DNA of 39,673 bases, taken from Methylococcales bacterium OPU3_GD_OMZ. GTDB taxonomy: Bacteria; Pseudomonadota; Gammaproteobacteria; Methylococcales; Methylomonadaceae. The stretch is from assembly GCA_001901525.1 (NCBI GenBank), contig MPSY01000005.1, forward strand, positions 1 to 39,673, read 5' to 3'. Below, one piece after another: positions 1 to 39,673 of the stretch (positions within the stretch are counted from its first letter, which is position 1; each line of letters starts with the position of its first letter). The notes beneath the pieces are model-generated. The model did not search any database and was not told the DNA's origin. It saw nothing but the letters and a program-made list of their open reading frames with translations. The position numbers and the translations under genes are program-made.

Positions 1-131
1 ACTTTTAAGCGAATGTCATAGTGAGTCACATCCATGGCGGCTTGATTAGGAGAGAGTTTTCCACCGCTATATACTTCCAACGAAAACGCAATTGAAAGAA
101 TAAGAAAATATATCAGATATTTTTTTAAGAT
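1..131 (-). CDS. Exported M1-family aminopeptidase, N-terminal fragment
   Basis: Reading leftwards from about 131, one frame stays open to the left edge. It encodes a basic, hydrophobic leader (LKKYLIYFLILSIAFS) and then a segment ending in AAMDVTHYDIRLKV. The DVTHYDIRLKV pattern resembles the first β-strand of M1 (gluzincin) aminopeptidases, so I infer an exported zinc aminopeptidase; its HExxH site would lie outside the window. The frame has no ATG, GTG or TTG before the leader. The codon where a start would fit best is ATC at 129-131, which gives (M)LKKYL. It overlaps the end of the upstream reductase gene, whose stop is at 125-127, so translation is probably coupled. The start is either non-canonical or a base error. 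The family call rests on about 43 residues. Confidence 0.5.
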   Translation of the reverse strand, partial: MLKKYLIYFLILSIAFSLEVYSGGKLSPNQAAMDVTHYDIRLK

Positions 132-580
132 TTCTTTACCCTGTATTGGTATTGAAATATACCGCCTTTTTCATCCACGGAAACCATTTGTTGAAATACC
201 AGCTCAAGATCCGGAATCACCCCATCGAACAGGGGAATGCCTTTGCCAAAAACCAATGGGTGGGGCGTGATATATAGGTGGGTTAGAAACGGGGCAAAGC
301 GGGCATAGGTTTTTCCACCGCCAATAATGTAGCAACGATCTCCCGGAATGGCGTCCAAAATTGATGCTGGATCATCATTTCGGTGAACTACAATCATTTC
401 ACGGCCATCTAATTCGGCCGACAGCGTGTCGTGAGTATTGGAGCCCATTATCACTTGGAATCCTAAGGTCTGCTCTTTGAACAAGGGAAGGTCTTTGGAC
501 CAAGTCGTTACTTCGCGATGGTGCCGGGCAATTAACCCGTCTATTGTCACGGCGGCAATAAGAATGACATCATTAGGCAT
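125..580 (-). CDS. Dihydrofolate reductase-like / RibD C-terminal domain reductase
   Basis: A 151-residue protein with the DHFR/RibD_C fold pattern: an N-terminal strand (DVILIAAVTIDGLIA), a VIMGSNTHDTL segment like the nucleotide-binding part of DHFR, a central IIGGGKTYARF glycine motif, and a late PLVFGKGIPLFDG motif typical of RibD C-terminal-type reductases. It is probably a soluble NAD(P)H-dependent reductase of a pterin or flavin precursor. The exact substrate cannot be told, because this family includes true DHFRs, RibD reductase domains and unassigned enzymes. It starts 6 bases after the M16 peptidase stop and its end overlaps the leader of the M1 gene, so it is an internal operon member. 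It sits among exported peptidases with no folate or riboflavin genes nearby. Confidence 0.75.
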   Translation of the reverse strand: MPNDVILIAAVTIDGLIARHHREVTTWSKDLPLFKEQTLGFQVIMGSNTHDTLSAELDGREMIVVHRNDDPASILDAIPGDRCYIIGGGKTYARFAPFLTHLYITPHPLVFGKGIPLFDGVIPDLELVFQQMVSVDEKGGIFQYQYRVKKS

Positions 581-586
581 GATTTC

Positions 587-3412
587 TTATTTATAAGATC
601 GTGATGCTTTCCAGGTTTTTAATTCATTGAATGTGCTTTTTGTATTCGTTGTATTTTCATGCTGTTCTGCAAACATAAGGAAATTCGCCATTCTTCGAGT
701 ATCAGTTCCGATAGCCTTTAATAAAAGCTCAATCGTTGATGACTGTTGAAGTATTTCAAGGGCTGCGATTGTTTTTTGATCTCTTTGAAAATCTGCATCA
801 TGTTCAAAAATGAATCCTTCAAATTTTCTAGCCCTTTCACTAATGCTCATTGGTTTTTTCTCCAGTTGCTCAATAGCAGACTCTTTTAATTGTTGAAATG
901 TTTCTTTATCCATGGCCGCAAGTAATTCCGGGGTGGATGCAATAAAATCATCAGCACGCTGGTTAACATCATCTGCGGTAAAGGTTCCAGACTGAATAAT
1001 AAAACTTAAATAATATGTATCATCGCGATTTCGAGTATAGGACCAAACAATGTACCCCAATTGTTGGTTGGTTCTCATTTCTGTATAGAAAGGCTGCTGA
1101 AGCGCCTGACTGATGATCAGGGATTTTGCCCGCATTTCTGGGGTGTCTTCATTACCCAAAACATATTCCCGATAAAAACAAGAGTTGTTGACAGTCAATT
1201 TCCCAATATATTGAATTTCTTCAGGTTGAGATTGAGTCAAATATTTTAAATCAAATGCGTCTGTTCGTTTAAGCCCCGTCGTATTAGATTTTTCATTGAA
1301 GATACTTAAGGCACGTCGGGCATCAGACTCTTTGAAATCACCATAAACAAGGCCCTCCACGAATGTTTTTTCATACAAAGTCTTGCCATAATTATGAATA
1401 TCTGACAGAGTCGCTTCTTGCGCCACCGGCAAGCTCTCTTCCCAGCTATATTTCACATGATTAAAAATATCAGCTCCTTTTTCACGAGTTTGTTGATGCG
1501 CATCCGATAATGAAAAATTTTGGTAACCACGGACAACCTTATCTTTTATTCCGTTAAACTGGTCTTCGGTAATGGAAAAATAAATCATGTGATCCAGGAT
1601 CATTTCGTAGAGCGTCATGGCAGATTCTGAATAACCGCTTACATTCAGAAATATTCCTTCATACCCTTCTCGGAATGAATAATTCAGCCCTGCTTGTTTG
1701 GCGGGATAACCCAATTCATTCAATGATTCATTCACGCAGGCTGAGTAAAGTTTTAAATAAACACGGTGTTTTAATGTCATTACATCCTCGGGAAAGAGGA
1801 CCTTAAAGCTTATGACGCCTTTGGGGCGCAAAAATTCATGATCGACACCAAAATAAAGATTAGCACCACCACTATTTATTAGCGAAACAGGCAAAATGTC
1901 TTCTTTTATTTCCCGGTTGGGCACAAATGCTGATTCTGGAATAAATGGGTTTACTTCAGCTATCATGAACTCTGCTCGAGGAGATGTGGACGTGAGTGTC
2001 TGATAAAATTCAGTATCTTCTGTATAGGAATAGGGAGCCTGATAATAGTGTTCTTTTTTATCTGTTTTAACTCCTTTTGCTGTCAAAACTGCCAACATAT
2101 TATCCGGCGTAATGTGTTTTAATAAACTCTCAAAGGTGTCTTTAGAATTGTCTTGAAAGATAAAATTTATTCGGCCTGCATCTTCCAGTGGATACATCAT
2201 GACTTCATTTGCCAATTGTGTGGCGCGCCACATGCCTTCACCTTTACTGCCATATATTTCTTCTAATTCTGCTATGGTCTTCAATTCGTTATATACGTGA
2301 GATTGGTGACCTGATTCTTTCATGAGCTCGATATAATCCAAAGTTGCTAATACAACATCTTTATAATCTTCTTGGCCTTTCGGTGTGAGCCCTATCCGAA
2401 CCGTTACCATGCCGTATTCTTTTGTTTCTGGGCGTGCGCCCGCGGAGAGTGTCTGTGCCCAGCCTTTATCTTTTAAGTAGGAAAGGAGACTGCCTTTCCC
2501 CTCGTGTCCTAAAATGAAACCGAGTTGCCTTCCTGGCTTACTTTCATACATATGGCGAGTGCTGGGAATGGCAAAGCTCATTTCCAGATCGCGAAGATCT
2601 TTTACAGGATCAATTTGAAGAAACCTGAATGTTTCTTTCTTTTCAAACACGATTGGATCATGCTTGGTCCTTTCAAGATTGTGATTCTTTACATCAGAAA
2701 AATACTGGCGGGCCCAAGCTTCCATTTCGTCCAAAGAGTGTGTGCTCAATAAAGCCAAGCCCATCCGGTTTGCGCTGTATTGATTGTTATAAAATGTAAC
2801 AAGTTCTTCCCGGGTAATGTCCCCTAATGTTTCAAGGCTTCCGGTGCCAAATTTTTTTGCTGGGTGGCTATCTTTTGCAAACTGGCTTGTGACCCGATGC
2901 TGGCGCCAATTATCATTCATAATATTTTTTTGATGTTCAGAGTTAACGGCATTCACCTCTCTTGCTGTGTACTCTGCTGTGAAAAGTGGACTGATAAAAA
3001 ATTGAGCAAACCGATCTAATGCGCCCTCAAACCCATCTGGCAGTACCTGCAGTTGATAATTAGTATGATCACTAGCGGTATAGGCGTTCGAGTAACCGCC
3101 AAAAGTTTTGAGATATGTGGAATATTCATCTACGTCTGGATATTTTTTTGTACCAAGAAATAGCATGTGTTCGAGAAAATGAGCAAGTCCTTCACGATTA
3201 TCCGGATTTTCCAATGAACCCACCTCCACAACCATGGATGCTGCTGATACATTAAAATCAGGATTTGAAAGAAGGTAAACTTTGACGCCATTATCCAGTG
3301 TCAATTTTCGAATTTCTGATTTATCAAGAGGGTGTTTGTCTAGGTGTTTATTTGCCATATTTGTACAACCCGTTATTAAACAGATCATAAATAGTGTGTT
3401 TATGTGTTTCAA
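587..3412 (-). CDS. M16 insulinase/pitrilysin-family zinc peptidase, lipoprotein
   Basis: A 941-residue protein close in size to E. coli pitrilysin. The inverted zinc motif HFLEH lies at residues 78-82, and the third ligand is probably E159 (VNSEH), 77 residues further on, the same spacing as in pitrilysin. Four M16 half-domains fit the length, with only the N-terminal one catalytic; the C-terminal half holds the usual QQLGYIVWS-type motif. The N-terminus has a short hydrophobic leader and a lipobox ITGC with Cys16, so the enzyme is probably anchored to a membrane on the periplasmic side. It should degrade peptides of moderate size. It follows the DUF5117 peptidase gene by 19 bases and precedes the DHFR-like gene by 6, which makes co-transcription likely. 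Confidence 0.93.
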   Translation of the reverse strand: MKHINTLFMICLITGCTNMANKHLDKHPLDKSEIRKLTLDNGVKVYLLSNPDFNVSAASMVVEVGSLENPDNREGLAHFLEHMLFLGTKKYPDVDEYSTYLKTFGGYSNAYTASDHTNYQLQVLPDGFEGALDRFAQFFISPLFTAEYTAREVNAVNSEHQKNIMNDNWRQHRVTSQFAKDSHPAKKFGTGSLETLGDITREELVTFYNNQYSANRMGLALLSTHSLDEMEAWARQYFSDVKNHNLERTKHDPIVFEKKETFRFLQIDPVKDLRDLEMSFAIPSTRHMYESKPGRQLGFILGHEGKGSLLSYLKDKGWAQTLSAGARPETKEYGMVTVRIGLTPKGQEDYKDVVLATLDYIELMKESGHQSHVYNELKTIAELEEIYGSKGEGMWRATQLANEVMMYPLEDAGRINFIFQDNSKDTFESLLKHITPDNMLAVLTAKGVKTDKKEHYYQAPYSYTEDTEFYQTLTSTSPRAEFMIAEVNPFIPESAFVPNREIKEDILPVSLINSGGANLYFGVDHEFLRPKGVISFKVLFPEDVMTLKHRVYLKLYSACVNESLNELGYPAKQAGLNYSFREGYEGIFLNVSGYSESAMTLYEMILDHMIYFSITEDQFNGIKDKVVRGYQNFSLSDAHQQTREKGADIFNHVKYSWEESLPVAQEATLSDIHNYGKTLYEKTFVEGLVYGDFKESDARRALSIFNEKSNTTGLKRTDAFDLKYLTQSQPEEIQYIGKLTVNNSCFYREYVLGNEDTPEMRAKSLIISQALQQPFYTEMRTNQQLGYIVWSYTRNRDDTYYLSFIIQSGTFTADDVNQRADDFIASTPELLAAMDKETFQQLKESAIEQLEKKPMSISERARKFEGFIFEHDADFQRDQKTIAALEILQQSSTIELLLKAIGTDTRRMANFLMFAEQHENTTNTKSTFNELKTWKASRSYK

Positions 3413-3431
3413 AATATATCCTTTTCACGAT

Positions 3432-5990
3432 TTAATATTTTTCCAATTCCTTATTGATCCGATAGGTTAAATACTTTCTATGGGCCTTGGTTGCCTCATT
3501 CATCCCGTAGGATTTTAAAGTATATTTTTTTACCTTATTCAGATTTTCAAAAGCTGCTGCAACGGCCAAATTACCGTACTTAACTTTTCCTTTGTTTTGA
3601 ACTATACGGATTAACCGCTCTGTGTACTCTATCTGCAAATTCCTGCGAACAGCATTAACACTTGTGCCTGCATCAGCAGAAAAACATATTGTTGTCAAGT
3701 CTAACATCATTTCATTAAGGCCATAACTATTTCCATACAATTCCGTGTCCGAAATTCTTTTTAAAACATTTACATGGAAAAAATGGTTTAGAATGCCCTT
3801 TTGGGTATTTAGGTACATATCAAGGAGTTTTGGATCCCGCGTACCGCTAAACCCACGTCGCTCCCATTGTAGATGCTCCATAATTCCTTCTGGAATTTCA
3901 AATGCGTTGGGTGCAAATATATATTTTCCTAAGAGTGTCATGGCCCATTTTTGCTTGTCCTGTGGAACGGGCCTAAAGGGTTTTTGGCTACCTTTCTGGC
4001 CTACCAAAGAACGGTCCACAAACACACCACCAACATAGCGGGAAATCACCATAGCAGAATTGCTATATTCACGATTTAAAATAGAAAATGCATCGGTGAA
4101 GGCATGATAAGATTCACCTGGGCGTTCATATCTTTTTTTCAACCCAGGATAAAGTGATCGGACAATATCCATTCTTTGTTTGGCATATGCTACCGGATCT
4201 GTGCTCATATCATATGTATTAACTCTTGGATCAATTCCCTTCCCCGGAGATCGCATATCATCTGCGTCATTTCCAAAATGTAATTCATTTTTTGTAGATT
4301 GGTTTAATAATAATTCTATACGTTCTTTTTCATCTCCGGGATTTTCCAAAGCTGGTGTATATCCAAACTCAATAGCCCAAATATCGTAGGGGCCTGGCAC
4401 AGTGGTATAAAATTGACCATGGTGTTTTGGGCTGTCGTTGACGTTGACGGCTGGATATTCCATTACAGATGATGTCAGGCCAACTGGCTCGGTGATTAAT
4501 CTGTCATGAATGTTTTTTAAACTATGCAAATGGCTGGAATAAAAATTGTGGTTCAGGCCCAGTGTATGCCCGACTTCATGAAGAATTAATCTTACTAAGC
4601 TCTCATAAATTAGACGGTGTTGCTCTAATTGATTGAATTCATCGACGGAGCTATTTAATACATTCAGACCAAATAAATTTCCTTGTTTCTGGTAGTCAGC
4701 CACAAGGCAGGTATAATCTTGATTGATTTCTTTTTCTGCGTCAAATGTTCGATGGAGTTCTTCATATTTAACTCGGTTTGTAAAATAAACATACTCCAAC
4801 ATGACGTCCGCACCCAAAATTTGACCGGTTCGCGGATTAACAAAACTGGGGCCATATCCCCCAAAGGGAGGGCGTGGCGAAGATGTCCAACGAAGTACGT
4901 TGTAACGAATATCGCCTGCATCCCAGGCTGCATCATCGGGCTGGACTTTTACCTGAACAGCATTGCGAAAACCTGCAGCCTCAAAAGCTTGATTCCACGC
5001 CAATACCCCTTCTTGAATTGCGCCCCTAAATTCGAGAGGAGTTGTGTTTTCAATCCACCAAACAATCGGTTCTATGGGCTCAGAAATGCTTTGATCTGGG
5101 TTTTTCTTTACTAAGTGCCAACGATGAATTAAATCACGATAAGGCGTTACGTCATCCGGCGTGGTCATATCAGTTACTTGCGTAGCAAAATATCCAACCC
5201 GAACGTCTTCAAACCTCGGTGTATAATCGTTTTCAGGCATTTGAATAAAACTGTGTTGGATTGTCACATTCGCAGATCGAGCATCGGTTAAACCCCGATC
5301 AGATCCCCAATTAGTGGGCACAGGATTAGAATAAACATACTGCACTACTAGATCTGTGTTTTCCGGATAATTATGAAGACCAACATATTTTGTCCGTTCT
5401 CTAGATAACTTACCAAGCCTAAAGGGATTTTTATTGGTACCGCCCGGAACGAAGCCTCTTGAGATTTGATGTAATGCTTCGGTCAGAAAAACATTATCGA
5501 TTTCAATTAAAACTTTGCCATCTTTTTCTGCTACAATAACTGATGAAGCTAAGATAGCAGTGCTAATATTGGCATCAGCGGCCTTACTTAAGGGGCTCTC
5601 AGGATCAAACCAAAAAGCATCGTTCTGTACTTCAAATTCAATACGATTAAAATATCGATTCAGCTTCATTACTCTTGCGCCCCTGTATCCACCTTTTAAT
5701 ACACCGGCATTAATTTGACCATTGAGCCCATGCACAAAATGGATAAATTCTTTTTCGAGCTGTTCTTTGGCAATAAGCATGGACAACTTACCGTTCGTGG
5801 TATCCTGATAAAGTGTAAACAGCCCTGCAATCTCTTTTTTATTTTTTAGGGCTTCTTCCATGGATTTCTTTTTGGGTGCTTCTGCGGGTTTTATTTTACC
5901 CGCTTTTTCTGTGGGTGTTTGCCCGCCAGCTGAATCTTGTGCAAAAGAAAAAGTAAAAATTAAAACTAGTGTTGTGTAAAGAGTTTTCAT
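3432..5990 (-). CDS. Exported zinc metallopeptidase, DUF5117/DUF4953 family
   Basis: An 852-residue protein with a signal peptide (MKTLYTTLVLIFTFSFAQ) and a linker rich in Lys, Ala and Pro. The metzincin-type motif HEVGHTLGLNH spans residues 471-481; H471, H475 and H481 are the expected zinc ligands and E472 the catalytic base. The middle segment (WWIENTTPLEFRGAIQEGVLAWNQAFEAAG in pieces) and the SVMEYP turn after the zinc site match the large zinc-dependent metalloproteases annotated DUF5117/DUF4953, common in Bacteroidota and related phyla. It probably acts in the periplasm or outside the cell; its substrate is unknown. The ATG lies one base after the lpdA stop, so it is read from the pyruvate dehydrogenase transcript or from a promoter inside lpdA. 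Confidence 0.9.
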   Translation of the reverse strand: MKTLYTTLVLIFTFSFAQDSAGGQTPTEKAGKIKPAEAPKKKSMEEALKNKKEIAGLFTLYQDTTNGKLSMLIAKEQLEKEFIHFVHGLNGQINAGVLKGGYRGARVMKLNRYFNRIEFEVQNDAFWFDPESPLSKAADANISTAILASSVIVAEKDGKVLIEIDNVFLTEALHQISRGFVPGGTNKNPFRLGKLSRERTKYVGLHNYPENTDLVVQYVYSNPVPTNWGSDRGLTDARSANVTIQHSFIQMPENDYTPRFEDVRVGYFATQVTDMTTPDDVTPYRDLIHRWHLVKKNPDQSISEPIEPIVWWIENTTPLEFRGAIQEGVLAWNQAFEAAGFRNAVQVKVQPDDAAWDAGDIRYNVLRWTSSPRPPFGGYGPSFVNPRTGQILGADVMLEYVYFTNRVKYEELHRTFDAEKEINQDYTCLVADYQKQGNLFGLNVLNSSVDEFNQLEQHRLIYESLVRLILHEVGHTLGLNHNFYSSHLHSLKNIHDRLITEPVGLTSSVMEYPAVNVNDSPKHHGQFYTTVPGPYDIWAIEFGYTPALENPGDEKERIELLLNQSTKNELHFGNDADDMRSPGKGIDPRVNTYDMSTDPVAYAKQRMDIVRSLYPGLKKRYERPGESYHAFTDAFSILNREYSNSAMVISRYVGGVFVDRSLVGQKGSQKPFRPVPQDKQKWAMTLLGKYIFAPNAFEIPEGIMEHLQWERRGFSGTRDPKLLDMYLNTQKGILNHFFHVNVLKRISDTELYGNSYGLNEMMLDLTTICFSADAGTSVNAVRRNLQIEYTERLIRIVQNKGKVKYGNLAVAAAFENLNKVKKYTLKSYGMNEATKAHRKYLTYRINKELEKY

Positions 5991-5991
5991 A

Positions 5992-7419
5992 TTAATGCCC
6001 TTTTTTCTTTGGAATGTAAAGATCTGTAATTGTGCCAGAAAACATTTCAGCGGCGGCGGCGAATGTTTCGCTCAGAGTTGGGTGAGGATGAATTGTAAGT
6101 CCAATATCTTCAGCGTCCGCACCCATTTCTATGGCCAGCACGCCCTCTGAAATCAAATCACCTGCGCCTGGACCAACAATGCCTACACCAAGAACTTGTT
6201 TTGTTTTTGGATCAAATAATATTTTTGTCTTGCCTTGGTTTGCGCCCACGGCCAAGGCTTTCCCACTGGCTCCCCAAGGAAATTCGCCCTTTTCGTAAGA
6301 TATGTTTTTTTCTTTTGCTTCTAGTTCTGTGAGTCCTGCCCAAGCCACTTCAGGATCTGTATAAACAACAGCTGGAATAGCCTTTGCATCAAAAGCCGCC
6401 GGGTGGCCGGAAGCAACTTCTGCGGCAACTTTGCCTTCGTGGGTGGCTTTATGGGCCAACATGGGATTACCGGCGATATCGCCAATGGCAAATATATTCT
6501 TTATTGATGTGCGTTGATATACATCTACATTAATAAAACCGAAATCGTTCATTTCAATATCGGTTGAATCAAGATTCAAAAAGCTTGAATTTGGCTTACG
6601 GCCCACTGAAACCAACACCTTGTTAAAGCTTTCTCTCTTTATTCCCTTGTCGTTTTCTATTGCCACAGTTACGGTACCGTCTTCGTTTGCTTCAACTGAA
6701 ATCACTTTCGATGAAACTAGAATCGATTCGAATTGATTTTTTAATTTTCGTTGTAGTGGTTTTATCAGGTCCGGATCTGTTCCGGGAAGTAAAGTAGGTA
6801 AAAATTCAACCACTGACACTTGTGAACCAAGTGCCGAATATACTTGGCCCAACTCCAAACCAATAACGCCACCGCCAATCACCAGTAGTTTTTCTGGAAT
6901 ATCTACGAGATCAAGCGCAGTCTTTGAAGTAAGTATTGATGGATGATCTTTGGGAACACCGGGTATCGTTGCTGAAGAAGAGCCCGCAGCAATGATACAT
7001 TTATCAAAAGAAATTAATATGTGACCGTCTTCCGTTTCTATATTCAATTCTGATTTGGATTTGAATGCAGCCAATCCTTGTATTGTATCCACTTTTCGAG
7101 CTTTCGCCATCTGGGCTATGCCACCATTTAATTGGGAAACAATTTTATTTTTATGTGCTCGGATTTGATCAATATCAATTGCCGGTTTACCATAAGTGAC
7201 GCCCATTTTTGATAAATGTTCAGCCTCACTCATGACCTTTGAAATATGGAGTAACGCCTTAGATGGAATACAGCCGCGATTAAGACAGACCCCTCCCAAT
7301 TCATTGTCACGATCAATAAGTAAAACCTGTTTCCCTAAGTCGGCCGCACGAAAAGCTGCAGCATATCCACCGGGACCAGCTCCAATGACAGCTATTTCAT
7401 AATGTTTAAGTTCTGTCAT
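5992..7419 (-). CDS. lpdA: Dihydrolipoyl dehydrogenase (E3)
   Basis: A 475-residue FAD disulfide oxidoreductase that reoxidises the dihydrolipoyl arm of 2-oxoacid dehydrogenases and makes NADH. The sequence shows the FAD motif GAGPGGYAAAFRA (residues 13-25), the redox pair C45-LNRG-C50, an NAD-binding GGGVIGLELG, an FAD-binding AIGDIAG, and the C-terminal catalytic HPHPTLSE with His446 and Glu451. No N-terminal lipoyl domain is fused to it. It follows aceF by 3 bases and completes the set aceE-aceF-lpdA, so its main partner is the pyruvate dehydrogenase complex. It could also serve 2-oxoglutarate dehydrogenase or the glycine cleavage system, since no second E3 gene is seen here. Confidence 0.97.
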   Translation of the reverse strand: MTELKHYEIAVIGAGPGGYAAAFRAADLGKQVLLIDRDNELGGVCLNRGCIPSKALLHISKVMSEAEHLSKMGVTYGKPAIDIDQIRAHKNKIVSQLNGGIAQMAKARKVDTIQGLAAFKSKSELNIETEDGHILISFDKCIIAAGSSSATIPGVPKDHPSILTSKTALDLVDIPEKLLVIGGGVIGLELGQVYSALGSQVSVVEFLPTLLPGTDPDLIKPLQRKLKNQFESILVSSKVISVEANEDGTVTVAIENDKGIKRESFNKVLVSVGRKPNSSFLNLDSTDIEMNDFGFINVDVYQRTSIKNIFAIGDIAGNPMLAHKATHEGKVAAEVASGHPAAFDAKAIPAVVYTDPEVAWAGLTELEAKEKNISYEKGEFPWGASGKALAVGANQGKTKILFDPKTKQVLGVGIVGPGAGDLISEGVLAIEMGADAEDIGLTIHPHPTLSETFAAAAEMFSGTITDLYIPKKKGH

Positions 7420-7422
7420 TGA

Positions 7423-8667
7423 TTAGTTTTTATAATAAGATAGGTCACAAAGGACTGATGCAAATCTGGATGTGAAGGTGGCGGCGGATGCGCCATCAAT
7501 TACCCGATGATCATATGATAACGAAAATGGCATTATGAATCGTGTTTTAAATTCTCCAGTTGCTTTATCGTATACCTGTTTCCAAGCGCTCCTGGATACG
7601 CCCATGATGGCCACCTCCGGTGGATTTACGATGGGCGAGAACCCGGTTCCACCAATACCGCCCAAACTAGAAATAGTGAATGTTCCTCCCCTTATTTCAT
7701 CGGGTTTTAATTTTTTTTCTCGGGCGCGGGAACTTAAATCCATGAGTTCTGACGATAGATCTATAATTGATTTTTGATCCACATCTCGCACCACCGGAAC
7801 AGTAAGTCCGAACGGCGTGTCTACGGCAATTCCCAAATGATAATAATTTTTCAATACTAAATTTTGGTCTGTGTGATCCAGGGAGCTATTAAACTCCGGC
7901 ATTTCTTTTAAAACGATGGTTGCGGCCCTCATTAAAAACGGTAGAAATGTTACTTTTATATCTTGCTCTGCAGCTTTTGTTTTTAATTTTTTTCTATAGC
8001 TATCTAAATCAGTGATATCGGCATTATCAAATTGAGTTACGTGGGGTATGGTCTGCCAAGCTTGTTGAAGTCGTTGGCCGGTGATGCGATTAATTCTAGT
8101 GAGCTTTTGTACTTCAACTTCTCCCCACTGTGAAAAATCAATCTCTTGTTTTTGGGCGGGAATATTCCCTGACGATATGGCCATCTGCAGCTTGATATAG
8201 CTATTTAAGTCATTTTTTGTAATGCGGTTTTTTTGTCCAGATCCTTTAATGACCTGAAGGTTTATTCCTAGCTCTCGCGCTAATCTTCGGACGCCGGGCG
8301 ACGCAAACACAGTATTGCTAGAACTCAAATCTTCCAAATGAAGTTTTTGTTCTGCGCTTTCGAATTGGGGTGGTGAATTTTCTTTTTGGGTTTTTTCTTC
8401 CACGGGCACTTTTTCTTTAGGTGCATCTCCTGATAATTCAATGTTCATGAGGATGTGGCCCGGTTTCAATTCGTCTCCCGCCGAAACCAATATTTCGGTA
8501 ATGCTTCCGCTGACATCTGCTGGGATTTCCATGGATGCCTTATCTGATTCTAACACCAATATAGTATCATCAGATTCAACAATATCGCCCACAGAAACAC
8601 TTACTTCGCTTACTTCGGCACCGTCAATTCCTTCTCCTAAGTCTGGTAATATAACTTCTTTAATCAT
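7423..8667 (-). CDS. aceF: Dihydrolipoamide acetyltransferase (E2) of pyruvate dehydrogenase
   Basis: A 414-residue E2 core protein that passes the acetyl group from E1 to CoA. The domain order is: one lipoyl domain (about 1-80) with the lipoylated Lys43 in DKASMEIP; an acidic, polar linker; a peripheral-subunit-binding domain (about 120-157, VFASPGVRRLARELGI then KNRITKNDL); a second linker; and the catalytic acyltransferase domain to the C-terminus with HRVIDG (His387, Asp391). It has one lipoyl domain where the E. coli enzyme has three, which accounts for its shorter length. It lies 8 bases after aceE and 3 before lpdA. The homodimeric E1 next door indicates pyruvate rather than branched-chain or 2-oxoglutarate specificity. 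Confidence 0.95.
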   Translation of the reverse strand: MIKEVILPDLGEGIDGAEVSEVSVSVGDIVESDDTILVLESDKASMEIPADVSGSITEILVSAGDELKPGHILMNIELSGDAPKEKVPVEEKTQKENSPPQFESAEQKLHLEDLSSSNTVFASPGVRRLARELGINLQVIKGSGQKNRITKNDLNSYIKLQMAISSGNIPAQKQEIDFSQWGEVEVQKLTRINRITGQRLQQAWQTIPHVTQFDNADITDLDSYRKKLKTKAAEQDIKVTFLPFLMRAATIVLKEMPEFNSSLDHTDQNLVLKNYYHLGIAVDTPFGLTVPVVRDVDQKSIIDLSSELMDLSSRAREKKLKPDEIRGGTFTISSLGGIGGTGFSPIVNPPEVAIMGVSRSAWKQVYDKATGEFKTRFIMPFSLSYDHRVIDGASAATFTSRFASVLCDLSYYKN

Positions 8668-8675
8668 GGTATTTC

Positions 8676-11330
8676 CTAAACCGTTATGGGGCTTAATTTT
8701 TCTGGGTCTAAATTATATTTCTTCATGACATCGTCTACTCTTGACATGTCTATTTTTCCATCCAGCGCCAGCGCACGAATAGCGGTCAGAACAATATAAT
8801 AGCGGTCTACTTCAAAGAAATGGCGCAGATTTTCCCGGGTATCGCTACGACCAAATCCATCCGTACCTAATGCATAATAAGGACCAGGAACATAGGGCCC
8901 AATTTGTTCGGAAACCATTTTTACATAATCAGATGCAGCAACCGTAGGGACACGATTTTTGCTTAAACACCGCTCTAAATGGGATTGTCTTGGTTCCTTA
9001 TCGGGGTTGATCAAGTTCCATCTTTCAACTTCCTCTGCGTTTCGACGAAGTTCGCTAAAACTGGTGACATTCCAGATACCCGGTTCTATGCCCCAATCTT
9101 TTATTAATAGTTCTGCTGCCGCAACAACTTCCCCTATAATAGGTCCGCTTCCAAACAATCGTATGATTGGTTTTTCTGTGGATCGAGTTTTATACAATCC
9201 TTTGATAATATGATCGCCAATACCGTCCGGCATGGATGGGTGCGCATAATTTTCATTCTCAAGAGTGAGGTAATAAATCACATCTTTATTATCCTGGCAC
9301 ATTTCTTTCATGCCATGGTGGATAACTGTTGCAATCTCGTAGGCATACGCCAAGTCATATGCTTTTATGTTGGGTGTTGCGGCGGCAGCAAGATGACTAT
9401 GTCCATCCTGGTGCTGGAGTCCCTCACCGTTCAGTGTGGTTCTTCCGGCCGTCCCGCCTAGTAAAAAGCCGCGGGCCCGCATATCGCCGGCAGCCCAGAT
9501 AAAATCCCAGATGCGCTGAAAGCCAAACATGGAATAATAAATATAGAAGGGAATCATTTTGATGCCATGTGTACTGTAACTTACTCCGGCAGCGATAAAG
9601 GATGAAACAGCACCAGCTTCATTTATTCCCTCTTCCAATATCTGGCCATTTTTTACTTCTTTATAATACAGGAACTGGTCTGAGTCCACAGGATCGTAGA
9701 GCTGTCCTTTGTGAGCATAAATCCCCAGCTGTCGAAAAAGTGGATCCATTCCGAAAGTACGTGCTTCATCCGGAATGATGGGCACTATATGTTTACCAAG
9801 GGATTTATCTTTTGTTAATAATGTTAAAAGGCGTACGTAGGCCATTGTCGTAGAAATTTTTCTTTCATCAGTTCCATCTAATAATTCCTGAAAAATTGAA
9901 ATTTCCGGGATATCCAATGTGGTGGATCTATTTGTACGAATCGGCATCGAACCACCTAATGCATTTCGTTTTTCTTTTAAATATTTGTATTCCGCGCTAC
10001 CCTTATCAAAACGATAAAAAGGAGCTTTCGTAGCTTTATCGTCGGAAAAAGGAACATTAAACCTGTCTCTAAAATACAGGAGCTCACTTTGGTTCAATTT
10101 TTTCTGATTGTGGGTGATATTCCGACCTTCGCCCGCTTCACCTAGGCCATATCCTTTAATGGTGCGAGCCAGTATCACAGTTGGTTTTCCCTTAAAATTT
10201 ATCGCTTCATTGTAAGCCGCATAAATTTTCATAGGGTCATGGCCCCCTAATCTCATTTTCGCCAATTTCTCATCAGAAATATGTTCAACCCGTTTTAAAA
10301 GTTCGGGATATTTCCCATAAAAATGTTCCCGGATATACGCACCGCCTTCAACGACATATTTCAAAAGATCGCCATCGACAACTTCTTCAAATCGCTTTAA
10401 AAGTAAACCATCATGGTCGTTTTCCCAAAGTTCGTCCCAATCAGAACCCCAAATCACTTTGATCACATTCCATCCCGCGCCCCGAAAGGCACCTTCCAGT
10501 TCCTGAATTACTTTTGAATTCCCGCGGACAGGGCCATCTAATCTCTGTAAATTACAATTCACGATGAAAACAAGATTGTCTAAGTTTTCCCGAGATGCCA
10601 ATGTAAGCGCACCCAGTGATTCGGGTTCATCCATTTCTCCATCTCCAAGGTAGGCGAATACTTTCCGGCCAGTATCATCCATAAAATGACGATCAATCAT
10701 GTAGCGCATGAATCTAGCTTGATAGATGGCCATGATTGGTCCAAGCCCCATGGATACCGTGGCGAACTGCCAAAATTCCGGCATAAGATATGGGTGAGGA
10801 TAGGACGATAAACCTCCATTATTTGATAATTCACGTCGAAAATTATGTAGGTGATCATTATTGAATCTACCTTCCAAATACGCTCGCGCATATATCCCTG
10901 GGGATGCGTGACCCTGGAAAAAAACTAGATCTTGTCCGTCCGGGTGATCTGCTCCCTTGAAAAAATGATTAAAAGCCACCTCATAAAGCGTTGCGGCGGA
11001 TGCATAAGTTGAAATATGGCCTCCAATTCCAGGTGTTTCTGTATTGGCTTTTGTCACCATAGCCATGGCGTTCCAGCGAACAATAGATTTTATTTTTCTT
11101 TCAATTTCGCGATCGCCGGGATACGCCGGCTGTTGGCTTGGTAAAATCGTATTTACAAAAGGAGTCGTCGTATTAAAGGGAAGTCGCGCACCCTTTGATT
11201 GGGCATAATCAATAAGTGTTTCCAAAAGGTGTCGCGTGCGCTCATACCCATGTTCTTCTAGGGCATCTTCTATAGATTCGATCCATTCCTGTGTTTCTTG
11301 TGGATCGGGATCACTGTAGGGATTCATCAT
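8676..11330 (-). CDS. aceE: Pyruvate dehydrogenase E1 component, homodimeric type
   Basis: An 884-residue thiamine diphosphate enzyme that decarboxylates pyruvate and acetylates the lipoyl group of AceF. The size and single-chain form match the γ-proteobacterial AceE class, not the two-chain PdhA/PdhB type. The ThDP/Mg motif starts near residue 228 as GDGEMDEPES and ends in NCNLQRLDG; the N-terminal part holds HISTYASAATLYEVAFNHF, and the C-terminal part the GLQHQDGHSH and ENENYAHPSMP segments of AceE. Two ATGs stand side by side at the start (11325-11330). It heads a run of seven minus-strand genes reaching the left edge with gaps of 1 to 19 bases. A perfect DnaA box lies upstream. Confidence 0.97.
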   Translation of the reverse strand: MMNPYSDPDPQETQEWIESIEDALEEHGYERTRHLLETLIDYAQSKGARLPFNTTTPFVNTILPSQQPAYPGDREIERKIKSIVRWNAMAMVTKANTETPGIGGHISTYASAATLYEVAFNHFFKGADHPDGQDLVFFQGHASPGIYARAYLEGRFNNDHLHNFRRELSNNGGLSSYPHPYLMPEFWQFATVSMGLGPIMAIYQARFMRYMIDRHFMDDTGRKVFAYLGDGEMDEPESLGALTLASRENLDNLVFIVNCNLQRLDGPVRGNSKVIQELEGAFRGAGWNVIKVIWGSDWDELWENDHDGLLLKRFEEVVDGDLLKYVVEGGAYIREHFYGKYPELLKRVEHISDEKLAKMRLGGHDPMKIYAAYNEAINFKGKPTVILARTIKGYGLGEAGEGRNITHNQKKLNQSELLYFRDRFNVPFSDDKATKAPFYRFDKGSAEYKYLKEKRNALGGSMPIRTNRSTTLDIPEISIFQELLDGTDERKISTTMAYVRLLTLLTKDKSLGKHIVPIIPDEARTFGMDPLFRQLGIYAHKGQLYDPVDSDQFLYYKEVKNGQILEEGINEAGAVSSFIAAGVSYSTHGIKMIPFYIYYSMFGFQRIWDFIWAAGDMRARGFLLGGTAGRTTLNGEGLQHQDGHSHLAAAATPNIKAYDLAYAYEIATVIHHGMKEMCQDNKDVIYYLTLENENYAHPSMPDGIGDHIIKGLYKTRSTEKPIIRLFGSGPIIGEVVAAAELLIKDWGIEPGIWNVTSFSELRRNAEEVERWNLINPDKEPRQSHLERCLSKNRVPTVAASDYVKMVSEQIGPYVPGPYYALGTDGFGRSDTRENLRHFFEVDRYYIVLTAIRALALDGKIDMSRVDDVMKKYNLDPEKLSPITV

Positions 11331-11387
11331 AAATAATTTAAAGATAGACAGTTATTTTGAGCCTGAAAGTTACGATAAATAATTTAC

Positions 11388-11396
11388 TTATCCACA
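11388..11396 (+). promoter_or_regulatory. Isolated DnaA box upstream of aceE
   Basis: TTATCCACA is an exact match to the DnaA-box consensus TTATNCACA. It lies in the 85-base gap between the MATE exporter stop and the aceE start, 58 bases upstream of the aceE start codon. Being single, it is not an origin. It could let DnaA affect aceE transcription, or be a chance match. Confidence 0.35.
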
Positions 11397-11415
11397 GAAG
11401 AGCCGACAGACTAAA

Positions 11416-12834
11416 TTATACTTCAATTTCCTTCCAGTCTCCTTTTGAAATCTTCCACACCATGATCCCGGCGAAAAGACCCATGTAAATGGGAAATAGT
11501 AGCCAGGGCGCTTTAAATCCCATGTTTAGTACCACGCCAAAAACGTAACTTCCCAAAACAATAACGCCCCACGTTAAGCACGACTCCACCACAGCAGGAA
11601 AAAGAGTGTTTCCGGCGCCCGAAAGAGCAAACCAAAGCGTGAAGCCGATAGCGTCTAAAAACTGCACAGCTCCAATCATTCTTAAGCCAAAAACACCTAT
11701 TCGAATTATTTCAGGATCGTTTGTAAATAGAAAAAGATAATATTCCGGAATTAAAATAAAACTCATTCCCATGGTTCCCATTATATAAACAGAAATCCGT
11801 ATAGATTCCTTAATGCTTGCTTCTGACTTGTGAATTTTCTTTTCACCCATGTATTTTCCAACCAATGTGGCACAGGCTTGTCCTACTCCCAACGCCGGCA
11901 TAAACGATGCGTGCATAATAGTGAATAATAATTCTGTAGTGGCAAGTTCTATTAGGCCAATCATACCCATGATCTTATAAAAAACAGACCACCCCGCAGC
12001 GATTACCGCCTCTTGAATTCCCTGAGGAAGGGCAAGCTTTAACTGTCGCATCATCATCGTTCTATCTGTGGAAAGATTAAAAACAGAAAAACGGTCTTTT
12101 ATCTGATTGGAAAAAAGAAATGAAAAATAATGCGCCGCCATAAAAGTAGAAGCGATGAGAGTTGCAATGGCGGCTCCTTTCACGCCCATCGCTGGAAAAG
12201 TTGTCCATTGCCAAAGACTAGATAAAAAAGACAGGGATGGTATTTTATCTGCAAAAAATTGCGTCACGCCATCGGAGCCATAAATGAGCCCCGCATTAAG
12301 ATATACATTGATAGCATTACTGGTGACTGTCACACTCATGTGTATTCTAGTTTTTTCCACCCCCGTAAAAAAGCCTTGGAAAACGAAGCTGTATGCTGAA
12401 AATAAAAGACTGATAAAAATAATGGATGTATAATCTGTGGCGAGGCGTGTGGCGGTTATATCTTGAATAAAAAATGGGATGATGTCCTTGGCCAAAAGCC
12501 AGCCTGCTAATGAAATCGGTAGTGCATAGAGCGTAGCCATGAACAATCCGTTGTGTAATGCGGTGCCGCATTCTTTATCGATCTTTTGTCCTAGGCGACG
12601 GGACGCCAATGTCTGAACTCCTGTCCTTATCCCCAATACAAAACTGAGCGCTCCCCAGAAAAGCATTGCTCCCATCCCTGTGGCGGCTAATGCTTCAGCA
12701 CCGAGCCGCCCAACCATGGCTACATCTACCATACTCATAAGTACTCGACTCAAATTGCTTACAATGACGGGTAGCGCTAGGTTAAACACTTCTTTGGAAA
12801 TTTGTTTATCCTGAGGAAAAATGAATCGAAACAT
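11416..12834 (-). CDS. MATE family multidrug/Na+ antiporter-type exporter
   Basis: A 472-residue integral membrane protein with about twelve hydrophobic helices in two similar halves, as in NorM/DinF-type MATE exporters. The N-terminal SNLSRVLMSMVDVAMVGRLG segment is the diagnostic first helix-loop of the family, and LGAEALAATGMGAM follows as usual. It would use a Na+ or H+ gradient to export cationic or lipid-linked compounds; the substrate cannot be read from sequence. The ATG is 2 bases after the stop of the 87-residue gene upstream, so the two are almost certainly co-transcribed. No resistance or biosynthetic genes adjoin it. Confidence 0.93.
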   Translation of the reverse strand: MFRFIFPQDKQISKEVFNLALPVIVSNLSRVLMSMVDVAMVGRLGAEALAATGMGAMLFWGALSFVLGIRTGVQTLASRRLGQKIDKECGTALHNGLFMATLYALPISLAGWLLAKDIIPFFIQDITATRLATDYTSIIFISLLFSAYSFVFQGFFTGVEKTRIHMSVTVTSNAINVYLNAGLIYGSDGVTQFFADKIPSLSFLSSLWQWTTFPAMGVKGAAIATLIASTFMAAHYFSFLFSNQIKDRFSVFNLSTDRTMMMRQLKLALPQGIQEAVIAAGWSVFYKIMGMIGLIELATTELLFTIMHASFMPALGVGQACATLVGKYMGEKKIHKSEASIKESIRISVYIMGTMGMSFILIPEYYLFLFTNDPEIIRIGVFGLRMIGAVQFLDAIGFTLWFALSGAGNTLFPAVVESCLTWGVIVLGSYVFGVVLNMGFKAPWLLFPIYMGLFAGIMVWKISKGDWKEIEV

Positions 12835-12836
12835 GA

Positions 12837-13100
12837 TTATAATTCTCTAAAATAAATATGTTTTTCTAATAGAAGTGCTCGCGTTTTACTACAAACGGGG
12901 GCCGATGTTAAAACTGTAATTATCATGTTCGAATTAACTTGGTGGATGGCTTGTGCTTGTTTTATTATTTTTTGACCGTCTTTCATAATGATGCGACTTT
13001 TACGATCTATGACAATGGAAATATTGTTATTTCCAATTTGTCGTAACCTAGTTCGTGATGAAAGGTTGTATCTTTTGGGGTCAATATTTTTCATATTCAA
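12837..13100 (-). CDS. Small basic protein of unknown function (87 aa)
   Basis: An 87-residue ORF that I do not recognise. It is rich in Arg, Lys, Ile and Asn at the front (KRYNLSSRTRLRQIGNNN) and carries two patterns that look like a compact α/β fold: ISIVIDRKSRIIMKDG (strand-turn-strand) and NMIITVLTSAPVCSKTRALL. There is no signal peptide or membrane segment. I take it as real because it ends 2 bases before the MATE gene, fills the space up to the divergent psuG promoter region, and has a strand-like hydrophobic rhythm rather than random composition. It could be a regulator or partner of the exporter, but nothing in the sequence proves that. Confidence 0.55.
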   Translation of the reverse strand: MNMKNIDPKRYNLSSRTRLRQIGNNNISIVIDRKSRIIMKDGQKIIKQAQAIHQVNSNMIITVLTSAPVCSKTRALLLEKHIYFREL

Positions 13101-13147
13101 TTAAAAATAAGCATAGAAATTAAACTCGAAGCAATGAGTGATTTATA
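13101..13147. promoter_or_regulatory. Divergent intergenic region (87-aa gene/MATE versus psuG)
   Basis: This 47-base AT-rich gap separates the start codons of the minus-strand small gene and plus-strand psuG. Promoters for both units should lie here or extend into the coding starts. No clear -35/-10 pair or operator palindrome can be picked out. Confidence 0.4.
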
Positions 13148-14047
13148 ATGAAAATTCATACTTCTAGAGATGTTCAGTTGGCCCTTAAGGCTGGACACCC
13201 TATTTTGGCATTAGAGTCAACCATTATAGCTCACGGTATGCCTTTCCCGGATAATCTGAAATTTGCACAACGGGGAGAGGCGCTTTGTCGGGAACGGGGA
13301 GTTACCCCTGCGACGGTTGCTATTATTAATGGAGAGATTTATGTAGGGTTGGAAGAAAACCTACTTAAGTTTATAGCCGAGGATGATTCTGTAAGAAAAA
13401 CATCCCGTAGGGAGTTGGGCATAGCAATTGCGGAAAAGTGGCATGGTGCGACCACCGTTTCTTCAACGATGCACATTGCTCACCAAGTGGGAATATCTGT
13501 TTTTGCCACTGGTGGCATTGGTGGTGTGCATCGCGGCGCAGAATATTCCTTTGATGTATCTCAGGATTTATCAGCCTTGGCAGAAATTCCCATGGTTGTT
13601 GTCTCTGCCGGGGCAAAGGCAATTCTGGACCTACCTCAAACAATTGAAATGATGGAAACGTTGGGTATTTCTATTTTGGGCTATAAAACAGGTGAATTTC
13701 CCGCCTTTTATTCAAGGGAATCTGGTATTTTAGGAATTCATTCTGTGGGATCTGACCATGAGATTGCCAACATTTATAAAGCAAATATTTCTTCGGGAAT
13801 TTCCTCTGCTGTTTTGGTGGCGAACCCCGTTCCCGAAAAAAACGAGATCCCAATCCAAGAAATTGAATCAATTATTAACGCTTCTTGCAAAGCGGCAGTA
13901 ACACAAAATATTAAGGGAAAAGACTTAACGCCTTTTTTGCTAAAAGACATCTTGGGTAAAACATCCGGGAGAAGCTTGGAAACAAATCGGGCTTTAGCGA
14001 TTAATAATATTAAACTCGGGATAAGTGTTGCAAAAGAATTGGCCTAA
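13148..14047 (+). CDS. psuG: Pseudouridine-5'-phosphate glycosidase
   Basis: A 299-residue enzyme that splits pseudouridine 5'-phosphate into uracil and ribose 5-phosphate, so it works in salvage of modified nucleosides. The family signatures are clear: LALESTIIAHGMPFPDN near the start, TTVSSTMHIAHQVGI and FATGGIGGVHRGAE in the middle, VVSAGAKAILDLPQT with the probable Schiff-base Lys157, and LVANPVP then GKDLTPFLL near the end. The length is normal for PsuG (about 300). The usual partner, a pseudouridine kinase (PsuK), is not beside it and not fused to it, so the kinase must be elsewhere or the substrate arrives already phosphorylated. It is one of only two plus-strand genes in the window. 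Confidence 0.96.
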   Translation: MKIHTSRDVQLALKAGHPILALESTIIAHGMPFPDNLKFAQRGEALCRERGVTPATVAIINGEIYVGLEENLLKFIAEDDSVRKTSRRELGIAIAEKWHGATTVSSTMHIAHQVGISVFATGGIGGVHRGAEYSFDVSQDLSALAEIPMVVVSAGAKAILDLPQTIEMMETLGISILGYKTGEFPAFYSRESGILGIHSVGSDHEIANIYKANISSGISSAVLVANPVPEKNEIPIQEIESIINASCKAAVTQNIKGKDLTPFLLKDILGKTSGRSLETNRALAINNIKLGISVAKELA

Positions 14048-14214
14048 TCTAAAGATGCGCCTGCGCAGACACCATTAAACCCGGCTTGGCAAAGTACCGC
14101 TGGTCTTGATATAAATATAAAAAATATCTCTTTTGTTAAATTCCATCATTTTATTGAAGGGTTGCGTTTTTGTTTATTTAGTTTTTATAAAATAGAGACT
14201 TAATTTATTTGCCG
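14048..14214 (+). promoter_or_regulatory. Leader of the candidate selenoprotein gene, possible σ70-like promoter
   Basis: The 167 bases between psuG and the next gene hold a short GC palindrome, TGCGC-CT-GCGCA (14056-14067), with no T-run, so it is a poor terminator. A loose promoter can be drawn with TTGCGT (14162-14167), an 18-base spacer, and TATAAA (14186-14191). No strong Shine-Dalgarno sequence precedes the ATG at 14215; the leader there is AT-rich. Confidence 0.3.
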
Positions 14215-15246
14215 ATGAAATACATTATTACATTCCTTTTATTAACCCTGTCCCTACGAGGCCAGTGAGCACTGTGAAGTAATCCATCATTGCCGGTCGG
14301 CAATTCTGATCGAGGCGTGGGCCTTTGGGCTGGACAGATTATGGTTGGCCTTGATAATTCAAACCAATACATAGACTGGTGGCACGAAGCCATCCCTGGA
14401 TCTGGTGAGGGGTTTGACCATGAGGGCACATTAACATCTGTTATTATCAACCCATCTTTAACTATCGGTCTGTCCAATTATTGGAATATAACCATTAACA
14501 AAACCCTTGGCCGGCGAACCATGACGTGGGCAGGGGACACAACAACGATCCATCATCGAAATGAGGGCACAGAAAGTAATTTTATCAATGCGATCGGGGG
14601 ATATCTTGGCGATACAAAACTTATGCTTCGCTACCTTGTTTTCAATGACGGTCAGGGACCTGGGAAGCGTTTGTTTTTAGGTGGTGGATTTATTTTACCA
14701 TCTAAGAACACATTGTCGTCTGATCCCTTTTTTCTGAGTGGTAATGAAAAAACAGACCATCGTCATTTTGCCTTAAGCGATGGGGTTTATAAGGGGTGTG
14801 TCGAAATTCAATTGTTTAAAAAGAAAGTGACAAACCCTGTTTTCGTGGGTGGAACAATTTATGTTGAAAAGGTTCTCTCAGAGAATGACTATGGTTTTAA
14901 GGCATCTGATATATACGATCTTTCTCTCACTGCATTTTCTAAGAAAATTACTGCAATAAACGGATCATTGGGCACCAACGTTGTTGCGCGACATACAACA
15001 ACTGCTTATTGGAATGGATTTGAAACCCCAAATTCTCGAGCAACGGTGGTAACGGTTGGATTTGGTGGATTGTGGAACCTGGATGTGGGTGGTATAAGTT
15101 TAAATATCCAGAAACCCTTTTTTATTGATGGTGTTTTTTCGGGGATTGAGGGTGAACTAGATCAACGAGTAGGTGTATGGCAGGTAAGCATGAGCTATAG
15201 GCGCTTGTTGGACTTTTCTATCCCTTGGCTGGATCCCTTGAAGTAG
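14215..15246 (+). CDS. Candidate selenoprotein: exported β-strand-rich protein with U-x-x-U motif
   Basis: Read from ATG 14215, the frame runs to TAG at 15244-15246 (343 residues) if two in-frame UGA codons, 14266-14268 and 14275-14277, are translated. The first 17 residues (MKYIITFLLLTLSLRGQ) form a signal peptide. Residues 18-21 are then UGA-Ala-Leu-UGA, i.e. U-A-L-U, where a C-x-x-C would be natural. The rest (NPSLPVGNSDRGVGLWAGQ onward) has many alternating polar/hydrophobic strands and Gly/aromatic turns, like an outer-membrane or surface β-barrel. I do not recognise the family. A GGUC-loop hairpin begins 9 bases after the second UGA. Neighbouring genes (gyrA, dciA) end in UGA, so the code is standard. 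Other readings: a TTG start at 14290, which loses the export signal, or a pseudogene. The function, perhaps redox or metal binding at UxxU, is inferred. Confidence 0.6.
14286..14310 (+). ncRNA. Candidate bacterial SECIS hairpin
   Basis: The upper stem pairs TTGCC (14290-14294) with GGCAA (14299-14303), closing a four-base loop GGTC (14295-14298). A lower stem pairs ATCA (14286-14289) with TGAT (14307-14310), leaving bases 14304-14306 bulged. The first loop G is 17 bases after the second UGA and 26 after the first. From memory, bacterial SECIS elements have a G-bearing apical loop some 16-37 bases past the UGA, and the E. coli fdhF element has a GGUC loop about 18 bases past it. Both UGAs fit this rule. 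It was judged by eye, not folded. Confidence 0.55.
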
Positions 15247-15250
15247 GGTT

Positions 15251-15940
15251 TTAAAATATATTTCTCACCCCAAACAAAGCGGTGCCTAATCGTACCATGG
15301 TTGATCCCTCTTCAACGGCAATTTCATAATCGCCGCTCATACCCATAGAGAGTTCAGTCATATTAGATTGATTGACCGCTTGGTTGATTCTTGATTTCAA
15401 AGTCCGTAGTTGTATAAATGAATCTCTAATCTTTTTCTTGTCTGCAGCAAGAGGCCCTACAGTCATAAGGCCTTCTATATTAATGCTGTGTAGATTAAAA
15501 CATTCGGCAATTTCATCTATTTGGTTTGGTGAAAATCCATGTTTTTGAAGTTCGCCGCTCGTATTAATCTCTAAAAGAACGGGAACTGTTCTTTTCCGTT
15601 TTAATGCAGCGTTCGAAATTTTTTTTAGAAGTTTAACTGAGTCTACTGAATCAACCGTGTCAAATAATTCAAGACATTTATTAACTTTATTGGATTGGAG
15701 ATGCCCGATGAAGCGCCGGGAAATATCTGGCATCGTATCAAAGGATTCAAATTTTTTAGATGCCTCCTGTATTCGGTTCTCGCCTATGGATGTTGTTCCT
15801 GCATCATAGCATTCTTGAATCAATGAAAATGGATGGGTTTTTGTAATGGCTATAAGCTGAACGGGGTGACTAAAGCCACCCCGTTTTTGTGCTGATTCAA
15901 TTTTGGATCGAATCGATTTTATCGCGTCTTTGAGACTCAT
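15251..15940 (-). CDS. yggS: YggS/PROSC family PLP-binding homeostasis protein
   Basis: A 229-residue protein of the alanine-racemase-like TIM-barrel family that binds pyridoxal 5'-phosphate and buffers its level, without a known catalytic activity. The PLP lysine is K34 in LIAITKTH. Family motifs include [51 protein letters not shown], and the C-terminal [20 protein letters not shown] phosphate-binding segment. Its ATG overlaps the gyrA stop by four bases (ATGA), so it is translated together with gyrA. It converges on the plus-strand selenoprotein candidate with only four bases between stops, and no hairpin terminator is visible between them. Confidence 0.95.
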
Positions 15941-18444
15941 TCTTCTCCGGTTTGGGGTAGGTTGTCATCAATAGAAATTTGGGCATCTTCCACTTCTTCT
16001 TTGCTGGTTGCTGCATCTTCGCTGATAACGCGCGTAATTGATGATATGCTTGCGCCATCGTCTAATTTTACCAATTTCACACCCTGGGTCACGCGGCCGA
16101 TTGTCCGGATCGCCGCTACAGGTTGACGCATCAAAACACCGGAGTCAGTGATGACGATTAAGTCGTCCGAGTCCACCACCTCCATAATGTTTACCATTTT
16201 CCCGGTCTTTTCTGTACAACGCATGGTCATGACCCCCTTACCGCCCCTGGTTTGAGTGCGATATTGAATCACGTCGGTGCGCTTTCCCATGCCTTTTTCA
16301 GTAGCAACTAAAATAGTTCCTTCCCGGCGAACCACAAGCATTCCGATAACATAATCTTCTTTCGAACTTAAGGTGATGCCTTTTACACCCATGGTTTTAC
16401 GCCCGCTTGCTCGGATATTATTTTCAGAGAATCGGATCGACTTGCCTTCATAAGTTCCCAGAAGAATATCGTGTTCACCATTAGTGATTCTTGCTTCAAT
16501 GAGTTTGTCGCCTTCTCGAATTTCAATGGCATAAATACCGCCTTTTCTCGGATTACCATAAGCAGACAAAACAGTCTTTTTCACAATCCCATTTCGTGTA
16601 GCCATAGCAATATAGTGGTCATCATCAAACTCCTTCACGCTCACAAAAGCTTCCACCTTTTCGCCAGGCGCACAGCCAATCAAATTCACAATGGCGCGGC
16701 CACGTGTAGCGCGGCCACCCTGAGGAATATCATAAACTTTTAACCAATAACATTTTCCCTGGTCCGTAAAAAAGAGCATATAGTTGTGGGTGTTGGCAAT
16801 AAAAAGGTGTTCAACAAAGTCTTCATCTTTGCTCATTGCGCCCTGAACTCCTCGGCCACCTCTTCGTTGTGTCCGATACGTGTTTAATGCGGTCCGCTTG
16901 ATATAGCCCCGATGAGTAACAGTCAACACGACCTCCTCTTCAGCAATCATGTCTTCCATGGTAAAGTTGGAATCCACTGGAATAATTTCTGTTCGGCGCT
17001 CATCGCCATATTGTTCTTGAACATCCAACAATTCTGCCTTAATAATATCCATCCGCTGGCTACGGTTTTCTAAAATGCCCCTTAAATGACCAATGACTTT
17101 TATAACTTCGCGATATTCGGCAACTACCTTGTCTACTTCAAGACCCGTTAGCTTTTGCAATCGCATATCTAAAATAGCTTGAGATTGTATTTCAGAAAGA
17201 TTAAACCCGTTCATAAGTCCTTCTTTCGCCTGGGTTGGATCTTTGCTGCCGCGAATTATTTTAATTATTTCATCAATGTTGTCTAGCGCAATTTTTAACC
17301 CTTCTAAAATATGTGCCCGCGCTTCAGCTTCTTTTAAATCAAATTCTGTTCTTCGCACCACAATTTCATGGCGAAAGTTTACAAAGTGATTTAAAATGGT
17401 TTTGAGAGGCATAATTTTGGGGATGCCGTCCACCAGTGCGAGCAAAATAATTCCAAATGTATCTTGAAGTTGGGTGTGTTTATATAGTTGATTCAAAATG
17501 ACTTCCGGCACTGCATCGCGTTTTGTTTCAATCACAACCCGGATACCGTCTTTATCTGATTCGTCCCGGAGATCTGTAATGCCCACAATTTTTTTATCCC
17601 GAACAAGGTCTGCTATTTTTTCGACCAAGTTTGCTTTATTGGTTTGATAGGCGACCTCTGTAATAACTATACTATCTTTCCCATTTTTGTTTGTTTCAAT
17701 GTGGGCCCGTGCGCGCATTTTTATTTTTCCGCGGCCAGTCGCATATGCATCTTTTAATCCATCCATACCCATAATAAGTCCAGCTGTTGGGAAATCTGGC
17801 CCCTTAATATGTTGCATTATTTCATCAGTGGTAATATCTTCATTCTCAATCAGAGCGACCAGCCCATTAATAATTTCTTTAAGGTTGTGGGGTGGGATTT
17901 TTGTGGCCATCCCAACCGCAATTCCCTCGGAACCATTCACCAAAAGTGTTGGAACGGTCGATGGCAGTACAGTTGGTTCTTTTAGTGTTTCATCAAAATT
18001 TAGATCCCACTCTACTGTATCCTTATCCAAGTCTCTTAGCATCTCGCTAGCCATTCTTGTCATGCGAGATTCTGTATAGCGCATAGCGGCAGCATTGTCA
18101 CCATCAATAGAACCGAAGTTTCCCTGCCCATCCACCAATTCATATCTCATGGAAAAACTCTGGGCCATACGCACCAACGCATCATAGACAGAACTATCAC
18201 CGTGGGGGTGATATTTACCTAATACATCACCAACAATACGAGCACATTTTTTATACGGACGATTCCAATTAGATCCCAGCTCACTCATTCCAAATAAAAT
18301 TCTGCGGTGAACTGGTTTTAACCCGTCCCGTACATCTGGCAAGGCCCGAGAAACTATAACTGACATGGAATAGTTAAGATAGCTCTCTTTCATTTCATCT
18401 ACGATGTCTCGTGGAAGCGTGTTGTCTCTATTAAAATCAACCAT
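15937..18444 (-). CDS. gyrA: DNA gyrase subunit A
   Basis: An 835-residue subunit that breaks and rejoins DNA in the type IIA topoisomerase introducing negative supercoils. The catalytic tyrosine is Y123 in MRYTESRM. The quinolone region reads [13 protein letters not shown] with Ser84 and Asp88 (E. coli Ser83 and Asp87), the susceptible state. The GyrA box QRRGGRG is near residue 524, which marks gyrase rather than topoisomerase IV, and the six-bladed C-terminal DNA-wrapping domain follows. The tail is acidic ([14 protein letters not shown]), as in regulatory C-terminal tails of other GyrA proteins. It lies 16 bases downstream of gyrB. Confidence 0.98.
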
Positions 18445-18460
18445 AAATATTTCCTAAAGT

Positions 18461-20711
<2,251 letters not shown>

Positions 20712-20712
<1 letters not shown>

Positions 20713-21812
20713 TATCGTTCCAAGTGGTAGGTGTTATTTTCTTTTTCCCCAGATAACAAACCGCTTTTTTCTACATTCAAAAGGTCTGTTGTGGTTACAA
20801 TTGTTTGAACAGGCTCACCGGATTCAGTTTCTAGGCCCTGCAAAAGGGTGACTATTTTTTTACTTCTTTCTAGGTCTAGTTTGGCAAAAAGATCATCCAA
20901 CAAAAGCGTAGGGTGGGTACCGGTATTTTTGCGAACAAAAACTAATTCAGCTAATTTTAATAAAACCAATGAAAGCTTATGTTCTCCTTGGGACCCAAAA
21001 TTTCGAAGATCGCGATTGTTCCAAGCTAGGGCAATATTGTCCCGATGTGGCCCAAAAGTTGTTCTGCCTAATGCAATGTCTTTTTTTTGAGAATTTTTGA
21101 TTTTGGTTTGATAAGTATCCAGTGATGGAATTTTGTCTGGGTATGTTATTTCAAATTGAATCTCTTTATCATATCTCCCAACAGTGGATTTAAGATTTGT
21201 TTTAAAACTATTCATAAAACTAAATCGAATCTCCCAAAGCTTATATCCTGTTTCGATTAGTTTTTCATCCCAACTTTGCAGGTTTTCTGCTTGTTGACCG
21301 TTCTCTTTCACGTTCAAAATTGCAGCGTTCCGCTGCTTTAATACGCGACTATATTGTTGTAGTGTGTCCACATAGTTTTTAGATGACATTGAAAACATTT
21401 TATCAAAAAACTTTCGACGCTCTGCCGGGGCGCCTTTTGTTATAGATTGTTCCTCTGGCGAAAGAATAACCACATTGTTTCGGCCGATTAGCTCTTTCCG
21501 ACCAGATAAAGCATTCCCGTTTAATTTTAATTTTTGCCCCGAAGACCTATTGACTTGTATGGCCACTGTATCGGGGTGTTTATTAGATAAAAAGTCGCCC
21601 CGAATTATAAGTAATTCATCAGAGCCTCTAATCATTTCTCGTTGTTTGTGAGTGCGGAAGCTTTTTCCAAAAGAGAGCGTATGGATTGCTTCTAATACAG
21701 CTGTTTTTCCTGAACCGTTTTCACCCCAGATCACTGTGAGGCCCCGAATGAAAGTGAATTCCCGTATATCATGATTTCGAAACGAAACCAATTGAAGGAG
21801 GTGAATAGACAT
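20712..21812 (-). CDS. recF: DNA replication and repair protein RecF
   Basis: A 366-residue ABC-type ATPase of the RecFOR gap-repair pathway, which helps load RecA at single-strand gaps and stalled forks. The N-terminus has the usual LQLVSFRNH strand, Walker A GENGSGKT at residues 30-37, and the RecF-typical AIHTLSFGKSFRT after it. Downstream are the GPHRDN segment, the signature region SQGEHKLSLVLLKLAEL and Walker B TLLLDDLFAKLD. The length is normal. It lies 21 bases after dnaN and shares one base with dciA. Confidence 0.97.
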
Positions 21813-21833
21813 CCGATAATAACAACCGGAGGG

Positions 21834-22946
21834 TTAATCATTCAAGCGAATGGGCATTAAAAGCATTAAACTGTCAATGTGGTCTTCCGTTGTTTCTGGG
21901 CTGAATAATGCAGCGCTGATGGATGTACTAAATTCCGCTATCACCTTATCCCCAGAAACGTGGGAAACAACGTCTTTTAAGTATTCTGCGTTGTAACCTA
22001 TTGTTAGAGAATCCCCATCAAATTCCACAGGTATTTTTTCTTGGGCTTTGGATGATTTTTCGGGGTCTTCCGTAGTAACCCTACAGGATGTTGCGTCCAA
22101 ATTCAGCGCAACCTGATGGGTTGACTTATTGGAAAAAATAGAAACACGGCGAATGGCGCCCAATAGCATGCCTTTGTCCGCCTGCATAGTTTTTTCATTT
22201 TCCTTTGGAATCACGCTTTCATAATCAGGAAATCTTTCGTCAATAATCCGGGTCAACACCATGTCGTTATCCACTTTGGCTGTGAGGTGGTTTTCGCCAA
22301 TCAATAGGGCAACATTACCGCTGGACACTTGAGTTGACATAAAAGCGAGAAACTTCCTAGGAACAATCATGTCGCCGCTAAACCCGTTTGAATTAAAATC
22401 TTTACGGGTGTATTTCACTAATCTGTGGCCATCTGTGGAAACAGCCGTTATCCCATGATTTCCGAATCGGAACAGTACGCCGGTCAAAGAAGGTTTCAAT
22501 TCGTCCCTACTAACGGCAAAGGATGTGGCATCAATAATATTTTTCAACATTTCACCCGACACATCAATGGGTTGTGATCCGGGCGTGTCCGGTATAGCGG
22601 GAAATTCGTCCGCCGGTTTCGCCATAAGATCGTATTCACCTGTATCGGTAGTAATGGCCACGCGATCCTTATCGTCTACAGACAAAGTAACACGGGTTTC
22701 TGGAAGCTCATTTGTGATATCTAAAAGCGTTTTTAAGGGCAGGGCCGTAGCGCCAGCTTGTTCCAAACTTACTGGTATTTCGACCTGAATGGTGATTTCT
22801 AGATCGGTGGCGCGAAGGGTGGTTTTTTCTTCAGATGCTTCTAATAAAACACAGCCTAAAATAGGGAGGGTGGAGCGGGTTGGTGTAGCCTTGGAAAGTT
22901 TTTGTAACGCTTGTTGCAGTTCTGTTTTGGATGTGGAAAATTTCAT
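21834..22946 (-). CDS. dnaN: DNA polymerase III subunit β (sliding clamp)
   Basis: A 370-residue clamp that holds DNA polymerase III on DNA as a head-to-tail dimer with three similar domains per chain. Recognisable segments are KTELQQALQKLSKATPTRSTLPILGCVLL at the start (read in pieces), the FAVSRDELKPSLTGVLF and VSTDGHRLV motifs in domain 2, and the C-terminal LMLLMPIRLND, the usual MPMR(L) hydrophobic-cleft end. AGGA lies 5 bases before the ATG. It heads the replication gene block. dnaA is not upstream; instead there is a 297-base gap and then an unrelated gene. Confidence 0.98.
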   Translation of the reverse strand: MKFSTSKTELQQALQKLSKATPTRSTLPILGCVLLEASEEKTTLRATDLEITIQVEIPVSLEQAGATALPLKTLLDITNELPETRVTLSVDDKDRVAITTDTGEYDLMAKPADEFPAIPDTPGSQPIDVSGEMLKNIIDATSFAVSRDELKPSLTGVLFRFGNHGITAVSTDGHRLVKYTRKDFNSNGFSGDMIVPRKFLAFMSTQVSSGNVALLIGENHLTAKVDNDMVLTRIIDERFPDYESVIPKENEKTMQADKGMLLGAIRRVSIFSNKSTHQVALNLDATSCRVTTEDPEKSSKAQEKIPVEFDGDSLTIGYNAEYLKDVVSHVSGDKVIAEFSTSISAALFSPETTEDHIDSLMLLMPIRLND

Positions 22947-23243
22947 TGAAATCCTGTCTTAAATATCGATGTGTAATGAAATGGTTCTTACAAAGGTAAG
23001 TGAGCCTGTAAAGCTACCTAAATCGACCTTTTTTTAAAAAGGGTTTTTCGGAGTTATTTAAATGATTTTAATAAAGGCATTGCACGAGTTGTCTCCCTTA
23101 AAACACAAACCAATCCAATACTATATGTCTTTTTGAAACAATGTTTGTTTTCATCGCATCGTGGATGGCGATGTATAATCATTTATACCAACTGTGATCT
23201 TGGGTAAAAATATTTCACACCACTAAGAGGGTGCGGGCATTGG
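22947..23243. promoter_or_regulatory. Intergenic region upstream of dnaN
   Basis: A 297-base gap, presumably holding the dnaN promoter. It has an AT-rich inverted repeat CCTTTTTTTAAAAAGG (23027-23042) that might be a weak terminator or DNA-bending site. I found no TTATNCACA DnaA box here, so this is a poor origin candidate despite lying beside dnaN. No convincing small gene is present. Confidence 0.4.
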
Positions 23244-23729
23244 TTAGTCTCGTATTTTAAAAGACCATGTAAATTCAAACAATGCAGTGGTTTCACCATC
23301 GCCATTTGATCCAACGGACCTTCCTGTGGCAATTTGAGGTTCACCTGTTTTAATCGCTCGCCCTACAGCTTTGTCAAATTCAAGCCAGTTATTGCAGGTA
23401 AATGTGGTAATGCCTGTGGCTTTTTTTACAAATTCTGCATGGGTGGCCACCAAAATCACAGCTATGCTTTTTTCCTTTCCTTTCGTAGCCAAAAGCGCAT
23501 AGGCGCCCGTGCTTAATTCTGCTGCCATTCCAAGCACAGCCCAAAAGGTGGACCTAAATGGGTTTTTATTCAGGTAACTATACTTAACGCAAGTAACACA
23601 TTTTAATTCATTAAGTTCAATAATTTTGAATCCAGTTAATAATGCTAGTGGCAATTTTTGAATTGCATAAGCTTTGAATAAAAATCGGTTGGTCATTTTG
23701 CTGCAAAATGTCTTTTGGGTTTCATTCAT
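23244..23729 (-). CDS. DUF4442 hotdog-fold protein, thioesterase-like
   Basis: A 161-residue protein resembling the DUF4442 family, a hotdog-fold group related to acyl-CoA thioesterases. The pattern is an N-terminal helix (FLFKAYAIQKLPLALLTGFKI), strands around CVTCVKYSYLNKNPFRSTFWA, then a long helix AVLGMAAELSTGAYALLA, and late strands ending in LFEFTWSFKI. The NKNPFRSTFWAVLGMAAEL segment is the most family-like and corresponds to the hotdog central helix. A role in hydrolysing or binding an acyl thioester is inferred; no substrate is known. It follows the cyclase gene by 36 bases and may end that operon. Confidence 0.72.
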   Translation of the reverse strand: MNETQKTFCSKMTNRFLFKAYAIQKLPLALLTGFKIIELNELKCVTCVKYSYLNKNPFRSTFWAVLGMAAELSTGAYALLATKGKEKSIAVILVATHAEFVKKATGITTFTCNNWLEFDKAVGRAIKTGEPQIATGRSVGSNGDGETTALFEFTWSFKIRD

Positions 23730-23765
23730 TTTTTAAAGCGATGTTTGTTTTGTTGTGGGGCAGCT

Positions 23766-25790
23766 TTAACCATCATGATCGATGCGATATACGCCCACTT
23801 TGTTCTTTTTTCCTTTGACCTTGATGGGTTCTAGCTTTTTATAAGAATAGTGCTTTTGGGTTTCTTTCCACACAGATGAAGATACCAAAATTTCTCCCGG
23901 GCCCGCAGCAGAACAAAGTCTGGCGCCCAGGTTTACCGTATCACCAATTACGGTATAATCCATCATGTCTCTGGAGCCAATATTTCCCGAAACAACAATC
24001 CCTTTATTTATGCCCATCCCCGCTAATATGGGCTTTTTTCTTTGTTTTGTTCTTTTGGCGTTCAAAACATTAATTTGTGACTGCATTTCCATGGCCGTAG
24101 CTACCGCCCGGAGCGTATCGTCTTCGTTAGACGTGGGTGCGCCATAAACCACCATAAGCTCGTCTCCAATAATTTTATCAAGAGTGCCGTTATGCTTAAA
24201 AACAATATCTATCATTTCAGAAAAATATTCATTTAGGGTGCTAACAACGTCTTCTGGGTTCATTTTTTCAGACATATCTGTAAACCCGCGTATGTCGCTG
24301 AACAAAATAGTTACGTCTCTTTTTTCCCCGCCCAGATTTAATTTGGCATCATCGTCCAACAGTTCGTCCACAACCTGTTTCGACACATAGCGCTTAAATG
24401 TGTTTTTTACTTTGCTTACGTCTGTAATGTCCTCAATTGCAACGACCAATCCTCGAACGCTTCCGCCTGGGTCAATACGTGGAGCTACAGACACATTCAC
24501 AACGGCTTCTTTAGATACGGTTAAAAAGGGCATGTTTATTTCAGAGTGTATTTTGTTTTCCATTTCTGTCATTTGAATTAAGCCAATAACATCCATGTCT
24601 TTTTCAAACAAATACATGTAGTGGTTTCCTATGGTTTCATCACTGTTCATTTTGAGAATATTCATCCCAGCCTGATTGATGGAGTCAATTTCGCCCAAAG
24701 GGTCTAGGGTTATAACACCGGTAGCAATGCTACCTAAAATGCTTTCATTGAATTGTTTTGCTTCTGTAATGTCCTTAAATAGGCGGGCGTTATCCAGGGC
24801 AACGGCGCCTTGGTTACAAAGAGCAGACAATAGGTCTAGGTCTGTTTGTGTAAAGGCATCCACTCCGTGTCGCGTTTCTTTATTACATAAAACCATATAA
24901 CCAAGAACGTTCTCCTTGGCCTGAATGGGGGCGATGATGACGTGATCTTCGCCTAATTTTTTCTGCAGTGAATTTTTGTCTTCTGGCGTAAGAATTACTC
25001 CAGATTTTGAGTCTTCAATCTTTTTAAATATGGATAACTTTTTCGAAATAAGCGCATCGGAATCTTCCCAATTAAAAGACGAATTAGGTTCAAGAATGGG
25101 ACTGTTTTCTTTTGGCATCAACATCATTCCTTTAGATGCATTCAAAATACCCACAGACCGCCATAGAATTTCTTCTCCCAGTTCGTCTACGTCTAAAACG
25201 GAACTAATGGCTACGCTGATATCAAAAAGCGTTTCCAGCTCTAAGAGTTTTAAATTAAGTAGCTTACCTTTTTCGTCAACATTTTTTATGAGTTCATAGT
25301 TGAACAACGCCTTCGTCAAGTGGTTGGAAACAATCTCTAATATTTTGATTTCAGCACTGGTGTAGGCTTCTCCCGTGAACTTTTTCCCCACACACAGGAG
25401 CCCAAACAAACGGTCTTTATGAAAAAGAGGCACTAGGGTCTTCCCGCTCAACTCTAAAATACATTTTTTTAATTCACTGGTGATCCACGAGGGGGGGGGT
25501 TCTAGCTCAATATGACCATACCGATGTTTTGCGGATTGGCTTGATAGTTTTTTAGGCGAAGAAAACGGTTTTCGTTTTTTCAATCCTTGAGATGCTAAAA
25601 TAGACAGTTGGTCACTTTTTGGGTGATATAAAAAAATAGCGCCTTTCGACGCCATAACCGTCCCCAGCGTGAGCCGAAGAACACCCTTACCAACTGATGC
25701 AGATTGGTCTGCGTCAATAAGAATCTCCCCCAGTTCGTCTAGGGATGTTAAATAATAATCAAGTTGATCTACTGCGCTGACTTCAACCAC
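23766..25790 (-). CDS. GAF-GAF-PAS class III adenylate cyclase
   Basis: A 674-residue cytoplasmic signalling protein with no signal peptide or membrane helices. Domains in order: a GAF-like domain (about 15-170), a second GAF (about 185-335), a PAS domain (about 345-455) and a class III nucleotide cyclase domain (about 480-674). The catalytic domain begins with LFSDIRGFTDMSEKM (first metal Asp near 498) and has LDKIIGDELMVVYG (second metal Asp, adenine-contacting Lys) and TVIGDTVNLGARL (adenine-contacting Asp, then Asn and Arg). The Lys/Asp pair favours ATP over GTP, so the product is probably cAMP. It follows the STAS gene by 14 bases, within the partner-switching locus. A run of nine C bases encodes Pro-Pro-Pro in GAF1 (25491-25499). 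Confidence 0.92.
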   Translation of the reverse strand: MVEVSAVDQLDYYLTSLDELGEILIDADQSASVGKGVLRLTLGTVMASKGAIFLYHPKSDQLSILASQGLKKRKPFSSPKKLSSQSAKHRYGHIELEPPPSWITSELKKCILELSGKTLVPLFHKDRLFGLLCVGKKFTGEAYTSAEIKILEIVSNHLTKALFNYELIKNVDEKGKLLNLKLLELETLFDISVAISSVLDVDELGEEILWRSVGILNASKGMMLMPKENSPILEPNSSFNWEDSDALISKKLSIFKKIEDSKSGVILTPEDKNSLQKKLGEDHVIIAPIQAKENVLGYMVLCNKETRHGVDAFTQTDLDLLSALCNQGAVALDNARLFKDITEAKQFNESILGSIATGVITLDPLGEIDSINQAGMNILKMNSDETIGNHYMYLFEKDMDVIGLIQMTEMENKIHSEINMPFLTVSKEAVVNVSVAPRIDPGGSVRGLVVAIEDITDVSKVKNTFKRYVSKQVVDELLDDDAKLNLGGEKRDVTILFSDIRGFTDMSEKMNPEDVVSTLNEYFSEMIDIVFKHNGTLDKIIGDELMVVYGAPTSNEDDTLRAVATAMEMQSQINVLNAKRTKQRKKPILAGMGINKGIVVSGNIGSRDMMDYTVIGDTVNLGARLCSAAGPGEILVSSSVWKETQKHYSYKKLEPIKVKGKKNKVGVYRIDHDG

Positions 25791-25804
25791 AATAGATCAG
25801 TTGT

Positions 25805-26149
25805 TTATGCCATCCCATCCAAGCCTTCGGCTTCGCTAGAATACACGGTGGAGTATTTTGTAAGCCCCATGATGTTAAATGTTTTTTCAACAATGGGCGC
25901 CAGGTTGTAATATCCTAATTTGCCATCCACATCCTGAAGTTTTTCAATAATCTCAATTAAAATTGATACCCCTATACTATTTACAACCTTCGAGTTTTCC
26001 AGATTAAGTAGAAAATATTTTTTACCATCATCCATCTTTTCACAGCAGGCTTCTGATACTTTTTCACCGCCTACGTTGTTCAGGTAGCCCGTTGTTTCAA
26101 TAACAACAACGTCTCCTTTTTCTCTAATATTTAAACTAAAATCCGACAT
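25805..26149 (-). CDS. STAS-domain anti-sigma-factor antagonist (SpoIIAA/RsbV-like)
   Basis: A 114-residue single STAS domain. In partner switching the unphosphorylated antagonist binds the anti-sigma kinase and frees its target, and the kinase inactivates it by phosphorylating one serine. The likely site is Ser58 in VVNSIGVSIL, matching the D-S-x-G site of RsbV/SpoIIAA; the preceding acidic residue is Asn here (N57), a small departure. The N-terminal strands (LNIREKGDVVVIETTGYL) fit the fold. It follows the kinase gene by 19 bases and precedes the cyclase by 14, so the kinase is its obvious partner, with the SpoIIE-type phosphatase upstream as the enzyme that resets it. Confidence 0.92.
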   Translation of the reverse strand: MSDFSLNIREKGDVVVIETTGYLNNVGGEKVSEACCEKMDDGKKYFLLNLENSKVVNSIGVSILIEIIEKLQDVDGKLGYYNLAPIVEKTFNIMGLTKYSTVYSSEAEGLDGMA

Positions 26150-26168
26150 TCTTTCTCCTTTATAATCA

Positions 26169-26588
26169 TTATTTCTTTTTTGTCATGGTAACAGTTGTAC
26201 CTTCGGGCGATGATTCAAATTCTACTGTGTCCATTAATTCTTGTATAAGTTGTAGTCCCCAGCCGCGCTTGTGGTCTGATCCCAGTTTTTCTTCTATTTT
26301 TGGAACCTTAACATTCGCTTGATCAAACCCCCTTCCTTTGTCCGTTACCTTTATTACTAGGGTGTCACCCTGAATCACAAAGTGAATTTCTACATTTCCA
26401 GAATCGCTTTCACTGTGTTCGAAAGCATTAATCGTGGCTTCAATGAGGGCCATTCCAATCTCGGCGGATTTCTCTTCATCCAAGTCCATGTGTTTAGCAA
26501 CCACCTCTGCTGTTTTTATGGCGGCTAGCTCCATGTCTGGAATAATAGGTAATGTTAGTTCTACTTTAGGTGTTTTTTTGGGACTCAT
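26169..26588 (-). CDS. RsbW/SpoIIAB-like serine kinase (HATPase_c)
   Basis: A 139-residue GHKL ATPase of the anti-sigma/switch kinase type. The N box is ALIEATINAFEHSES (Asn54), G1 is DKGRGFD (Asp83), and G2 is RGWGLQLIQELMD (109 onward). There is no dimerisation/histidine domain, so it is a protein-serine kinase of the RsbW class and not a sensor histidine kinase. Its substrate should be Ser58 of the adjacent STAS protein. No sigma factor gene lies nearby, so its second binding partner is not identified. It follows the propeller-phosphatase gene by 74 bases. Confidence 0.92.
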   Translation of the reverse strand: MSPKKTPKVELTLPIIPDMELAAIKTAEVVAKHMDLDEEKSAEIGMALIEATINAFEHSESDSGNVEIHFVIQGDTLVIKVTDKGRGFDQANVKVPKIEEKLGSDHKRGWGLQLIQELMDTVEFESSPEGTTVTMTKKK

Positions 26589-26662
26589 AATGTGTCACTT
26601 TTTTCTTTATTGGTGGGAATTCGTTTATGAAAATTATAGCGCAACTTCTTTAATCCAAAGCC

Positions 26663-29600
26663 CTACTTTTTCTTCACCACCACGATGGTAATGTCATCCT
26701 GGTTGCGCAGGTCTCCAAGCCAAGCCGAACCCAAGTCTAGTAGGGCTTGTTTTTGGTCGTTGGCGGTCTGGTGACCGTTCGCCTGGACGCAGTCCTGGAC
26801 AGCTTGGTAACCTAACATGTCTTCTGTATGGTTGACTGCTTCCGGCAAACCGTCTGAAATAAAGACCAATGAGTCGCCCTGTTTAAATTCAAAATCCACA
26901 AGACTAAATGTTTCACCCTTGAAACTTCCTAGTGGTAGTCCCTCTAAAAGAATCTCGTCTACGTTGCCCGTGTCTTTATGGTAGTGATATGCCGGTGGCA
27001 TGGCCGCAGATGTAAACTCAACCCGGCCTTCCCAAAAGCGAGCTACGTTAATCGCCATTCGATTCCAACCAAGATCAATGTTTTTAATAACCCTGTTGAG
27101 TCGCCTGGTAATGTCGTTAGGCGCAATAGACGGTGGAATACCATAAAGGCCGGCCTTGGTAATGCTTACCATCATACCGGCCGTCATGCCGTGGCCTGTG
27201 GCGTCTCCCACTACCACATATAAGCTTTCGCCATTACTTTGTGGAAAATAATCATAATAGTCGCCCCCAACTTCTGATGCGGTCTGGATGGTGGCGGCGA
27301 TGTCTAGATTAAGCATGTCCGGGGTTGCTTTTGGGAGCATGTCCAGCTGGAACTGACGAGCTTCTTCCAGTTCTTCTTCCCTGTGTTGTTCTTCCATGGC
27401 GTGTGCTTGGAGCCGGCGCTGGCGTTTCACATAACCAAATATACCAAAGCCTGTTGTGGCAAAATACAGCATGTAAGCCCACCATGTTTTCCACCAGGGA
27501 GGTACCACCTGGAAATCAACACTTGCAATATTTCGACTTTCATAACCGTCACTGTTGTGTGATTTTATCTGCGCGGTGTATTTGCCGGGAGAAAACCCCT
27601 GAAACTCAATGTTCCGCCTTAGTCCATTGTCAACCCAAGAGTCGTGGTGTCCATCAACCAAAAATGAAAAAGTAGTTTCGGTGGGCTTGTAATATGATGG
27701 TGATGTGAAGGAAATATTAATCGTTGGGGTGGTGTGGGTTGCTTTTATGTTTTCTTTTTTTGTGGGGTATTTTTTATTGTTTTTATCAATAAGACTAACA
27801 GATTCAATTGAAACGAATTCCTCGTACTCGTTTATATAGATAAGGTCTTTATCAATATAATAGTGTCCGCCTACCCCCGCGATCATAGCGTTGCCGTTTT
27901 GCGTAGAGACCAAAGAGTTTTGAGATTCTATAAATGTTTCTAACCCCTCTTCCGTCGATAGGTTTTTTACTTCACCGTTAATGTGGTTAATAAGTGATGC
28001 CCCTCCTTTTGTAAGCGCCCACAACAACGAATCTGATGATGGCGCCAAAGAAATAATGTTGTTACTTGGCAGCCCATCTTCGAAAGTTATTTTATCAAAT
28101 TTTTCACTGCCCAGATGTTGAAATATTCCATCGCCATTGGTTCCAATAAACATCCGACCGTTTTTTGGTTGAAGGCACGAAACAGAACTGGACGCAAAAG
28201 ACTGTGGATCGTCGCTGTTATAAACATAGTGTTTAATTAGTTTTGGTTTTTCAAGCCGAGACATATCATACTCATAAAGCCCCGATTCTTCGCTCCCCAC
28301 CCACGCCGAAGCACTATCTATATAAATACTTGATGCACCAGTGGGAAAATCTTTCATTATAAGTCTGTTTTCTCTATAGTCAAAGATTTCTCGAGAAGAG
28401 AGACCTACAGCAACAATACCGCTATTTTTTATTGATGCAAGTATGTAGTTCTGGTTTGCGCCTATAATATTGATGTCACCATCAAATGCTGCCAACTCCT
28501 GCGCCTTTCCGTCTGAAACGTGGTATATTTTTTTACTAAACAGATAAGTTTCGCCATCCGGCGTAACAAACATGCCGTTTAGATTGTCTTTTATCGGTGG
28601 ATCGTCTATTTGATACACCTTGTTTATGCTGGATTTTCTTGTTTCAAAAACTGTTCCGTCAATATATATAAGGTGGTTGTTCGCTTTTTTTGTAAACAGG
28701 CTTTTTGATTTTCGGTTATTGTGTTTTATAAATGATGTGGGGGTTTCGGTGTTTGATCCGACAAATAAACCATCTTCAGACGCTATCCAAATGTTGCCTT
28801 CGGGGTCCAATAATATCTCTTCCGGAATAACCGGGGACGAGCCCCTTTCCCACAGCCAACGATCGTTTTCTTGCTCTACCATTATTATTTCAACGTCTTC
28901 CTTTGACCACAATATGTATTGATTGCCTCCCAAGTATAAAATTTCTGTTTTTGGGGTGGTATGTTTAATGGTTTTTAAAATGTTTTTATCACTATCAAGC
29001 AAAATAGACTTGCTTTTGCCCAGCGCCATAATGGTGCCATCTTGGTGCGTCTTTACAACTGCGTTGATGTGGTGATTGATAAGCTGTGTTGTTTTACCAT
29101 CTGTTTCGTTATGCGCAATTAGGCCCGCGGAAGACCCTATCAATAATTCACTTTCTAGTTCAAGGACCGCAAGAATGGTGTCTCTTTGTACAAGTTCTGA
29201 TTTCTCTTTATACAGCCTCTTGGCGCTTTTTGTAGAAAAATTAACCCTGTTTAGTCCGTTGGTGGTTCCAACCCATGCCATATTTTTCTTTGTAGAGACG
29301 GGAACCGTTTGAACCTGGCTGAAGCGTGATGATGAAATTGACATTGGGTCAAGAGGGTCAAACGAGAACAAGGATGTGGTCATTGTTTTTTTATCAATAA
29401 CAAGTAGTCCGCTTTGCCGGGTGGTTACAATAAGCGAATCTCCAATATCTAATAAGTGCAATGGGCGGGAAATTGTCTTAAAACGAACGAAGTCATTATT
29501 AACCCTGTTATATAAATCAACACCCCTGTCGTTTAAGACCCAAACATTGTTTTCATTGTCAACGAAGATGTCCCACACCCTGTTGCTTGAAATTGTGGTC

Positions 29601-29824
29601 GTATCAAAAACATTTGATCTATAGTTCGTAATTCTAATACCGTCAAATCTATTCAGTCCTTCGTCGGTTCCAAGCCACATATAGCCCAAGCTGTCTCTTG
29701 CTACAGAGAGGATTCGTTCGGATGTTATGTTTGGTGGTGTGGTTTTTTCGAAGCTTTGTCCGGTTGCTCCGGCAACTACCGATAGTAACATAAAAACGAA
29801 AAACTTAGAGTGCGTGAACCACAT
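26663..29824 (-). CDS. Periplasmic β-propeller sensor with cytoplasmic SpoIIE/PP2C phosphatase
   Basis: A 1053-residue membrane protein. An export signal (about 1-22) is followed by many two-component-regulator propeller repeats (RDSLGYMWLGTDEGLNRFDG, DNENNVWVLNDRG, DPEGNIWIASEDGLF and others) up to about residue 680. A Y_Y_Y-type domain then ends in FSPGKYTAQIKSHNSDGYES. One transmembrane helix lies near 778-800 (TWWAYMLYFATTGFGIFGYV), then a charged coiled coil, and a SpoIIE phosphatase domain with ASEVGGDYYDY (near 852), GDATGHGMTAG (near 870) and a final DDITIVVVKKK. The architecture is like a hybrid two-component sensor whose kinase is replaced by a PP2C phosphatase. It probably dephosphorylates the STAS protein when a periplasmic ligand, such as a glycan or envelope state, is sensed. 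The ligand is unknown. Confidence 0.93.
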   Translation of the reverse strand: MWFTHSKFFVFMLLSVVAGATGQSFEKTTPPNITSERILSVARDSLGYMWLGTDEGLNRFDGIRITNYRSNVFDTTTISSNRVWDIFVDNENNVWVLNDRGVDLYNRVNNDFVRFKTISRPLHLLDIGDSLIVTTRQSGLLVIDKKTMTTSLFSFDPLDPMSISSSRFSQVQTVPVSTKKNMAWVGTTNGLNRVNFSTKSAKRLYKEKSELVQRDTILAVLELESELLIGSSAGLIAHNETDGKTTQLINHHINAVVKTHQDGTIMALGKSKSILLDSDKNILKTIKHTTPKTEILYLGGNQYILWSKEDVEIIMVEQENDRWLWERGSSPVIPEEILLDPEGNIWIASEDGLFVGSNTETPTSFIKHNNRKSKSLFTKKANNHLIYIDGTVFETRKSSINKVYQIDDPPIKDNLNGMFVTPDGETYLFSKKIYHVSDGKAQELAAFDGDINIIGANQNYILASIKNSGIVAVGLSSREIFDYRENRLIMKDFPTGASSIYIDSASAWVGSEESGLYEYDMSRLEKPKLIKHYVYNSDDPQSFASSSVSCLQPKNGRMFIGTNGDGIFQHLGSEKFDKITFEDGLPSNNIISLAPSSDSLLWALTKGGASLINHINGEVKNLSTEEGLETFIESQNSLVSTQNGNAMIAGVGGHYYIDKDLIYINEYEEFVSIESVSLIDKNNKKYPTKKENIKATHTTPTINISFTSPSYYKPTETTFSFLVDGHHDSWVDNGLRRNIEFQGFSPGKYTAQIKSHNSDGYESRNIASVDFQVVPPWWKTWWAYMLYFATTGFGIFGYVKRQRRLQAHAMEEQHREEELEEARQFQLDMLPKATPDMLNLDIAATIQTASEVGGDYYDYFPQSNGESLYVVVGDATGHGMTAGMMVSITKAGLYGIPPSIAPNDITRRLNRVIKNIDLGWNRMAINVARFWEGRVEFTSAAMPPAYHYHKDTGNVDEILLEGLPLGSFKGETFSLVDFEFKQGDSLVFISDGLPEAVNHTEDMLGYQAVQDCVQANGHQTANDQKQALLDLGSAWLGDLRNQDDITIVVVKKK

Positions 29825-29832
29825 CGTTCGTT

Positions 29833-31338
29833 TTATAGTTTTTGTAGTTGTTCCTGAGCAAGAACCTTAACGAGGGCAAGCTCTAAATAACTGAAGTTTT
29901 CGCTGGAAATTGCTGTTAGTATTTCTTTTGCTTCTTCTTTTTTTCCATTTGCCCTTAATGACAGGGCCTTGAAATAGTTGAAATACACATCTCTTTTGTC
30001 TCCTTTTCTAAAGGCCTGTTCAGACAGCTCCGGGTTTCCTTCCATAAGGTGAAGCATTCCCATGAGACCATAGTACCCATCAAAGGCTGTTGGGTTTTTA
30101 TATGACCCGGCAAGTTTATTTAATTCAGAGAGCTTTTCTTTTGCGGATGAATAATTACCAAAAAGAATGTCGTTCCAGGCTTTATTATATGTTTTGAAAA
30201 CCCTGTGTTCTTTTTTTCTTGATTCATCTTGAGACATCAATGCATATTTTTCATTTAGCCCTATTGCTTTGTCTAGGGATTTTTTTGCATCTGACTCCAT
30301 TTGGTTGTGTGCATAACAAATGAATTTCAGTCTTTCAATTTGTCTAAGCTCCCAAAGCAAATATGATTCATCCAGGTTTTCGTTAACAACAAAGTCTCCC
30401 TCCATAGAATATAGATTGTCTAGTGCTCCTTCGAAGTTCCTTTGAAAAAGATATGATATGGTAATGAACTGTTTTATGCTTTTTTCAGTCTGAAAGTTTT
30501 TCACAACACCCAGCGCCTTTTTATATCTTTTTCTTGCTGCCTCAAAGTCTCCAGCAAACATTATATTGTGAGCAGACACATAGTTCTCAGCTGCTTCGCT
30601 AGTGGTTCCTTTGCTTAGCTCTACGGATTTATCATACAGTGGGATTGCTTTTTCAAACTTTCCAACCTGCCTATAGCAATTTGCTTTTGCGTGGTATCCG
30701 TGCGCCCTATTTGGTTTCATTTTTATTAACTTATTTGCGTATTCTAGTCCTTTGTTTATGTCCCTATCTTCTACTGGGAGTAAATAATAATATCCATATG
30801 TTATGTGTTGTCCGAACAGGTATGTGTATGCCTTATAGTTGTTTGGGTTTATTTCTATCGCTTTTTTAAAGGCTTTTTCAGAAAGGCCTAGTTCGTTTCT
30901 TTGTCCATGCGCTGTTCCCAGTTCATTATATGCTTCGTATGAGTTGGGGTTTTCATCAACTAGTTTCTTAATATAAAACAGGGCGCTATCTAGGTTTCCA
31001 GAATCTTCAAATTTATTTGCTTTAAGCATGTACTGCTCCGCCTTAGAAACACTATCAATCAACGAATATGCCTTGTTTCTGTTTTTCGTTCTAATGTTTG
31101 GGTCCGGGTGCCATCTCCAAACGCTTGCCATGGCAAATTGTGGATCAAGAGCTAGGGCGCTATCCAACATAGCCCACCCTTCTGGAAAATCTGTTGTCAA
31201 GTAATAATCCATAGCCCTTTTATAATATTCCAGCGCCTTCGGGGATGACGTTGTGATCGGAAGCTCAACAACTGTTTTTTTGGAACAGGCTGAAAAAACA
31301 AAAATCGTTATAAAAATAACGTTGAATAGTTTGTTCAT
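29833..31338 (-). CDS. TPR-repeat lipoprotein
   Basis: A 501-residue protein with a lipoprotein leader (MNKLFNVIFITIFVFSAC, lipobox FSAC) and tetratricopeptide repeats through most of its length. The clearest are AYNELGTAHGQRNELGLSEKA (near 134) and YHAKANCYRQVGKFEKAIPLYDKS (near 208). It is probably anchored in a membrane facing the periplasm and acts as a scaffold. It ends 8 bases before the propeller-phosphatase gene, so the two are co-transcribed; a role presenting a signal or a protein to that sensor is plausible but unproven. AAGGAAAAT before the start is a fair ribosome binding site. Confidence 0.85.
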   Translation of the reverse strand: MNKLFNVIFITIFVFSACSKKTVVELPITTSSPKALEYYKRAMDYYLTTDFPEGWAMLDSALALDPQFAMASVWRWHPDPNIRTKNRNKAYSLIDSVSKAEQYMLKANKFEDSGNLDSALFYIKKLVDENPNSYEAYNELGTAHGQRNELGLSEKAFKKAIEINPNNYKAYTYLFGQHITYGYYYLLPVEDRDINKGLEYANKLIKMKPNRAHGYHAKANCYRQVGKFEKAIPLYDKSVELSKGTTSEAAENYVSAHNIMFAGDFEAARKRYKKALGVVKNFQTEKSIKQFITISYLFQRNFEGALDNLYSMEGDFVVNENLDESYLLWELRQIERLKFICYAHNQMESDAKKSLDKAIGLNEKYALMSQDESRKKEHRVFKTYNKAWNDILFGNYSSAKEKLSELNKLAGSYKNPTAFDGYYGLMGMLHLMEGNPELSEQAFRKGDKRDVYFNYFKALSLRANGKKEEAKEILTAISSENFSYLELALVKVLAQEQLQKL

Positions 31339-31845
31339 TTTATTTTCCTTGTTGTATTCGTTTTAATTGTCGCAAACCTTATAAATCATTTTGTGAAAAT
31401 TAAAAACCCTAGTTGTCTAGTCCTATGTATTCTTGGATATCACAATTCATTATATCTTCATACGGTGGTTTGGTGCTCTTGTATTTTTTGTTTTTATTGA
31501 GTGTTTTTTCTTTATGTAAAAAATACAACAGAGAAGAGAAAACATTCAATTGTGTATTTATACACAATTATTTAGAGCTTTTAAATAAAGCTTATTTAAT
31601 AAACTAAAATATATTATTTATATAGGATGTGGATATGTGGAGATATGCCACCATCAAACACATCGACCACCTTTGTTTAAAAACAGATACCAACACTAAC
31701 TAAAGAAAAACTTGATGTGTATAAGTGTAAAAGACGGTGGATAACTTTGAAGATATGCAGGTGTTTTTATGAAAAACCCGCTAAAAAGAAACGTAAGAAA
31801 GTTTTCCACCCGTTTTATAATAAAATGTGTATATCTTTGTGAGAA
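31339..31845. other. Candidate replication origin (oriC), 507-base gene-free region
   Basis: This is the longest non-coding gap in the window. Exact TTATNCACA boxes occur at 31558-31566 (plus) and 31716-31724 (minus, TGTGTATAA). One-mismatch boxes occur at 31628-31636 (TGTGGATAT), 31736-31744 (GGTGGATAA) and 31826-31834 (TGTGTATAT). A very AT-rich stretch at about 31567-31626 could be the unwinding element. AGATATGC is repeated at 31641 and 31751. The gap must also hold the promoter of the TPR-lipoprotein operon and the end of the surA transcript. Flanking genes and two nearby parS sites fit an origin. No origin software was run. Confidence 0.55.
31548..31569. repeat. 22-base inverted repeat containing an exact DnaA box
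   Basis: AATTGTGTA (31548-31556) and TACACAATT (31561-31569) are perfect 9-base arms around TTTA. The right arm completes the DnaA box TTATACACA at 31558-31566. It could be a paired DnaA site at the edge of the AT-rich element, or an operator for the TPR-lipoprotein operon. Confidence 0.6.
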
Positions 31846-33126
31846 CTAGCCTGATGTGATTTGAATATGAAATTTTTTACGTGCATTAGATATCCACCCC
31901 TGGTACCAATCCATCTTCTTTTTATTAAGCGCCATGGACTCTACTTCAGCCCAGTGATCTTGAAGGTTAGGTCTCCCTCCCTTTTTTAATCCACCAACCC
32001 AAAGCAAATGAAAACCAACTGACGAGTTGATAGGGGGACTACAAGACCCCAACTCTATATACTTAATAGCTTGGCCAATTTCTGGTACGGCATAATTGGT
32101 TGGATCAATCCAGCCAAGGTCTCCTCCAATGTCTGTTGTTGTTTTGTCTGATGAGTGTTTTTTTACAAGTTTTTTAAATTCATCCAGCGTGGTGGCGGAA
32201 TCTTTTAAGGCAAAAGCCAAATTATAAGCACGCTCATTGTCGTCTTTAGTTATTTCAGGAGACATTAAAATATGTCGGACGCGAATTTTATCACCCTGTT
32301 TTTCAAGTGTTTCAAGAATATGATAACCAAACTCGGTCTCAATGGGGTCACTTACTTCCCCAAGTTCAAGAGTAAACGCCGTAGTTTCGAAGTTTTTAAC
32401 TAACGAACCTCTTTTAACCCACCCAAGCTCTCCTCCGTTGTTTTTTGACGGATCAAGCGAATGCGTTTTTGCCATATCTGAAAAAGACGAACTGCCATTA
32501 ATAATTTGAGATTTTAAATCAGAAAGAAAAGATTTTGTTTTTTCTTTTGCGGCCACCCCGGGCACTATAGGAACCTGTAAGTGTCGAACTTTGGCCATCA
32601 TGGGCAACGCCGGGAGACTGTCTCTATATGTTTTATAAAACCTTTTCACCTCAGATCTCGTGATGACAATCGCGCTTAATAGTTGTTGTTGATACCGCTC
32701 AGAAATCATCCTGTCTTTCATGTCATACCAAAATTCACGCCTAAAATCCTTAATGGGTTGTCCCAGCGCATCTTCCGCCCGGCTTTCTCCCCCCGCCTGG
32801 GCTACTAACATCTGTATCTGTTGGTCTAGGGCTTGGTTTACTTCTTTTTCATCCACAACAATAGAGTCTATCTCGGCCATTTCAAGCATGATTTTTTGGT
32901 CTACCATGGACTGAATAACAGAGTTTTGTAACCGAATAAAAGCATCCGGGTTTGTTCTGGGGTCTATTTTGTTTTGAATAGCCGCCATGTTTACCATTTG
33001 GATTAAGTCACTTTTTAAAACAACATGATCCTCAACGATTGCCGCAACACCATCTATGTATTGAGCGTCTCCCTGAGAAAAGGAAAAGGAAACAATGAAA
33101 ATAAATAATATTTTTTTACAGGTCAT
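31846..33126 (-). CDS. surA: SurA-like periplasmic peptidyl-prolyl isomerase/chaperone
   Basis: A 426-residue exported protein (leader MTCKKILFIFIVSFSFSQGDAQ) with SurA architecture: an N-terminal chaperone region (about 23-165, starting IDGVAAIVEDHVVLKSDLI), then two parvulin domains at about 178-275 (GGELGWVKRGSLV, GYHILETLE) and 281-380 (VRHILMSPE, GGDLGWIDP, GFHLLWV), and a C-terminal helix. SurA escorts unfolded outer-membrane proteins through the periplasm. It is the last gene of the mnmE-mnmG-mfd-ppiC-surA run, 3 bases after the PpiC lipoprotein gene. The symbol is by architecture; the family has many SurA/PrsA-like paralogues. Confidence 0.88.
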   Translation of the reverse strand: MTCKKILFIFIVSFSFSQGDAQYIDGVAAIVEDHVVLKSDLIQMVNMAAIQNKIDPRTNPDAFIRLQNSVIQSMVDQKIMLEMAEIDSIVVDEKEVNQALDQQIQMLVAQAGGESRAEDALGQPIKDFRREFWYDMKDRMISERYQQQLLSAIVITRSEVKRFYKTYRDSLPALPMMAKVRHLQVPIVPGVAAKEKTKSFLSDLKSQIINGSSSFSDMAKTHSLDPSKNNGGELGWVKRGSLVKNFETTAFTLELGEVSDPIETEFGYHILETLEKQGDKIRVRHILMSPEITKDDNERAYNLAFALKDSATTLDEFKKLVKKHSSDKTTTDIGGDLGWIDPTNYAVPEIGQAIKYIELGSCSPPINSSVGFHLLWVGGLKKGGRPNLQDHWAEVESMALNKKKMDWYQGWISNARKKFHIQITSG

Positions 33127-33129
33127 TTT

Positions 33130-33921
33130 TTATTGATAGTTTGAATTAATAAATAAGTTTGATTGCTTTTTTAAGCTATCCAACAGATTGGCCGCCAATA
33201 CCACTTGCCTCTGTTTTAAAAGTCTTTGATAAATTTTATCATAAACATCTTCTAGCCCCGCCTTGCTGCCCTTTGTGTACTTGTTTATAATCTTAATAAC
33301 GTGGTAGCCGCCCGCGGTACGTATGGGGCCAACAACAGCCCCTTTGTTGTTTTTAAAAATTGCGATATCTAGCTCCTTCAACAAAAAGCCCCTCATCACG
33401 GTTTTTTGTTCAACCCTATAAGTATCAAAAAGTTCATCCGTTGTATCTACTGTTTGTTTTTTTAATAACCTTGATCGAATTGACCGCGCGTCTAAGTGCT
33501 TATTTGTAAAAAAATGATAAACATATGCTTCATCATTTTGCCGAATAAACCCAAGCGGGTTTTCATCATAATATTTTCGAATATCAGAATTAGATATTAC
33601 AACACCGTTTGATGTTTTTGTTTGAAGATAAGACCCTATCACAATTTTTTTGTAATAGCGGTCCCTTTCACCTGAAAGGCGACCATCCTTAAGGAGTCCG
33701 TCCCCTAGCGCCGCATCAAAATAAAGAGCGTTGTCCACCCAGTTGTGGATAAAGTTTTTGATCTGTTCACCTGTCCGGTTTTCGGGATGTAAAATTTTTT
33801 CAAGTTTTTTAACAGTTAATACTTGATCATTAACGCGAGCCAAAACAACAGAGTTGTCTTTTTCCCGAACAGAACAAGATGCTAAAAAACAACAAACACC
33901 AATGGTTAAAGTATTTTTCAA
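33130..33921 (-). CDS. PpiC/parvulin-like lipoprotein
   Basis: A 263-residue protein with a lipobox (CCFLASC) and the layout of a SurA/PrsA-type foldase: an N-terminal helical region and a C-terminal segment with VVGPIRTAGGYHVIKIINK, the last strand motif of parvulin domains. The first half of the parvulin domain is weak: the usual HIL and GGxLGW motifs are absent, so isomerase activity is doubtful and a chaperone role more likely. It is paired with the SurA-like gene 3 bases downstream and lies 10 bases after mfd. An exact DnaA box (TGTGGATAA, 33744-33752) lies inside the coding sequence. Confidence 0.78.
   Translation of the reverse strand: MKNTLTIGVCCFLASCSVREKDNSVVLARVNDQVLTVKKLEKILHPENRTGEQIKNFIHNWVDNALYFDAALGDGLLKDGRLSGERDRYYKKIVIGSYLQTKTSNGVVISNSDIRKYYDENPLGFIRQNDEAYVYHFFTNKHLDARSIRSRLLKKQTVDTTDELFDTYRVEQKTVMRGFLLKELDIAIFKNNKGAVVGPIRTAGGYHVIKIINKYTKGSKAGLEDVYDKIYQRLLKQRQVVLAANLLDSLKKQSNLFINSNYQ
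33744..33752 (-). promoter_or_regulatory. DnaA box inside the PpiC lipoprotein gene
   Basis: TGTGGATAA is the complement of TTATCCACA, an exact consensus. It is about 2 kb from the box cluster at 31558-31834. It may be chance, being one 9-mer in coding sequence, or a titration site near the origin. Confidence 0.3.
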
Positions 33922-33931
33922 GACCCGTAAA

Positions 33932-36900
33932 TTACTCGTTTTTTTTGTGTAAAAACAAACGTGAGCATTTCAATAATAATCGCATAGACGGACCAATTCC
34001 ACCAGAAGAAAAAGACACAGACAGTTTCCCTGTTTTTGTTTTGCCAAAAGCGTGATTTACGCTTTCTGAAGCGCTGAACCGACCAAAAGATGAAAACAAC
34101 TTATCAAGAGACGAATAGGGCCCAGTGTCGTCCAAAACAAGAACAACGCGCGTCCCATCAACAGACAACCTAGAAACAGATGTGTTTTTAAACAAGACCC
34201 GCGCTTCAGCAATAAACAATAAATTTTTTGTTTCAACCGGCACAGGCCCAAAGCGATCGCTTAATTCTTTTTTTATTTTTAAAATATCTTTGGTTGTTTT
34301 GGCTCGAGAAAAATGATTATAAAACTCCAATCTCTGGGCCGGGTTTTCTATATAACTTTCATTTATGAGCGCATCCTCGCCGAATGCAATGCTTGGATAA
34401 CGAACATCGTCGCTGTTTTCCTTAATTAAATCCACCTCTGATTTTAAAAGGTTACAATACATCTCAAACCCAACAGATGAAATATGTCCGCTTTGTTTAT
34501 ATCCAAACAGGCTTCCCGCGCCGCGAATTTCAAGATCCTTCATAGAGATGTCATACCCAGACCCAAGAGACGTATATTGTTCAAGTGTTTTCAGTCGTCG
34601 GTGAGCGCCCTGCTCGAGTTGTTTTTTTGGAACGAGTAACAAGCAATGGGCCTGGTTTTGTCCGCGGCCCACACGGCCGCGTATTTGATATAACTGAGAA
34701 AGCCCAAAATTTTGAGCATCATTAACAATAATACAGTTGGCATTTGTTACATCCAGCCCGGATTCAATTATTGTCGTGCAGGCTAGAATATCAATTCCGC
34801 CATTAAAAAAAGACAATATCCTGGGTTCTAATTCCTTACTGCTCATTTGTCCGTGTATATTTTCAACTACGGCGCTAGGAAAGGCGTTCCGAAGTTTGTG
34901 TGTTAAAAAAGACAACCCATCAACTTTGTTGTGCAAAAAATAAACCTGACCACCCCTTGATAGTTCGCGTTCAATATATGCGCCAATGGCGTCCCAGTCA
35001 AAATAGCGCACAGTTGTCTCAATGGGCTTTCTTGATTTTGGGGGAGTTTGGATAAGGCTTACATCCCGAATTCCAACAAGGGATTGTTGAAGTGTCCGCG
35101 GAATAGGCGTTGCGGACAAAGTTAAAACATCCACCTGCTGTTTCATGCTCCTTATTTTTTCTTTGTGGCTCACGCCAAACCGATGCTCTTCGTCAACCAC
35201 AAGAAGCCCAAGTTCAGGAATAACAACGTCTTGCGATAAAACTCGATGTGTGCCAATTAAAACATCTATCTCTTTTTTTTGCAACAAAGACAAGGTTTTT
35301 AGTTGTTCTTTTTTGGTTTTAAAGCGAGAAAGCAAGTCGATTTTTATTCCAAGTGGCCCCAATCTCTCTGTGCATGTAATAAAGTGTTGATCCGCAAGAA
35401 TAGTTGTTGGACACAAGAAAACAGACTGTTTTTTTGACAACACAGATTTCATTATCGCCCGTAGGGCAACCTCAGTTTTTCCAAAACCAACATCTCCACA
35501 AATCAATCGATCTACGGGGTTTTCTTTATCCATGTCGCTTAAGACGTCGTTAATCGCCTTTTTTTGATCCAATGTTTCAACAAAGGGAAAAGAGCCCGCC
35601 AGCGCTCCGTCTAAATCATTTTCACGTGAATATTGAAAAAACCTCTTCTTTTTTTTGTTTGCGTATAATTCTATTAGCTCTTTTGCCACAAGACGAACGG
35701 CTTTTCGCGTTTTTGAAACGTCTGACAACCACTTCTTTGATCCTAAAAAAGAAACCACAGGGTCTTTCTTTGACCCGACGTATCGATGGATCAAATCCAT
35801 TTTTTCTATAGAGACAAAAACGCGAGCATTGTTTGCATACTTAATCTCTATAGACTCTCTGGTGCCTGACGTGCCGCTTTGTATGGTTAAACCTAGAAAA
35901 ACACCCACTCCAAACAACCGGTGGACAACATAGTCTCCCACACCAAGACTAGATATATCATTTAGGGTTAACTGTTCGTGTTGTTCCGATGATTTAGGTG
36001 CCCATTTTTGAATGGACCATTTTTTATTCAAAATATCTGACGAGGCAAGGACGCCTATTTTACAAAAAGTAGAGAAAAACCCCCTTTGTATGTTTCCACC
36101 TACCCACACTGCGTTTTTAAACTCACCGCCCAAAATACTTCTGTCGCTATCGTTTCCAACAATATATAAACCACCTAACGCACTCAGGGCGCCGCTCTTT
36201 ATCTGGGATATTCTTTTTGTCAAAAGGCGACTTTTAAAACGAACAGGCAAACATCCCAAATTCACAACGCTCTCATCGGGGCCTGGACATAGACCAATCC
36301 CGTCGTTGCGATGAACATAATCAACAACAATGGAAGAGTCTGCATAGTCCATAATATTTATATAATCATCGACAGACGCAGCAGAAGCGAATCCCTTAAT
36401 ATTAAGCTTGGTAATTGTTTTTGTGGTTAGTTGTGTTGATGGATCAAAAATAAAGACGTTTTCTACTTTGTCAAAATCAAAGACCACACGGACGGGGAGT
36501 CTAAAATATATGGGAAAAATGTCTAATATATCACCCCTCCAGGCAAAGTCTTTCGGCTCGGTCACGGTGTCCGTTTTTTTAAACCCCCAAGAATACAACC
36601 GGTCAATAACGTCATCTCGGTCCATAGTGTTTCCGGGAGAAATAGACATTGACGAAAGCGTCGAAGACGAGTTAATTGAAATGTTTTTTTCTTCCAAAGA
36701 TGTGCGAGTTGCCACACACACATAAAACGATGTGTTTTCCGATAGTTTTATAAGCGCCTCTTCACGATAGCGCTCACTTTCAATATTAAAACCAGGAACC
36801 TTTTCGCTTAGGTCGGGTGTTGGGTAAAAGAGAAAACGATCCGGCCCAAGACCAATAGCTAACAAGTAAAAAGAATAGGCCGCTTTTTCGTTTTTAAATG

Positions 36901-37069
36901 ATATAAAAACATTTGTTTTTAATTTTTGTGCCGCAACATAAAGAAACAACGCCGCAGCGTCAGCGGTTAATTGATTAAGGGATGTGCCGCTCCCAAAGTC
37001 TTCAAACAGGCTATCTGGAAAAACAGAATAAATATCGGAGCCATTGACGGTTGTTTCACGTGAAACCAT
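33932..37069 (-). CDS. mfd: Transcription-repair coupling factor Mfd
   Basis: A 1045-residue DNA translocase that removes stalled RNA polymerase at lesions and recruits UvrA. It has an N-terminal UvrB-like region lacking a helicase site, the RNA-polymerase-interacting domain with GVGDYVVHRLFGVGVFLG near residue 375, then RecG-like helicase motors: Walker A GDVGFGKTEVALRA near 524, DEEHRFG near 624, LSATPIPRTLQQSL, and QIRGRVGRGQNQAHCLLL. It ends with a TRCF domain (LKKELSDRFGPVP). It is about 100 residues shorter than E. coli Mfd, mostly in the N-terminal part. It starts 3 bases after mnmG. Codons 2-6 coincide with a parS-like palindrome. Confidence 0.97.
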   Translation of the reverse strand: MVSRETTVNGSDIYSVFPDSLFEDFGSGTSLNQLTADAAALFLYVAAQKLKTNVFISFKNEKAAYSFYLLAIGLGPDRFLFYPTPDLSEKVPGFNIESERYREEALIKLSENTSFYVCVATRTSLEEKNISINSSSTLSSMSISPGNTMDRDDVIDRLYSWGFKKTDTVTEPKDFAWRGDILDIFPIYFRLPVRVVFDFDKVENVFIFDPSTQLTTKTITKLNIKGFASAASVDDYINIMDYADSSIVVDYVHRNDGIGLCPGPDESVVNLGCLPVRFKSRLLTKRISQIKSGALSALGGLYIVGNDSDRSILGGEFKNAVWVGGNIQRGFFSTFCKIGVLASSDILNKKWSIQKWAPKSSEQHEQLTLNDISSLGVGDYVVHRLFGVGVFLGLTIQSGTSGTRESIEIKYANNARVFVSIEKMDLIHRYVGSKKDPVVSFLGSKKWLSDVSKTRKAVRLVAKELIELYANKKKKRFFQYSRENDLDGALAGSFPFVETLDQKKAINDVLSDMDKENPVDRLICGDVGFGKTEVALRAIMKSVLSKKQSVFLCPTTILADQHFITCTERLGPLGIKIDLLSRFKTKKEQLKTLSLLQKKEIDVLIGTHRVLSQDVVIPELGLLVVDEEHRFGVSHKEKIRSMKQQVDVLTLSATPIPRTLQQSLVGIRDVSLIQTPPKSRKPIETTVRYFDWDAIGAYIERELSRGGQVYFLHNKVDGLSFLTHKLRNAFPSAVVENIHGQMSSKELEPRILSFFNGGIDILACTTIIESGLDVTNANCIIVNDAQNFGLSQLYQIRGRVGRGQNQAHCLLLVPKKQLEQGAHRRLKTLEQYTSLGSGYDISMKDLEIRGAGSLFGYKQSGHISSVGFEMYCNLLKSEVDLIKENSDDVRYPSIAFGEDALINESYIENPAQRLEFYNHFSRAKTTKDILKIKKELSDRFGPVPVETKNLLFIAEARVLFKNTSVSRLSVDGTRVVLVLDDTGPYSSLDKLFSSFGRFSASESVNHAFGKTKTGKLSVSFSSGGIGPSMRLLLKCSRLFLHKKNE
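37052..37067. other. parS-like centromere site 1
   Basis: TGTTTCACGTGAAACC matches the bacterial parS consensus TGTTTCACGTGAAACA at 15 of 16 positions and contains the full palindromic core GTTTCACGTGAAAC. It lies at the very start of mfd, inside codons 2-6. ParB binds such sites near the origin to segregate the chromosome. No parA or parB is in the window. Confidence 0.85.
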
Positions 37070-37072
37070 GGG

Positions 37073-38923
37073 CTACCCAGACAGGTTTACAAGAAGAATA
37101 GAAATATCTGCGGGGGTAACACCCGATACCCGCATTGCCTGCCCAAGTGTTTCTGGGCGGACAAAAGAAAGTTTTTCCACCGCTTCGCTAGAAAGGCCAG
37201 CAAGCCCACCATAGTCTAGCTTGTTAGAAATTATTAATGATTCGTTTTTTTTGTGTTTTTCCAAATCATTTAAATGGCGCTTGATATATCCCTCATATTT
37301 TATTTCAGCCTCGATATCAAGCAACAACTCATTAAATGACCACTCTGGAAGCGCCCCACTGTGTGATAAAAAAGTATCAGGAAAATCAAAAATTGAACAC
37401 TCGGGCTGCTTTAAAACAGTTTTCGCCGGTTTTGGGTGGTTAATTTTAATATTATTTTGAAGGGCGCCTGGGCTTATTGACATATTAAGATTGTTTAAAA
37501 TTGTTTGTTTTTTTATAAGCCTAGTTCTTGTTTGAGATAGGGCGTCAACGCTTAAAAGAGAGTGTTTTTCAGCAACGTCAATCAGGCGCTCATCCGTGTT
37601 AGAATATCGGAGCATCAGCCTGTATTCAGCCCTAGACGTAAACATCCGATAGGGCTCCAGAGTGTCCTTTGTAATTAAATCGTCTATCATTACCCCCACG
37701 TAAGATGAAGAGCGAGACAAAACAAGGTTCTCCACACCAGAAACGGTTAGCGCAGCATTAATCCCAGCAATAAGCCCCTGGGCTGCCGCCTCTTCGTATC
37801 CGGACGTGCCATTGACCTGCCCAGCAAGAAATAATCCAGAAATGTCTTTTGTTTCTAGGGTTGCCTTGAGTTGTGCTGGTGGGAAAAAATCATATTCTAT
37901 AGCATAGCCAGGTCTTAAAAACTCCATAAGGCCCAAGCCCGGTATTGTTTTTAAAGCATCCAACTGAACATCTTCAGGAAGACTGGTTGAAAATCCGTTT
38001 AAATATATTTGATCAGAGTTTTTCCACTCTGGCTCAAGAAAAAGCGTATGCGACTCGTGGTGAGAAAATCGATGAACCTTGTCTTCTATTGACGGACAGT
38101 ACCTTGGGCCTGCACCCGCAATATCCCCAGAGAACATGGGCGAACGGCCGACGTTTTCTTTAATGATATTGTGTGTTTCTTTGTTGGTACGAAGCGTATG
38201 ACAGGGCTCGTTTGGAGGGTTAAAGCTGTGCGTTTGATAGGAAAATGGCACGGGAAATTCATCACCAAGGGCAACGCTTGTCTTGTTCCAGTCAATAGAG
38301 TTTTTGTTCAGCCTAGGTGGAGTTCCTGTTTTTAGGCGCCCAGTCCTAAACCCAAGAGCCTTAAGAGACTCGGTAATTCCAACGGACCCATCTTCCCCCA
38401 TTCTTCCTGCTAAAATTTTTCTTTCTCCCACGTGTATTAGTCCGGATAAAAACGTACCACACGTTAAAACGACTGTTTTTCCAAAAACAGAAGAGCCGTC
38501 ACGCAGAGAAACGCCAGAAACCACATAGCTGTCCACCAAAAGCTCAATCGCTTCACCCGTGAGAACATCAATGTTTTTATTATGTAATATGGCAGACGCC
38601 ACAAGGGTCTCATACTGGCGCTTATCAACCTGCGCACGCGGAGACCAAACGGCCCGACCCTTAGACTTGTTTAAAATTTTAAACTGTAAACCCGATTTGT
38701 CGGCCAGGCTTCCCATAAGGCCTCCCAACATGTCAATTTCGCGAACCATTTGACCCTTGGCCAAACCCCCAATTGCCGGATTACAAGACATTCTCCCAAT
38801 GGCTTTTTTATCCATTGTGATCATTAAGACCGAACAGTTCAGTTTGGCCGCTATGTTGGCCGCCTCAACACCGGCGTGCCCACCCCCCACAACAATAATA
38901 TCATATTTGGTTTTTTGTTTCAC
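37073..38923 (-). CDS. mnmG: tRNA uridine 5-carboxymethylaminomethyl modification enzyme MnmG (GidA)
   Basis: A 616-residue FAD enzyme that, with MnmE, installs the (carboxymethyl)aminomethyl group on U34 of tRNAs reading split codon boxes. It has the FAD motif [12 protein letters not shown] (from residue 12), then [24 protein letters not shown], the second signature TGTPPRL, the [24 protein letters not shown] segment, and [21 protein letters not shown] of the C-terminal tRNA-binding part. The start is GTG at 38921-38923, inside a parS-like palindrome, 6 bases after the mnmE stop. Pairing with mnmE is the classic origin-proximal arrangement. Confidence 0.97.
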
Positions 38924-38931
38924 GTGAAACT
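38916..38931. other. parS-like centromere site 2
   Basis: TGTTTCACGTGAAACT has the same 14-base core as site 1 and again matches the parS consensus at 15 of 16 positions. It spans the junction of mnmE and mnmG, covering the mnmG GTG start and touching the mnmE stop. It is 1.86 kb from site 1. Confidence 0.85.
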
Positions 38932-39673
38932 ATTTACCAACACAAAAACCGGAAAACACCTTGTGTAAAATATCATCGACAGTTGTTTTTCCCAGAAGCG
39001 CATCTATGTGGTCAATGGATTCCCGAAGTTCAAACGCAACAATCTCTAGTTCTGGGCTATCTTCGTTTAAGTGTTTTAAGGACGCTTTTAAACTGTTTGC
39101 ACAATCTGCAATTGCAACTTTCTGCCGCCTTGTTGTTAAAACGACGTCTGAATGAGATGTGTTTTTTGAAATAAGTTTTTGTGTAATAACCCTTTTTAGA
39201 CCGGCAACCCCGTCGCCCAACAAAGCAGAAACGGGAATAATGTCAGTCAGGTTTTTCGGTGGGGCAGCAAGGTCTACCTTATTAAAAACGATAACCGTAT
39301 TATTTGTTTGTGTTTTTGCGGCAACATCGCCTTCGCTGGTTACAACATTTATTAGAAGATCTGCGTTTTTCATTTCATCGTAAGACCTTTCAATTCCCGC
39401 AGATTCAATGCCGCTACTCGCGCTGCGAATCCCGGCCGTGTCTATAAGCGTGACCGGAATTCCACTCAACACAATATCGGCCTCCACAGTGTCACGGGTG
39501 GTGCCGGGCACATGGCTGGTAATGGCGCGGTCTTTTTCAAGGAGAGCATTAAGCAGGGTAGATTTCCCCACGTTGGGGTTGCCGTAAATTACAACGCGGG
39601 CTCCGCGATTGAATAGGTGCCCATCTGCGTAAGAAGCAATAAGGTTTTCGCAAGATAATATGTTGTTATTAAT
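38930..39673 (-). CDS. mnmE: tRNA modification GTPase MnmE (TrmE), C-terminal part
   Basis: The frame is open from the right edge to TAG at 38930-38932, giving about 247 residues of the C-terminal half. It contains the end of the first helical domain, then the G domain: G1 GNPNVGKS, the G2 loop with TTRD (HVPGTTRDTVEAD), G3 DTAG and G4 FNKVD (the canonical NKxD). It ends in helical sequence and the hallmark C-terminal FCVGK, whose Cys is the C-x-GK motif of MnmE. The N-terminal folate-binding domain lies beyond the window. A GTG at 39569-39571 is internal (the Val of PNVGKS), not the start. It works with MnmG, encoded 6 bases downstream. Confidence 0.96.
   Translation of the reverse strand: MNNNILSCENLIASYADGHLFNRGARVVIYGNPNVGKSTLLNALLEKDRAITSHVPGTTRDTVEADIVLSGIPVTLIDTAGIRSASSGIESAGIERSYDEMKNADLLINVVTSEGDVAAKTQTNNTVIVFNKVDLAAPPKNLTDIIPVSALLGDGVAGLKRVITQKLISKNTSHSDVVLTTRRQKVAIADCANSLKASLKHLNEDSPELEIVAFELRESIDHIDALLGKTTVDDILHKVFSGFCVGK

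Follow-up and report, generated by a model that had tools for sequence, protein, structure and literature searches.

A selenoprotein family of Neomarinimicrobiota with a Sec-x-x-Sec motif ahead of a predicted outer-membrane barrel, and its proposed role in soft-metal handling

The stretch of DNA analysed here (39,673 nucleotides; hereafter the window) carries between a psuG-like gene (PF04227) and yggS-like (PF01168), gyrA and gyrB genes a reading frame that translates from 14215 to 15246 as MKYIITFLLLTLSLRGQ-stop-AL-stop-SNPSLPVG..., the two internal stops both being TGA. The features of the gene are as follows.

14215..15246, + strand: predicted selenoprotein coding sequence of 343 residues with two UGA read-throughs, from ATG 14215 to TAG 15244-15246 (homologues align over residues 1-343).
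14215..14262, + strand: predicted signal peptide, codons 1-16 (from the sequence; nearly all homologues have a hydrophobic N-terminus with terminal GQ).
14266..14268, + strand: first predicted Sec UGA, codon 18 (TGA in 83/84 loci, TGT in 1; Cys in Bacteroidota homologues).
14275..14277, + strand: second predicted Sec UGA, codon 21 (TGA in 83/84 loci, TGT in 1; Cys in Bacteroidota homologues).
14290..14303, + strand: putative bSECIS hairpin UUGCC-GGUC-GGCAA (covariation at synonymous positions; in the MFE fold; bSECIS model of PMC13188914).
14335..15213, + strand: modelled 12-strand outer-membrane beta-barrel, residues 41-333 (AlphaFold2, pTM 0.68, mean pLDDT 64.5).
14551..14565, + strand: HHRNE, residues 113-117, a conserved HHR-x-E (among 46 sequences H113, H114 and R115 are at least 90% conserved and E117 is invariant; kept in Cys homologues).
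14758..14766, + strand: HRH, residues 182-184, a conserved H-x-H (among 46 sequences H182 is invariant and H184 at least 90% conserved; kept in Cys homologues).

After the signal peptide the window protein reads Q-UGA-A-L-UGA-S-N-P-S-L-P-V-G and continues into the 12-strand barrel. A preliminary description had ATG 14215 opening a signal peptide in a frame broken only by two UGAs, and both the translation and the homologues confirm this. Cleavage probably falls between G16 and Q17 (AxG-Q or LxG-Q), and the Gln that the predicted cleavage leaves at the N-terminus can form pyroglutamate. Standard annotation would end the gene at codon 18 or begin it near 14290, and so hide it. No Pfam family matches the window protein, nor does any NCBIfam family even at an E-value of 10. 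UGA had also been called a normal stop in the window. It is a stop there, at the end of gyrA, but a rare one, used by 1 of the 25 window genes counted (18 end in TAA and 6 in TAG).

The organism behind the contig is not the one to which it was assigned. The best matches in a gyrA scan of named genomes (93%, 91% and 91%) are all labelled Neomarinimicrobiota, and the window gyrB reaches no more than about 55-58% identity with any sequence from the group to which its assigned assembly, G000, belongs. That assembly has a gyrB of its own (C204), which matches its congeners and is 55% identical to the window gyrB. On this basis we assign the contig, by sequence comparison, to Candidatus Neomarinimicrobiota/Marinimicrobia (SAR406), mis-binned into an unrelated and probably gammaproteobacterial genome. 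The mis-binning explains why no barrel homologues were found among the relatives of G000, and it makes the lack of selA, selB and selD matches over cut-off in G000 uninformative about the window's organism. A tRNA-Sec match in G000 at 47.5 bits was rejected, ARAGORN identifying it as tRNA-Ser(tga). A similar mis-bin is L036, in a Flammeovirgaceae bin (G070).

Within Neomarinimicrobiota the pair of UGAs is strongly conserved. All six homologues from neighbouring genomes (50-70% identity) share Q-TGA-A-L-TGA, and a profile search of 245 phylum genomes recovered the gene in 83, almost always with two TGAs and with whole-protein E-values down to about 1e-14. The conservation goes well beyond what chance would give. 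Homologues at 22-70% identity align over their full length, and in 46 diverse sequences spanning this range of identity to the window protein Q17, U18, U21 and N23 are invariant. The 84 readable loci have TGA/TGA in 82 cases, TGA/TGT in one (L151, QUALC) and TGT/TGA in one (L161, QCSLU). The pair to which the preliminary description drew attention is therefore kept across the phylum, with TGT once at each site, and it is Cys-x-x-Cys in the Bacteroidota homologues discussed below.

These comparisons bear on two explanations that dispense with selenocysteine. The first, sequencing error or a decaying gene, had already been thought an improbable source of two UGAs at just these positions. A minority of copies do carry another stop (for example TAA in G074), but the same TGA pair recurs in dozens of independent genomes, which excludes sequence error, and selection is seen on both the protein and the hairpin; we consider this explanation extremely improbable. 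The second supposes a 17-codon leader peptide that ends at the UGA and a barrel that begins at an internal TTG or ATG at codon 26 (14290). Codon 26 is indeed TTG (window) or ATG in the near clade. In 41 of 74 distinct sequences, however, it is CTC, CTT, TTA or CTA, none of them a start codon, and no internal start is therefore conserved; residues 17-25 are conserved as protein, the Cys homologues are one continuous ORF, and a barrel without a signal peptide would be unable to reach the outer membrane. The leader-peptide explanation is accordingly scarcely credible.

The hairpin downstream of the second UGA agrees with the bSECIS consensus, which has a loop of 3-9 nt, an upper stem of 4-16 bp, G in the first two loop positions, an N1-G-(G/U)-N2 element with N1:N2 paired and 16-37 nt from UGA to loop (PMC13188914). 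The stem is 5 bp long, the loop is GGUC or AGUU, N1:N2 is paired in 74/74 sequences and both spacings are in range, with 26 nt from the first UGA to the loop and 17 nt from the second. These distances allow one hairpin to fit both codons, and we infer from the sequences that a single element serves the two UGAs, nine bases apart. The family would thus be a clear natural example in which one hairpin apparently serves a pair of Sec codons.

Support for the hairpin comes from covariation and none from energy, since the RNA fold z-score of the 81-nt stretch (+0.70) is not significant. The stem pair 26-35, which joins the third bases of a Leu and a Gly codon, is paired in 71 of 74 distinct sequences and occurs in six types (G-C, C-G, U-A, A-U, G-U and U-G); when the partners were shuffled a mean of 32.6 were paired, and 0 of 5000 shuffles did as well as 71. 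The loop pair 29-32 is G-C in 50 sequences and A-U in 24, and so matched in 74/74, and in almost every sequence its two bases are the third positions of a Pro and a Val codon. CCG-GTC is seen in 50/74 sequences against 2.5% expected from the codon use of the same genes. The fraction paired is 0.957 in register, compared with 0.27-0.63 when the partners are slid.

Of the 245 phylum genomes, 166 have a selB match above the curated cut-off and 148 a tRNA-Sec match above the gathering score. The preliminary description had looked to the genome for Sec machinery, and for the barrel family this is borne out: although selA, selB and selD are missing from the mis-binned assembly, selB is present in 66 of the 83 genomes with the gene, and selB or tRNA-Sec in 77 of them, as against 115 of the 162 genomes without the gene (p = 6e-5). 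Among the genomes nearest to the window, G061, G062, G063 and G066 all have selB. The remaining six gene-bearing genomes have no match to selB or tRNA-Sec, and incompleteness of these genomes is the likely cause. Reassignment or leaky reading of UGA in these genomes, for instance as Trp, would be in keeping with the rarity of TGA stops in the window. It is nevertheless highly implausible, given that the aligned residue at both sites is Cys and not Trp, that the SECIS covaries, that selB and tRNA-Sec are found in the genomes and that gyrA ends in TGA. Taken from the sequence comparisons, selenocysteine is almost certainly the residue encoded at both UGAs.

In one genome (G074; locus L149, contig C28) selB is in two pieces, one of them with a TGA and a TAG, and an in-frame TAA interrupts the barrel gene. 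This is possibly a joint decay in which the Sec trait is being lost, although it is a single case in a single-cell genome, where sequence errors are conceivable.

The body of the protein was modelled with AlphaFold2 from a seven-sequence alignment. Among solved structures the model is closest to FapF (PDB 5o65; Z 23.0, rmsd 2.9 over 255 residues) and the COG4313 channel Pput2725 (PDB 4rl8; Z 21.9, rmsd 2.9 over 250 residues), with autotransporter barrels scoring lower (Z 16-18). A profile search of PDB sequences found no relative (best E 0.23), NCBIfam gave only pilus_FilC, weakly, on family members, and PF13557 gave 3 weak matches (E 0.01 or better) in 46 members, L197 exceeding the gathering score (23.0 vs 22). 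The model makes an outer-membrane barrel very likely, and the envelope location suggested earlier is upheld by the signal peptide together with this modelled barrel.

Pput2725 (COG4313/PF13557, Phenol_MetA_deg) shares with the window protein a 12-strand barrel and a short N-terminal segment ahead of strand 1. It differs in being only 12% identical and in its Pfam family, the window protein having no Pfam match; HHRxE, HxH and the Sec pair belong to the new family alone. The amyloid secretion channel FapF has the same 12-strand shape but is also 12% identical, and fap genes were not noticed among the neighbours of the barrel. In 4rl8 the barrel lumen is filled by the N-terminal fourteen residues (PMC4493636). 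Residues 5-35 of our model, which include the U-x-x-U, have pLDDT <50, and a lumen position for this motif is therefore borrowed from Pput2725.

A clue to function comes from the neighbouring genes in the deep branch of the family. ORFs flanking the barrel gene there include MerT (PF02411 over cut-off), an HMA/MerP-like protein, an ArsR-type regulator, a CopZ-type 2Fe-2S metallochaperone (NF047645 over cut-off) and MerA (TIGR02053, 551 bits, cut-off 454). Among the 23 loci L185-L207, 15 have a MerTP, MerT, MerP or CopZ match within about 3 kb, and MerA at L186 brings the mer-type total to 16/23. MerT occurs in 20 of the 245 phylum genomes, 16 of which also have the barrel gene (p = 1.4e-5), and in 12 of these 16 genomes MerT and the barrel gene share a contig and are no more than about 6 kb apart. 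Such neighbours suggest that the protein uses selenium to capture mercury or similar metals at the cell surface. Within 3 kb of the near loci L157-L171 there are no mer genes, and no mer genes lie near the window gene, which sits between psuG and yggS/gyrA. A mercury role for the window's own locus was set aside on the grounds that mer genes are missing nearby and MerT is absent from G063.

A second phylum shows the same association, with Cys where the Neomarinimicrobiota protein has Sec. Searching 395 Bacteroidota genomes with a profile gave two full-length homologues (L261 and L262), which are continuous single ORFs only about 22% identical to the selenoprotein. Their predicted mature N-termini read SCPACSNPAL or ACPACSNPAL, and HHR-x-E, H-x-H and a W-x-G...PNS are kept; L261, with CPACSNP, aligns by hhalign with E 3e-18. 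L261 is flanked by an HMA-thioredoxin protein on one side and MerTP (273 bits, cut-off 180) on the other, an ArsR regulator also being present, and L262 adjoins an HMA-thioredoxin gene and a heavy-metal P-type ATPase. Weaker Bacteroidota matches with CDICGCG, QTCSCAG and other N-terminal motifs may, to judge from their sequences, belong to a wider superfamily.

Taken as a whole, our preferred explanation, to which we give a probability of roughly 0.7, is that the gene encodes a secreted outer-membrane selenoprotein that would act as a channel or receptor for soft metals, mercury above all, and would bind them through its Sec-x-x-Sec pair. Cleavage of the signal peptide would expose a mature N-terminus (p)Gln-Sec-x-x-Sec-x-Asn-Pro, placed, by analogy with Pput2725, in or at the mouth through which the lumen opens to the periplasm. 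At that position the selenol pair, possibly together with the conserved HHRxE and HxH, would act as ligand for a soft metal. Hg(II) or an organomercurial is the most probable candidate, and the bound metal would be handed to a periplasmic HMA/MerP domain and then to MerT and MerA. In the window's clade the barrel is kept without adjacent mer genes, so there it may serve soft-metal scavenging or sensing, alone or with unlinked partners. The soft-metal or mercury role taken by itself is favoured rather than firmly established, and we give about even odds to the more specific picture of a phylum-wide outer-membrane mercury/soft-metal channel in which an N-terminal diselenol makes the capture and one SECIS serves both UGAs.

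The preliminary description had left the U-x-x-U at the mature N-terminus as either a diselenide or a metal-binding site. The motif itself stands, and of the two roles we lean towards metal binding. As a redox pair it would make the protein a diselenide oxidoreductase that reduces disulfides or oxidants at the outer membrane and is supplied by thioredoxin-like partners in the periplasm. Most C/U-x-x-C/U selenoproteins are redox proteins according to a review, and the Bacteroidota neighbour is an HMA-thioredoxin fusion. But the fold here is a barrel and not a thioredoxin fold, the motif is carried on a short N-terminal segment with no active-site fold around it, and the neighbours are metal genes, all of which make the redox pair unlikely. 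A little less likely again is a COG4313-like channel for hydrophobic molecules in which the selenols take methylmercury or another organometal and not Hg(II). FapF and the COG4313 channel are the closest solved folds, COG4313 has been linked to hydrophobic uptake (PMC4493636) and SAO (Sec-assisted organometallic) systems also use Sec; against this, no MerB was seen among those neighbours for which an annotation was made.

The preliminary description knew of no protein with this architecture, and none is found among the 119 prokaryotic selenoprotein families inventoried in 2026, an inventory that lists two further kinds of barrel, each with a single Sec, and a small number of U-x-x-U families, but no U-x-x-U barrel (PMC13188914). 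We regard the barrel as a new selenoprotein family. A survey of the literature, outside preprints and most subscription papers, found nothing joining Neomarinimicrobiota with a selenoprotein and nothing on a U-x-x-U barrel family; a 2016 survey of selenium use (PMC5029168) lists SAR406 genomes in one of its tables. Methods based on Cys/Sec pairs would tend to miss the family, because nearly all its members have Sec and the Cys homologues are so distant. The authors of deep-Sep note that it may not correctly identify selenoproteins without Cys-containing homologues (PMC12013277).

Known selenoproteins resemble the new family in part. NF041115 (UxxU_metal_bind, a MerP-like HMA selenoprotein) and NF045683 (a MerT/CopZ fusion selenoprotein) likewise belong to mer-type systems, where their Sec probably binds a heavy metal, but they are HMA or inner-membrane proteins with no relation in sequence or fold to the barrel. 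The GSU2204 family (NF041027, an MtrB/PioB-type barrel) and the TonB-dependent receptor NF049945 are outer-membrane barrels with selenoprotein members, but belong to other families with one Sec each, and neither matches the window protein in NCBIfam. SelL is a U-x-x-U selenoprotein. The Prx-like UxxU selenoproteins also carry a pair of Sec residues with U-x-x-U spacing (GOS paper). Both kinds are thioredoxin-fold proteins, whereas here the model is a barrel and there is no thioredoxin Pfam match.

The family adds a widespread group to the marine selenoproteins, places selenocysteine pairs on a predicted outer-membrane barrel and would tie selenium to mercury chemistry in uncultured marine bacteria. 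We know of no recognised outer-membrane component of mer operons. A review of mer mentions the outer membrane once only. If our explanation is true, the barrel would provide a selenium-based first step of mer-type metal handling at the outer membrane.

Several further genes were seen beside the barrel. Just upstream of it, L172, L174 and L176 encode a small Cys-rich protein, exported and 116-118 residues long, of which the L174 copy has no NCBIfam or Pfam match. At L175, about 1.2 kb upstream, is an ORF that by appearance resembles a membrane permease of the SO_0444/ArsP kind. Downstream of the barrel at L203 (offset about 3761, +) a MerP-like HMA protein has GMT-U-HSC, a putative U-x-x-C metal site. 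A tandem second barrel accompanies the U-x-x-U gene at L187 and L189 (offset about 4102 in both) and at L193 (offset about 4002). It reads QCAL-U-NAPPPPVGG, its TGA followed by the same CCG-GTC-GG hairpin core, and is all-Cys at L193, QCAMCNSPPPPAGG.

A flavoprotein of the lipoamide-dehydrogenase/MerA type (L277:3407-4840:-, L278:10676-12067:-, L272:1804-2040:+ and L228:3-413:-) has TGA at its first redox Cys, GGT-U-VNEGC-IPTK; TIGR01350 is over cut-off and MerA scores lower. It lies upstream of the barrel in three genomes and on a separate contig in G253, and to judge by its sequence it is possibly a new selenoprotein in these four genomes.
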